Assembly (NCBI GenBank): GCA_001574975.1 | Contig: KQ965845.1 | Location: forward strand, 62,001-126,000 | Source of the DNA: Gonapodya prolifera JEL478 | Taxonomy: Eukaryota > Monoblepharomycota > Monoblepharidomycetes > Monoblepharidales > Gonapodyaceae | DNA: 64,000 nucleotides | Reading direction: 5' to 3' | Part shown: positions 1-64,000 of the stretch, one piece after another | How the letters are laid out: each line of letters begins with the position of its first letter | Position numbering within the stretch: position 1 is the first letter of the stretch | The notes under the pieces: generated by a model | The model's input: the letters and a program-made list of their open reading frames with translations, nothing else | The model's database searches: none | What the model was told of the DNA's origin: nothing | Translations under genes and position numbers: made by a program

Positions 1-1037
1 CCCTCCTTTGCAAGAAACGCCATAAAACGGGAGGACATGTGGAGATGCTGCAGCGTACCACACACGTGCTTCTTTTTCAAATTCCTATGTGACACCATTA
101 TTGAAAATAGTTTCAAAACGCCGCAAAACACTTGAGAAACTCACCAAGAAGTTATAACGCCCAGGTTTGGCTTCAACCACTTTCAGAGCAACTGGAAAGT
201 TCCGCCAGGTCCCGCGATACACCGTTGTAAATCCATCCTTTCCAATGAGACAGCTGTCATCCCACAAACATTCCACATCTTTGATATCAATCTCCCACGT
301 CTCTGGAATCGTGGCTAACTGTACTTCTCCGCCGCGACTCCACAAAAGTTCGAGGTCTGAGTCAGGATAAGCACACTGATTGAGCGGCATTGTCACGCCA
401 TCCCTGCCATGAACACGCTCTACAGAGTTAGTTCGGGCGATTTTCGCGGCCACTTCGCCAAGAAGACACGGTCTTGGGGCAGTACCAAGCATTTTCGTTG
501 GGGTTGGGCTGTGTTTGGCCAAAGTAAGGACGCAGGAGACATTATGTATTTCCACGTGAAACCAGAATATGGTAGTGAAGCTTTATCCATGTCCTCAAAA
601 TGAAATTATGGTGTAGTTTTGTTACATTTCAGCTCAAAAATTTTGCGTCAGGGAAAATGAATTTTCCCGACGACGACGAGGGAGAGACGGGGAGGTGAAA
701 TTAGTAACTGGGACACCCACCATCTTGCTAGTTCCTTCTCGACCATTTGGTTTCATTTAGAAACTACCCCGCCGTTCTTCCTAGAGTGAAAAACACCGTT
801 ACCGATGTACAACACGATGGTGAAGTACCTGTATTACGTGAAAATAAACCGAGTTTAGTTCTTTCGATGTTATGGTGAATGCAAGAGTTGTACCTCTGCC
901 GGGTGTGGAGTGGGCAGTCAGGGCGTCCAAAATAGCTCTTTCCTCGGGGATTGACGATATCCAATGTTTCATAATAGTTGGAAAAGAAGCGATCAACGAG
1001 TCATACAAATGAAATCGTGCAGTCCATTGAAGTTCAG
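1..1037 (-). CDS. Protein kinase (TKL/Ser-Thr-like), 3' end beyond window
   Basis: Minus-strand gene truncated by the left edge. The exon ending at 145 encodes a glycine-rich loop (IGKDGFTTVYRG) followed by VALKVVE, whose Lys should bind ATP. A 60 bp intron (85-144, GTGAGT...TAG) joins it in phase 0 to the exon at 1-84, which reads EFEKEARVW then HVLPFYGV. That is the alpha-C helix with its conserved Glu and the following strand of a kinase N-lobe. The reading frame is open up to an ATG at 555. A further probable exon (894-1037) encodes a helical stretch containing RFHLYDSLIASFPTIM and the acidic/hydrophobic pattern SIPEERAILDALTAH, which could be an N-terminal helical domain; how it joins the 145-555 exon is not resolved. 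Kinase identity is secure from the motifs. The subfamily, true start and remaining C-lobe cannot be judged. Confidence 0.75.
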
Positions 1038-1136
1038 CTGGAGAAGTCTATTGGAATTTTGCATTCTTAAAAGGAGAAAGAACGACCATTTGATCATCGA
1101 TATTTCAGAGACGGCACGAGAAGGCACGAGACGTCG

Positions 1137-2413
1137 CTACATGTCAGCGATCAAGAGGAATGAACGTCCGTTCAAACAATTCCCAAATTCACACCAAATC
1201 ACACCTTCTCTTACGGCTCCTCCGCCGCACCCACCCATCGCACCCCCCGCACTCGAGGTCGGTCTTTCTTCCACGGGTGCTTCACAGTACATCTTATGCG
1301 CCGGCCAATATGCTGCCTGACACTTTGCGTCACAGAACCTCGCCAGTTTACACCTGGAGCACCTCATCAGCAGCATCTGCTGGTGCCCGACCTTGTCGGT
1401 GACGGCAACACCGGGGATCGGGTCGTTGGGACAGTCGGCGTTGGCGCAACGAGCGCCCCATCGTCGTGAAGTGCCTCGTCGAGAACCCGGTTGAAGGCCT
1501 CGGCGTACTCGCATTTGTGTTCGCGTCCGTAAAATAAAGTGAATTCGAGGGTCGTGGGGTCTTTCTGACGAGGTTGAGTTCGGCGGCTTTTTCGGCGTCG
1601 GTTAAGTCCCAGAGCCCGTCCTTGTCTTTGTTGCTCAACTGGCTGATCACCTTTCCTGCCGCCAGTTCCGGCGATTCCAACGCTAGCAATACGCTCTCGT
1701 GCGATAATATACGGCGAATATGTCAAGACCTCTTCCGCGGACGCCTTTGGGTGCTCGACGATGATGAATGCGACGACTTTGACGGTGAGGTTGAAGCTGG
1801 TGATGATTTTGGTCCGAGTCGTTTGCTGGTTGTTTGCCATGATGTCTGAGTAGAGCGCATCCAGGGAAGGGTCCTCTGTGGGTGGCATATGTCGTACTGC
1901 AGCACGTCATAGAGCGATTGGCACTATCCTGCACAAACACTGCCCATATCCTCGCTCACAGAGCTGGTTCGTTCCGTCGAGTTGCACGCGGCCATTGTGA
2001 GGATTGCGATCCAAAGAACCGTTTGAGCCGCGACTCGGAGTTGAGTTGGAGCCGGAGCATGATGAATGTTGGGAAGGCGACGAGCTTCCAGGCGACGAGC
2101 TTCCAGACTGAGGTTCCTAGGACGACGTTAAGGCAGCGTTTGGCGGAGATAGATTTGAGTGTAGCGAGGTGTATGAGCCTTTGGGGTGGGTTTCCTGTGA
2201 GGAACTGCGCGGCTTACGGAGGAAGGTGTCGTCGGGGTTATTCTCGGCTCCCTCCCGGGGGAAGAGTGCCGCCAGTGTCGGGGGGAAAACATTAGCCATT
2301 GTGTCTTCCATGTTTGGGCTGACGATCCACCAGTGAGATGGAGTCAAAGTGGTGTCGATGGATCGTGGGAGCCGGTGAAACCCAGCATCACTCACAGCAG
2401 CGGCAGGAAACAA
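1137..2413 (-). pseudogene. MYND zinc-finger protein gene, copy 1, decayed
   Basis: The C-terminal part encodes a MYND finger: MRCSRCKLARFCDAKCQ followed by AYWPAHKMYC, giving CxxC...CxxxC...HxxxC ligands. Upstream protein text (DPSLDALYSDIM, AFIIVEHPKASAEE, ESPELAAGK, AFNRVLDEALHDDGALV) is clear only when the reading frame changes at least four times. The breaks fall near 1890, 1690, 1570 and 1455, with none at a usable splice junction. A second relative lies at 6930-8208 with the same order of segments, so this is a duplicated family. No in-frame nonsense codons were seen in the MYND part, so small sequencing indels are an alternative to true decay. MYND domains bind proline-rich partners; the role here is unknown. 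Confidence 0.7.
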
Positions 2414-2939
2414 GCAGACTCCGCATAAATAGTGGTTCCAAAGTTCAATAGAAAGATTTCAATGATGGAGATTTCTCCTGTTGCCGCGTGTCAATTGAAG
2501 ATGGTGACGTCAATGGAAGCGAGCCTCGCACCACGCAAGCGACTCAACTCAATCTTGCTTGTACGTATTCCACCACTCTTTTGTTTTCCAACGAGTCGCC
2601 TGAGTCAGCTTTCGCTTACAGTCTCTTCCGCGACGTGATTGGGACTAGATATACGAAAACGGCTGGCACTCCTGCGGAAGCGATACCGCAAACCACGACA
2701 TTAGTGTGCTGAACACAATCCATATATTGAAAAACAAGGACAGGAACTGCATTTCTGAGCAAACACGTGTTACAAAGGCGGTAGTCTATGTATGATATGC
2801 GGTCACCATGGGCCCAGGCACTAAAACCTCACGCCGCATTAGGCTCCACCTTAACAACCTCCTCGTGCTCAAGCTTTTGCAGCCAGAGTAAGAAGCTAAA
2901 CGGGGACGGGTAAAAGTGAGCAAGTTTCCCTGACAAAAG
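2414..2939. other. Intergenic stretch, no gene recognised
   Basis: About 525 bp between the MYND copy 1 start and the C-terminal exon of the DHA2 transporter. Short open frames exist on the plus strand but show no domain, no coherent splice signals and no similarity to the rest of the window. It probably holds the 5' region of the MYND copy and the 3' flank of the transporter. Confidence 0.4.
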
Positions 2940-3192
2940 TCAACGTCGGTCCGACAGGCCCACCTGGCCAAAAAAAACACATGCCTCAACCGTCACGGTC
3001 CTAAACACAAGCGCGAGCGATTCTGTGTACGCTCCCACGAGGAGCTCCAGGAGGTTTGACAGGACGAGCCCGGAGAGTGAGGCGTCTTGAAGTTTGGAAG
3101 GGTTGTTTCGGACAAACTCGATGAGATCAGTAGAGGTGGTGAGCGAGGAGAGTTTGGACAGGATGGAGTTGGAGAAGATTGTGCCGTTGACT

Positions 3193-3216
3193 GGGGGGGG
3201 GGGGGGGGGGGGGGGG
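3193..3216. repeat. Poly-G tract (24 bases)
   Basis: An uninterrupted run of 24 G on the plus strand inside the C-terminal exon of the DHA2 transporter, read as about eight prolines on the coding strand. Its true length is unlikely to be reliable in a draft assembly. Confidence 0.95.
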
Positions 3217-3946
3217 TCCATTGGTGTAGAAAATGTTGACATTCAAGGTCTGGGGAACATCGACGTTCACCCGCAATACCAAAAACGGCCCCACTAAAGT
3301 TCGAGTACGACCATCCCGCTGTCGGATGTCGGTGGAGCGATGGTTAACTTAAGCCACAAGAAAGGTAGGCGAAAGGAAACCCCGTGAACACACCGATGGT
3401 CATGGCAATAAAGTGAGGCTTGACAGACGCTTGACCGCTGACGTTGAAACGAGGCAAATTTGTTTCAGGAAACCGATTCGCGAACGGTATGAGAAAAAGC
3501 AGGCTTCTCACTTCAATTGAATGTGTGAGTGTCCGCTTTTGTCACTTCAACAGCCCAACAGAGAAGCACGAGCAATCTCCACTCACGCACGACCCAATCC
3601 CAATACCCGCAATAAGCAAGTGCGCGATGTAAGGAGCAGAGAAAACCCGGTATGATCACATAAACTTGTGCGATGCCGAACATCACGAAACACGCCACCG
3701 AGAGCACGACCATTGAAACGATGGGTGCCGAGTTCCGGTCGTAGCTAAACCGCGCGCCGCCGGGGGTGATGCGGATGTCGGAACGTCAGCCACCGTGCGA
3801 TGCGATCGACCCAGAAACATGCAACGAAAACTCACTCGACACCTCCACTCGACAAGGCGTACACGACAAGCACCGTGCCCGCCGCGAGCCAGAACGTGCC
3901 GATGTAGTCCACGCGGGCGAGTTTGTCGCGCGTGTTGCCCGTGGGC

Positions 3947-4010
3947 TGCGTGTCCGTGTGCGTGTGTGTGTTTGCGTGTGTGGGTGTGTGCGTGTGCGTG
4001 TGAAAAACGT
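3947..4010. repeat. GT-rich microsatellite
   Basis: Imperfect (GT)n with GCGTGT variants, in an intron or loop-coding part of the DHA2 transporter just upstream of the exon containing GNTRDKLARVDYIG. Confidence 0.85.
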
Positions 4011-4179
4011 GTGGTGGTTGGTTAGAAAATAGGAAACGAGTGCGAATAAGAGAACAGGTACGCAAGGAAGGAAGACGCAAAAAGAGCACGACGGCGAGTA
4101 TGGCGATCCCGCCTATGGGGAGGTTTATGTAGAAGCACCTGCGTTGTCAATTGTAATTGACGGGCCGCACCGGAACAGG

Positions 4180-4250
4180 TTCAGAATTCAGAATTCAGAG
4201 TTCAGAGTTCAGAGTTCAGAGACGGGTGAAGAGACGGGTGAAGAGACGGT
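4180..4250. repeat. Tandem TTCAGA hexamers followed by GACGGGTGAAGA 12-mers
   Basis: About seven copies of a TTCAGA/ATTCAGA unit run into three copies of a 12-base GAGACGGGTGAA unit. They lie in the intron between the TDHLSWR and CFYINLP exons of the DHA2 transporter. Confidence 0.85.
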
Positions 4251-4796
4251 TGATGAGTGAAGGGGAGATGGAGAGGGAGAGCAGGAGAGCAGAGGTGGAC
4301 TCAGTACTCAACCTCGCCAGGAAAGGTGGTCTGTGAATGCTCCGCCCACTTTTTGACGGTGCGGGGAGCGGTTCGAGGAAAGAGGAAAAAAAAAAAAAAA
4401 GAAACAGCGATCAGATCATCCAGCAGTCTGAGCCCTCACGTAATAGGCCCCACGTCACCCCCCACCCCCCTCCCCCCCACCAAAACTCCCACAACGGTCC
4501 CGCAACGGTCGTCACACCATAACACCCCCCCATCGCGCCCTGGTACCGCGCGCGGTCCCGTAAGGACACGATGTCGGCGATAATGATGGCGGTTTAGGGG
4601 AAGATGCACCCGCCGCCGAGGCCGGCGACTGGATGATGAAGACACGGTGACATACCTGCCCGCCCAACAGTGAGCGTGTTGATGTTTGGAGCGAGAGCGC
4701 AGATGAGACTCCCGACCTCGAACGTGCAGATGGCGGCGAGAAGGACGGGTTTGCGCCTTCAGGGTGTCGGCGAGTTTGCCTGTGACGGTGTTGGAG

Positions 4797-4890
4797 AAAA
4801 ATGTGAGGATGGAAAACAAGATGGAAGAGAAGATGGAATAGAGTATGGAATGGAAGATGGAGTAGAAGATGGAATAGAGGATGAATAGAT
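4797..4890. repeat. GATGGAATA-type minisatellite in an intron
   Basis: Degenerate tandem GATGGAA(T/G)A units, read as ATTCCATCTTCT-type pyrimidine-rich repeats on the coding strand. They fill the intron between the IPLIPTY and SKLADTL exons of the DHA2 transporter. Confidence 0.8.
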
Positions 4891-5548
4891 GCAACGTAAT
4901 CTCACTGTATGTGGGTATGAGCGGGATGGAAGCGAGGAAGTATGCCGTTCCCTATAAATGATTCGACAGAACTCAAATTCGTTGGCCGTGGTTTCTCCCC
5001 ATGCCGCACCACACAAGACAAACTGAGCACGCCACTCGGCATTCGGCACTCACGATCCAACTGAGCCCCGACGCCGACTGGAAGTCTGACACAATTGACG
5101 GAATCGCGACTGCGTGTGCGTTGTGGTGTGTCCGTTGTCAGAGGAGAGGGGAGAGAGGGTTTTGGTATCATCGAGGTAGGGATCGAAGGCAGGATGATAA
5201 AAGGGGCTCTACTCGAGGAGCACGAAGGAAGGGGAAACTCACTTCTTTGGTCCAGCTGGTGCGTGACGTGCGATGGTACGAGTGAGGGGGAAAAGAGGCA
5301 TGCGGGATCGGAAGAACGGAAGGACTCGGATTAGGATTTGGATTGATGAGCGGAGCACTCACCGAGACGAGAAACACGGCGAGAGCGAGACCGACAAAGA
5401 GCAGCACGAATAGCATGCGCGAGTAGACGAGTCCGCCTTCCGCGTGGTTCGACTTGGGGGCGGCAGACTCTGGCGGCTCTGTTCAATCTGCATCCTCCTT
5501 CTGGTGCGAGAGTGCGACGTCGAGCAGCGTGGCGTCTGCCTCTGCCAT

Positions 5549-6929
5549 AGCTCTGACTCTGCCTCTGCCATCGCAAATCGCAGTCTCTTTTATGCCCCAC
5601 GCGCGCGCCGCACAACGCGTTGTTGCGCCGACTTCCCATGGCTTCGGACAGAGAGGTGTGCTGCGGTCGATGGTGTCGCTTAGACCACTTCAAACGCACG
5701 AGGCCACAGCGGCTCCTTCACATCTGCAAGAGACAAGGCTCTAAGTGAGTCCTCGCAGCATTTATTGCTCGCAATTCTTTATCGCCATACTCTCCATCCT
5801 AGTTCAACCACAAAGTACTTTGTACTCGTACGACGGTGTCCATCGGTCGCGCTTAATGCTACATCGCACTTTTTAATACCGATTAGCAATCCTAAGCGAT
5901 AACAGCTTGCCAAATTCGAGTCGCTTAACCTGTGTTTCTGTCAACCGTCAACCGCTTTGCTTTACCGTCTCAGTACATAGCTATTGATCCAAATACATTG
6001 CTGACTGTTATACCTCGACAGCTCACGTTCGGCTTTCAATCAATGTGGAAAGGTCGAATTTTCTTTTTCAAAGAAAAGAAAACCAAATCAAGTGATCATC
6101 GGTATATCAGGTACGTCACGTCGATAGGTATCCATCATCAACTGTTGCGGTGGGGTTACCATCAGACCCCGACATGACCTCCTGGCCTTTGTACCTCCGA
6201 GTCGAGTCGAATTATCGGCGCTGCCTTTGAATCAATTCCCGAAAGACAAAAACAGGATGTGACCGTGGTCACTCGTTCCACCATCACCAATCCCACACTC
6301 GCTTCCTGATGGACCGACCCGCTCTCACTTCCACACTCCCTCTCGAAACACTCAAAACCAATCACCTGCCACCTCCCCACCTCCCCATCGCGCCACCATG
6401 CGCCTTTCCTCCGTGTCACTGTCATTCCGCGGCATCGTCGGCATCTCCGCCGTGTGGGTATGACGCACCGTGTCATGCTCATCGCGCCTATGAACCTTTC
6501 CCCATGGATTATGACGATGACCTCAACCAGGTAGGCTCTTCTTCCGTTTTTGGAGGCCCCCTTCCTCTCTCGTTTTCCCCTTGCCTATAATGATCTCTGG
6601 ACACGATGGAGGAGACAGCCCTGCCACTGTTCAGTTAACAGGACCGCTCACCCGTATCCAAGGAGTGTACGGGAATCGTTGAAGCGATAACTGCATGATA
6701 CTCAGTTATCTGTGCAGTTCTCATGGTGTGCAATCTGGGGAGGCGGTCTTTATGCAAGATGTCGAATGGTCCAACTCTTTTCTGAATGCTGGCTGGTCTT
6801 ATATCACAGAGACGTCACGATAGGTGACTATCATCGATCAAGAGGAACTGAGCCTATTGACAAAAGATCCCCGCCATACTGAATCTCACCTTCGCTCAAG
6901 GCTCCTCCACTGCACCCGCCCCGCCACTT
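5549..6929. other. Intergenic stretch with one possible short plus-strand exon
   Basis: No confident gene. A pyrimidine-rich leader precedes an ATG at 6398 (RLSSVSLSFRGIVGISAVW), followed by a possible GTATGA donor at about 6457 and a cAACCAG acceptor near 6531. This could be the start of a small spliced gene, but no domain is visible and the continuation is not convincing. The rest is probably promoter sequence for the divergent transporter. Confidence 0.25.
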
Positions 6930-8208
6930 CTCGGTCCGTCTTCCGCGGCCTTCCCACACAATACATCTTATGCGCCGGTCAGTACTCCACCTGACACCGC
7001 ACGTCACAGAACCTCGCTAGCCGACACTTTGAGCACCTCATCAGCTCCTCTCCACTTAAAAGGTTGGGTCAGTCCGGGTTTGCACACACGAGCGCTCCGT
7101 CGTCCTCCCGCGTCTTGTCGAGCACCCGGTTGAAGGCCTGGACAGTGGTCGAATCCGTCACCGGGAATGGCGCCAAAGCGGGGTGTCGTGGGGTCCTAGA
7201 TGATAAAGTCAATTTCGGCGGCCGTTTCGGCGCGGAGCAAGTCCCGAAAGCTGTCCACGTTTTCAGCGCTAAACTCGCTGACAATCTTTCCAGCTGCCAG
7301 CGACGGTGAATCTAACGCTTGGACGACCCGCTCTCTTGCAACAAGGAACTGAGAGCCAAGATCTCTTCGGCGTAAGCATTTGGGTGCTCGACGACAATAA
7401 AGGCGAGGCCTTTGACGGTGAGATGGAAACTGGTGGCGATTTCATTCCTGGTCACCTGCGGGTTTTCCGACACAATGTCCGAAAAGATAGCGTCCAAGGA
7501 AGGATCCATCGCGAGTGGTTTGTCATCTTGGAGCACTTCGTAAAGTGCCTTGGCACTGTGTCGAATCAAGGTTGGAAACACGCCCTGTGGAGGTGGCCGG
7601 CCGTGGGGGTTGCTGAGTGATACCGAGGGCACGCGGAGGGCGCGCGAGAGACGAGTAAGAGAGGGAGAGAGCCGAGAGCAGGAGGTCACACCAAGTAACC
7701 CGGGAGACGCGAGAGAGACCCGACGAGCGAGGCGAGCAGAGATTCCAATCAGATCATTCTTGTTTTTTATGTAGCGTTTTACATTCATTTATATATCGCC
7801 AAATTCTAGTTTACGCTTTTTCTTGCTCTGCGTAGGAGTGTTGAGTCCAGTTGGTTCCGATGGTGGGCAAGCGGCTGGGCAAATGGATGACGTGGAAAGA
7901 CCGGCCACAGCAACCTGCGACGGGGCTCGCCCAATCCCCTCGCAGCCCATATCCTGGTTCACAATACCGGCTCGTACGGTCGAGCTTGCCCGGTTCATCA
8001 ACGTGTGCATTGTGATTCGGAAGAACCGGCTGATGCGAGTCTGGAAGGCGTCGCCGATGATGCATCGTGCTGCGCATCGAAGGAACTCGGTGTCGGGGCT
8101 CTTCTGGGCTCCCTCGGGCGGAAAGATAGCAGTCGGGCTCGTAATATCGTGCGTAGAGCTCGTACGCTCCGGGTTTTCATCCTGAGGTAGAAACTGTGCT
8201 TTTGTCAT
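6930..8208 (-). pseudogene. MYND zinc-finger protein gene, copy 2, decayed
   Basis: Segment order matches copy 1 at 1137-2413: FPPEGAQKSPDTEFLR, RFFRITMHTLMNRASST, SAKALYEVLQDDKPLAMDPS, AFIVVEHPNAYAEEIL, SPSLAAGKIVSEFSAEN, AFNRVLDKTREDDGALVCA, then the finger MRCSKCRLARFCDVRCQ. Unlike copy 1 it carries clear nonsense changes. The Cys of the ANPDCPN motif is TGA (near 7070), and the Trp of the YWPAHKMYC part of the finger is TGA (near 6985). There is also a stop after AAEIDFII near 7195 and frame changes. Relative to copy 1 it contains roughly 350 bp of extra sequence (about 7590-7940). A true pseudogene is the best reading. Confidence 0.75.
7590..7940. other. Roughly 350 bp insertion within MYND copy 2
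   Basis: In copy 1 the segment ending in GGATATGGGC is followed within about 25 bases by sequence leading to SLYDVLQYD. In copy 2 the same two landmarks are about 370 bases apart. The extra DNA has a purine-rich GAGAGACG-type part, an AT-rich core near 7770-7800 and a short basic reading frame (SKKKRKLEF). No terminal repeats or target duplication are evident by eye, so it could be an inserted element or an exon/intron lost from copy 1. Confidence 0.45.
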
Positions 8209-8655
8209 TGGGTGCCATTATCATGCGATTGCGGCACACAAGGGTCACACCACCCACATCGTTTGTCCAGTCCATCCTACCCGAACTTTCCGAAATCCAA
8301 TAGAGCGTGCCGAAAGGCTGTGATGTCTCCTATATCCGAGTGTGGAGCGGGTGTCCCTTTTGCGAAACGTGGCGATGTAACAGCTGGGGAGAATCAAGCT
8401 CGCGACGATGCTCGGAACTGAGGCCGCAGAATGGGTTCCACCCTTTCACTACCAGGAGTTCACGACTCCAGAACACTCTTCTAAGAACCGTGCCTCTCGC
8501 CGCACAAAATCGCGTGACCAATAAATTTAATTCTCGGCACCGTCAGACTCATCTACGCGCACGACGTCTAATATCTCTATCCACCGCCCACCATTTCCGA
8601 CATCCTCGCTCACCCCCCTCCCCACTCACTCCCATCCCCCGTCTCACAGACTCCT
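8209..8655. other. Intergenic stretch, no gene recognised
   Basis: About 450 bp between the MYND copy 2 start and the 3' end of the thioesterase-like gene. A long plus-strand open frame crosses it but is Pro/Arg-rich and antisense to the thioesterase exons, so it is not supported as a gene. Confidence 0.4.
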
Positions 8656-10646
8656 TCACAACCGCGCCCCCCTGCCCCTCCCCCCCTGCTTCCCCGCCGC
8701 AACCGCAACCTGAGCCCGCATCCCCGTCGCAACAATCCCTCCGTGTGCGTCGAAGACTGTGCATTCGGAGATCATTCGGATCGGATCGGTGCTGGAGTTT
8801 TTCGTACGGATCGGCTCCGAGGGGGATGAGGAGGTGGAGGAGATGGAAGAGGAGGAGGTCGTGGTGGTGGAGGTGGAGGAGGGGGAGGGGGAGGAAGCAG
8901 AGACGGACGCGGGAACGGGATCGAGCAAGTAAGACGTGGCGCGCGAGAGCAGCCATGGCGAGGACAGGGTGGGGCGGGCCAGGAGGTGGATTTGGATGTG
9001 GGCTGGGCGTGCGGTGTGGGGTGGGGTGGGTGCGGTCGTGGGTGTCGCGGGGTCGTGAGGTCGTGGGGTCGTCGTGGCGGGGAAGCGAAGGGTGGGGAGA
9101 GGGGTTGCACGTAGGGTTTGGTAGTCGGAACGAAGGTGTGAACTGCCACGACAAAACGGTAGAAGAAGCGCGACTCACTCGTAGCAATCCACCACTCATC
9201 AAAGCCAAACCCAAGGTTCCGCGCCGCTGCGCCGGGTGGGTCTGCAACTGGTGTGTCGTGTGGTGGGGGGAATACATGTTAATATTGACGCGATATGGTG
9301 ACGATTGAGTGACGATAGGTGTGAAGAGGACCATCCCTTCTTCTTCATCCTTCCCCGAGGACCATTGCCCCCCCATACCGTCCAACCCCACTCACACGCC
9401 CACTCATCGCACCAACTCCCAATTCTCTCCTCCGTCGGGATATCGCCTCGTTCTCCACATGAGCTGTCCACCTGTCCACCTGTCCAGCTCCCCATCCAGC
9501 TCGCCCTCCAGCTCCCCCCCCTCACACCAACTCACAAATCCACGCACTCCCCGCATCCACAGTCCCACCCACGATGCGTGTCCAGAGCGTTAAGTCTGCC
9601 TCTGGCTTGGGCGACGCTGCGTCCTTGGCCGTCAGGGAGTCGGGTTGTTGAACACCAGATCCGAAGGTGAACCATCCCTTGTCCTGCCCCCCTACCGTCC
9701 CATCCGCCGACGGAGACGGAGACGGAGGCGGAGACGCGGAGGTGTTGACGACGCGCATCTCCAGGGCGGTCATCTTCGGGTGCCGTTCATTCCTCACACA
9801 CTCTTCCGGTCTCCTCGTCCTCCAACCCAAACCCTCGCTGGGCGGGGGGGCCAGGTGCGGCATAAATGAGGGTGGAGGAGGTGGTGGGTGGGAAAAGGGT
9901 GGGAGAGTGCCGAGCGTGATGGTGGCACGTACGAGTGGGAGGAGGTGGGGGTGCGTGAGGAGGGTAGGCGGGTGTGGGGCCTGGAGGGAATAAAAATCAA
10001 CAAACAATTCACTCTCAGAGGCAAATCAAATGAAGAAGAGGTATGCCGATAGGATGGTGGGAAGGAGGAAAAGAGCGTCGGTGGAAGGAAGATTCAATTT
10101 GGTTCCGACTCCGCATGGGAAGGTTGGATAATGGGACAGTTTCCGGCACGAGCGCGAGGAATCGCCCATTCACCACGAGCCACAACAATCCAAAGTCTTG
10201 GGTCCTTGCAAAATTCCCACCTCTCGGTCTCACCCGGCTTGTTGATTCCCCCCGCTTCACCCACACCGGCATCATCACCGTCCACCCACCTGCATCAACA
10301 CGGCCTCCACGACCGCCCACCGTCCCCCAACCCTAACCTTCCTCACCGCCACCACCGCATTCTCCGCAGGCCGTGCCGGGGCCACATACACTGCCGAAAT
10401 CGTGACCAAATCCCTATACCGCTGCTCAAACTTCGCCTTGTCCAGAATCAACCTCCCGTCCCCATCGCGGCGCTCGACGTTCTTCCTTGCTGCGTCGACA
10501 AGGACTGAGAGGATGTACCCGCCGTGGACTGTGTTGGCGTTGTTTCGCCAGCGCGGGGAGAGCGTGCCGGAGTAGAAGGACGTGGATGTGAGGGCGTCGT
10601 GGGAGATGAAGGATGTGTGCACGGCGGAGTCGAAGGCGTGTGTCAT
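8656..10646 (-). CDS. Thioesterase-like (4HBT_3 / acyl-CoA thioesterase family) protein
   Basis: Exon 1 (10290-10646) starts at MTHAFDSAVHTSF and encodes the first half of a hot-dog fold. It includes NTVHGGYILSVLVDAA, the central helix with the HGG turn, then VTISAVYVAPARPAENAV and WAVVEAVLMQ. The order HGG helix, 'xxYxxPARPG' strand and a final strand is that of the fungal thioesterase-like superfamily. A middle exon near 9560-9830 encodes MTALEMRVVNTSA and ADLTLWTRIVGG. The last exon (stop at 8656) ends with ECTVFDAHGGIVATGMRAQVAV, matching the second hot-dog C-terminal strand pair. Exon borders after exon 1 (donor GTGGGT at 10289) are uncertain. Such enzymes hydrolyse acyl-CoA thioesters; the substrate here is unknown. 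Acidic, Ser/Thr-rich low-complexity text (about 8780-8930) precedes the last motif. Confidence 0.6.
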
Positions 10647-11268
10647 GCGAGTGGGGGAGCGGGGGACGGGTGCGTGGGAAGGCGGGGTGAGAGCGAAAGC
10701 GTGCGTGGGTGACAGTGTGTCGCAGTTGTGATTCCGAGCCGAAGGGGATGGTCCGTGCACGCATGTGCTGTGGTCTCTTCGGGTCAGGCGGTTCTGACAT
10801 GCCAAGCACGCGAGTACGTATGCATTGAACCCGCAGCGGAGGCGAACGGAACACCATTTTAGGTGGGTTTCGTGATGTGCACTCACTCACATTTTCGAGC
10901 ATCCGATGATTCGGACCTGGTGCTGTCCTTCTAGGCGGAGGCCTCCTCGTGGCGTCTTCCGGGCAGCGACTACGATTTGAGCCTGGGCTCAAATTACGGT
11001 CGGCTTACGTCCGCCTGTGTTGATTTTGAGTGAGAGGGTTCTCAATGTTACACCACCATCAAGTGATTTGGTCAGGAGCTAGAACGAGGACCATTGTAGA
11101 TAGGAAGGAGAGATACATTATTCTGACAGTCAATTATTTTCCACCTGCTTTTCGACTTGAATTCCAAAGAGGATAGTATATGTAAATTAAAATGGAAGAC
11201 AAGGTTGATCATGTTGGTGCCGCAACACACCAACCCAACCCCCCCTGTTCCCTCCTTCCACTTCAACC
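10647..11268. other. Divergent intergenic region
   Basis: About 620 bp between the divergent starts of the thioesterase-like gene (minus) and the Faf1-like gene (plus). No motif was recognised. The 80 bases before the plus-strand ATG are pyrimidine-rich (CCAACCCCCCCTG), as expected for a fungal leader. Confidence 0.4.
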
Positions 11269-12110
11269 ATGGATGCCGCTGCTAGACTGGAACATCTCTT
11301 CATGCAGCAGTTCGACATGGACGATGGGCTCGACCAAACTGTCGGAGGTGTTGCAAAGGGGAACCGTCGCGGAAGCGAAGGCATCAAACTGGAAAAACGG
11401 AAGAGAATCGCAGAAGGGAACGACGGGGCCAAAGACGGACGTCGGCCTGGGGCGGTGGGTGGAGGAGGGAAGGCAGAAACGAAGACAAAGAAAAGACGGG
11501 TGGACGATGGGAGCCATCAGCGCGGGTCCTCGAGGTCTTTGGACGCTATTTTATCAAACTTGGACGTTTCAGATGATGGTTCGGTGTCAGAGAGCGGCGA
11601 GAGTGGTGCAGACTCGGAGGTGGAGGTGGATTCGGACGCTGATTCGTTCATCTCGGACGACTCGCAGGATCTCATGGACGGGGTCGAGGGTGATGACGAC
11701 GAGGACGATGAAGAGCAAGACGATGAAGAAGACGAAGCTGGCGCTGCAGATAAACATAAGCGCTCGTCTGGCCCTCGGCCTCCTCCAGGACCGATTGTCG
11801 TCGTCGCATCGGACCCCGCTGCCCGCCCACGCGCGTCTGATGGGCGGTCTAAAGCTGATTGGAAGGCCTTTATGGTGCGTAGCCTACCTCGCCTTTTTTT
11901 GTTGTCGCCGAGCTGACGTTCGGTTTGTTGTGCACGATGAAGTCCTCCAAAGTCTCCAAACTCACCGCATCCGGCCAACCACCACGCAAGCCGCAGAATA
12001 AAGCGGACGCCGCGGAGGACGAGGAAGCGAGACGGGATGACAAGGAGTTGGCGGATTTGTTGAAGGAGTCGGGGTTGATTGAGGAGATTAGTGAGTTTCT
12101 GTTGAGATGA
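11269..12110 (+). CDS. Faf1/C1orf131-like (DUF4602) ribosome-biogenesis candidate
   Basis: Two exons, 11269-11874 and 11943-12110, joined in phase 0 (GTGCGT donor, GATGAAG acceptor), give 257 residues. The N-terminus (MDAAARLEHLFMQQF) is followed by a basic patch with KTKKRR, then a long acidic tract rich in Asp/Glu (about residues 100-170). The C-terminal part reads KADWKAFMSSKVSKL and then DDKELADLLKESGLIEEI. The WKxFMSSKxSK element followed by a 'DKEL..LL...LIEE' helix resembles the DUF4602 domain of yeast Faf1 and human C1orf131, small-subunit processome factors of the nucleolus. The match is from memory of the family pattern, so the name is tentative. The gene structure itself is well supported. 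Confidence 0.65.
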
Positions 12111-12319
12111 TCAGGGGATGGACTCTAGGGGGTTGTGATGCCCGTGTGGTGGGGGACGGTGTCATGTCCAGGGTGATGATTTGGGAACTGTCGATGTCTT
12201 ATGAGTACGGCGGACTTTCCCACACTAACCCCAACTTCCCACCTCCCCCATCAATTATTCATCACCGGTGAACAACAGCTACGTCTTCTCTTCCCGCTCG
12301 TGATCGTCGACGCCACATC

Positions 12320-12944
12320 ATGTCGCGAGCGGCTTCGCTCGGACTTGCGGTGAGCTCAACGACATTGTATCCTCCTTTATCTTCCCCCTCACGTCACCCG
12401 CACGTCCTCCTCTACCACCATCACCCCAACCCACCGACCCCGGACCCACCCATACCGTACCCCTTTACAAAAGCCCGACAAATCCCAACAACCGCTTCAA
12501 GTCCGTCTCGGGATCGTCCGCGCACGCCACTCACGGGCGCTGTCCAACCTCGAATCAGCACGCGACCAAGGCGTCTACGCTTCACACCTCAAGGGGCAGC
12601 TTGCGCGCGGGGTGGGCCTTAACCAGAGCGGCGGCGGTAGTGGCGTGGCGGAACTGAAGGGGAAGAAGCGGGAGCGGAAGCTTGGGAGGAAGGAGAAGGC
12701 GTGGGCGACGGGTGGAGTGGGAAGAGTGAGTGGAGCGGTTTTGAGGGTGACAAAGGAGGAGATGAAGAGAGTGGAAGGTACTGGGGGCAGTGGAGAAGGG
12801 GTGAAGAAAGCGGGTCGTGGAAAGGCGCAAATAAAGGGGCAAATAAAGGGGGAACGTGAAGGTGGAAGAGGTGCAAAAGGTGGCAGAGGTGGAAAAGGTG
12901 GCAGAGGGTCCAAGAGTAGAGGCGGTAAGCGTGGGCATTATTAG
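12320..12944 (+). CDS. Small basic protein with Lys/Gly/Arg-rich tail
   Basis: Exon 1 (12320-12349, MSRAASLGLA) joins exon 2 (12474-12944) in phase 0 through a GTGAGC donor and an AAAAG acceptor, giving 166 residues. The middle reads VRLGIVRARHSRALSNLESA then RDQGVYASHLKGQLARGVG. A very basic segment with KGKKRERKLGRKEKAW follows, then GRVSGAVLRVTKEEMKRV. The tail is KGGRGGKGGRGSKSRGGKRG. Composition and size suggest a nucleolar or RNA-binding protein, and the upstream neighbour (same strand, about 210 bp away) is also a candidate ribosome-biogenesis factor. I do not recognise the family. Confidence 0.65.
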
Positions 12945-13824
12945 AGTGCTCTGTTGTTTGATTCAGATAATATTGCTTGATCAACCTGTTAAGTGTTCGG
13001 AAAGAGCGCAAAAGGACGGCCGGTTGTTGACATGGCAATTTGCAAAGAATGTTGCGTTGAAGGAGGACTTTGGCCAGCCATAATAACAAAAGAGAACTTT
13101 CCCCGTTCCTTGTTTTCTTTGCAGGCAGACGTAGGCCACCACAGTTTGAAGACAATTGCCTGACATGCATGTTGATTATCATCACCAACACGTCAAGAAG
13201 AGCTTAACACCAACTCCACAACGTGCAAAAGCGTCGTTGGAAGGACGTTGGCGTGGAAAGCATGTGCGCATATCCTCCTGTGATTGCAAGTCCAAGGTTC
13301 GAGATGATATTGCTACAAGGACGGCGAAAGCGCAACCGGTGGCCCCAAACACCTCGACGTGCAGGAGCATTGTTGGAAGACTTTGGTACCGAAAATGTAC
13401 ACTTCTATCTTCCATTCCTTCTGCAGTCCCTTCATCTGAAGTACGAGGTACACATGTCTGACCTTGCTCCGTGTTCACAACATAGACCGAGATGCAAAAA
13501 AAATTACGAAGCTCTTCAAAGCTCAAAATGCATCCAAACGTGTCTCCCTTGCATTGCACGCGCAGGTAGTGCTGCCCTTGTAGGGATGAGGCAATCGGCG
13601 TTTAGTGGCACCATCAAATTACCAGTGTCGCCATAATGCGCACGCGCGTCCTAGCACGCATGCCGAGTCTAATGTTCTCATAATTTCAAGAAGTGAATCT
13701 CGATTGTTTTTCACTGTTGTTCTATTTTCGGTGAGGCCAGCTGCTATGTTTGCCCGCCCTGAAACACAACCTCGTGACCACCACTATCCAAAATAGGACA
13801 TTTCCCCCGCCTGCACCAACCGCG
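12945..13824. other. Intergenic stretch, no confident gene
   Basis: About 880 bp. A minus-strand open frame (13182-13559) contains TGCAFAVLVAISSRT, which faintly echoes GCAFAVLKYFSRTT in the gene at 16402-17695. The similarity is too short to call. The last 80 bases are the probable leader of the UNC-93-like gene. Confidence 0.35.
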
Positions 13825-16004
13825 ATGCCCGACGGTTCAGACGCCCCGCACGCAGCCATCGCGAAGGAACATGCGCCTATTCCGCGCCACGAGCGCGTTT
13901 CTTCCCAGAGAGCGCACTCCGATCACCGCAGCTTACCCCACAGCATGTCGACGAGAAGCATCGCAAGTATTCGAGTTCACGTGAGCGACGAGAAGGAAAA
14001 CGAGGAGGAGAAGGCAGAGAAGGACGGTGCGTGTTGCTCTACTGCTGGTACCGCTCAAATCTCCGCGCTCACTCGGGCTGCTGTCCCCATCACATCAGAT
14101 TTCGTGGCGGAGACGACACCCCTCCTCACCAAACCCGTCCCCACCACACCCTCCTACTCCCACTCCTACACATCCGCCTCATTCCAAATCCTCCTCCTCT
14201 CACTCGCACTCTCCTTCGGTCCCACATTCTGGGGCGCCCTCCAAGCGCTCGGCGGAGCCGGCAGGGGCGAACATGCACACACGAGTGCGGGGCTTGCGGT
14301 GCTGTATGTGTGCTTTACGGTCTCATGTCTTGTTGTTGGGACGCTTGGTGATAGGATGAGAGCGCCGAGGACAATGCTGGCGATTGGTGGACTGGGGCAT
14401 GTGCAGTACATTGCGGTGCTTTGGCTCATAGCAAGTCAGAAATCGGATACGAGGGAGAACGTTCCAGCCAATGCTTTTGTGGAGCTGGGAACCATCACCG
14501 ACCAAGACGGAGTCACCCTCCTCATCATCTCATCCGCCATCCTCGGCCTTTGCAAAGGCCCACTCTGGATAACGCAGTCCCAGCTCTTCTTGTCCTACCC
14601 GGACGCCTCGAATCGAGGCTCATCCGCGGGGACATACGTCACCGTGAACAACCTCGTGTCCGTGCTCGGGAGCCTCTTGCCGTTTGTACTCAACTACATG
14701 GGAGGCGACGGTAAAGGTGGTGTGAGTGAGGCGACGTATGGTGTCGCAACGTGAGTATTTCTGCAAACGTTTGCTGCTTGGAAATTGGAATCAATACGAA
14801 ATCTCAATTCTCAAAACACTCTTGTCCACCCGGCGGCACCAAGGGCACTCATATCCCTCTCATTCCTCTTCCCCCTTCTCATGGCATCCTTCACGTCTGT
14901 GCGGCGATCAGACGGGTCGTCACCGCAATGGGAGCCCGTCGACCGCACAAAAACACTTATAGCTGACGCAAGGGAGATGCTTGCCACGTTCGTGATGCCT
15001 GAAATGCTTTTGCTCGCACCGTTGTGAGTGATGAAGTGGCACTGATGGTGTCTGTGGTTTTGGTGTGCTGATCGTGCGCCCGGTGTGTGTTCTTTCACAG
15101 GTTGTTCTCGTTCGGCGCTCCTGCATCATTGTAAGTGCGTCACGACCTTCACCTCCCATTAAACTGGCGACAACCGACTCTCCCCCCACCCCAACTACCC
15201 CATCACAAAGCATCTGGAACCACCTTAACCTCCCCCGCTTCACCGTCCGCACGCGCGCCCTCAACAACATCCTCGCCCGCGTCTTTGGTATTGCTTCCGG
15301 TGCCTGGTTTGCGCGGCGACTCGACTCGTCCCATTCCTCCCCACGCGCGAGAGCTCGCAAGGCGCTCAAGATCACGGCGGGGCTGATAGCCCTCTTTTGG
15401 GCGTCCGTGGGAATCTTCGGGTACTTGGTTGAGCCGAGGCAGGATGGGTCTGACGAGGGCAAGCTGGACTTCCTGAGTGCGGACTCGTGGGCGGGCGTGG
15501 CGGTGTATGCGGGAAGTGGGCTCGTGGATGGGTTGGCGATGGTGTTTGGTACGTTTTCATCCTTCCTCGTTCCTTCCCTCGCCCATGTACCCCAACCCAA
15601 CCCCCCTCTGTGCCCCACCTCACCCCCCCTTCCCTTCCCCCCTCACCTCTCCACTTCCCCCTCTGCTCCCTCCCCCCCCCTCCGGCAGTATACTGGCTCA
15701 TTGCCCACCTCTCCCTCCCCCCCTCCACCCACGTGCGCTTCTCCGCCGCGCGGCACGTCTGGGGCGCCGTCGCGCTCGCGGTCGGGTTCGGGATGAGCGC
15801 TGCGGGCGTGGGTGAACGGTGGCAGTGGGGGTGGTGTGCGAGTTGGGGGGTTGGTGGGGTGAGTTGAGGGGCTGGTGTGTGTCGGGATTTGGAGGCTAAC
15901 CGTGCTTTTTGGTGTGGTAGTTCGTACCGGTGTATTGGCTGATTGAGCGCCACGTGGCCGACGAGCAGGCGGCTGAGGATGGGGAGGAAGAGGTTGTTGT
16001 GTGA
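13825..16004 (+). CDS. UNC-93-like MFS transporter
   Basis: Six exons (13825-14750, 14844-15023, 15101-15130, 15211-15548, 15689-15858, 15921-16004) join in consistent phases to 575 residues. After a hydrophilic N-terminus of about 110 residues come TM segments beginning with FQILLLSLALSFG and then TFWGALQALGGAG. GLAVLYVCFTVSC and TLGDRM follow. The loop between later helices reads ILGLCKGPLWITQSQLFLSY, and the second half carries RFTVRTRALNN, a signature of fungal UNC-93 relatives. VYWLIAH and PVYWLIERH lie near the C-terminus. Animal UNC-93 proteins modulate potassium channels or trafficking; fungal members are putative membrane transporters of unknown substrate. The start at 13825 (CGCGATGCCC) is preferred; an in-frame ATG at 13750 would add 25 residues. 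Exon 3 is only 30 bp. Confidence 0.9.
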
Positions 16005-16401
16005 ATTGTGATGTGGTGAACGAATTTCAGCAGTATTTGGTCATGCACACCGAGTAATTACCATCTAATGTGTAAATAGCTGTCGTTCCGAGAAGTTATA
16101 AATGTATGGGTTCAACCTCCAATCACGGGCGGGGACAACCATCCAAAAAATCAAATTACAATACAAAGTGAAGATGTTTGCTTTGGTCTGAAAACCGAAG
16201 CAAAGCGAAGACACCCGCCTCCAGTCACATCAGCCACGCTATCTGGCCACCAACTCTACCTCCTCTACCTTTCATGTCACATTCGCTCAGTCAGCCATCG
16301 AGCTTGTCCGCCGCTCTCGACCAATCCGTGCCAGGTGGTGGTCGCTCGACTCCCGCCGCGGCCGTCGCGGAATCCGGGGAGATTATGTAGAATTGTAACC
16401 T
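16005..16401. other. Short intergenic stretch
   Basis: About 400 bp between two same-strand genes. It holds an AT-rich 3' flank of the UNC-93-like gene and an upstream region of the next gene. No motif was recognised. Confidence 0.4.
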
Positions 16402-17695
16402 GTGGCATCTTCGCGTGTCGCATCTTTGGCCACTTCGACGGGTTTCAAAGTCGTTCGAGCGGGATGTTCTGCAAACGTTGCATGCTCCGGTTTCGAAGGG
16501 CCTGCAGTACTGCCAGAACCAAAGGTCCGCGAGAGCTGGCGCGGTATGTTCTTTGTTCTGATGAAGTACCATGTACTAGCACCTGTGATCGAAGTACTCC
16601 GGGAGGTTGGAGTCGACTTTTTAACACTCGCAGACATCATTGGGAAGAAGACAAAGCTGTCGGAAGCAAACGCAGCGTTATTGCTGTGTCGGCTTGGCTA
16701 TGGACGTAAATTAGCGCTGGTTCGCAACCTTGCATATGTTGTATACGTTGCTTTTGCGGAAGAAAGGAGACCCGATGGTAGTTTCTGGAATGGAATTCGG
16801 AATGAATACGGACGTAATTTCCAAGAAGTAAGCGTTGTTCGAGAGGCCTTTTTGCACCTGTCAAATTATTTTGTATCTCCAATCACAGGATATCACTGCT
16901 GTGCTTTCAGCGAACCCAACCCCACCCTGTCCACAAGTATTTCTGCATGACAGATGGATTCCCTTTATTCGGAGCATGCATGAAGGGGATATGCCTGATT
17001 CAATGTTACAGCAAGCTGGAAGTGAAGAGGCATTTTTGGAGGGACTGAACCATGCAAAGCTTCCTCGAGAGACCTTCCTCTATGCTCTTCAGGACCTCTG
17101 GAGTATCTTCCTGACAACAGGCAGCGATTGCAATTGTCCACATGCTGTAAAAGCACTGCTTCAGTCCAACGAAATCACAGTGTTGGAATGCTTTTGGATC
17201 CTAGATTGGATGGTAGTCGACAACACCTTTCAAATGGTTGAGGGGCTCTTCAAAGCTGAAGTCCATCCATCAACTCAAAAGTGGACATGTATACTGCCTG
17301 GGTGCTTTGTGATGGGCGCAATGAAGTCATTGGTCCTCTCATTGTCGCGGCCTATATCTGTTTCGCGCGAGGGCTGGTGCGTCCTCGGTTGTGCATTTGC
17401 GGTGTTGAAGTACTTCAGTCGCACAACGGTAGATGTGATGTGGCTCATGCCTCATTTGTTGAACTTGTGGGCTGACAAATATGCACTGGCCAAAAAAGAC
17501 TTCGCGGTGCCATTTCTTCAAGGAATGTTGAGTCGAATAGTCACGGAGCAAGGATCGCTGTCAGTTTCATCTGACCGAGCTGAGTTAAAGAAGATCACCG
17601 ACAATTTGACCAGCATGGGTCTCACCAAGGAGGAAGCCGCGGAAGTCCAGTCTATTTTGGGAAGCGAGCTCAATTATTTAGTCAGACGGCGCTGA
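16402..17695 (+). CDS. Unnamed helical family, member A
   Basis: Two exons (16402-16827 and 16889-17695, GTAAGC donor, ATCACAG acceptor, phase 0) encode 410 residues. Residues 45-125 read RGMFFVLMKYHVLAPVIEV then DFLTLADIIGKKTKLSEANA and LLLCRLGYGRKLALVRNL. This segment aligns with the gene at 39524-40984 (DMFYFLFRLYGLPFVERLL, DFTTFANLIETNPCLTG, IIARSRYRKMPHVARFL). The remainder is predicted mostly helical, with WCVLGCAFAVLKYFSRTTVD and a terminal UBA-like helix pair (NLTSMGLTKEEAAEVQSILG). No signal peptide, long TM segment or catalytic motif is seen. The protein is intact here. The function is unknown; the family is so far recognisable only from its two other loci in this window. Confidence 0.75.
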
Positions 17696-18201
17696 CGAGC
17701 TTCAATCCATTGAATAAGCAAGCATGCACATATTTATGTTTGAGTGTACGTCAGAAAAGAGGTGCTCGTGTGTGGCAATTGGAGGATGAATTCGTTTCGG
17801 TCACGACCACGATGTGCAAACTGCATTTTTGGGTACCTCGTACAGTTGCGGTAGTACGGGTCCACCGAGAGAAAGCTAGAAACTGTACTTGCGGATGGGT
17901 GGGCTGGAGCGTACGTGCTGCCCCCCCTGCTCGTGACGTACTGGCTCCTCGCCCACCTCTCGCCCNCCCCCCCCCCCTCCACACGCGTGTGCGTCTCCGC
18001 CGCGCTCACGGTCAGCTTCGTTATGTCGGTGCAGTGTTCTCCAAATCACGGGACGTGGAAAACAATCAACGTTCTGTTCAACCTCCAATCTCTGGTGTAC
18101 AAGCATCCAAGAAAGCTAACTAACCACTACGACAAGTGCGCGCCGGAAAGAAACGGCGGCACACATCAAAACTTCAAGCAAACGCGTCCACTGTCCACAA
18201 A
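17696..18201. other. Intergenic stretch holding a transporter-exon relic
   Basis: About 500 bp between convergent genes. Apart from the relic described separately (about 17925-18040, with an N at 17947 inside a C-run) nothing is recognised. Confidence 0.4.
17925..18040 (+). pseudogene. Relic of an UNC-93-like exon
   Basis: Reads VTYWLLAHLS, a C-rich homopolymer containing one N, then STRVCVSAALTVSFVMS. It aligns with the fifth exon of the UNC-93-like gene 2.2 kb upstream (VYWLIAHLSLPPSTHVRFSA). At DNA level TACTGGCTC..TGCCCACCTCTC and CTCCGCCGCG are shared. The flanking text (AYVLPPLLV) differs, so it probably derives from another paralog or an old partial duplication. No complete gene surrounds it. 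Confidence 0.5.
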
Positions 18202-19918
18202 TCACATATCGCGCTGATCAAACACATGCACCATACGATCCCACTGCTGCGGGCTCATGATCTTGAGCAGGAACGTGAGCAGCTTGGACTCGAATCCGAC
18301 GAGGTTGTGCGGGTTGGGACGCCACTGTGGGTCGGTGAGCGGTTTGACGTGATGGTGAGTGGATAAACCGGGGGCAAAAGAGGGAGGGAGGGGAATGTCT
18401 ACGTACCGCGTGGACTTGTCCGACCATAACGTTCATAACCTCGGGGGGCTCCAACACGCGGGGCATCTGTGGGACGGGTGTGTGAACGTTATTACGTGAG
18501 TCAAACTTTCACCATGCCGGGACTGCGAAGTCCTCCACAAAACTCCCACTCACCGCGGTATGGAACGCGCTCCTGGACATGCGCTTCCTGATATCCGCTT
18601 CGCCGCCGTACGCCTCGATGACCTCCTTGGGTTGGGACAGGATGCGCTGGATCTTGCGCTCGTCGATCACGGTCAAGAAGGGCGTGCGAGCGTAGTACTG
18701 GAAGGGGGATGTGAATATCGTGGTGTGGGTGAGTGTGAAGTGGCGGGGGAGAAGGGGTAGTGAGGAACTTACGGGCTCGATGAGAGATACGTGAATTCCT
18801 TGATGGGCGACCTCTTGGCGGAGAGTCACGCCGAAGACTTGTGCGGCGTGTTTTGACGCGCAGTATGAGCCTGGGAAGTGGGACGCGAAGTATGGTTTAC
18901 TGGACAGAAAAACCCTTTCAACCGGAAGAGAGCATACCACTCGGGCTTGCCTTCACGGACCCCGCAATGCTGCTGACGGTCACGATTCTTGGAGGTGGAG
19001 CCTGGCCAGCAGCGATCGCGCTCTTGTTCGAGGCCACGTAGCGGCGCAGGAGGGGCAAGAAGGCCATGGTGACGCGGACGACCCCGTAGTACTACGATGG
19101 GGAGAAACGATCGTTGGCAGAGTGGGATGATGTGAATGTCGGATTCCCTGGACTCACGTTGACCTCCATGTCTTTTTGGATCATGTCCATGGGAGAGAGC
19201 TCCCATTTGTAAGCGGCGTGGAGACCAGCCTGAGAAACCGCAGCTCGGGTTACTGGTTCAACATCAAGGGTAAGTCGACTAAGTGCAGCTCACATTGTTG
19301 ACGAGACAGAAGAGCCCTTCAGGCGCCTCACGCTCAAACAAAGCACGGCAGGCTTGGACGTCCGCGTCTTTGGTGACGTCGAGCTGGAAGGATTCAAACA
19401 GCAGGAACGTTCAATTAGGGAGAACCATAGTGAAATTGAGGAAAGGCGCGAGCCTACCTTGACGGCACGAATCGTGCGGTACCGGGAGTCAGAGGTAGCG
19501 AGCTTGGTAAAGCTTTCGATACCGCCGTCTGGTGATCGAGAAAGGTGTCGGCAAGACACATTCCGATAAACGGTCCCCCAATAATGACGGATGAATCTTA
19601 CCAGTGAGACACGCAGCGTAAACAGTGTAGCCTTTCTCGGCGAGCTGCTTGGCGGTGATGTTTCCGAAGCCTACGCGACACCGGTTTTCTTCAACCTGGA
19701 TCACCGAGGACAGAATTCTCTCCCTCACCGGTATCACACCCCGTCACGAATACCTTCAACCCCTTGGTGTTCTTAATCTTCCTATCGCCCAAGATCCCTG
19801 CCGCCGTTCGTGTCGCGGCAAGTGCGAGCAGCGCAATGCCGCCCGCGACAACGGGTTTGGGAAGTCCCGTGCGCGCCGAGGCCGCGTCGAGGAAGGCGGA
19901 AACAGCGGAAAAGGGCAT
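18202..19918 (-). CDS. Short-chain dehydrogenase, retinol/17-beta-HSD-like (SDR9C type)
   Basis: Ten short exons join in frame from the ATG at 19918 to the TGA at 18202. An N-terminal hydrophobic anchor (VVAGGIALLALAA) precedes FVTGCDTGFGNITAKQLAEK, the TGxxxGxG cofactor loop. KLDVTKD follows (dinucleotide-binding Asp), then CLVNNAGL (NNAG) and RIVTVSSIAG (catalytic Ser). Next comes GSYCASKHAAQVFG (YxxxK catalytic pair) and a C-terminal substrate-binding part ending WRPNPHNLVGFESKLLTFLL. TGCDTGFG and the N-terminal anchor are typical of the RDH/11-cis/HSD17B6 group, membrane-bound oxidoreductases of retinol, sterol or other lipid alcohols using NAD(P). The intron after SSIAG needs a GTCCGT donor, weaker than the others; all other borders are canonical. 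The gene looks intact. The substrate cannot be told. Confidence 0.88.
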
Positions 19919-20201
19919 TGAGAGTTCGGTTTGGCGGAGTTGTGGGGGTCAATGCAGTGGATGGGAGCAGATGGAGAATCTGTTCGGCTCGTGGCGTTCG
20001 AGGTCACCCGATTCCTGCGGCCCATGCGGGGGACACACAAAATGTATCGAACAGAACTCTTCTACCTTGTGATTTCTATTGCGAAACATGCATGCTGGTT
20101 GAATTTTTTTCTTTGATATCAGATCAATGGAAGCTCCAACCTCACCACCTCTCCCGAATCAGAATGCTTCCCGATGCATAAATCTCTTCGACAAAAAATC
20201 C

Positions 20202-21353
20202 ATCAAGACACGTCAGCTTCCTTCTTGTTCTTGTTATAAGCACACTTCTGCCTGTGTCGTGTGACAGAGTCCTTCCGGGTGTATCTGCCATTGCATAGAT
20301 CGCAATAGTAGTATCTGTGAATTTCGTGGACTTCTTGGTGCCTGTTGAGGTCGTAAACGCGTCTGTGGGGATGGAGAGAACGTTCGAGTTACGATTGGTG
20401 TTGTGATGATGCTGAGAAGTGGAAGTGGCACCCACACGAAGGTCCTTTCGCACATGTCGCCTACCAAACGACGAAAAGAATGTGAGCAATAATAGTAATA
20501 AGGTGGTATTTCTTATTTTTATTTTGGAAATAAGACAGGTACTCACAGCCATATCTTGTCTCGTTTTGACGTTCCGGAATAATGTCCCGCATTTTGAACT
20601 TGCTCTGTTTCTGGACGGCTTCCTCTCCATCGTCGAATGAGCTCTCCTTAAAGTGGCCTTCGACAAAGTGACCGGTTAGTTCAGTGACAACTGGCGTCTC
20701 AGCTGCGTGACCTTACCATTACGTTTCCTCCGCTGGCGGACTTCGCGCTTTGGTTCACAGCTTTCAGTCGATGAGGCCGAGTGTTCTCGCGCAACAGCAA
20801 CTGGCTTGATTGTGGTTTCCGCTTTAAGTTTTGCGTAGAATTTTTTTGTCAAATCGGTCAGACGGCGGATCCTTTTCTTTCCTTTTGGTGGCGATTCCGT
20901 TGTGCTGCCGGTCGTGATGACAGGTGTATCCAAAATTGAGATCGGCGGTTCTAAGGGAGCGAGAGGGTGAGTTGCCCCAGCCGCCGTAAACTCGATCGGA
21001 AGGATCTCTGGGAGGACGTTCAGCGCGAGTTGTGCGTCGGAATCATTCTGACGTAATCCATCTTCATGTGACACGACGGCGAACGGCCCTGCTCCATCCC
21101 AAGCAGCACTGTACCCGTCCAGACTACTATCCATCGAAAGCGCCGGAAGAATGCTGTACGTTCCAGGAGGAAGGTGGATCCCGAGGCTCCCGAGGCTCCC
21201 GAGGTCCCCGAGGTCCCACCCTCCCATGACCGACGGCGTCACGGAGGTGCTTCCAGAAGAGTCTTCCGGGAATGGAACCGAGAAAGCAGGGGAAAGCGAC
21301 CGGGATTGGTCTGGATGTGAGGGAGGAAGAAGGAAGAAGGGGTCCCAGTCCAT
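20202..21353 (-). CDS. C2H2-type zinc-finger transcription factor
   Basis: Start ATG at 21353 (MDWDPFFLLPPSHPDQS). A 210-residue low-complexity N-terminal exon ends in a basic patch (EVRQRRKRN). Exons at 20547-20646, 20436-20460 and 20202-20362 then encode the finger region. Finger 1, spliced across two introns, reads CDMCERTFVRVYDLNRHQEV and ends in H (CxxC, HxxxH). Finger 2 reads CDLCNGRYTRKDSVTRHRQK and ends in C, a CxxC...HxxxC variant. A short basic tail follows (NKNKKEADVS). The junction after the first exon is ambiguous: a GTAAGG donor is strong but shifts frame, whereas the next GTCACG donor (exon end 20712) keeps the frame of the finger exons. A sequence-specific DNA-binding role in the nucleus is inferred from the fingers; no target is known. 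Confidence 0.75.
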
Positions 21354-22292
21354 TCGTGCTGCGTGGGATGTGAAGCGTTGGATTACACGTTTGGGAATCT
21401 TTCAGACTTGGCTCAACAGGAGGTCAACGCACCTTTGACGAAGAAGTGATTGTTGAGAGGGATATGCAGGGTCAAACAGAAGCCTGGTGCGAAAGACACA
21501 ACGGTGTCACCGAGGTTTTTGGAACTGTTGATCGTTCGTGTCACTGACCCAAGGTACCTCGCAGAGACTCGGGGCCGCTTCCTCAAAACTTAGAATGCAT
21601 CCAGTAAACGACTAGAAAAACTGACGCGACGGTAAAACCTTTCGAAATCGGCTGATGGGTGTGGGTTGAGAAGTAGAGCACCGCCTCTAGAAAGTTCCAA
21701 ATCCGGGTTTGAATGCACAGCATCCGTTACCAAACTATTTATTACCAAAGATGTTGATTTTGATGGAAAAGTAAGAATTCTATGTAGCGTATTCTTTGTG
21801 GTAATTTCGTGTGGAGTTTGATGATCTAGGTTCGGTGTCATGTGATTCTCGAGAGGCCACGTCACCGACATTCAGCGAGTTTAACGTTCCTAGTGATTAC
21901 GACGTATGACTTTTTACAATTCAAGTCCAACATATCTAACGGATGAAAACAAAGAAAATGCCACATCCACTCATTGGTCTGTCCCTTTGCCCTCTCAAAA
22001 ACAAAACCCACTTCTGCCGGAACCCTGTCAGTTTCTCAAAGATCACCAATCGTAGTGTAACCCAACTTCATCATCCCCAAAAACTACCGGCCCCGTTCCC
22101 GGCACACAATTACAGCATGGCACTGGAGTGAACGGAGGGTAGGGCGCTCTACGGCACGTCAGAGCACCACACTGTGAACAAGTAGCATGTCGGCTCCTTG
22201 CGTCCATCTTGCACAGTTCGCAAAAAAACCATGTCTGCAGTCTGTCACGGCTCCAAAGTTGCAGCTTAATCCGTACTCATAGTGCAGGAAAG
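21354..22292. other. Intergenic stretch, no gene recognised
   Basis: About 940 bp. A 93-codon minus-strand frame (21590-21871) has no recognisable domain and no spliced partner. Confidence 0.35.
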
Positions 22293-23043
22293 TTATGCAG
22301 AAATAACACAGGCACGCCTGTAGGCAACCCCAACAATTTCAGCCGCTTCCAACACATCAGGCTTGTAGGGAACTCCTTCTGGTCTTTGAGGCAGTGTTCC
22401 AGCTGCAACAATGCCCACACTGTAACTTTCGCAAAATTTCGGCTTAATGGTGAGGTTTGGGTTCATCTTCCCAAGATATTGAAGTGTTCTACTGTCAGAC
22501 TTTTTGATTTCACATCGGCACAGATTGAGAAGTTCGAGGCTGGAATCGTTGTTCCATTTTCCTGGACGATTGACATATGGCCAGTTTGAATAACCGGGAA
22601 AGTCCGGTGAGGATGCCTTCCCCAAAAGCGCTTCCATGCCGCTGACGTCAATATTGCTGCACCATTGAAAAGACAGTCGGCGAACCTCTGGGAGCTGCAT
22701 GACCACCAGAACTGTGAGGGCCGTCCCCGGAGTCCTGTTGAACTTCATCTCCAGAATCTCCGACATCCACAGGCCCTCGCCTTAGAGACAGAGCATTTCA
22801 GAGTTGGTGCAATCCACCGGGGTACCTGGCCCACAAATTCGGTGTACTCCAAGTCAGTGAAGTGCAGGGCAAGATCCGAAAGTCCAGCCATGTCCACACT
22901 GATGGAAGACCCACGACGGACTGCAGTGGTCGACACGTGGAAAAGAGGCGGATGATGGCTCCAACGGGGAGGAGGCGGGTGATAAATTGGAGGATTTCGA
23001 GAGGGAGGATGGAGGGAGAGGACACGCTGTTCATTGTGGCCAT
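22293..23043 (-). pseudogene. F-box protein with LRR-like C-terminal part, frame inconsistent
   Basis: The ATG at 23043 begins an F-box: SILPLEILQFITRLLPVGAI then IRLFSTCRPLQSVVGLPSVW. Downstream, leucine-rich-like text (LPEVRRLSFQWCSNIDVSG, LELLNLCRCEIKK) runs to a stop at 22293. Between them the best splice candidates (GTACCC donor at about 22833, CTCTAAG acceptor near 22790) do not restore the frame. Either an exon is missed or a small indel exists. F-box proteins recruit substrates to SCF ubiquitin ligases; the LRR part would bind the substrate. The identification rests on the F-box pattern. Confidence 0.55.
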
Positions 23044-23424
23044 GGCGATTGCAACCGGCAGGTGTGGAAAAGGTTTGATCCGCTCCCGTAGAAGAGAAAG
23101 AGAGGGGGGCAGAGGGGGGAAGTGATGCTCAAAAACACTTTGCCACTCATGTTTGTGCGCAAGTCAACTCCACCCTCATTACCCTCCACCCATGCAAAGC
23201 GAGTTCAAATTGAATTTGCCTCGATACCGGTTTGGTATGTTAGAAACAACACAAAAGGGGAGGGAAGACTGTGGCAGTAGACCGGTATGCCAGTTTAATC
23301 AGTATCGAAATGAAATGTACGTCATACCCTTATCAATGCAAATGAAATGGATAAATGCATATCCCACCACCACCCTTTCCAGAAAATGTCCCCTTCCGCA
23401 GTCTGTCACTGCCCACCACACATC

Positions 23425-25470
23425 TCATTCGTCCATGTCATTCAAGGGCCGGACCTCCAACACCCTATTGTTCACCTTCCCCAACTCTTCCATGCCATTG
23501 CCTTCGCCCTCACTCTCAGTCTCCTCCTCCAGCTCACTATCGAAGTTTGCATTCCGCCAAAATAAGTGTGTGCTCAAATACGCAAGCGGGTTTTCACCCA
23601 ATGAAGTTCCCGTCAAGGACGGTGGGCGAGTCCACTGGGAACCCAAGGGTGGGAGGACCGGCGAGGGTATCGTGCCATCTAAGATGGAGGTTGTGGGTGC
23701 GGTGTTGACTGTGATGAACCGCCGCTCGTGGCTGGGCAGCATGCTCTTACAACGTCCCCGATTTGTACCTGTGGGCATAATGGTGGGGACAGTGTTGTTC
23801 CCACTCACAAGGTCCTCCAGTACCAGCTGTAAGCTCACGTTGCCTGCGCTCACAGCTCGTCCAATAACATTTGCACATCCCAGTCTTGGCGAAGTCTGAC
23901 CCTCCTGCAACCCCCCACTGTAATAATTTGAGAAAGTCGGCAAGGCCTCTTGCTCCTTCTCCTTGGCCAGAATACACAGCGACTCCCGTTGAGCCTGTTT
24001 TATGCTCATACGGCGGTTGGCAGTGGTGTTTGGCAGAGGAGGACAGTAGACAAGGTTGGTGGCATCAAAGTCGTAACGTCTGTTGTGGTGTTGTCATGTG
24101 TCAACCTTGTATTGTTTTATGCTTTGGCCCAGATATTCCCTGGCCCCTGCTCACCTTTGCTCATCATTCCGCTCCATCACGAGCAACTCGCAGTTGTTCA
24201 AACTCCACCAAGATTGAAACTCCCAGACGGATTTGCGGAACCACTGCATAATGAATAATTGAGCAAGTGGGCCGTGCGTTAAGATGATGACAACACTGGG
24301 TGGTTCTGGTTGGGTCAATAAAGAGCGGTACATGGATTCAAGGAAGGCTCGGATGTTGTATCAGTGTGAGGTGACAGAGCGGGTCAAAGCCAAACAGGAG
24401 TGAGAGGATGTACTGGATATACGGTTGTACACATTAGCGCCGGACTTGCCAATGGTGGGGGAGGCTTGTCAGCAGGGTTTGAATAGCAGAACGCAAGTAC
24501 TCCCATCGTCCTAGTGCCTTGCACTTCCCCCTTTCAGCTCACCGAACCACCAGCTTGAAGCTTGACACTCACTGTGGCATTTGATAAAAGAAGGTCCCAT
24601 AACGCCTCCTCTCTGCTTTGATAGCCACCATCTCCACAAAGTTTTGAAAGTTGCCCCAATCCTGTTCCCTTAACTGCGGTTCCTTGAACGACGTCACTTG
24701 GTTGGCACCACCAAGGGATTCGGCGATGAATTTGAATGTTTGCCGTGTGTGGAGGTAGGGACTGTGGGATGGGATTTCACCAGTGAGGGTAAGTTCTTGA
24801 TCAACCCCGCACAGGCGTGTTTTTTTGAGGTTCCCCACCAGATTACTCTCCAGCTACTTGCCGCGCCGCTGCGAAACCAAAGGAGCAAAAACACACCTAA
24901 CATAAAACCGCACTCGATCACCCGCTCTCAAATGAGCCTTGATACCCTTTCCGGTGTCGAGGGCCTGTTGGTGTCCCTTTGGCGTGAGCTCAAGTTTCTC
25001 GTCTGGCTTTCGTACAATCGGCAGGTTAGTACCACTCTTCCCTCTTATACTCAGCACCAGCACACTCGGACACAAACCTTGTAGGACAAGACTTTCCAAT
25101 CAACATTTCCCTCGCTCTCTCCGTGCCGGATCAAGATAATCTTGCGAGGCATACATTGTTTCCACTTCTCCTGCATTGTCTCCTTGACTGTTCCCTCTCC
25201 TTTTGCAGCACGTTCCACCTGCACCACCTGCTGATCCACCGCCCCTTGCCCAGCAACAATCGAGGCAATGTAGAAACCTGCCCCCAGCGCCACAATCAAG
25301 AGCAGGACAGAATCGCGCAAGGATGGTGCATCAAGTGCAAGGCGAGACGACGACACGAATAGAACCAGGATTGCCACTGCCGTCACTGCCAAGGACGAGA
25401 CGCTGGGCTCCAACAGGAAATAGATCATGGTGCAGAGAAGCAGGCAATGTGGCCGTGGGTCGCGGTGCAA
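23425..25470 (-). CDS. Membrane-anchored histidine phosphatase (phosphoglycerate-mutase-like), copy A
   Basis: Exons 25078-25470, 24897-25006, 24573-24761, 24414-24451, 24155-24347 and 23425-24079 match copy B (27454-30147) one for one; exons 2 to 5 have identical lengths (110, 189, 38, 193). An N-terminal hydrophobic anchor (SLAVTAVAILVLFVSSSRLA) precedes KIILIRHGESEGN, the catalytic RHG motif, then KLELTPKGHQQA, REQDWGNFQNF and VVIILTHGPLAQLF with the second catalytic His. A 200-residue C-terminal extension rich in Ser/Pro/Asn follows. The start is 25470 or the in-frame ATG at 25428. The acceptor of intron 3 is CAT in place of the CAG of copy B, and the adjoining GES reads as GKS. The gene may therefore splice wrongly, or the base call may be wrong. 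Without that defect it would encode about 525 residues. Confidence 0.8.
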
Positions 25471-26283
25471 TCAGGTGTGCGTGCGGCGTATGCTGTGGTC
25501 CATACCTTCAGGTCATTTTGGTTTCCCCTCCGGAACTTCTGGTCCGGGACGAGACTGCAATGAACACTAAACAGCAGATGGATGCACATTCATCAAAATC
25601 CGCAAAGAATGCATTCATGTTGACTCACATGTCAATCAACTGACCAAATGTCAGCGTTTTACAGCTAGCTGCACTGTGTGCAGTTACCTGCACCTGGGCA
25701 CGATTTCAGTTGAGCCCCAGGGCTGTAATTCTGTAAGCTTTCCAGAACGCTACTGGTGGCTCTCCTTCCGTCACCATTGGCGTGATTGACCCAAGATGTC
25801 GTGTGGGAGTTTCATTGTCCGTTCACTGCAAAGAATACATACTGTCCCGGCTGTCAAATCATGGATTTTCCTTGGAGATCTTCAAGCACCATCATGTCAA
25901 GTTAATGCTGCTATGATGGAGCATGTCATTGTCGCGGTCCACGTGTGCCATTCATATCCTGCGACAGCACGATCTGAACTCTAGGGCTAAATATTGCAAT
26001 GCAGGAGGTAGCAACCTATCAAAGAATACACTATACTTTCATCCTCTCCCACCTTGGTACCAAAGAATTGGTTTTCTGAGTTTCTGCACTTCCCAGGTGA
26101 AGTTTGGCTTGTTAAGATCTTGACTTTGGACACTTTCGCCACGTCGCGTGGTAAATTCTTCACAAATGGTTTATCATATGTAGCTCATAGCTCAGGTTTT
26201 TGGTGAGCCAAAGGAATTTGTTTTGCTGAGAGGTAAGAGATAGAAGTTCAACAAACGAAGATTGGCAACAGCAAGCACACTCT
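25471..26283. other. Intergenic stretch, no gene recognised
   Basis: About 810 bp between the histidine-phosphatase copy A start and the broken F-box/ankyrin gene. It has only short unrelated open frames. Confidence 0.35.
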
Positions 26284-26299
26284 CTTGATACAAGCCAAC

Positions 26300-27235
26300 A
26301 TGATCCACAACCAGATGCCTCCAGAGTATTGCTCCCCTTCCTCCGCCTCAAATCGGTTCCCTGTGCTCGACTTGCCGTCTGAAATCATAGAGCAGATTGG
26401 AACCTTCACCGCATCCAACTGTCTCGCTTTCCCCACGGGCGTGTTGTGGTGGAAGCGACACTGCAATTTGCAAATGTGCTGGTCATCAGCATCCTTTGCA
26501 AGCAAGCTGATATCAATGTACCCATGAGATTTCGGGGTAGACATTGGTATGCATATTCACTAGAAGTGACGGCGGCTCAAGGATATTGTGAAGTTGTCCA
26601 ACATTGCTGAACCTGCCCAGAGCCAGTAGCGGGATCGATCCTTTGCGAAGTGCCCTTGTGGAGGCATCCAAATACGGGTACACAAAATCCTGTTGGACCA
26701 AGGGGTGGATTTGTTTGAGGTTATGGGGCCCTGCCTCGCCGTTGCGATTGAGAGAGGACATCTGGAAGTAGTGCGACTGCTTCTTAGCCGTGGCTTCACA
26801 CGATTAGACCAAATGCACTTAGCCCTCCTCTCTGCTTTCGAAGAGGGGCGCCTCGACATTGTGAACATCCTGGTGTCCTATGGTGCGGAACTCAACTTTC
26901 CATTCGAACCTGGCAGTGACATCTGTTCGAAATGCGCAAGCTACCTCATCAGCGCTGCGTATACTGCGCACCTGGATGCAGTCAAGTTTCTCATTGAACT
27001 TGAAGTAGATTTTATCACTCACGACTCCGGTTCAGCCCTCATGGTAGCCGCCTCTCGCGGTATGACGGATGTCGTAAGCTACCTCCTCGAATGGGGAGCT
27101 GATGGTGATTCGGAATGTGGTGATGTGCTTTTCAATGGCACCTATACTGGCAACAAGGAATTTGTTCGCATCTTGCTCAGATTGGGAGCGAAGGTGGATG
27201 GGGTGATAGACATATTGATGCGCGTACGGCTCTGA
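26300..27235 (+). pseudogene. F-box/ankyrin-repeat protein, broken
   Basis: Begins with MIHNQMPPEYC and an F-box-like start (LDLPSEIIEQIGTFTASN then CLAFPTG) shared with the intact gene at 60241-61159 (LELPSEIIAGVGVFSAH, LALPTG). Ankyrin repeats follow: LAVAIERGHLEVVRLLLSRG, ALLSAFEEGRLDIVNILVSY, ALMVAASRGMTDVVSYLLEW and EFVRILLRLGAKVDG. The F-box frame stops at 26527, and the first repeats are readable only after frame changes near 26600 and 26685. At least two small deletions and one stop separate the domains. The C-terminal 180 residues form one open frame. It sits between the two histidine-phosphatase paralogs. A pseudogene is likely, with sequence error as an alternative. Confidence 0.65.
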
Positions 27236-27453
27236 CACTTCTGACGCAATGCTTGGAAGAAGCAGAATTATATTATAGAAACTTTATGTGTGACGATCAA
27301 TGTGACACTACTGGAAGAGAAACCAAAGCAATCGTTGCGGAGTTGGCAAATCAGTGTCCAGGTCTGACGTTGAATATACAGACCGAATATTACAATTGCA
27401 AAACAATACAGTGGTTTCCAATACTGTCCTTCTCACAACTTCTGTTTTCTTCC

Positions 27454-30147
27454 CTACTCCGCCGCCCAAGTCACTGCAACTCTATCACCAACATTCATGA
27501 CGTCCGCAGCGACCAACTCCTCTTTCCCTACCTTCCCCGCCTCGCCAACATCACCGCTGTCCATCCCCTCTCCCTCGACGTCGCTCTCACTCTCATCCTC
27601 CTCCAACGCCGTATCAAAATTCGCGTTCCTTCCAAAAATATGAGGGCTCGAGTACGCCAACGGACTCTCTCCCAGCGGCGTCCCAGCAAAGGAGCGCGTG
27701 CGGGCCCATCGACCGGGCGGGAGTGGTGGGAGGACGTGCAGGGGTGTCGCGGGTGTGGTGTCGAAGCGGGGAAGAGAGGGCCGGTCTGGGTCGGCGCCTG
27801 GAATGGGGTGTACGGTGCCTGGTGTGCCCGGATGCTCCGCGGTGAGGGACCGCCGTGCGTGCTCTGACGACAGCAGACTCGGTCTCGCCACCCTCCCCCC
27901 GCTGGCATTGAGTCCCGTGCCGTTGGTGGTCACAGGGGGCCCGAAGTAATCCCCGCCCCCGTTCCCTGCCGACACCCGCCTCGCGCTCAAGTCGTCCTCG
28001 CTCGTCGCCTTCCCATTCACACCCGGCGTCAACTGTGCCGGGGTTCCCACCACGCCTTGCCTTCCCACTCCCGCCGGCGCACCTCCCTCGCCCGCTCCCG
28101 TTGCTCCGGCGCCGAAATAGCTCGACAACGTGACGAGCGCCTCCCGCTCCTGCTGCTCGGCCAAGTTGAGCAATGACTCCCTCCGCGCGTGTTTCAAGTT
28201 CGCCCGAATGCTGGTCGAGGCGTGGAGTGCGGCGGGGCGATGGATGAGGGAAGAGGCGTCGAAGTCGTACCGCCTGCCGAGCGGTTGTCTCTCAGCACGC
28301 ATGTCCGTTCACGATGGCACCCCCTTCCTCAACCCCCGCCCCGTCGGGGACCTACCTCTGCTCATCATTCCGTTCCATCACAAGCACCTCACAATTATTC
28401 AAATTCCTCCAACTCTCGAACTCGCCCACTGACTTCCTAAACCACCGCATCACAAACAGACGCGCGAGAAGACCGTGCGTGACGATGACGACGATGCTGG
28501 GCGGGGAGGGTTTGGTGAGGAGCGAGCGGTACAGGGATTCGAGGAATGCTGGTCGGGGAGGTCGTGTGGAGGGAGTGGGGCTAAATGTTAAGGAAGGAGA
28601 AAATGGAATGGTAAGGAAGGGAGCGACGTACTTGATATACGGTCGTACACGTCGGCGCCGGACTCGCCGCTGGTGGGTGACGTGGATTAGTACGTTGATG
28701 GGATATGACGGGGAAGAAATTACAACGGCGTTCCGTCTGTCTCGTCAATGGACTTCCGACCTCGCCCACTGCATCGTTATTATGTTCGTTGCTCCCCCGT
28801 CTCGCGATAACCCTCCTTCCTGTCCCATGTCACCTCCCCTCTCCCCGCTTCAATGCAGACGACACCCCCCCGGCAAGCCCCACTCCGCATTACCACCCCA
28901 TCCACCCAGCCCCACAACACTCACTGCGGCACCCGATAGAAAAACGTCCCATACCGCCTCCTCTCGGCCTTGATCGCCTCCATCTCCACAAAGTTTTGGA
29001 AGTTGCCCCAATCCTGTTCCCGCAGACGGGGCTCTTCGAACGCCGAGACGCATTCGGCGCCGCCAAATGAGGTCGCGATGGAGTGGAAGGTTTGGCGGGT
29101 GCGGAGGTACGGGCTGCGTGGTGGCGGAGACGAGGTGAGAGATGGAGCCGTCCCATGTCGACCGCGACTCCGTTCTTCATGCTACGGGAAAGTCCCATCG
29201 GCCAGCGGCCCGACGTGCCACTTCACGTCCATGCGTTACAGATCCTTCGAGAGGAGATACGTCTATGCCGGCGGACACCAAGCAACAGACGTGCAGCGCC
29301 CTTGATCAACACGCTCCAAATCCTTCTCCCCCTTCTAAGGACGTCGACACAGCTCCCAAGTCCTCGCCCGAGTCGTATCCTCGCCTCGCAACCACCGTGA
29401 AGGCTAAAAAACTCACCTGACATAAAACCGCACTCGATCTCCCTCCTTTACGTGTGCCCTGATGATTTTCCCCGCCTCGACCGCCTGTTGGCGTCCCTTA
29501 GGCGTAAGTTCCAGTTTTTCATCCGGCTTTTTTCGCAATTGTGGTCGCAAATGGGTCAGTCTTCGCCTCTTCCCTGACATCCACGTCCGACCCCAGCAAC
29601 CAACGAAACGAACCTTGTACGCCATGACGTTCCAGTCGACGTTTCCCTCGCTCTCGCCGTGTCGCACAAGGATGATTTTTCGCGGCATGCAGCGTTTCCA
29701 CTGGTCTTCCCTGGGCTCCTTACACTCTGACCCTTCTCCATCTCCCTCGTCCTCGCCTTGCCACTCTCCCGCCCCCCGCCCCGCGACACAGGATGCGATG
29801 TAGACACTCGCGCCCACCGCGGCTATGATGAGCGGGACGGAATCGCGCGGGGAGTGACCGGAGAGCGCGAGACGGGTCGAGGAAAACGACAGCACGAGAA
29901 CGGCAGCCGTCGCCGCAGCCAGGGAGGCGATGCGCGGAGGTGCTAGGGCGGTGTGCATGCGGCGTGATGCGAGAATGGCGCGTATGGAGGACGGGGGAGA
30001 GTAGGCTGTGGTTGCGAGTGGGTTTGCGGGTCTGGTAAACCTTGGAGTTTTTGATCTGCCCCGCGCAGCGGGCAAAATTTTTGGGGGTAGTTTTTGATCC
30101 ATTCTTGGTTTCAATTTTTGACGGGTTGGGGTTTTTGACGTTGACAT
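27454..30147 (-). CDS. Membrane-anchored histidine phosphatase (phosphoglycerate-mutase-like), copy B
   Basis: Six exons (29614-30147, 29417-29526, 28925-29113, 28632-28669, 28356-28548, 27454-28273), all with canonical GT-AG borders, give 627 residues. After a basic N-terminus comes a hydrophobic segment (IASLAAATAAVLVLSFSS) and a second one (VPLIIAAVGASVYIASCV). KIILVRHGESEGN follows (RHG, phospho-acceptor His), then KLELTPKGRQQA, LREQDWGNFQNF, HGESGADVYDR and VVIVTHGLLARLFVM (second His). A 270-residue Gly/Pro/Ser-rich tail ends the protein. The family hydrolyses or transfers phosphate on small molecules; yeast Det1 is a comparable fungal member. The long N-terminal anchor suggests membrane attachment with the catalytic domain facing one side. 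Several in-frame ATGs exist, and the first (30147) was chosen. It is the intact partner of copy A. Confidence 0.88.
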
Positions 30148-31612
30148 GAGCGCAAGAACCCAAATCCGAGAGCAAAAAAGTGCTCAAATGCGTTGACGCA
30201 CTTGTGGTAGTGAAAGTGACTTGCTTCAGTGGGAACTGTGCACTCTACATGCACGTGCGTCATTGGTGAATGGTGATGTGAAAGCAATCAGGCCTGTAAT
30301 TCATTCTCCACTCTGCGCACATAGGACTTAACTATTCAATCTTCCGTAGTTTTGTGGTGCAATAAGTTGCATGATATTATCAAAGCAAACCATGTCGAAC
30401 TTGCCGTGGCAATTCAAAATACAAAGCCCGCAGCTCACCTCACTCTTCAAGAATAGTCACCAATTTGTGGCAGACGTATTTTTGCACATGGGTATTTGTA
30501 TTTTGGGTTGACAATCAGCAGCAGTCCACAAGAACCTGTGGTGAACTTGAACATATGTGCCTCAATGCTCAAACCAGTTACTGATTGAATGTACACTCAT
30601 CACATCGAGATCTCCCATCAAAACTCACTTCATAATCATTCCTCCATACTGTTACGAGAGTTTGATGCCTCTCGTAGCATTCCAAGTGGGCGTAGAGATG
30701 TATTACGCTTCCACAAGTCTACCAAAGAACCAAAACTTCTCGTCAGCCTTGATCACAGCTGTCAATTAACTTGAAGCTCCTAGAAATGCACAAATCATAA
30801 ATGAAAAGGTACTCAAGTCCATTTTAGTATGAAAGAGCAAGGCTAGATGAGTGATCCTGAGTGTGCTGTTTTCACATCATGAGAGAGTCTCATACCCGTC
30901 TAATGATAAAACACTTCCCTCCCATGCAGATAGCCAGCCACCAGCTACTCAGTGTAGACTGTGGTATGCTGGAAGACCACGAAATAGGTCAATGCCCCTG
31001 ATATGCAAGCACTCAGTCCGAAACAAAAAAGGATCTTCAAGACTTCCTGGGGATTTCCAACCAAGAAACACATTTATTGAATAGTGCAATATAGAATGCC
31101 AAGATACTCTCCAACAGTGGGGAGAGGCGGACGAATACACTGTTCCCACCACTCGTGACCGCCAACATCCACAACACTGCTTTAAGTAGTAAATTTCTCT
31201 CACCTTGCTGTTGGCGACTTCAGTTTTAGCCAGTACTAAATGACCTCCACCTTCTCGTTCCAGATACCGCGAGCGAGTCGCACGTGGCACATCAACCTCC
31301 CGCACAGTGGGCAGGGAAGGTGCAAAAAGGCACGAGTGCAGAGATCGTGGTACGCGCACTGAAATGTCGGCTCCCGCAGATCGAATTCAGTCTTGGAAGA
31401 GAAGCATTCCACAATGCGGGGCGCGCGTCATATTAAACTGTACGCTCTGCGCCGGCAGGTCCGAGCACTCACCTTATTCCACCACCTCCTTGCACGACTT
31501 CGCGACTCCCAGTAACTTCGTCTTCCGCTCGTCTCAAACCTCGTTTCGCAGTCCCTCCCACCCATTTCTGTTGTCATCTGCCGTTCCTCCCGCCAACCGT
31601 ACCCAACCTTTG
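30148..31612. other. Intergenic stretch, no gene recognised
   Basis: About 1.46 kb of lower-GC sequence with only short open frames. A minus-strand frame at 30949-31359 has no recognisable domain. The first 60 bases upstream of copy B probably include its promoter. Confidence 0.35.
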
Positions 31613-32139
31613 TTATCCATCCTTTGACTCAAGATACTCCAACCGCATCCCATAAATGTGGACATGTTGGCGTACACATGTGCAGCGCTCATCTGATGGG
31701 GTGGAGGACGTCCCTTTTGTCAGAAGTCCCTCTAGTGGAAGACGGAGGGCCCGTACTTCCTTTGTGGGCTCCGGCTCCCGGGCGTTACCAACGTGGCAGA
31801 AGATGTCCGACGCTGCTGAGGAGGCTCTGCCAACCGAAAAGGCTGGTATTGAAGACGGAGAGTGATCCTTCCATACCAGCAGCTCCGACCCTTGCACGGC
31901 TCCCAATTCCATGGTTCTGCCTCCCAGCCCCCACAAATTCCCAGGAGAGTGTTTTGGGTGGATGACACGACCCGAGTTTGGGTGCATCGGGGCACTTGGT
32001 TCCAGCGTTGTCCAAAGTCCCCAGAAGTGAGAAGTGTCGGCAGAAATGAGCTGAAATTCTAACCGAGACTCCAGAATGATTGGGATTCTGTATTTCACGC
32101 ACACCATAACAAACTTTTCCAAACCGCTATATGTACTTC
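31613..32139 (-). CDS. Unidentified open frame next to an assembly gap
   Basis: A continuous minus-strand frame from the N gap to a stop at 31613, about 175 codons. It contains FVMVCVKYRIPIILESRLEF and, near the end, CTCVRQHVHIYGMRLEYLES. It is open toward the gap, so the 5' end is missing. No domain is recognised, and composition does not distinguish it clearly from chance; the plus strand also has open frames here. Confidence 0.3.
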
Positions 32140-32168
32140 NNNNNNNNNNNNNNNNNNNNNNNNNNNNN
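32140..32168. other. Assembly gap (29 N)
   Basis: A run of N separates the unidentified frame at 31613-32139 from the 3' end of the carbonyl-reductase-like gene. The true distance is unknown. Confidence 1.
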
Positions 32169-32192
32169 CCTTTCCCGCCGGCCGCCCTAGCC

Positions 32193-33616
32193 CTACTCAT
32201 CCGGCAACTCCTCCACAAACGTATTCAAATCCACCCTCTTCTCCATCAACCCCCTGTACGTCAGAGCCCTCGAACTCCACACTTCTTCCGATCTCTTCCT
32301 TCTCCTGTAAAACGCGCCGGGGACGAGTTGGGAGGAGTCCCGGGGTGGTAGGGAGGAGGAGGAGGAAGGGAAGACGGAAGTGTGCAGAATGAGCCACGCG
32401 GGCGTGTCAGCGCCTTGGTCGGGTGAGAGTTGGGTCAGGTGGCGGGGTCCGTACTTGGCCGTCTGCAAATTATCGTCGAGTGCATGAGTTCGGTCAGTCG
32501 CTTCAGCCTCGGTCAGCGCCGAGCAGCGCCAGGCCTTGATGTCGCTCCGCGACGGCACCATGGTCAGCACTGTCGCACCTAGGCCTTGGGTTCGCTCCGC
32601 GAGGATCATTCCGCTCCGCGGTGTATTCGCCTCCGGCGGACGCGTCGCATCGCTCGACAGCCTCTGTCAGCGCTATCGCGCTTAGGCCTCGGTGTCCTCC
32701 CTCCGCTCGCGTTGCTCGCTCCTGTCGGACCGTCTCTTGAACCCACCTGGTCTGTATATACCGCCCCCGGACAACACGCCACCACAACCACCCTCTCCCT
32801 CTCGGGTCTCTTGTCCTCCTCCCTCGCAAGCGCCCTCGCCAAGCAATGCACGCCCATCTTGGCCGTACAGTACACGTGGCGGTAGTAACCCTCCTTCTCT
32901 GGCCCGCCTGCGTCCTCGGGGTCGGTCTCACGGGCGAGAAGCTCCACCCACCGGTGCATCATGGTGTCGATATCGTCGGGTCCCGTTTCCTCCGACAAGA
33001 ACTTTTCCCGCAACGTGGGTGAGACCATTGAGAGCCGCCCAATCATTGACCCGATAAACACCACCCTGGCCCCCTGGCGTAAGTGGGGCCAGAGCGTGGC
33101 CGCGACGTCCCGTACGCCCCAGTAGTTTGTGCCCATGACCTCTGCGACGACGTGCGGGCGGAGATCTGCGTCCGGGTAGGATACGCCCGCGTTGCACACG
33201 AGCGCGTCGATGCAAAGCTGGCCGTGTTGCGAGACGAGGAAGGTGGCGAGGGAGTTGATTTGGGAGAGGTCGGTGACGTCCAGGACGTGATGTCGCACGT
33301 CCACGGACTCGACGCCTGCGGTTTGGACTTCGGAGCGGATCTCGTCGGCGGCTGCTTGGCATCGCTCGGCGCTTCGACCGGTGAGGTAGACGACCAGAGG
33401 GCGGGGTGGGGAGTTGAATGTGGAGGATGGGTATTGGAGGGCGAGCAGGCGGACGATTGAGAGGCCAATTCCCTTGTTGCTGAGTGTGTGGTGAGATAGT
33501 TGAGGTGGGTGGATGCGTTGAGTGAGGTGAAGACGACGAGCGAAGACAAGAAGAAACACGCACGCGCCCGTCACGACAGCAACACGCGCACTCCCGTCTT
33601 TTGTGTCCGCAGTCAT
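32193..33616 (-). CDS. Carbonyl-reductase-like short-chain dehydrogenase
   Basis: Three exons (33564-33616, 32747-33479, 32193-32462) join in phase to 351 residues. The N-terminus reads VAVVTGANKGIGLSIVRLLA, with the TGxxxGIG NADPH loop completed across intron 1 as in CBR1-type enzymes (GANKGIG). LTGRS follows, then HHVLDVTD, ALVCNAGVS (NAG motif), VVFIGSMIGRLS (catalytic Ser) and HVYCTAKMGVHCL (YxxxK), then CCPGAVYTD. The C-terminal exon adds 89 residues, ending RVDLNTFVEELPDE, longer than human CBR1. It would reduce carbonyls of quinones or aldehydes in the cytosol. Intron 2 (284 bp) is long for this genome and is filled by the GC-rich modular repeat described separately. The gene looks intact. 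Confidence 0.88.
32463..32746 (+). repeat. Modular GC-rich intron repeat, copy 1
   Basis: Fills intron 2 of the carbonyl-reductase-like gene. It contains the module CCGCTCCGCGG + ATTCGCCTCCGGCGGA (32611-32640) and the module GACAGCCTCTGTCAGCGC + CTTAGGCCTCGG (32656-32692). Diverged repeats of both occur earlier in the intron (TCAGCGCC...AGGCCTTG at about 32513-32545 and 32563-32590). Short palindromes such as TCCGCCGGA can fold into stems. Copies 2 and 3 are at 36661-37022 and 37418-37841. Confidence 0.8.
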
Positions 33617-34215
33617 CGCGTGTCTGTTTCCGCAGTGCGAGTCGAATGACCGGATTTTGTATGAGTCGTGAGGTTGCTGCGGTCACTGCTCACTCGCCAC
33701 CACCGAAGTCCGCGGATGTGATTCCGTGGCGGGGCAGAAAGTGAATGATGCGAAAATACAGCCACGGTACTCTGGAGAAACGTTTTTGACGGGCGTGGCC
33801 TTTCCTTTTCTGGGGAAATTAAATTGCGCTCATTGTCAAATGTCAACCGTTGACCCTTTATGAGGTTGCTTGACGTCTAAAACGGAAGGCTTTACTATGC
33901 CACCAGTAAATTCACCAGGGTTTTACCTTGCTTAACTGTTTTGTTCCAAGATTGAACCAACATCTATGAGTGGCGGTGACAGTTTGAAAAGAACGTGTGC
34001 AGTTCCACTCCACATGTGAATGATCTTACAAGCTTTTTAATGCTTTGAATGTATTATTCCAGGGTCTCAGGAATCTAATGACATTTGACTGACAGTGGAG
34101 TTCACAGCCTCACAAAAAATTCCAGAGCACTGGGCTTTTCCATGACCTATTGTATTCTATGAATATGTGACATAACATTGCTTGTTCAGGAAGTACATTG
34201 GTGTGATACTCCTGC

Positions 34216-34284
34216 ACCATGACATCAAACTAGTTTTGGTTTCTCTGGGCAACACCATTTGATGATGTCTGCCTGTGACACACA
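34216..34284 (+). repeat. Left inverted arm
   Basis: Contains AGTTTTGGTTTCTCTGGGC followed by AACACCATTTGATG and TCTGCCTGTGACACA. The reverse complement of 35083-35152 matches at roughly 80 percent over about 65 bases. Together the two arms flank about 800 bp, as in a foldback/MITE-like element or two oppositely inserted copies of one repeat. Confidence 0.7.
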
Positions 34285-35082
34285 AGTGGGTTGTGTTGCA
34301 AGCTCAGAGCAGGGTTGCTGTGCCTTCTTATCACCAAGTGGCTTTAGCCTCTTGCAGAAGCAAGTGTAACTCAGTGATTAGAGAACTTTTTGTCAACACT
34401 GATCTCCACACAAGTGGCAGCAACAGCTGTAATGATTTCACAATCCTCTTTTTTATGCTGTCTCATCATTGCATACAGTAATACTCCCTGAAGCTTTCTT
34501 TTTTGGTCTCCTTTGAGTCCATGTTACATGCTGTGTGCACTCCTTGTGAATGTAATTTTGTTTTGCCTCCCAATCCAACCACCAAAAAAAGGATGCCACT
34601 CATGCAAGAGCTGTGAAGTTGCATGACACAGTCCCATGAGGGATCAGCTAACAATTGTACTTTATCTGTGATGGTAGTTGAATAGTGAAACATGATGCTG
34701 TGTTATCTGGTGCAGAAGGCCTTATTAACAATCACACAATGCCAGATCTCTGCAGTGTTTCAAACTCTAGCAAGGTGCACAAAATATAGCATACATAAGG
34801 AGTGCACACATCACTGGACATCATGGACTCAAAGCAGATCAAAAAAGAAAGATTGAGGGACAATCACAGTAATTGTTTTTGAACTGAAGCCAACATAGAA
34901 TTGAAAATTCACTGCAACTGTTGTGGCCACTTATGAGAAGTTCAGGTTTTGACAAAATGTACTCTCATTGAGCAGCTCTGTGCATGAGCAAACATTATTT
35001 TGTATACTGAATTGGTGGACTATGTCTCTTGGAGTCTTGGTGATATAAGTTGTTGCAACTCAACTTTTCAGCTCACAAGGAT

Positions 35083-35152
35083 CCTGTGTCTCAGGCAGAA
35101 GCCATCAATTGGTGTTGCCTAGAGATACCAAAACTAATTTTATGTCTGTGAT
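35083..35152 (-). repeat. Right inverted arm
   Basis: Its reverse complement reads AGTTTTGGTATCTCTAGGC then AACACCAATTGATG and TCTGCCTGAGACACA, mirroring 34216-34284. No target-site duplication outside the arms could be recognised by eye. Confidence 0.7.
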
Positions 35153-36098
35153 GGTTTGGTGACTGTCATGTCAAGATAATTCTCAATCTAGCACAGCTAT
35201 GAAAGAAATTCACAGAATACAAATACCTATGCCTGAAAACGGATTGTGCTCTAGAGTCTGGTATGAGGGTGTGAGCTCTGCAGTCACATTATGTATCCCC
35301 ACCAAGTCCTGAGATCCTGGGAAAATACATATGAACCATTGAAGACATCATAAAGGCACCAAATGAAATTCCTATTCTTCCCCTCTGGTCTCTGCCACTT
35401 CTTGTAAAACTTTTGACACCACTTTGAGATGTGAGGTTCTATGGTTGTCAAAAACTATTTTATGAATGATGCTGAAGTCAGAAAACGTTGAGCAAGGCCC
35501 TACAATTGTTTTAATGCTCTCGCAAACATACACTTCTCTCACTGGGTGGTGCAAACACAATTTCATGTTGCAAGGCAATCAGTAGGGTTGTTCCTTTCTT
35601 GACATCACCTTCTGAAACAATTGAACAACGCAGCAAACCAGTAAAAGGGTTCAAATATCATGCAATACGGCACTATTCAATATAAGTCTCACTATTGCAG
35701 GAAAAAACCACGCAATCCATCAAATGAATCATGTCTTGTTTGTGATCAGCTCAAAACCTGCCACTTGTCACCCAAGACCGAAAAGTTAGTTAAAACAATT
35801 GAGTGAGCATGACACCCTGGCAAATTGCCACTTGTGGAGCAAAGCCCTCCATTTCAGCCATCCAGCAACCTTGTGGTTTGTTGGTTATTGTCTTTGACAT
35901 GGAGCACCATTTCCGCAAAGTGGAGCCAAGGGGCACACCTGTCACAAAACAGAGAGCAATTTCTGACGTCAGAAGTATGTGCGATCATTGAACTTCATGA
36001 AGTATGGCATGCGCCCCGCCGAACTGGCGGTATTGTAATCGTATTGGTCAAAAGAATGCCTAATATGCACATTCCACAACCTCTCTAAACATACGTAC

Positions 36099-38221
36099 TC
36101 ATCCGAACCACCCCATTCTGTCACCCAACCCAATAAAAAAACAAAAGTCCGACCCCCCTTCCCGCACCCCTTGCAATTTCGGGGCGTTTGTCCCGCCCCT
36201 ACTCCTCCTTCGACACCCCCCCCCCCCATTCGCATTCCCATTCGCCACGCCCTTCCCCTTCACGCCTTCAATCGCCTTACCGTCCTTCGTGAACCGCCTG
36301 GCGATGGACGACGTCATCTTGTACAGCCAAAAGTATTGCAGGAGCATGAGGATCTTGTTGGCAACGAAGATTGTGATGGTCAGGGCTGGGGGGAGTTCGG
36401 CGTAGCGGGTGTAGAGGAGTTCTGTAGGTTCGGCACGGGGTGCAGGGGGGGTGGGGCAGGTTAGTGACCACCGTACCTCAAAGGGGGCAAGAAAAGAAAG
36501 AAAGGACCAACGCACGATCAAGTCTCATGGTAATATACGTCCCCGCCACGACACGCGCGAAAAAGAAGGTGGGAAGCAGGATGGCGGCGTTGAATTTTTG
36601 CAGCGTCGAGCCGGCGTGCCCGAATTTGTCGAGGACGTAGTTGTTGTTGAGGAAGATCGTCTACGGTGTCGAGTGTGAAAGGGGTAGGCGGTTCGTGCAG
36701 TGGTAAAACAGCTCATTCGAACCGATATTTGAGAGAAATCGGCACCCCACCCCGCTCATGGGATGACTGATCCGCTTCACGAAGAATTAGCCTCCGCTGG
36801 GATACGCGGTCCCGTCCTTGATACACGTTCCGCGCAAGATTGCTCGCCTACGGCGGTTGTCTCGCTTCGCTCGACAGCCTCGGCCAGCGCTTCGCACTTA
36901 GGCCTCAATAACGCTCTGCAATGGGAGTGGTCCGCTCCGCGGGGAATTCGCCTCCGGCGTACGCCTCCGCCAGCGCTTCGCGCTTCCACCTCGGTCTCCT
37001 CGCTCCACTCGCACCCACTCACCGAACTCTCCCAAGCAAGCACCCACGGCACAAACGGCAACAAAAACGGTCTCATCCCCGCCGTGAAAATGAGCAGGCA
37101 TAGCGTCGCGTGTGCAGTGAAGCCTGGGCCGAACGTGCGGTAGTTGGGGATCGTGACCACGGAGTCCCAGAGGAAGTAGCTGGTGGGGGGGGGGGGGGTG
37201 GAAGGTTGGTGGGGTGAGTGGTGGAGGAACGAGGAAGGGGAGAAGGGTGAGAAGTAGAAGAGAGAAGTGAGAACAGAACACGAAAAGAAGACGACCAACA
37301 AGAACGCACCCAACAGCGAGTGCGCACGCCGTCCCTGCCCTGGGGGAGTACCCGTACAGCCCGTCCTTTTGAAGCTGGGCGTCCCAGAAGAGCGGAATGC
37401 CGTAGGGAACGATAAAGCTGCGAGGGAATGGGAAAAGGAGAGGGAAGGGTATTGGAGTTAACGAGAGAGGAGTGAACGGGGAGAGAATGAGAGGGTATTC
37501 AAACTACAATAAAGAACCGCTCCCATCTCCCCCTTGTGAGAAATCCGCTCCACAATGAATTCGCCTCCGGCGGATGAATAAATACGCACCGCGTAGGACA
37601 GTCGCCTCGGTCGTTGCTGTCGCGCTCAGGCCTCGAGTGATTCGCTCAGAGAGAGTATGCCGCTCCGTGTTGAAGTCGCCTCCAGCGGAGAATTACGCTC
37701 CACGTAGTATCATTCCCTTCCGTCGGACAACCTCGGTCAGCGCCTAGCGGTGGTTAGACCTCGGTTCTCACTGCGCTCCTGCGCTCCACTCAAAACTGCG
37801 CTTTCGCTCCGTCGTTCGAAATGCCCCGCAAGATGACGCACATAGAAAACACCTGACTGGAAAACCTCGTCATCCAATCCACCTTCTGTCTCTTCTCTAG
37901 TCTATCGTACACCTTCTCGACATTCCACCTGCCCAGAAACCTCTCCTGCCTGGACACCCACGGCCCGACTTCCCAGTACAGGACCGAGCAGACTGCAAAG
38001 GATGCCCCGACTGCGCCCCAGTGCGCGGGGAGTGCGCGGAGAGTGAGGGATTCGGGGATGAGCGACGTCAGCGGGCGGAGAAGGGCGAGCAGCGAGTCAG
38101 TCGTGGACTGGAACGGGGTCAGCAAGGAGGTCAGGAAGTCTGGCGGCGAGGTGGAGAGGAGAGAGGAGTCGAGCGGCATCGCGTTTGTGGAGGTGGGAGA
38201 TTGGCGGGTGGGGAGGGCCAA
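36099..38221 (-). CDS. TLC-domain (TRAM-LAG1-CLN8) multi-pass membrane protein
   Basis: Five exons (37842-38221, 37310-37417, 37023-37179, 36516-36660, 36099-36421) join in consistent phases to 370 residues. Exon 1 carries an N-terminal hydrophobic stretch (GAVGASFAVCSVLYWEVGPW) and the cytosolic EKVYDRLEKRQKVDW. Later exons read YFLWDSVVTIPNYRTFGPGF, HATLCLLIFTAGMRPFLLPF, TIFLNNNYVLDKFG, FNAAILLPTFFFARVVAGTY and ALTITIFVANKILMLLQYFW. The order of a 'WDxxxxxxxY' loop, an 'ST.FLN' helix and a final 'LNxxW'-type helix is that of TMEM56/TLCD-like TLC proteins, thought to act in ER or plasma-membrane lipid handling. A Gly-rich tail follows. Introns 1 (424 bp) and 3 (362 bp) hold the GC-rich modular repeat, whereas introns 2 and 4 are about 130 and 94 bp. 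Confidence 0.85.
36661..37022 (+). repeat. Modular GC-rich intron repeat, copy 2
   Basis: Fills most of intron 3 of the TLC gene. Contains GACAGCCTCGGCCAGCGC (36873-36890) with CTTAGGCCTC (36897-36906), then TCCGCTCCGCGG (36931-36942) with GAATTCGCCTCCGGCG (36944-36959), and another CCAGCGCTTCGCGCTT unit near 36970. The orientation relative to the host gene is the same as in copy 1. Confidence 0.8.
37418..37841 (+). repeat. Modular GC-rich intron repeat, copy 3
   Basis: Occupies intron 1 of the TLC gene. Contains GAATTCGCCTCCGGCGGA (37557-37574), a diverged second unit (GTCGCCTCCAGCGGAGAAT, about 37673-37692), GACAACCTCGGTCAGCGC (37726-37743) and TTAGACCTCGG (37754-37764). It is more diverged than copies 1 and 2 and has the same orientation. 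Confidence 0.75.
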
Positions 38222-38737
38222 GAGACGAGTTGCGCCACAATTGGGTAACGCACTTTAGCCGGTCCCAGCGGACTTTGCGTCGAACGTGATACTGCGGGGC
38301 GTAAGGCGGAATCTGGAAGGGTAGGTAGGGGTGTGTGAAGTGGAGTTAATTGGATTGAATTGTGTTGAACAAATAGAATGGCAAGTGGGTGCGACAGCTG
38401 CAGCACTGGGCACGCCATGGCGAGATAAGATGACGATGAGCGGACATGTGAAGCTACTGATGAATATCGAAGAAGAACAAATGGTTGGGACTAGGGTTGG
38501 TGGGATGCATGCATTTTCGAAACCACCGCAGGAAATGCGGGGTGACCAAATACGTCAAGACTGTTTCTGCACCATTTTTGTTGTGAGAGTCGGCGAAGAG
38601 TTATATCAAAGCTACAAACAAGTAGCTTTCAACTACAGGGTAAAGCAAATACAAGTCGGGGCGTGGCGAACTATCAGCAGAACGTTCTCCGCTCCCACTC
38701 ACTCCTTCAAAAAATTTGTCTGGTCTCAAACCTATCA

Positions 38738-39241
38738 TCAAAAGTCGGTTGGTTCTCTGACAAGCAACCTCATCTCTTTCGCGAGAAGCTTCCCCTGCTC
38801 TACCGCGAGACCCGACCGTTCCACCGCAACTCGCAAAGAGTCCAAATCCACGTTGAGCGCTGTCATAACGATCGCAATGCACTTTCAATTCACAGCCAAG
38901 ACATTAACAAGTCTGCGGAGAATCGCCACCACAAGGTCGGGCCACATTGTGGTGGATTGGAAAGGTCGCCGAATAAATCGCCTCGGCTGGTGAAAAGTAC
39001 ATGCGACCATCGCAAAGGTCCCAGATCCGACAGGCCCGCGAAAGCGGATGAGACACGTTCGCTTAACGTTTGACTTGAACGCGCGAGACACGATCCAAAG
39101 CGGCCAGAGAATCGTCGGGTGGAGGCGAGAGAGGATGCCGTTCTGAAATACCTCGCTCGTGGAGACGAGGCGATGGGAGGGCGACTGGGTTTCCACGATT
39201 TCAGTGTTTCGAGTGGGCTTTGGTCCTCGTTCGACAGTCAT
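38738..39241 (-). pseudogene. Unnamed helical family, relic C
   Basis: Starts with SHRLVSTSEVFQNGILSRLH then PTILWPLWIVSRAFKSN, nearly identical to the N-terminus of the gene at 39524-40984 (SHRLVSTSEVFQNGILALLH). It then jumps directly to the C-terminal part (LVVAILRRLVNVLAVN, stop, KCIAIVMTALNVDLDSLRVA, LAKEMRLLVREPTDF). The stop (TGA near 38882) replaces the Trp of SVNWTRV in the intact gene, and about 300 residues of the middle are missing. The first 45 residues resemble an F-box-like helical bundle. A truncated, inactivated tandem paralog. Confidence 0.75.
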
Positions 39242-39523
39242 GTACGTTGACCGTGGAAAACGATATGACGACCTTGAGCAGACAAAAGTTGAGTACTACT
39301 ACTCTGTGTCTTCACGCTAATTAGGTCGGAATGTCGGCAGCTCATTTACAATTTGCCGTGCAGAAGTACGCTTGAAGTCATTCGATCACAGTGCTCCATC
39401 CAATTCTTGCTAAAACTAACATGCGAGATTATTGATATCTGAGAGCTAATCCTGGTTACGCTCAATGGCGCGGTGCTCCCCGCCCTTCCCTTGTTGATCA
39501 ATTCACTGTTTTCTCATCTGCCC

Positions 39524-40984
39524 TCAAAAGTTGATCGTTTCTCGGAGGCGCGTTTTCATCTCCCTCGCAAAGCACTTCCGATATTCAGATGGGAGACACA
39601 GCCGTGCCACCGCAACACTCAAGGAGTCCAAATCCTTATTGAGTGCTGTCGCAACCATTGTAACGCGCGTCCAATTTACAGATAGGGAATCGACATGCCT
39701 GCGGAGGATAGTCGCCACAAGGTTAGGCCACATGGAGGTGGAGAGATCCACGGTGTTGTAAAAGTGATCTGAATCTGCAATAGCAGTCATGAAGGCCGAT
39801 ATGTAGCTTGTAAGCTGGAACGAGTTGAAAGCTGTGGGGGATACTTTCAGAGTTGAAGTGGCATGGCCAACGCCAAGAGCTAAAGCAACACACTCTTCAC
39901 GACGTGGGAGCGGCGAAGTGTCCAAGAACTTCCGAAACGTGGGTGCGGCATGAATTAGGCCCGAGCGCAAAGAGGTTGGAGAAGTTGCCGTATAAATTGC
40001 GTGGGCTGAGGAAAAATACATCCGACTGTCGCAGTGGTCCCACATGCGGCGTGGTGAGAATTCCATGTCCCTGCTTGTGGCTCCTTGCGAGGAAATTCCG
40101 ATGAGAAAGTTTACAATAGTAGGCAGAAGGGATTCTTTTGGAAAACCGCTCGAGACACTCAGAGTCATAAAGCAGAGTGTGTTGAACAACCTGTCTTATG
40201 TTTCCCGACATGAGAACCATCTCGATGTAGTGTGGAAAAAGCGGCGCTGATCCCACCAAAAGATAGCAGGTGCATACGAGCATGCTTGATTGCTGCCTGT
40301 GACGTGTTAAGTGGTGCAGATCCAGGTGGCCCGTTAGTTGGTGGTGGGCATTGCGAAGCGGGTAGAAGCATATCCTCGGTTGCCACCCACGGCTCAATCT
40401 GCAATTCTACTTGAGCACATAAAATGCTACGGAGGGCAGATACTACTTGCCTCGGACCCCTGATATTCTTGTATCACTCGTTCGAAATTGAGGTTCGCGA
40501 CGACTACCCGTCGAAGGAACCGGGCAACATGCGGCATTTTCCTGTACCGACTTCGCGCAATGATCGCAGCTACTTGTGCTCCGGTGAGACAAGGATTTGT
40601 CTCAATAAGGTTCGCGAATGTAGTAAAGTCCGGTTTCAATTCGTCTAGCAATCGCTCGACAAAGGGAAGTCCATAAAGCCTGAACAGGAAATAGAACATG
40701 TCACGAAAATCCCGGGGCTTTTTAGTTCTGAGACATGCCACCCGAAAGCGAATGAGGCATGTTCGTTGAACGTTTGATTTGAACGAGCGGGAAACTCTCC
40801 GGAGCGGCCAAAGGAGAGTCGGGTGAAGTAGCGCAAGAATTCCGTTTTGAAAAACCTCGCTCGTGGAAACGAGGCGATGGGAGGTTGTCGGGGTCGCCAT
40901 GACTTGAGTTTGTCTGTAACTGAGCATCCGAAGATGCAGCCAGGAACCTAGCTTAGACAAATCTCTGCCGTGCCGACTCGACAT
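39524..40984 (-). CDS. Unnamed helical family, member B
   Basis: The first exon (from ATG 40984, or 40900 for MATPTTSHRLVS) encodes an F-box-like start (FQNGILALLHPTLLWPLRRV then SRSFKSN). DMFYFLFRLYGLPFVERLL, DFTTFANLIETNPCLTG and IIARSRYRKMPHVARFLRRV follow, aligning with the gene at 16402-17695. The last 220 codons (to the stop at 39524) contain ECVALALGVGHATSTLKVSP and SLSVNWTRVTMVATALNKDL then DSLSVAVARLCL. The middle (about 40190-40430) changes frame and its introns could not be fixed, so the exon set is incomplete. No catalytic motif was seen. Relic C lies 280 bp downstream on the same strand, showing local duplication. Confidence 0.6.
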
Positions 40985-41850
40985 GCATTTACGTCTCCCC
41001 TAAAATAGTGGCGATACAAAGCTATCTAAGTAAATGCTAGTTGATCAGTGCACATGGAGGCAAAAGGTGTAAAGTGCAACACCGCACTCGGCAAAAACAC
41101 CACGTCTTCAGGACCTGGGAACAACATACGGCCGAATGCTGTCCAGTCTTCATTGGTCATTGGGTGTCGGTCTCCACTTCGTCATCATCTCTGTCATTTT
41201 CAATGTGGCGCGCGATTTCGTCCAGCGCTGCGTTAGGTTCGCTTCCTAAGAAGAAAAATGGAGGAGGTGTGGTCAATCAGTGGTTTTTCAAGTGACAAAC
41301 TCTCCGTGGCGGGTGGAGTGGGTGGGATCGGCACGGCAGAGATTTCGTATCAAATCTGCCAAACACATGTTGGTGGACTACCCCCCGATCGGAGTTGTGC
41401 AAGCACGTCTTGTGATGTTGTCCGTGCGGCTGGTGTTACTATAACGAACCTCCTGGTCATGACCAATGTGTCGAGTGTGGACGTTGGGTTTGCGATGATC
41501 ATGGAGAGGGCACCCATGAGGTGCTTTGTCGTGAATGCTATCTCAAGGGTGACTAAAGTGTCAACCCAACGGACGTGTTGTATTTGAATTCATTTGGGGA
41601 AAGTATTCTATTTATCACGACGACAACATCTTATACTTTGCCGGAGGAGCTGGAACTCACCGGCACCACGCGTCACCTCCTTTAACCTTTAACGGGGGTT
41701 CAATTGTTCCTTTCCGTGTTCCACCGGGTACTTCTATGTGGCCGGGCTTTTGGCCGAGCACATTAGGCATGGGAAGCACACCGCCACTACTTGACGAATT
41801 TATATTCGTAATCGCGCCTCCACTTCTTCCATCTCTCCTTGATCGTATTC
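40985..41850. other. Unresolved stretch with overlapping open frames
   Basis: On the plus strand a short frame ending at 41558 encodes a Cys/His-rich tail (CPCGWCYY, CVECGRWVCDDH, CRECYLKGD), but it has an in-frame TGA just upstream of that tail and no acceptor. On the minus strand the same DNA encodes HLMGALSMIIANPTSTLDTL and, after a possible TTCTTAG acceptor near 41247, EPNAALDEIARHIENDRDDD followed shortly by a stop near 41162. Only one of these can be a gene; I cannot decide which. Confidence 0.3.
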
Positions 41851-42318
41851 ATGGCATCGCTTCCTCTTTCGCGGCACCGCGTTGTGCCCCAGCCCTTCCC
41901 TCGCTTCGAAACCCCGCTTTCTGCCGCGCTCGTCCTCGCCATCCTCCTACCCTCCACCCTCGCAATCTCGTCCTCTCTCCAACCATCTTTCACGTTATTT
42001 TCTTCTCCCTCTCCTGCCTACGACACATCACCGCCATCCTTCACAAACTTTTCCTCCACTGCTCGCCTGGTCGGATTCGTTTCCGCGGGCGTTCTCGTCG
42101 GCACATTACTGGGTGTCGCTCTGGGCTTTGCGGTCTTGCGGATACGGAGAGGACCGACAAGGGAGGCATTTGTGTCGAAAAGTCCGGCAGATGTCCCTGG
42201 TGTCGAGACTGGACGGGAACCATTGCTCAAAATGGACACAAGGGATGGACGAGAAGGCTCTCCCGCTTGTGTTTCCACATTTCCATTTCGTGAAGACGCA
42301 GGTCACGTCGCGGGATGA
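41851..42318 (+). CDS. Small single-pass membrane protein with signal peptide
   Basis: A single-exon frame of 155 residues from ATG 41851 (MASLPLSRHRVV). An N-terminal hydrophobic segment (PLSAALVLAILLPSTLA) looks like a signal peptide or first anchor. A Ser/Pro/Thr-rich spacer of about 45 residues follows, then a strong TM helix (LVGFVSAGVLVGTLLGVALG) flanked by LRIRRG. A 50-residue cytosolic tail completes the protein. The positive-inside residues (RIRR) put the tail in the cytosol. Fungal cell-surface sensors share this layout, but no family is recognised. An in-frame ATG at 41839 is also possible. Confidence 0.55.
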   Translation: MASLPLSRHRVVPQPFPRFETPLSAALVLAILLPSTLAISSSLQPSFTLFSSPSPAYDTSPPSFTNFSSTARLVGFVSAGVLVGTLLGVALGFAVLRIRRGPTREAFVSKSPADVPGVETGREPLLKMDTRDGREGSPACVSTFPFREDAGHVAG

Positions 42319-42652
42319 ACTTCCTGCCGTCAAAAGTTATATCGAAACTGGACATTCGGAGCCACCCTGGGCCAAACATGAACTCTAGGCAGTTTGGACA
42401 TTCTAAATTACCGATATTCTCTATAATTTCCAATAATTTCATCGCACTTCTCGGTCTTGCATCGTATTTTTCTGTCACTAATTTATCTGTAGCGTAGCTG
42501 GTCGCTCTCCAGAAAAGGAAGTGTTTTTATATTCCATAGAACGAAACCCAGGTTTCTCACCCACTTCACCGTTTTTTGCGTTTCGCTGGGTGTACCCTGC
42601 ACCCAGACCAAAGCGACCGACCATTTACAACCGACCCGTCTCCCGCCCCACG

Positions 42653-45600
42653 ATGCCCCCTTCACCCTTCCACCACACGACGTCGCTTGTGGCAACACAT
42701 CCACAACCGTTCGAGCCACCGACGCGCCACGGCCACCGCTCGTTTCTCGTCGACACAGAATGGAACCCTGCAATCGTGAAACCCGGCAAGCGACCCAAGG
42801 GCTGCAGAATGGTCGTGCTGTGGGGCGGATCCGACGAGGAGGGGCTGAGAAAAGATGCGTGGCTGTACGAGTTTGGTGAGTGCTGTCGATGATTAGTTGG
42901 GAGACCGGTGGACCGGGCGGAGCTGGGAAGACATCGGTTGCGCACCTAGTCTTCCACTGCGAAAGGCCTTGAGATTCGTGATCGATTGGTGTCTGTGCCG
43001 TTCGGTGAAGTTCATCCGGCGTTTGGAGTCGCAGCATCCAACACACAGCACCCATCTAAGAGCATACAACCCAATGTTTACCCACGTTTTCTGCCTCCAA
43101 CTACGCACAGACACTACCACCTGGCACTCCCTCCAAATCAACATGTCATCACACGCAGTACCGCCATCTCTAGCCGCATTTGGCGCAGAACACGTTGGAA
43201 AGGACATTTACGTGTGGGGCGGCGTCGACGAAAAAGAGGATTGCGATACTCTCAACACGGTGGTGAGTGTTGTTTGGGTCTCAGCTTGCGCCCAGGTCTC
43301 GCTCATGGTCTTGAGTACCGAAAGTTCTGGCGCCTACACCTCCCAACCATGATATTTCACCCCGCACAAATCCACCCGGACTCGCCCGTACCTCCACCTT
43401 CATTTGGCGCCACACTTACGTTCGCACCGCCCTCCACCCTCGTCCTCTTCGGAGGGCTCCGAGCCGACTACTCCCCAATGGACGACCTCTGGTCGTACGA
43501 TATACGAGAGGGCATTTGGTACCCACACGAACGAACTGCATCAGGGCAATGGCCTGAACCGAGGGGGAGTCACTCCGCTGCGCTGTGGGAGAGGAACAGA
43601 GATGGAGACGCTATGAACACGGTAGTGATTTTTGGTGGTATGACGGGGGCCAAGGGCCAATTAAAGTCGAACGAAGTGTGGCTACTACGTGTTGGTGAGT
43701 TGGAGGGCTTGCGCGACAACTCGGTTCTTCTTCGGAGTGGTGCTTGGGTGGTCTTCAGAAGTGAAGGGACATGGTTGATGCCGGAACTGCTACGGGAGTT
43801 GCGCCCTATCTGAATCCCAGTATATTCACTCACTTTGGTTCTGAACACACTTCTCTGTGCTGGTGACACCACCTTTCCAGAAGGTCCCACAGTCCAACCA
43901 CCCCACCTGCTAGAAACTGCACCCGACTCCCCCATCCCTCCCCCCCGCTCCCTCGCCACTGCCTCAATCCTGGGCTCCACCTTACTCATATATGGTGGAT
44001 GGATCAAGAACCCCGACTCCCGGGACCCTAACCGAGAGGGCATCAAGCCCGAGTGGAAAATGGCAGACGACATTTGGGCCATGAATTTGGAGACTCGCAT
44101 ATGGACCAGATTAGACAGCGAGGGAGATCGACCTGTCAAAGGGGTCGCGAATCACACGGCTGTCACGGTGAGTGCGTGTGGTGTGGTGTGACTGTTGGGG
44201 CAAACCGTTGGATTCCTGTCGGAGCTGGCAACTCTCGTTGGATTGTGCATTCACAATCTTATGCCGTGTCTCGCGTCTCTATAGGTCGGGTCGACGCTCT
44301 ACTGTTTCGGTGGCACGACAGTTCACGCACTCTCCCAGCGCTCCCTGCCACGAAACGAATTCTGGTCCGTCGACGTCAACATTCCCGGGTTCACCCCTCC
44401 CCCCCGCCCACCTCGCGACGTTCCATTGGCTCCCCCATCAGACTTCGCAGTGGTTGAGAAAGGGACCACGGTGGTGGCGACTTGGACCGCGAATGTCAGC
44501 GAGGAAACGGAATTCCAAGTCCAAGTCCGACCGGGTAGTTCAGACGCGTGGGTCGACCTCCCCATGACTGCGACAAAGACAAAAACAGGCGGCATTCTTA
44601 TTGCATCCATCGTGGGACTTGCGAGGCTCGTCCAAGACGCCCAGGTGGATCCCGACGTTGATGGTGTGAGCGAACCCTTGCCCCCTTCTCCGACGACCGC
44701 AGACGCCCCCCCTGTTCGTGGCCGCGGTAGAGGAGGTCGGCGAGGCAGAGGGGGGCGTGTGGCGCGGAATGCTGGGTCGGCGGGAAGAGGGCGCGGGACC
44801 TACAAACGGAAGCGAGACGAAGATGGCGTGGACGAAACAGCTGGGTCGGTAGTTTTCGCACTGAGGGTCCGTGTTGTGGTTGAGGATGACGTGTCAGAGT
44901 GGACGGAGAGTGAGGAACAGGTGGTGGCGGCGGCGGAAGTAGAAGGGCCCCGGGCGGAGGAAACTAGTGACAATGTCGACGCAATGGAGGTGGATGGGCA
45001 GGAGCAAGATGTATCGGCTGCTGGAAAGAAGGAAACATCCAAGCTCGAGCCTAATGGTCGAGAAAGTCGGGAGGGAGCTGGGACCGAAGACCCCGAAGAG
45101 GATGCAGCTACAGCTGGAGAGGACGTGGGCAGCGTGGAAGAGCCAGACCCCGAGGTGGTCCATCAAGCGAAACGTGCTCGCGGGCGAGGGCGCGGTGGAA
45201 GGGCGCGAGGTAGCACAACAAGAGGTGTGGGAAGGGGGAGAGGCTCGAGAGGACGAGGGAGGGGAAGGGGTGCTGCGAATGCAGTGGAGGAGTCCGCGAC
45301 ACAAGAAGAAGAGATGGGATTGGATTCGCAGCAGTCAGCAACGCAAGACAGCGCGGCGGCTTCGAGCGTACCCTCCCAACCTGTACAGCCTCCGACTGCA
45401 GCGGATGATGGGGAAGACTCAGAAGACCTCTCAGAACATAACTATTCGTCCTCTGCAAGCGATACCGAAGGCAATAATGCCACAGCCGATGTTGAAGCCA
45501 GTAGTTCTGCCTCCAGGCGGGGATCTTCGGGTCGGGGTCGGGGTCGTGGACAGGGCCGTGGGCGAGGTCGGGGTCGGGTCGGAGCGTCACAAGATCGGTC

Positions 45601-46497
45601 ATCTCCCATCAGCGACGACGCGTCTGAAAGTGACGAGGATGAAGTGATTACGTCGGTTTCACGGCAGGGTAGAGGACGTGGATCGCGTGGGCGTGGACGA
45701 GGTAGTACTCGCATAGCGAGCACTGCAAGCGCGCAGCGGGATGTCCGCGACGGGACGCCCCAGTCGGAATTCACCGAAAGCGATGGTAACATCTTGGTAC
45801 CGCAACTTGAACTCACGCTCGCAAATCCTGTGGGAACCCTCCCGTTGCCCAGCGAGTTCCCTTTCAACCTACCCTACGGGAAGAGGGTGTATATCCTTAC
45901 GCGATCAAATCCCAAACAGTACTTGTCAGCCAGGGTATGCTGGTACACCCCCGTCTTTACTGCGGGTAGTAAAGGTGTCAAGATGCGTGGAGTAGTCTGG
46001 GCCGTGCATGTGCACTGGGACGGTTGGAACTCGGAATCGGACTCTCAGTACGTTCTGGACTCCTCTGCTGTCATGCCGGGTAAAGANGTCATGAGGCTTC
46101 AAGTCAGTGAAAAGGAAATGGGCAAACGGAAGGTTCCTAAAGAGACAGAGGTCGCGGATGACACAAAGTGGTTTTTGCCTGNCTGGGAGACCCATGCACC
46201 GTCTTGGTACAAACCTGTGGATGGCCAACCTGGACCTTCGCCGGATTCTGCTTGGGTGAGGATACCGGATCAGAACGATTTGGAACACTGGGAAGATAGG
46301 CTCGCGAACGTCAAGACAAAGTGAGTGGCAGCTGAGTGTTTTTTTCCCTCCGCGTCATCAAATCCCACTGATATTTCGACTCCTTCAGAGCTTCGATGCA
46401 ATTTGTGCTCCACGAGTCCCCGTCTAACACCGGCAAAGTCCAGGTTGTGGAGTCCTTGCCTGATGGGACCGGCGTGAAGTTGCGCAGGGTGGACTAG
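42653..46497 (+). CDS. Kelch-repeat protein with FN3-like part, RG-rich linker and C-terminal domain (HCF-like layout)
   Basis: Six exons (42653-42875, 43111-43262, 43316-43694, 43881-44167, 44285-46320, 46389-46497) join in phase to 1061 residues. Kelch repeats occupy about residues 1-380: RMVVLWGGSDEE, DIYVWGGVDEKED, LVLFGGLRADYSPMDDLWSY, VVIFGGMTGAKG, LLIYGGWIKNPD and LYCFGGTTVHAL. A segment resembling fibronectin type III strands follows (FAVVEKGTTVVATWTA, then VVFALRVRVVVEDDVSEWTE), interrupted by RGRGRGG repeats. A long acidic/RG-rich linker comes next (RGRGRGGRARG, RGRGSRGRGRGRG). A globular C-terminus contains LPYGKRVYILTRSNPKQYL and VVWAVHVHWDGWNSESDSQY, Tudor/chromo-like in look. 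Kelch plus FN3 is the layout of host-cell-factor proteins, nuclear co-regulators. Single Ns at 46087 and 46182 leave two residues unknown. The third-exon acceptor (TTGAG) is pyrimidine-poor. Confidence 0.82.
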
Positions 46498-48172
46498 TAG
46501 CATCAATGTTGTGACGCTGACACTCCTTTATGTTGCATGTGTCTTTGGTACTAGTTTAGTCGGAATATAATGCTGGCTCTTGGTGTCGTGTTTTCGTTTC
46601 AATCTGATCGATGTGAGACGCTCATGCGAGTGCAATGCAAGTCTCGCGCAGGCGCTCGATTTCTCTTTTCGCATGCCTCAATATCGCCTTTCTAGCTCTA
46701 TCTTTCCTGCATTCTCTCGTAGTTCTGAATTTTGGATTGATTATTTTTTCGACTATCTGACTGTTCGCCATCTTTACGACAAAATGCCCGAAGCACCGCG
46801 TTTGAAGGAAGTGGAGCACGTGTACGTTTGCCCCGAATAAATGCCGTCTTCAACGAAACAAATGATTGCTCACTCCCGGGACCGGGCGCAGCATTGTTGG
46901 GGATCGACGTGCTGCCTGGAAACCAACAAGTTCCGCCCATCCGTCCCATCTCTGTCGCCGAAACTAGAATCCGCCATCGTCGAATGGATATGCGCCATCG
47001 GAACAGTGTCGCTCGCCTTCTCTTCGGGATCGTCGCACTTGCAGCAAGCGCTGAGACTACCTCGCGAAATCCCACAGCTGCACGTATCTGGCGACATGGC
47101 TACAGCAGCCATCACAGCTTGGAGACTATCCGTGGCGGATAGAGAGCTCTGGAGATCCCTCGCGATGCTGTGATTCTCGTCGACCTGTCCAATATGAACT
47201 CGGGGGTGTTACGACCGTGCATGCGACCGAACGAACGAAATAGCGCGCTTGAACATGAGATGTAGCAAGAACCAAGCACGCATTCGCGACCGCCTCCCGC
47301 GTTTTCTCTGGCCTTTCAGCCCTCAAGACACTGGCTGTGACTGACTGCGACTTGGACTCTCTGTCATCTCTTGTCCACTTACACCTGGACAAGCTAGACT
47401 TGAGCGGGAACCCTTGGGACTCCTCGGGCAAATTTCTAGATGACATGCTACCAATGAACCTCCTGGAGTGCTCCTTAAGGGGGAAATTCGCCTCGAAAGC
47501 TTTTACCTACAACGATGAAAGAATGGCCCCCCAAGCATGTCTATTCAACGGCGACAATCGATTTCAGAAGAAGCAAAAAGGCGGATACTCTTCGCAACTT
47601 GCTAAGAGGGCGGCTCCGTGTTGTGCCGACGGATTTGGCTACGAATTCGGGGCAGCCGGCAGTGGTGTATGCGGTGGAATGCCACTTGGAGTGGGTCATA
47701 CGACCTCTCACTTCCAAGAACGACCGATGGGTCGTTTGTCCCGGCGAACCTCTGCGCAAGTGGATACGAACTTTGCTCTCCCTTGGAGCTTTACTCCATG
47801 ATAACGACCACGCAATGCCAATCTAGCGTAGCCGGAAAGTACGCTGCACGCTTCTCTCACTGTATCCAGACCGTCTACTTGGCGAATAATGGGCAATGTT
47901 CGTACTCAGCCATTCGGAACGATTACCCCGGGCGTTACATTGCTCGGAACCTGTCTGCTGTGAGTTGTCGTGCAATATCCCAGGATTTCGAAATGCGGTT
48001 TGGTATTGCAGCACTCGTCATGCTGGAGGCACGTCTGTCAGGTGCGGTAACATGTCAATGCAAACTGGGATGTCTGGCGTCTTGCGTTGTTTGAGGTAAG
48101 TGTTTCCCCCTTTCCATCAGACAGCGGTTTTGTTGCACTGACGTTTCACGATCTCATGTTTCTCTCCTTAGA
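46498..48172 (+). pseudogene. LRR/F-box-like remnant and Cys-containing frame
   Basis: Plus-strand frames carry leucine-rich text: LPREIPQLHVSGDMATA, WRLSVADRELWRSLAML, LAVTDCDLDSLSSLVHLHLD then KLDLSGNPWDSSG. They lie in different frames and are broken by stops, so no intact gene could be assembled. A following frame (47618-48094) contains ASGYELCSPLELYS, YSAIRNDYPGRYIARNLSAV and CQCKLGCLASC. It ends with a good GTAAGT donor at 48095, which could splice to the CCTTAG acceptor at 48171, just before the Ser/Thr-rich stretch. The parts may belong to one secreted protein, but this is speculative. Confidence 0.35.
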
Positions 48173-48850
48173 ATGCGCGTAACGACTTCGATGACAAAAT
48201 CATCCACCACAAACTTTACACAAACCACGAGCGCAACACGAACAACAAGCACAAATTCTCGAACCCCAACCATCGTCGACAACCTATCAGACCACTTCGA
48301 GCTCCACAACAAGTTTGACCACCTCAGACATCACAAGCCAAGCTCCGACCACCAGCGAAACATTAACAATCGCCACAACCGACACCACATCAGAAACCCC
48401 AACATCCACTCAGACAACTTCAACATCTACCCATAGTCAAACTTTGACGGAAACTGAGACATCCACTCAGACATCAATCCTCTCTCAAACTACATCAGAC
48501 ACCACTTCGGAAACTCTAACGTCTACTGAGTCCACAAGCTAAACTCTGACTCAAACAACCACTGATATCACCTCAACCACTTCAGAAACCCTTTCAACCA
48601 CTTCTACAAGCGCAACATCATCTACTTCATCGCAAACGAAAACATCAACTACATCTACTTTTACAACCAGTTTTACCACATCTTCTGCGACTCCGACTCG
48701 GACCACAACTGGAACCACGTCGCTTACCACACCCGACCCGCAGTTGATAGCGGTCAACAGCATCCTCCCCTCATTCATCAAAATCCACCGTATCACCCCC
48801 AGCCTCACCAAAGAACAGCGCATACGTGGGCGCATTGTCCAACAAGCTTG
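48173..48850 (+). pseudogene. Ser/Thr-rich mucin-like stalk, broken frame
   Basis: A long Ser/Thr-rich stretch (TTSDITSQAPTTSETLT, TQTTSTSTHSQTLTETETS, TSATSSTSSQTKTSTTS) of about 220 codons, typical of heavily O-glycosylated fungal cell-wall proteins. It shifts frame once near 48270 and has one in-frame TAA near 48541. It ends with DPQLIAVNSILPSFIKI and a stop. Its 3' end overlaps, antisense, the C-terminal exon of the broken antiporter at 48771-49774. Low-complexity repeats slip easily, so the breaks may be recent or technical. Confidence 0.5.
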
Positions 48851-49774
48851 AGAGGCCACCCGATGCCCAGAAGTAGTGGGTTGGGGTCGTGACGGCGGAC
48901 ACGAGCCATCCGAGTGAACTTAATTTTTTTCATGTATCCTGGAACCCGCTGGTTCGGAAGTCAAAGGGGGAAGTGAATGGGCAGTGACGCACGAGAACGC
49001 AACTGACCCGACACGATCACATCGGCAACGATGAGTAGAAGAAGGGCAACGTTGAGTAGTCCCACCTCTTTGAGCTGCGCATTGGTGTGCAGCGCGAGGG
49101 TTACATAAAAGGTGATGATTGAGTCACGGTTGCACGTCAGCCAAGGGCACGAATATGGAACACACACCGACTCGACCTCCAGCACCTCCTCCTTAACTTC
49201 TTCCACCTCATCTTGCACAAAATGGGTCAAATCGCCGACATCACCCTCTTTGCCCGCGTGATCTCCCTGTTCCTCTTTCTTGTCCGCGACCAACAACCCC
49301 GTCCGGTCGGAAAGTGTACCGACGACCGAGTACCGCGATAGCGGCGATAAGTGAATGGTAGCGTCGGATGTCACTGTCCCTGAGGATTCATGGTGGCTGT
49401 CGTCGAACAAGAGTCCTTTGGAGAGGCTTCCAGGGTTTCATCGGGCGTGGGGGTTCTCGCACCTACGTCTGACTTCGATACGTCCTCCTTGGCGTCGCCT
49501 GCTGGCTTAACTTGCACGTGTTGGAACAGTATAATTGCCTCGTTTCAAACAACACCATGTACCAGCACGATCCTTACCTCCCCCACCACCGGCTCCACAT
49601 CCCCGCTCTCCTCGGCCGCACGATGTCCCTCCCTCCTCCACAACACCACGTCGACCGCAAAGTACACCACCGTGACGACCCCGGCGGTGAGCAGGAAGGG
49701 CAATATGGTGTTTGTGAGCGGCCAGAAGAAGTCGACGCCGCGGAGGAACCCGATGAAGACGGGCGGGTCGCCGA
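48771..49774 (-). pseudogene. Bacterial-type Na+/H+ antiporter-like (CitMHS_2) middle and C-terminal remnant
   Basis: The exon at 49578-49774 (CCCACAG acceptor, GTAAGG donor) reads VGDPPVFIGFLRGVDFFWPL then TILPFLLTAGVVTVVYFAVD. This is the GDPPLFLG(Y/F)LxGVxFFWxL signature of the CitMHS_2/NhaD-like family, common in bacteria. A second part (about 48990-49420) ends KEVGLLNVALLLLIVADVIV. A third part near the stop at 48771 reads HYFWASGGLSSLLDNAPTYA then LFFG, matching the conserved SSFLDNAPTYLVFF helix. About 90 residues expected between the last two parts are absent, frames change, and the N-terminal domain is not upstream on this strand. It is therefore a broken gene. The N-terminal domain lies on the opposite strand at 50351-50682. 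Confidence 0.6.
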
Positions 49775-50350
49775 CTGTGGGTGGGCGGGGGGGAAGTGGG
49801 GTGAGTGAGGGATGTATGTCAGAGGGTCGTGGAATGAGGGGAGGTAGTCGAGGATGAGGCTGGGTGGCGGGAGGAGCAGGGATTGAGAGATGGGGGGGAA
49901 TTGGGATGTGGTGATGAGGAGCGAACGTGAGTATTGGGAGGGAATGCGAGAGGAGCAGGTATGGTTGAGACAGTCACCCCGCCTCGAGAGAAATGATATG
50001 GCGATAACATCCCCAACGCAAAACGCACGCAACACGGAGTCGCACGAGTCATCGCACGCTGAGGATGGCTGCTGCGACGGGTGCGCTCCATGCCCGCGCG
50101 GGCGTCGACGGCGCTGACACTGGCGCGCGGGTGGGAGTCCTCGTCCGCGCCTTTCGTTTCAAGCACTCGTGAGCGAACCCTCGCACCCGCTCACCGCACT
50201 CTCTGCGATGCTGCGATCTGCCCTGTCCAAAAAGAAATCTGTCCATCGGATACGCTGTCCGTGAGTGGCTCGTCCGCATCCCCCTCCTCAACCACTCGCC
50301 GGCATTGCTCACACCGTATCCTGTCACTGACCACTTGTCACCCCTCCCAG

Positions 50351-50682
50351 CCTTTCTCGGCATGCTACTCTCAATCGCCATCGGTCCACTGGCGATCCCA
50401 CATCTCTGGGAGCACTGGTACCCGCTCTTCACGGCAGTGTGGGCGCTTGCTTTTGTATGTTGCCCTGTTGACCTTGTCAAACGACTCATTCGGATTGTAA
50501 ATTCAACGTACCTCTTGTCAACATCTTCTTCTTCCTCTGGAAGTTCATCCCGTTTGCTGTCCAATGTGAGATTCGTCTTCTGTTTCCCCGATTTGATTGG
50601 CGTGACTTTCAATATCCACTTTGCCCCTTTCGCGCCCACACCTAGACGGCATCACGTTCGCCCTTTACGAAGTAGTCCACGC
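50351..50682 (+). pseudogene. N-terminal piece of the same antiporter family, opposite strand
   Basis: A TCCCAG acceptor at 50350 opens an exon reading FLGMLLSIAIGPLAIPHLWE then HWYPLFTAVWALAF, with a GTATGT donor at 50455. VPLVNIFFFLWKFIPFAVQ appears around 50510-50570. An exon at 50646-50682 (CCTAG acceptor) reads DGITFALYEVVHA with a GTAAGC donor. The order and spacing match the N-terminus of CitMHS_2-type antiporters (two helices, then ALxEILHA), but no further exons follow on this strand before the secreted-protein gene at 50933. Either an inversion has separated it from the 48771-49774 remnant or it is a second, truncated copy. Confidence 0.5.
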
Positions 50683-50932
50683 GTAAGCACCCTGTTGTGT
50701 GCGTGCGACTAGACAAAGACAGCACCACGTTTTGGCGTGAAGCGGGCGGTTACGGTCAGGCACTTCGGGTGAGGCCGGAGACTGGGACAGAAATTTCTCG
50801 ATAAGGAAGTTTGCAGAGGTAGTTCTCAAGACCCCTCGCTCTTGATCCTGTTGTCCCTGATGTCCAGCCCAAGAAAACCGACCGCCATGAACTTGGTATT
50901 GAAACCACCTCCCTCCACCAACCACACCGAAA

Positions 50933-51756
50933 ATGACCCGCATCACCACCCTTTTCCTCCTCATCGCCGCCATCACCGCGCTGATGGTCCACCAGTCCCA
51001 TGCCTTCGTCGACGTCATCCGGGACGCCGCGCTCGAGGCCGCGGATAAAGTGCCCTGCCCTGCAAATCACCCATATCGTTGGGACAAGCGGTATTGCATA
51101 AAGCCGAATTGCCCTACTGTTGCGGGGGTGCAGTATGATGACGATGGGCTTTGTGAGTTACGGGTGCAGTTAATTACGCGATGGGGGATCACCCGCTTAC
51201 TATAACCCTCGACGGGATACCGGTTTCAGATTGTGTTGAAAATTGTCCGCCCGGATGGAGGGGTGATGGTGTCCAGTGCAGGTTGGATCTTCACGTGTAC
51301 AGTGAGTGATGATCCATGTGGACTGCTGGGTTCGGTCTTGAATGAGCTCACTAATACTCTCTAAGTCTCGTCTTTACGCAACTTTTCGACGCACTGCATC
51401 CTGTCGTCGAATACTCCCAGCCAAAGGATGGTGAGTACAGAGTTTCGAAAATCCCTCTTATTCCTCGCCTACTCTCCACATAATTCTCACCCCCCTCCAC
51501 CCCCATCCCACCACCCAGCTGCTGCACGCTCTTTACCAAATTCTGCTGCGATAACTGCAACTCCGGCTACGTCGACGACGGGTGCACCTGCCGCCGCCCG
51601 CCGCAGAGCCGCAAGCAAAAGCGGTTTGTGAGGGAGAAGTGGGATAAGGCAAAGAATGTGATTGAGCCCCCAAGTGAGTTGGCCGTTGGGTGTGAGATAA
51701 GGTGGAAAGGCGAGCCTGACTGGAACGTGCCGTGTGGTGCAGCCCCGCCTCACTGA
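50933..51756 (+). CDS. Secreted Cys-rich protein with EGF-like motif
   Basis: Five exons (50933-51152, 51230-51294, 51366-51430, 51519-51673, 51743-51756) join in phase to 172 residues. A clear signal peptide (MTRITTLFLLIAAITALMV, then HQSHA) is followed by paired-Cys text: VPCPANHPYRWDKRYCIKPN then CPTVAGVQYDDDG, the EGF-like CVENCPPGWRGDGVQC, and CCTLFTKFCCDNCNSGYVDD then GCTC. A basic tail (RKQKRFVREKWDKAKN) ends the protein. The second intron needs a GTGTAC donor (exon end 51294) to keep the downstream Cys frame; the stronger GTGAGT seven bases later would break it. Probably extracellular or cell-wall associated. No named family was recognised. Confidence 0.65.
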
Positions 51757-52394
51757 TACGTGTTTCGGTTCGATACCGTTTTGACGTCATTGGTGCGCGC
51801 GATGCTCACGTAACTTTGGAGCTGCTGTTGTCGATAATATCCAGTCAAAACTGTCAACTGTCATGGGATGTAAAAGCGGCATGTGGCAATGATTTAACAA
51901 TGTAAGGCTCGCCTGTAAATGAACTTCAAATCATTTGGTCCCCACACAGGCCATGTCCGGGGTGAATTGATGATCCATCGCTCTTCACACTCCACGGACA
52001 TGATGCTGTGTGAAAAGAACGATCGCAAGGGGCTATTAGTACGCTCATACGGTATTTGGGTAGGATGGGGCGAAGAGATGAAAGCCGTCGTGAGGCAGCC
52101 TGACATTCACGCGCGCAGGTGCCCTTGGCAACATGATGTAATACTTTGATCAAGGACACATAACACGTGACTTGCACCGATTGATTACGGAACACACATC
52201 GTTCGCAATTATATTGATACTTCTACCGCTTATACAGCACTCTTCTTGTAATCAATACACACCGACATTAGCTGCAATCTACCAACATCTTCTTTCTTCA
52301 AATGACAATCTCGAACGATAGGGGTCTACTTGAGTGAGTTATATTACCACCAGAATCTTCCATTTACGTCGGCTGACTAATCTCTCTCCGCAAT
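51757..52394. other. Intergenic stretch, no gene recognised
   Basis: About 640 bp with short frames only (51919-52149 plus and its antisense), without domain or splice support. Confidence 0.35.
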
Positions 52395-53337
52395 ATGCAG
52401 TTTACGGGGCCAACCGCGGCGTCGGGCTCGGCCTCGCACCTGCGCTCATTGACAAACCGAACACGACCGTGTTCGCCGGTGCCGGCGACGCCCTCCTCTG
52501 AACGCCAAGGCTCTCATCAAACTGCAAGCAAGTCACTCAAGTTGACTTCAGCGAATGTCGAGGACTATGCAGCGGCAGTGGCTGAGATAAGACGCATAGC
52601 GGGACGACTTGATGTGGTGATTGCTAATGCTGTAATTCGTTTGGCTTTGGGCGGGGTCAAGGATCCGGACTGAGTCAAAACCTCGTTCGGTGTACATGCC
52701 TCTTCAGGGTATCGCCAAGTGATGGGCTCAATTGACATAACCCCCCTCGAGGACTACCGCGAGCACTGGGAAGTCAACACTCTGTGACCCCCTCGTCCTT
52801 TGGCAAGCAGTGTCCAATCTTCTACGCGCGAGCGCGACAAAGGAACCATACTTCGGGGTGGTCTCCTCGGCAGCGGGAAGCATTGGGAACTATTTGATTT
52901 GAAAGCGTCGGCTTAGTGGGTGCTCGATTTCTGAACTCTTCTTGGGTGCGAGGTTGCGACAACGTTTTCAAACCCGCAGTGGGTCCTCCAAAGCAGCAGT
53001 CAACTTCCAAAGCCCTGCACGTGGAACACGAAGCGGAGAGCCTCGTCGCAACTGCCATTCATCCTGGATGGGCGGAGACTGATATGTGAGTTCTCACATC
53101 GGTATTGGTAATTCTTCGTTGCTGTTCCAACTAAAAGCACACCGGTCCAAAGGGGCAACTACGCAGCCAAAGCAGCCGGCCTTCCCCAAGCTCCCGTAAC
53201 ACTGGAAGCAAGCATCACCGGGTTGCTTCCACATATTGAGGGCGCCACGAGGTTGGCGAAGGGAGGAAAGTCCTTGAATTTCAGCACGAAGAGTGGTGAA
53301 ATGGCGTGGGATTTTCATACAGAGGAGTTGGTGTGGT
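52395..53337 (+). pseudogene. Short-chain dehydrogenase (norsolorinic-ketoreductase-like), decayed
   Basis: Fragments in changing frames follow the order of a fungal SDR: YGANRGVGLGLAPALIDKPN then TTVFAGA (cofactor loop), LTSANVEDYAAAVAEIRRIA then GRLDVVIANA, TPLEDYREHWEVNTL, and near the end AAKAAGLPQAPVTLEASITG, GATRLAKGGKSLNF, WDFHTEELVW. Stops occur after the cofactor segment (52499), after KDPD (52672) and after VNTL (52784). The catalytic SSxAGS...YxxSK region is readable only in scattered frames. With at least five breaks this is a pseudogene rather than one sequencing slip. Intact relatives reduce polyketide or aromatic ketones. Confidence 0.7.
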
Positions 53338-54896
53338 AGATCACTTAGCTTCGAGTATGATATTGATATTCTTATGCCCGCTTTCACTATATTCAGATGG
53401 GAATTCAAAACCAGCCCAACAAAACTATGAGTGTGCTGTGGCCTTCCCAGGGAGCAGGGGCAACCGAGATCTTCGTCGTCACATCATTCGTTCGCTCCTA
53501 GTCACCAATCGCTCCACCAGGCCAGCCACTCGACATGACGAACTCAACTGTCGGCTTTCCAATCACACTTCCTCAACACATTCCGCTCTCCTACGAGGCT
53601 GAAGTGACATTCACACCGCAATCAACGGCACTATTTCTTGCACTGAGTTTCGTGTCCAAGGCATCTTCGGAAATTGCGGTCCCGAGGTTGTGGCCGAATG
53701 CGTGGAGACAGCTGACCGACACATCCAGGAGAGCGAAAGCGATTTCAAATACCCATCATGCGAGTGTACGGCCTTGGGCGATGTATGTGAAAAGAGAATG
53801 TGATCCCTGGCCTGTCTCCGTTATAATGATTTCAGATCTTGGTCTTGACTTGTCTGTTGTGGTAACAGCTTAGCTTTGCCAGGGGAGTATTCTTCGAGGC
53901 ACCAACGCCCTGGATGGTTGCGAGCTTGCGGCAAATAGGAATCCTCTCTGGCACGCACTATCTTGTTGAGATGAACAAATCTGGACTCTTTGCCAGCCCA
54001 CTTTCGGTGCGTGAACCGCATTTCACACACTGTCTTTTAAACAACGGAGCTAACTACCAATCAATGCAAAAGAACCTCCATCACGGATCCGGCCTACGTC
54101 GGAATTATCCACGCTTCGCTGTCGCAATTGTCCGAGATTGGACTGTTCGAGTGTGAGCTGAGATCGCTTGTTCCCAAACTCCCAGTATGGAGCAAGAATC
54201 CTCGCACTCGTGACCTATCTAATTCCCCTCGTCAAAATCCCATGTCAGGTCTACCCCGGTTACGTCTGGTGGTTTGAATTACGTTCATTGCACATGAGCG
54301 CGTTGGTACATCTTTCTGGTACGTTCATCACCCCGCCCAAGTTCAAACCAACATTGTCTATTGACGGGATGTGCCCTGCTTCACCCAGTTGATGCAATCT
54401 CGGTGATGGGAGTAATGTTGATGCTGCCACTTCAGATGTACCATTGCATGTTCTTACTCAACCTGTATCGCAGAGCCGTAAAAAAGCGCGTTCACTTCTA
54501 ATTATTCCCGATGACTAATATACTGATTGCTTTGAGAGGCTAGACCCCGTCGTGTCTGGCAGCACATTTTCCAAACACTTCTTTCCACGATTCCACCGAA
54601 TATCAAACGAAAGGATGTTCGACTTTCAGTCTTTCTCCACCGAGAAACTTTCCCGTCGCTTTTGATGCAAGATATGAGCGGCATCGGCTCTTTTCTTAAT
54701 CCGCCCCCCTTCGTGCCAGCGAGCGAACAGAAAGCAACGGCCGATTGGAAGAGTGACTGGCGGACATGATTGTTACCGATGTCTAGCATAAGGGACCCGC
54801 AGACCGGTGCCCGGATGCTGCGAAGCTGCCTGTCGGAGATTCGACCACGTCACTCACTCCCGCGATCGCATCCCGTCGTTCATCTAACGGTCCATC
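53338..54896. other. Intergenic stretch, weak open frame only
   Basis: About 1.56 kb. The frame at 53535-53873 (ALFLALSFVSKASSEIAVPR, then LWPNAW) has a faint resemblance in spacing to the unnamed helical family, too weak to assign. The last 100 bases are the probable leader of the Cache receptor. Confidence 0.3.
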
Positions 54897-57546
54897 ATGA
54901 ACACATCAGGAGCCAGCATCAACAAATCGGACGATGGCAAGAGTCTGGGGCAGGGGCAAGATGCCGAGAAGCCTGCAGGCCCTAGTCGGAGATGCAGCAT
55001 CCCGCTGAGGATCGCCATTACAGCGATGATATTCCTCGAGTAGGTGTATGTGCATATGCTTCATCGAACAGACGGTGATGCCTCGTCGCCAGTGTTGCGA
55101 TCATAGCCATAAGTCTGACGGTTGTCTCGGTGACATCGACTCGCTCATCGAATGCAGATGCAATTACTCAAGGTAGCTGAATGCTTTGCAGTAACCACGA
55201 ATATAGTACTCATCTCTTGCTCATCGCAGGAACGAAGAGTATTACTGATCTTGCAAAGGTCATTCAGCAGGGAGCATCCCGCTCTGTGTGGACACAAATG
55301 GGTAAGTGCTACTCATAACGTGAATGATAACGGGTCGAACCACTAACCGCCCTTGAACCCTCCAAAATCTAGATACTTATCTGAACAAAGTGAGTTTGGA
55401 ATCACATTCGCCCTACAAAACAACATTTACTTCACCGCACACACTCTTTCTAGATTGAACAGTTAGCTCGCAATACCCAGGGTCTTGTCACACGGGGTGT
55501 CGTCAAGTACGACGACTTTGAGTATGTTGTCTTTCTTTTTGTGGTGCGTCAAATTTCGGGTGATTAACCAGCTCCCATGCGTTACCTCGTTCAGATCAAT
55601 GCCGTTGCACATGTACACAAACCTTCGCGCCGTGGACGTCACCATCCAGTACTACATGTACTACATGAACGACACCCAAGAAATGCTTGGAATCGGACCT
55701 GTTTACCCTACCACGTTGTCACCAAGTGAGTGTAAAGTGTTTTGGTTCTCATATAAGAGGAATCTCACCCATAAGTACGCTTGAAAGCTCCGTCTTTCTA
55801 CTTCTCCATGTATATGACATATAACAGGACTTGTGCGACCTTGTGTCCGAATACCACGACGAACGGCAGGTGAGTGACCGCGTCTTACTTGTGTCCAAGT
55901 AAATATTCACGCACACCTCTCTCAAAGATCCGTCCAGTATAAGCTCCAAGAATCTGCTAGCGGCACTTTGAGTATAAACTCTCTGTACTCACAAGTGAGT
56001 TTCAACTGGTTTATGTTCACCAGGTCAGGCATCATTGACAAACAAATGACTCGACCGCCGCTGTGGCCCGTGTACTCGTGTCCAGTCTGTGCCATATCTA
56101 CAATTGTGGAACAGGTAGGCCCAGATTACTTCACATGTCTCAATAGTCTGTAACCATTCTTCTGATGCAACTTACAAAATTGGAAATAGGCCCTGGTACT
56201 TTGATCAACTCCCAAAAGACAAATACGTCTTCGTCGACCCATACTTCACCATCGGCAACGATTTGGACCCTGTCCGGATCGTACAATCACTCTCGTATTC
56301 TATTTGGGACCAGACGAACACGTTCCGTGCATGCGGGATCGTGCTGTTCAGCACATTACACTTTACAACCATCCTCGAGGACTTGAAGACGACCAGTACT
56401 CCAAACACGCTGTTCTATATCCTGACGCTCAATGGACAGATTTTGGGTATGACGGGTCTCGGAGTGATGACGAACACTGGCATTTCGGTAAGTTTGCATT
56501 GCCTTTTGAGGTCGACCACTTGTCTTGCTTGGTACCTAAACCGAACTTCTGAACTTCTCAAGCCCCTGATCAAACAAAACGCCGACGGTTCTTACAGTCT
56601 CAGAAACATCTTCGACATCACCTTCGAGGCCAACCCTCTCTTCAACACCTCTGCTCGAACCATCTACGCAGCTTCAGGAAACAACCTCACTCGCGCCGCC
56701 GAGGGTCAATACTACGCCAATGACTTTTTGTTCCAAATGACCAAGTATACCAAGAATGGATACACCTGGCTCATTGTCAGTGGCGCTGTGAGTGTAGCAT
56801 GAAGTACAAGATCCCTTCGAGGATCTGGCACTAATTTGCTTTTGCATCTGCCTCCAGCCGGCGTCAGATTACCTGGCTGATACCATGCAATTACAATCAC
56901 GCCTCGCTGACCAACTTCTGGCCACAAGCCGCAACGTCATCATCATCGGTAAGGACACATGCAACCATTCGAAAATCCCAGAAAAGTAAAAGTAGCACAT
57001 ACTCATAACCCCAGCCGTTGTCCTTGTCTTGGTTATGATCGCCATCAGCTACACCTTCACCGAGTTCGCCATTCTCAGACCGTTCCACTTCATGCTTATC
57101 GTCATGGATAAAGGTACGCACACCGCGCTGTTACATCTCCCCCGGGCAGCAAGTTTACACATACTGGCCCCCACCCCTCCAGCAACCAAGTTCGACTTCT
57201 CGCTCGTCCGCGACGGTAGCTTGCAGAAGAAGTCAGTTTCCCACATGACCGAGATCCAAAACATCCAAGGCCACTTCTTGACCATGTTGACGGCATTCTC
57301 GGATGCGATCAAGAGTGAGTCTTTGTTTTTCGACGTGGCTCCACGCTGGCCGGTGTTTTCACACACCACACACCGAATTTCTTTGCTTGACCAGAAAACC
57401 GCGCACTTATCGGTGGCAAGACGACCAGCAGTAATCATACGAGCGGTGTGCCCACCTCAAGTAACACCCAAGCGACAACTGCGATGTCGTCCAACGTGCC
57501 CCCACAGCCGGGCAAGGCGAGGCGGCAGAATACGATACCCGAATAG
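54897..57546 (+). CDS. Cache-type membrane receptor lacking an output domain
   Basis: About a dozen short exons join from ATG 54897 (MNTSGASINKSDDGKSLG). Residues 35-65 form TM1 (IAITAMIFLDVAIIAISLTV). A large extracellular part follows with ITDLAKVIQQGASRSVW, EQLARNTQGLVTRGVV, VTIQYYMYYMNDTQEM, YFDQLPKDKYVFVDPYF, RIVQSLSYSIWDQTNTFRAC, ILTLNGQILGMTGLGVMTN and YTWLIVSGAPASDYL. TM2 is VIIIAVVLVLVMIAISY. After it come FDFSLVRDGSLQKKSVSHMT and LTMLTAFSDAIKKNRALIGG, a juxtamembrane helix seen before the catalytic domain in chytrid class III cyclase receptors (from memory). Here the frame ends soon after (KARRQNTIPE, stop 57546), with no cyclase or kinase domain before the convergent Prp19 gene 165 bp on. 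The extracellular layout suggests a dCache small-ligand sensor. Confidence 0.75.
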
Positions 57547-57711
57547 ACGATCACAAACACAGAGTTCGATATGAATAGATTGTATTGTGCAACCTGTGTC
57601 TTCATGAGAAGGCTCATACGGATCTGTCGGACGCATTGTTCCCCTCCCGCCCGCTCAAATCCACAGCACGCTCTCCAACGCCATCCTCTCACGCGTCTCA
57701 TCCCCCAAACT

Positions 57712-59918
57712 TCACTCATCGCCCGCCCACACTTTGACCACTCCATCTGTACCGGCGGCCGCGACGTATTTTGCGTCCGTGCCGAAGCGCACACCGGCAA
57801 AGTCGGAACCGGAGCTTGGGCGGTAGGTCGCCAGGACGTCCCATCCCTTGGTAGCGTACACTCTGCAGCGCAGGACGGGGGAGAACGAGGTGTCACTCTT
57901 GTCTCAGACATGATCACAGTACGTCGACTACCACTCACTTGACTTCCCCACCGCCCGCAACAGCCGCGTATTGCCCCGAATAATCATACGCAACAACTCC
58001 GTTACTCCCCACACCTGCGATCTCGACTTCCTTCCCGACAGCAAGCTTCCTCAAATCCCACACGCGCACCGTCGCGTCGGATCCAAGCGTGGCTAGGTGG
58101 TATCCGTTCTCGGAGAACGCGAGCGACCCGTGCGCGCCGAGCGTAGGGGAGTCGAACGTGGCGGCGATGGAGGACGATTTGACATCCCACAGCAGGACGG
58201 AGGTCGGTGTGGGGGTGGCGAGGATGAGACCGTCCGGGTGGAAAAGGGCCGATGTGAGTTCTTTGCGAGTGTAGTTTGTGCGCCGGGTGGGTAGGTTCGG
58301 GACATTGCAACATGTAGGTTCCCCGAAAAACGGTTAATTCATTCCCAATTTCACAAGTCCCAAAATGGAACGAATACTCACCGGTCTCGGCTCTGACCTT
58401 GCGCAAAACTCTTCCCGCACCGTAATCACCAAATGTCCATCCCTTGCCGCCTGCCGCGACCCAGTACGCCCCACTCGCATGCACGGTAACGCCTCCGACA
58501 GCCACGCCTCCACCCAGCACGTCCTTGATCGCGAACTTGCCCGCAACCCCGCTGGTCTCGACTTCGGCCTCCCAAATCCGCACGGCGCCGTCCTTTCCAC
58601 CGGTGAGGAATGAGGCGGGTCCGCCTTGCTCCTTCATGGCAGCGTTCCATGCCACCGTGGTGACACCGCCCACGTGCGCACCCGACGAGTGGCCGACGAG
58701 TTTGCGAGAGGACAGGTTGTGCACGGACACGAGACCCGACGCGTGGGTCATGACGGAGAGAGAGTCCGAGAGGAGCACGTCGAGGGATGTTGCCGGCGAC
58801 GCGGTGCCTTTGGGAGCAGGCAGGGAAGGCAGGAGTTTGTACGAGGACAGGGTGTCCGAGGGGGTGAGTGACGCGGGAGGTTTGCGCTTGCGGCGGGTTT
58901 TGGAGAGGCTGCGGTGGTTGGGTGACCGAAGAATGAGTCAGTACACGGTGTTGGCATGGTCAGGGGAATGGTCAAAGGACGGCAAAATGCGGTCATGACC
59001 ATGGCACCACGCGTACCCAGGGTTACAATTCGCGAACCATCATTAAGACATCCACCGCTTCTCCCTTACCCCCCCTCTCCACAAAGACCGAATGACTCAC
59101 CCAGCCGACGTCTCTGTCATCTTGTCAATGATATCCTGCGACAACCCTCCTTCGTCCACATCCATCACATCCGAACCTGCACCTGCACCCCCATCCGCAG
59201 ACTGCGCATTGACGCCGGCCGCCTGGAACGTAGCCTTGACAGTGGCTAGCGCCTTTCTCGCATCGTCCCTCTCCTTGACAAGACGGGCAATGACCCTCCG
59301 CGCGGCGTCGTTCTCGTACAGTGCCGCAGAGAGTTCCTTGCGCAGTTGGGCGTGCTGGGTCTTGAGCGAGTGCGTCTCGACCATGAGAGAGTCCCATTCA
59401 GACTGGAGCAGGTGGAGGAGGGAGGGGACGGATGTGGCGGTGGGTGGGCGGGGACGGGTGTGGGGGAGAGCTGGAGGTGGGGGTGGTGAGTAAAGGACGA
59501 GTTGTCTATGATGAATACCCTCTCCCCGAGAAGTCTTTGCACTGACAGCCGCAACACCTGACGTGGACTAAATGGCCCTTTTGTTCTTGTCGCCTTGCTT
59601 CTCTTCGCACCACCCCAACATTTCCCGCGACACCCTTTCCACCAACCCACGACACCCCACCCCAACGCCTACATGTGCCATCGACCACACTCACCCGTCT
59701 TCACTGCCACCAAATCAGCTACCGTCGTGTCCACGCCAGTGACCGGATCCTTCCCCGTGTCTTTGACAACCTTCTCCGCGAGTCTCCTCTCGTAGATGTG
59801 TCCGCTCTTTGTGTTGAGCACGGGATCCTGCGGGGTCTCACCCGAGACTGCGAGAGAAACGACGTGTGTTACAGTGCGCAGACTTTGAGCAGCGAGTGCA
59901 CGCACTTCCGCAGAACAT
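57712..59918 (-). CDS. PRP19: Pre-mRNA-processing factor 19 (U-box E3 ligase, WD40)
   Basis: Exons 59906-59918, 59695-59847, 59101-59470, 58382-58908, about 57939-58305 and 57712-57862. The N-terminus MFCGISGETPQDPVLNTKSG then HIYERRL and KDPVTG is the Prp19 U-box. PSLLHLLQSEWDSLM and LRKELSAALYENDAARRVIA form the coiled coil that tetramerises Prp19. LSKTRRKRKPPA leads to a C-terminal WD40 propeller (VTTVAWN, GGKDGAVRIWEAE, SALFHPDGLILATPTPTSVL then LWD, HLATLGSDATVRVWDL, GTDGVVKVWAGDE). The complex ubiquitylates spliceosome components and supports splicing and DNA repair. The intron between 58306 and 58381 starts GTGAGT but contains no AG at its expected end (CA instead). Because the gene is essential and otherwise intact, this is probably a sequence error or an unusual junction. 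Confidence 0.92.
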
Positions 59919-60240
59919 TTCGTGGTGTCGATTGCAGACGGAGAACTGCGTAGAGTGTTTTCAGTCGCGGGTTTCAGCGCACGAATCCCGCTGCTGCGAC
60001 AGAATGGACAAAACTGCGCACTTCTTAGCTGTGCACAACTATCGTGGCAAAGGGGCCCCGTGCACATTATAGCATTCGGTCTTTGTTAGACCATATCCCC
60101 CACTCTCACCCATTCGCGTGTTAAATATTTGCACCTCACTTTCACCGCTGTCATTGATATTCTGGTATCACATGAAACCAAAAAATATCGGGGCAAGGCC
60201 CGAGCTCGCCCGTGTCGAGCTAGATGCAATAATTCAGGCC

Positions 60241-61159
60241 TCATCGGCATGAATTAGATTCAGTTGCAACTTTGGGTGGAGGGAACATCTCATATCTAAA
60301 TATTAACATAATATTCGGTTTAGTATCGCCCAGGTCTCTCAAGAGTCGAACAATTTCCACTCTGCCCTTGGCAGCTGCTGTTCTGAGGCACAAATCCCCA
60401 TACTTGTACAAGTTTGCCCGTCGCTCAACGAAGAGCTTGACCATAGGCGCGTTTCCATTTCGATACGCTTCTTCAAGGACGTTCCAGAATATTGGATTCA
60501 CCGCTGCTCCCGCGTCCAGCAAGCAACGAACTGCTTCAAGGCGACCGTGAAACGCCGCTGCAGATAAAGGACACCACAGAGTGCGTCCAATGAGAACGGG
60601 TTTTGTTTACATTCCTAGCACGTTAACAGAGTATCCCGATGGTCGCGCAATCCCCACGTCTCGCTTCAGCGACGAGGGCATTATCCGGAGCGGAGAAACG
60701 GACCAGAGAGCGAGCCACAATGTTCGTTGGATGCGAAAATATGTCCTTCGGGCGTCGATTGTGGGCCCCAGTGGGCAAAGCGAGACGATAGTGAGCGGAG
60801 AACACTCCGACGCCAGCAATGATTTCAGAAGGAAGCTCCAGGAGTGGGAAATGACTCAGAGACGAGTCTCTGTGAAGCGACATCACGGGCTGGGGTGATT
60901 TATCGTGCATGTTTGACTGCTGGAATGTAGGCCGTGAGGGAGGGGCTGATGGAGTGGGATCGGCGCTACCGGTCGACGAAGAGGACGAATGGTAGGAGGA
61001 ATCCGAGACAACCCGCCGATGCTTATGAGCATTGTCGTTTTCTTGATCGTCTTCGCGCCACCGTTTGCCATTTCGTGGTGGATTCATCATTTTGGGGGCT
61101 TCTTCATTGTCTGTTGAACTGGGAATGCCATTTTCATCAACAACAAGCGACGACTTCAC
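60241..61159 (-). CDS. F-box/ankyrin-repeat protein
   Basis: Two exons (60628-61159 and 60241-60557) join in phase (GTTAAC donor, CTGCAG acceptor) to 282 residues. The N-terminus is hydrophilic with a basic patch (GKRWREDDQ, HKHRRV), then an F-box-like start (LELPSEIIAGVGVFSAHYRL then ALPTG). Ankyrin-like helices follow: AFHGRLEAVRCLLDAGAAVN, LEEAYRNGNAPMVKLFVERR and LRTAAAKGRVEIVRLLRDLG. It is the intact relative of the broken gene at 26300-27235. Such proteins are candidate SCF substrate adaptors. The donor GTTAAC is non-consensus, but the phase fit is exact. Confidence 0.72.
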
Positions 61160-61439
61160 TCATTTGGCCCCCCTGTACTTGTTCTCTCCCTTTCCCCCTT
61201 CCGCCACGTGTGGTGACTCGCGTTTTCTCTTCCCACACTGAATCGCATAGGCGATGTTATATGGATGTTTACGCACCCATCGGTTCATTTGGTTTCAGAA
61301 CCAATTGTTATCCGTAAAAAGGTCAGGGGCATCAGCTACAATTTACGGTGTAACAGGATAAACGCGTAAAACGGCATCCGAACGAGCTTCCGACTTCCGA
61401 TTTAAAACAAAACACAACGCCCACCCTCTCCATTCAGCC

Positions 61440-63007
61440 ATGTCGTACCCCGCAGTCGTCCTCTCCAAAGCCCGTGGCGCCGTCCTCCAGCAGAATCCGC
61501 AAAAGCCTTACCCGCCGACTCCCGGTGCCGACGAGGTGCTCATCCGGAACGTCGCAGTCGCGTCAAACCCAAAGGATTGGAAACTCTCCAAGGTCGGCGT
61601 GTTTGAGGGTATCGAGGGAAATGATGTCGCCGGGTATGTCGAGGCGGTCGGCGCCAATGTCAAGGAGTACAAAAAGGGTGATCGGGTGAGTAGCGAAATG
61701 AGACGCAGTGAGAGCAAAGCCGCATTTAAAAGTAGTGCCGAAGATGACGAGCTAAGGGAGGCGGTTGCCAGAGGCCACATTTTGTCGGTCTGCTGGAGGA
61801 ATGCAATCGGGTTGATAGATACCTTGGCTTGGAAACATGGATGGTGGAAGCAGGACGATGGGAGAGACATTTGGTACCGATGGAAGTTTCGGGCTTTCGA
61901 CCTTCTCTCTATTGCTTGGGAGAATGGTCAGCCGCGTATTACCACGGCTTGAATACCGGCTTCTTTCCGTCTCGGTCCATACGTAAGCCATCTTCCTTCT
62001 ACAAACTTATCTCTACCCTTTCCCCCTTTCGAACTCCACACCAACGGCCCACGCCAGGTCGGAGCCTTCACCAAAATGGCCACCAACAACACCTACGGCG
62101 CCTACCAAACCCACTCCGTCTCCCCCTCCTGGACAACCTTCCCTCTCGGCCCCAACACCTCCTTCGAGAGCGCAGCGACCCTGCCCCTTGCCGTTATGAC
62201 GGCGGCGATTGGTCTGTTCAGGAAGATTGGCCTAGTTGAGCCTACCCAGGACGGTAAACCTAACCCAAAAGCGCAGGGACAGGCAGTCCTCGTGTGGGGC
62301 GCGTCGTCCAGTGTGGGAGCGTATGCTGTCCAACTGGCTCACCTTGCCGGATACAAAGTGTTAGTTGACTGTCGCGCACGGATCTTACAATTATGGACAT
62401 CGTTTCTTATCCACGCCCCGTCGTACCACCATCTTACCCTCCACTCAACACCCGCGCTTCGTCGCACCACTATGTCGACCACCACCTCGTCTACCCTCCC
62501 CCCTCGTTCAGCATCGGCATCGCTGGCGCTGGTGCAGCCCTCGCCAAATCCCTCGGATCCACCGTCGTCGTCGACTACCGCTCCCCAGACGTCCGTGGTG
62601 CGATCAAATCCGCCATTGCATCTGTCGGGCTTCCTCTCGCTGGTGCCTTTGACGCGCACGCGGACAAGTCGGGCTCCACTGCGTCCTACACAGAACTCGC
62701 CCAGGCCCTCCAGCCTCGCGGAGGCATCGTCACCGTCGTACTCAACGTGCCCAAGAAGGTCGCCGCGGAGCTGCCCAAGAACGTCCAAGTGCCTTGGACG
62801 GGCGTCGGGTCCGCGCACCTCCAGGGTCCCAAGGGCGACGCTGAGTTTGCTCGGAGGTGGTTCCACCAGCTGGCGAAGTGGGTCGACCAGGGGGTTTTCA
62901 AGCCCAATGTGGTCAAGGTCGTTCCGGGAGGACTTGCGGGCGTCAGGGAGGGACTCGGGTTGATGGAGGCCGGGAAGGTGAGCGGGGTGAAGCTTGTGTG
63001 TGAGTAG
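61440..63007 (+). CDS. Zinc-independent MDR oxidoreductase (enoyl-reductase/ToxD-like)
   Basis: Three exons (61440-61685, 62058-62359, 62512-63007) join to 347 residues. The start ATG 61440 opens MSYPAVVLSKARGAVLQQNP. GADEVLIRNVAVASNPKDWK is the GroES-like fold, and FEGIEGNDVAGYVEAVGANV follows. The Rossmann part reads AVLVWGASSSVGAYAVQLAH, with IGIAGAGAAL spliced across intron 2 (GTTAGT donor), then GSTVVVDYRSPDV. The C-terminus has VVPGGLAGVREGLGLMEAGK then VSGVKLV. No catalytic zinc Cys/His set is present, as in fungal NADPH-dependent trans-enoyl-reductase-like MDR proteins often found near secondary-metabolism genes. Intron 1 (372 bp) is long and stays in frame from exon 1 up to 61952, so a shorter alternative product is possible. 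Confidence 0.85.
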
Positions 63008-63293
63008 ACTGCTGTTGGAGCTGTGGTGGTCTTGAAGGGTGGCTCATCTTTGCCGTTGCTTATGCAGACCGCATCGACGAGACGCCTAAGGGGAAGTTGT
63101 AAAGATGTCCGACTGCTTGCCTGTGTTTTAGCTTTGTACTTTGGCGAATATGAGAATACAGTTGTCATTTCGAAAACGTGTCCAACCAATCGTGTGGAGG
63201 AGTTCCTCGTTAGCGTTGGGTAAAGTACATTCGTTGCTGACTATCAGTAGGGTGGGTTAGCCATCACAAAAGCTCCCAGATGCACTTCCACCA

Positions 63294-64000
63294 ATGCTTC
63301 CCGGTCACATCAGCCGCCTGGAGTCCACCGCTGTCCAAGCGATAGCCTTGCGAGTCGCTGTGAGTGCACTCGCGTCCCCTCTCACCGCATGGTTCCGTCG
63401 AATCGGAATGTTTCGTAACGAAATTCGTGAATCGACTCGTACAGAACGGCGCCCGAGCACCTGCATCACGCATCACGACTCTCGCAAACGCTCGTAATAA
63501 TGGACGATCTCTCCAACGCGGCTTGGCATCGTCCACGTCGTCGGAACCGTCGATCACGTCAATCACACATCCTTACCCACAATTGCCACCCGAAACACCC
63601 GGCAGTGAACCGACAGGCGCGTCAATCGAAGACCAACTCCGCGCCCTTCCGGAAACGACGCTGGAGTGGGTCGCGGACAAGATGAGGCCGCCGGAGGCCC
63701 CGGAGCCGGAATGGTGTTGTGGAAGTGGGTGTGCGCATTGGTGCGTTGTGCTGTTGTGGTGATGTTTGGGGGGTGAAATGTATTGTACTGAACAATCATC
63801 GGCGCCACCCGGGTGGTCGACTGTAATGAACCAGTGTTTGGGATACCCACGCCGACTCCATCGAGCGATACAAATCCCTCCGCACAGCTCTCTTTTCCGA
63901 GCTTCGGTCCCGGGAAACCTCTCTCCCACCTTCGCCGAACACAAGCACGGGAACTAATACCAGTGCCACAACGTGCAGCGGGAAGATTGCCCGGTGGCAG
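63294..64000 (+). CDS. Oxidoreductase-like domain (Oxidored-like) mitochondrial protein, 3' end beyond window
   Basis: Exon 1 (63294-63359) encodes MLPGHISRLESTAVQAIALR then VA, a probable mitochondrial presequence. It joins in phase 0 to exon 2 (63445-63740), with Arg/Ser-rich text and then LEWVADKMRPPEAPEPEWCC followed by GSGCAHC. Exon 3 (from 63835) continues VWDTHADSIERYKSLRTALF. The motif PPEPEPxxCCGSGCxxCVWDxY is the short Oxidored-like domain (PF09791), found at the start of fungal and animal mitochondrial proteins and probably binding metal or a cofactor through its Cys residues. The codon open at 64000 shows that the gene continues. The acceptor for exon 2 (TACAG) and the donor GTGCGT give exact phase. 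Confidence 0.82.

Follow-up and report, generated by a model that had tools for sequence, protein, structure and literature searches.

Three introns in a 64,000 nt stretch of the genome of Gonapodya prolifera JEL478 (contig KQ965845.1, positions 62,001 to 126,000; hereafter the window, in whose numbering features are given) share a modular, GC-rich repeat, which raises the question of whether the repeat creates introns, as introners do, or occupies introns that already exist. All three are on the minus strand. One (32463–32746, 284 bp) interrupts a carbonyl-reductase-like (SDR) gene, and the others (37418–37841, 424 bp, and 36661–37022, 362 bp) are the first and third predicted introns of a TLC-domain gene. 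Exactly these introns were recovered by a gene finder trained on the sequences studied here, which was blind to the coordinates of an earlier sequence-only reading and treated array bases as neutral in scoring. The SDR intron has the donor CCAG/GTGGGT and the acceptor TTTGCAG; the Pfam adh_short match reaches residue 64 of the spliced flank, only marginally past the junction at residue 60, while in the TLC gene the TLC domain (PF03798) spans the junction of the 36661–37022 intron. Unless stated otherwise, intron calls are predictions of this finder from genomic sequence. The predicted density is 2.26 introns per coding kb, and a value of 4.5 is reported for G. prolifera (PMC8476143).

The three introns are among the seven longest (at least 284 bp) of the 59 predicted in the window, where the median is 88 bp, but four introns of this length class carry no array, so that their length, first described as far beyond that of most introns, is not peculiar to them. 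They hold minus-strand repeat arrays, identified by matches to a profile of the repeat unit, at 32504–32697 (E 8.6e-11 and 8.7e-17), 36766–37003 and 37536–37767. In the SDR intron, a head module (M3, 32695–32729, minus strand) lies on the donor side and starts 17 nt past the donor. Allowing up to 2 mismatches, TCGCCTCCGGCGGA occurs five times in the window against 0.73 expected, a count reached in none of 100 shuffles, and with up to 3 mismatches CAGCCTCGGTCAGCGC occurs four times against 0.59 expected, reached in 1 of 100. All nine matches fall within the three introns and on a single strand. The unit profile gave seven matches in the window at E ≤ 1, none outside these introns. These results confirm the original observation of GC-rich modules shared in the same orientation, and the statement that copies are confined to introns in the window also stands. 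Rfam models gave no match at E ≤ 1 over window positions 32400–37900, and a known structured RNA family was set aside for that segment.

The repeat extends well beyond the window. Its host is marked as a fungus by 72 matches to the Pfam Fungal_trans domain. One 13-mer of the repeat has 441 exact copies in this fungus (4 for the reversed control), and a very rough extrapolation would give about 670 arrays genome-wide. Across 76 sequences the unit profile returned 206 matches at E ≤ 1, including 31 seed stretches, and none in the same sequences reversed. Fifteen tiles (90 kb) contained no array at E < 0.01, with a single end match at E 0.019, so the context of arrays was judged from loci chosen by similarity (L001–L030) and from places of the 13-mer (L031–L060 and L195–L202), the latter not selected by context. 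Among 77 distinct arrays, 65 lie in complete predicted introns and two in introns cut by the end of the locus, and all 67 are in the sense orientation; for L040, just 67% of the array is inside the predicted intron. Inspection of the remaining ten by hand placed six more in sense introns, on the strength of a donor in that direction and flanking coding sequence. Four were left unassigned, of which one is cut at an edge and three (L023, L027 and L054) lack a convincing intron and may be outside introns. At L197 the finder's exon call on the opposite strand was overruled by hand. The bias towards introns and towards one orientation that had been suggested for the window therefore holds for the wider sample. 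Introns make up 6.8% of the 154 kb sampled (window plus tiles). The host genes are varied, and no spliced flank of the 65 complete array introns contains a stop codon; at the 20 of these scanned with Pfam, a domain clearly crosses the junction in 16, marginally in two and not at all in two. Two repeat patterns had no match in viral contigs. A short-pattern search of genome contigs gave at least 119 stretches, and since the 80 listed were all bacterial and the pattern was too short, these were treated as chance matches.

Arrays have a common layout, in which head modules M0–M3, any of which can be missing, lie on the donor side and are followed by repeats of an 84 nt unit spaced about 80 nt apart, ending at variable points. 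Each unit comprises four mini-hairpins, A-B-C-D; the B and C hairpins (family D1) are seen on the minus strand of the window at 32610–32646, 36931–36967, 37544–37580 and 37659–37695. Over 70 arrays there are 193 four-bp hairpins with a 3-nt loop, compared with 65.8 ± 8.9 in shuffles, and the loop is GNA in 127 of the 193. The sequence GCGNAGC occurs 183 times on the sense strand and never on the antisense strand in 13,835 bp of arrays, against a background of 0.23 per strand-kb; sense-strand counts are 81 for GCGAAGC and 86 for GCGGAGC. DNA mini-hairpins with GNA loops of the GCGAAGC type are stable. They are known as a structural motif (PMC4686876) and not as a repeat family, whereas here they are abundant, in the sense orientation, in a repeat family.

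Paired positions changed together in 41 cells (19.9 ± 4.1 expected), and five measures of pairing over 36 units were matched in none of 500 shuffles. Stems accept G-U more readily than A-C pairs: C>T and G>A changes occur at 0.087 and 0.048 in stems and at 0.079 and 0.066 at unpaired positions (ratio of ratios 1.54; 1.16–2.02). The sequences thus show that the GNA-triloop hairpins of the sense strand have been maintained through compensatory change. An exceptional overall fold was considered and rejected, since whole-array RNA folding energies (mean z −0.09, 32 arrays; antisense −0.39) are close to those of ordinary introns (−0.27), DNA folding is likewise ordinary (−0.16, 19 arrays), and only the local triloop hairpins exceed expectation.

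The spacing of units at about 80 nt is what local expansion of a minisatellite within each intron would produce. However, the mean distance between units is no smaller within an array (0.2526) than between arrays (0.2517), only 3 of 105 units have their nearest neighbour in their own array (shuffled mean 1.25), and arrays of different genes align over more than one unit, e.g., at 84% over 200 nt. Arrays are accordingly not products of local tandem duplication; head modules precede the unit across different genes, none of the three arrays in the window is called by Tandem Repeats Finder, and we regard the minisatellite explanation as scarcely credible. The source of new copies would instead be a pool of sequence shared by the arrays, rather than the adjacent unit. 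Stem divergence from the consensus rises from 0.105 in the donor-side unit to 0.146 in the second, 0.155 in the third and 0.188 in later ones, a gradient that a paired test bears out only weakly (32 of 51 arrays). Polar growth with the youngest unit at the donor side was considered and dropped, as the gradient outside the 13-mer columns is weak and lies mainly in stems. A test of similarity among units of the same index was matched in none of 200 permutations, but second and third units are not nearest to units of their own index; the signal arises because first units are less diverged, and no conclusion on unit order was drawn.

Whether such elements bring introns into being, as the sequence-only reading had supposed, can be judged from paralogues. 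The array introns of an MFS gene (L041) and an SDR gene (L052) share codon and phase with array-free introns of 58–116 bp in two paralogues each (four sites, eight comparisons). At a fifth site the roles are exchanged, with an array in L203 and none in L041 (93 bp) or L204 (101 bp). The two gene families together thus provide five sites and ten array-free paralogue introns. L022 supplies a sixth site, where its closest paralogue shares the codon and phase of the donor and lacks any module in the 80 nt that follow, an agreement that covers the donor side only. In these paralogues the finder predicted just two introns for L203 and none in full for the short pieces L204–L206, and other paralogue boundaries were set by eye from reading frame and GT...AG. 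The comparison covers two MFS paralogues, a third lying at C70:256738-257634, and a minority of the SDR paralogues; for the SDR gene of the window, none is near enough to compare. At the tested sites the element enters existing introns, which contradicts the earlier proposal of intron gain. Gain of an array is distinguished from its loss by parsimony only.

An introner, i.e., a transposon-like element that makes introns in exons and supplies their splice sites, would nevertheless be expected to yield many sense copies in introns near the donor, as found here. The repeat is enriched in genes, a property used to recognise introners. GTGAGT is commoner at the 5' end of array introns (40 of 65) than of ordinary ones (78 of 253, or 11 of 34 among those of at least 200 nt), and GTGAGTCGA starts 6 of 65 array introns but 1 of 253 ordinary ones. 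Distant paralogues also seem to lack some array introns altogether: one (C70:190627-191121) matches L052 at 32% and runs unbroken through both array junctions, and the distant matches of L022 (C10, C138 and C59) also run through array junctions unbroken, and pass ordinary junctions too. These introns were thus perhaps gained or lost over a longer time scale. Against an introner stand the array-free paralogue introns described above and the ends of the repeat. Similarity, which in introners is looked for at the intron ends, reaches neither splice site (median 25 nt from donor to element and 96 nt from element to acceptor, n = 65); the element ends are fuzzy, and no fixed end was found. No target-site duplication was detected at the splice junctions (longest shared word 3.40, expected 3.35 ± 0.11) or around the element with its fuzzy ends (3.89, expected 3.78 ± 0.12). 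We consider an introner very improbable.

Two further explanations each have a small chance of being correct. A DNA transposon or SINE-like element might insert anywhere and in either direction, with only the sense intronic copies surviving selection. Dispersal from a common pool agrees with this, as do acceptor-like sites (score > 4), found in 40 of 70 antisense arrays and 10 of 70 sense arrays, which would make intronic antisense copies harmful. The lack of any detected target duplication speaks against it, and it leaves unexplained the scarcity of arrays in intergenic DNA, which is 67% of the sampled sequence and could hold at most 4 of the 77. Comparably unlikely is an intronic element useful to the host, kept by selection (e.g., for folding of long introns or binding of a protein close to the 5' splice site) and spread by conversion between introns. 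The compensatory stems and their sense-strand tolerance of G-U fit such a role, as do the stems nearer consensus in donor-side units and the TLC intron at 36661–37022, which is 89% identical to that of a paralogue (L002) whose fourfold sites differ at 28%. However, paralogues manage without arrays, the other TLC array intron aligns to the paralogue only with many gaps, the donor-side gradient is weak and the global fold is not unusual.

We think it rather probable that the repeat is a dispersed, non-coding family resident in pre-existing spliceosomal introns and spread along the lines that follow; its description as structured, sense-only and entering existing introns is held with considerably more assurance. 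As a leading guess, sense RNA from array-bearing introns would be copied back, and the copied array sequence patched into other introns at transcription or repair. Such an RNA-copied route is only tentatively proposed. Splicing would remove the copies from transcripts and so allow them to persist, and acceptor-like sites on the antisense strand may be part of the reason why copies in that orientation are lost. The acceptor-site argument leaves the missing intergenic copies unexplained. It is possible, if doubtful, that the family is a selfish inhabitant of introns, an RNA element built of hairpins that would use intron RNA, nascent or spliced, to place copies of itself in the 5' part of existing introns; no more assured is the corollary that it would do so always in the sense orientation, lengthening introns while none is made or destroyed.

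MITEs and SINEs are short, non-coding, dispersed and present in many copies, and those in introns resemble the present family in these respects and in having diverged from a common pool; they differ in that the repeat described here is sense-only, scarce outside introns and without detected target duplications. The mitochondrial double-hairpin elements of zoosporic fungi also consist of GC-rich hairpin modules that are thought to be mobile, whereas the present modules are in nuclear introns. Introners, as described in PMC9860276, are likewise related sequences in many introns across a genome, genic and on the coding strand, but those introns are made in exons, while this repeat lies within introns that paralogues already own and stops short of the splice sites. 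For fungal introner-like elements, predicted stable secondary structures and an absence of target duplications are reported (PMC8469720, which also deals with stwintrons). The introner survey demands similarity near both intron ends and excludes interior insertions (PMC9860276), so that on our reading the present family would be filtered out. Repeats restricted to intron interiors and to a single strand could therefore escape that survey. If the repeat moves via intron RNA, it would separate spreading among introns from intron creation, two processes that are usually linked, and its hundreds of insertions would offer material on why a repeat is tolerated only in the sense orientation inside introns. 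The evidence suggests a mobile sequence adapted to introns rather than a maker of introns.

The three introns that hold arrays of the modular GC-rich repeat in the window, 32463-32746 in an SDR gene and 36661-37022 and 37418-37841 in a TLC gene (all minus strand), were found as claimed from the sequence, and their common modules are well beyond chance. Within the window the repeat is confined to introns, a profile of its unit giving no other match at E ≤ 1, and in all three it runs in the sense of the gene. On that strand the donor is followed by a short, often G-rich spacer, by the head modules M0, M1, M2 and M3 (any of which may be absent), and then by an 84-nt unit at ~80-nt spacing. In 60 of 64 cases the head modules come ahead of the unit's first A; their order is based on few cases, with exceptions (M0a follows M3 in two cases and M1b follows it in one). 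A short motif, M4, turns up repeatedly on either side of the unit. A run of 29 Ns occupies 32140-32168, downstream of the SDR gene.

A 13-mer from the unit has 441 copies in the host genome (47.56 Mb, 207 contigs) versus 4 for the reversed word. It is present in 21 of 36 arrays that were picked without using it, which by rough extrapolation gives ~670 arrays for the whole family. A genome search with the SDR region returned 302 candidate places, 40 of which were scored; among the matches listed, all non-self ones lie at query 335-580, a segment covering the array, its head and the sequence up to the donor, with at most 3 exon bases included. Arrays may cluster, as 16 of the 84 sequences analysed, among them the window and loci L025, L041 and L052, contain two or three distinct ones.

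Arrays were placed relative to genes with a small splice-aware gene finder trained on the fetched DNA, which learned a donor near GTGAGT and the acceptor CAG and scored array bases neutrally, leaving classification to flanks and splice signals. Complete predicted introns contain 65 of the 77 distinct arrays, every one in sense, although coverage is partial in two (67% of the array in L040, 97% of L036:2711-2775), and two more, also sense, lie in introns truncated at the locus end. The remaining ten were inspected by hand. Six have a sense donor with upstream coding sequence (L029, L036:1393-1540, L059, L197, L198 and L201:526-802; at L197 the finder itself called an opposite-strand exon), L033:16-146 is cut by the locus edge, and L023, L027 and L054:272-385 have no convincing intron around the array. 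The sense bias that the sequence-only reading proposed to look for is borne out. Loci fetched at listed 13-mer places contributed 38 arrays, with 31 in sense introns by the finder and 5 more by inspection. Translations of the 65 spliced flanks are all free of stop codons, and in a Pfam test of 20 of them a domain clearly bridges the junction in 16, does so marginally in two (the window SDR and the zf-met of L060) and fails to in two (the EF-hand of L042 and the EF_TS of L006). In the window plus 15 tiles, a small sample in which introns are probably undercalled, the finder's calls assign 6.8% of bases to introns, 26% to exons and 67% to intergenic DNA. Further arrays in L208, L209 and L210, outside the counts of 77, lie by eye in sense introns of recognisable genes.

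The proposal that the repeat creates the introns it occupies did not survive comparison with paralogues, which hold array-free introns at the same positions at five sites. Two introns of the MFS gene of L041, 224 and 630 bp long, carry arrays. At the same phase-0 positions its paralogue L203 (longest exon match 63%) has array-free introns of 64 bp at both sites, and L204 (65%) has array-free introns of 77 bp at the first and 58 bp at the second. At a third MFS site the relation is reversed: the array (profile E 9.3e-16) lies in a 220-bp intron of L203, and L041 and L204 have introns of 93 and 101 bp without one. In the SDR gene of L052 the two array introns are 330 and 183 bp long, and its paralogues L205 and L206 have array-free introns of 67 and 67 bp, and 105 and 116 bp, at these positions. 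Paralogue boundaries were set by eye from reading frame and GT...AG, except for two finder-called introns of L203, the pieces being too short for further calls. A sixth site, the 610-bp array intron of L022, agrees on the donor side: in L211, its closest paralogue, a donor lies at that codon in the same phase, and the following 80 nt show no module by eye. To the contrary, a distant paralogue at C70:190627-191121 matches L052 (32%) through both array-intron positions, and distant L022 paralogues on C10, C138 and C59 match straight through, ordinary junctions included, so introns of these families appear to come and go on a longer scale. Wherever an array and an empty site are closely comparable, the intron exists without the array.

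Both TLC paralogues carry arrays, which makes the TLC arrays older than that duplication. Intron 36661-37022 is 89% identical to L002:1486-1849, nearly ungapped, while 28% of fourfold sites (45/161) differ; this identity is unexplained, conversion and constraint being possible causes. The other TLC array intron aligns to its paralogue only with many gaps, and such conservation is therefore not taken as a property of the family. Also in the window, an AT-rich fold-back element at 34000-35500 has nested inverted arms of 62, 50, 31 and 23 nt; its only other genome matches found adjoin the TLC paralogue on contig C41, so it seems to be part of a duplicated block.

Tandem growth was rejected as the origin of the arrays, since units of one array are no closer to each other than to units elsewhere (distance 0.2526 within versus 0.2517 between arrays), and 3 of 105 units have their nearest neighbour within their own array (mean 1.25 and maximum 5 in shuffles). 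Matches longer than one unit connect different genes (L007/L008, 84% over 200 nt; L007/L010, 87% over 158 nt; window array 1/L057, 86% over 152 nt), and together these results give the arrays the appearance of fragments of a composite element that is dispersed in the genome. Mutual difference is 0.192 among first units, 0.273 among second and 0.303 among third.

The suggestion that palindromes in the repeat could form stems held up well, as the unit is composed of four mini-hairpins (AGCGC-GAA/GATA-GCGCT, CGCC-GGA-GGCG, CCGC-GAA/GGA-GCGG and TCGC-GGA-GCGA) with compensatory change in the stems. A set of 70 arrays contains 193 perfect 4-bp hairpins with a 3-nt loop versus 65.8±8.9 in dinucleotide shuffles, 127 of the 193 triloops being GNA, and counts for loops of 4-8 nt stay close to or under the expected value (largest excess 82 versus 69.9±8.1). 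The sense strand of the arrays (13,835 bp) has 183 copies of GCGNAGC and the antisense strand none, a contrast partly built in by the oriented profile used to find arrays. Changes on both sides are seen in 41 paired cells versus 19.9±4.1 (1000 shuffles, maximum 33). In a second alignment (36 of 68 selected units, hand-picked and mostly full length), five pair measures all exceeded 500 of 500 shuffles and versions slid by 1-3 columns, though relatedness can inflate this test. In stems C>T, which leaves G-U, reaches 0.087 versus 0.048 for G>A, which leaves A-C, and in unpaired columns 0.079 versus 0.066 (ratio of ratios 1.54, locus bootstrap 1.16-2.02). This excess points to hairpins maintained on the sense strand, as RNA or single-stranded DNA; the ordinary folding energy of whole arrays counts against it. 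A 19-nt donor-side hairpin of L011:1384-1603 recurs as its exact reverse complement in L052:1855-2037, as if flipped.

The family shares some features of introners and, at the sites compared, fails the defining one. The large introner survey (PMC9860276) requires similarity near both intron ends, filters interior repeats and names Pezizomycotina as its fungal group; by that account the method would exclude this family. A literature search, too limited to show the repeat undescribed, found no description of it, and Rfam gave no family match for the window stretch with the array introns. The fixed offset from splice sites expected of such elements was not found, the distance from donor to element ranging from 5 to 80 nt (median 25) with variable ends, and that from element to acceptor having a median of 96 nt (n = 65).

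Any mechanism has to explain sense-only, mostly intronic placement, variable ends, the failure to find a duplication, and a common source pool. Selection may contribute, as acceptor-like sites are borne by 40 of 70 antisense arrays and 10 of 70 sense ones, but it does not by itself explain why arrays are so scarce outside genes. GTGAGT donors are found in 40 of 65 array introns versus 78 of 253 ordinary introns (11 of 34 ordinary introns of at least 200 nt), and these strong donors may be a condition of tolerance, may have been left by the insertion process, or may in part reflect finder bias. The placement, the ends, the lack of a detected duplication and the common pool would all be explained if intron RNA were copied into other introns, perhaps in the course of transcription or break repair.
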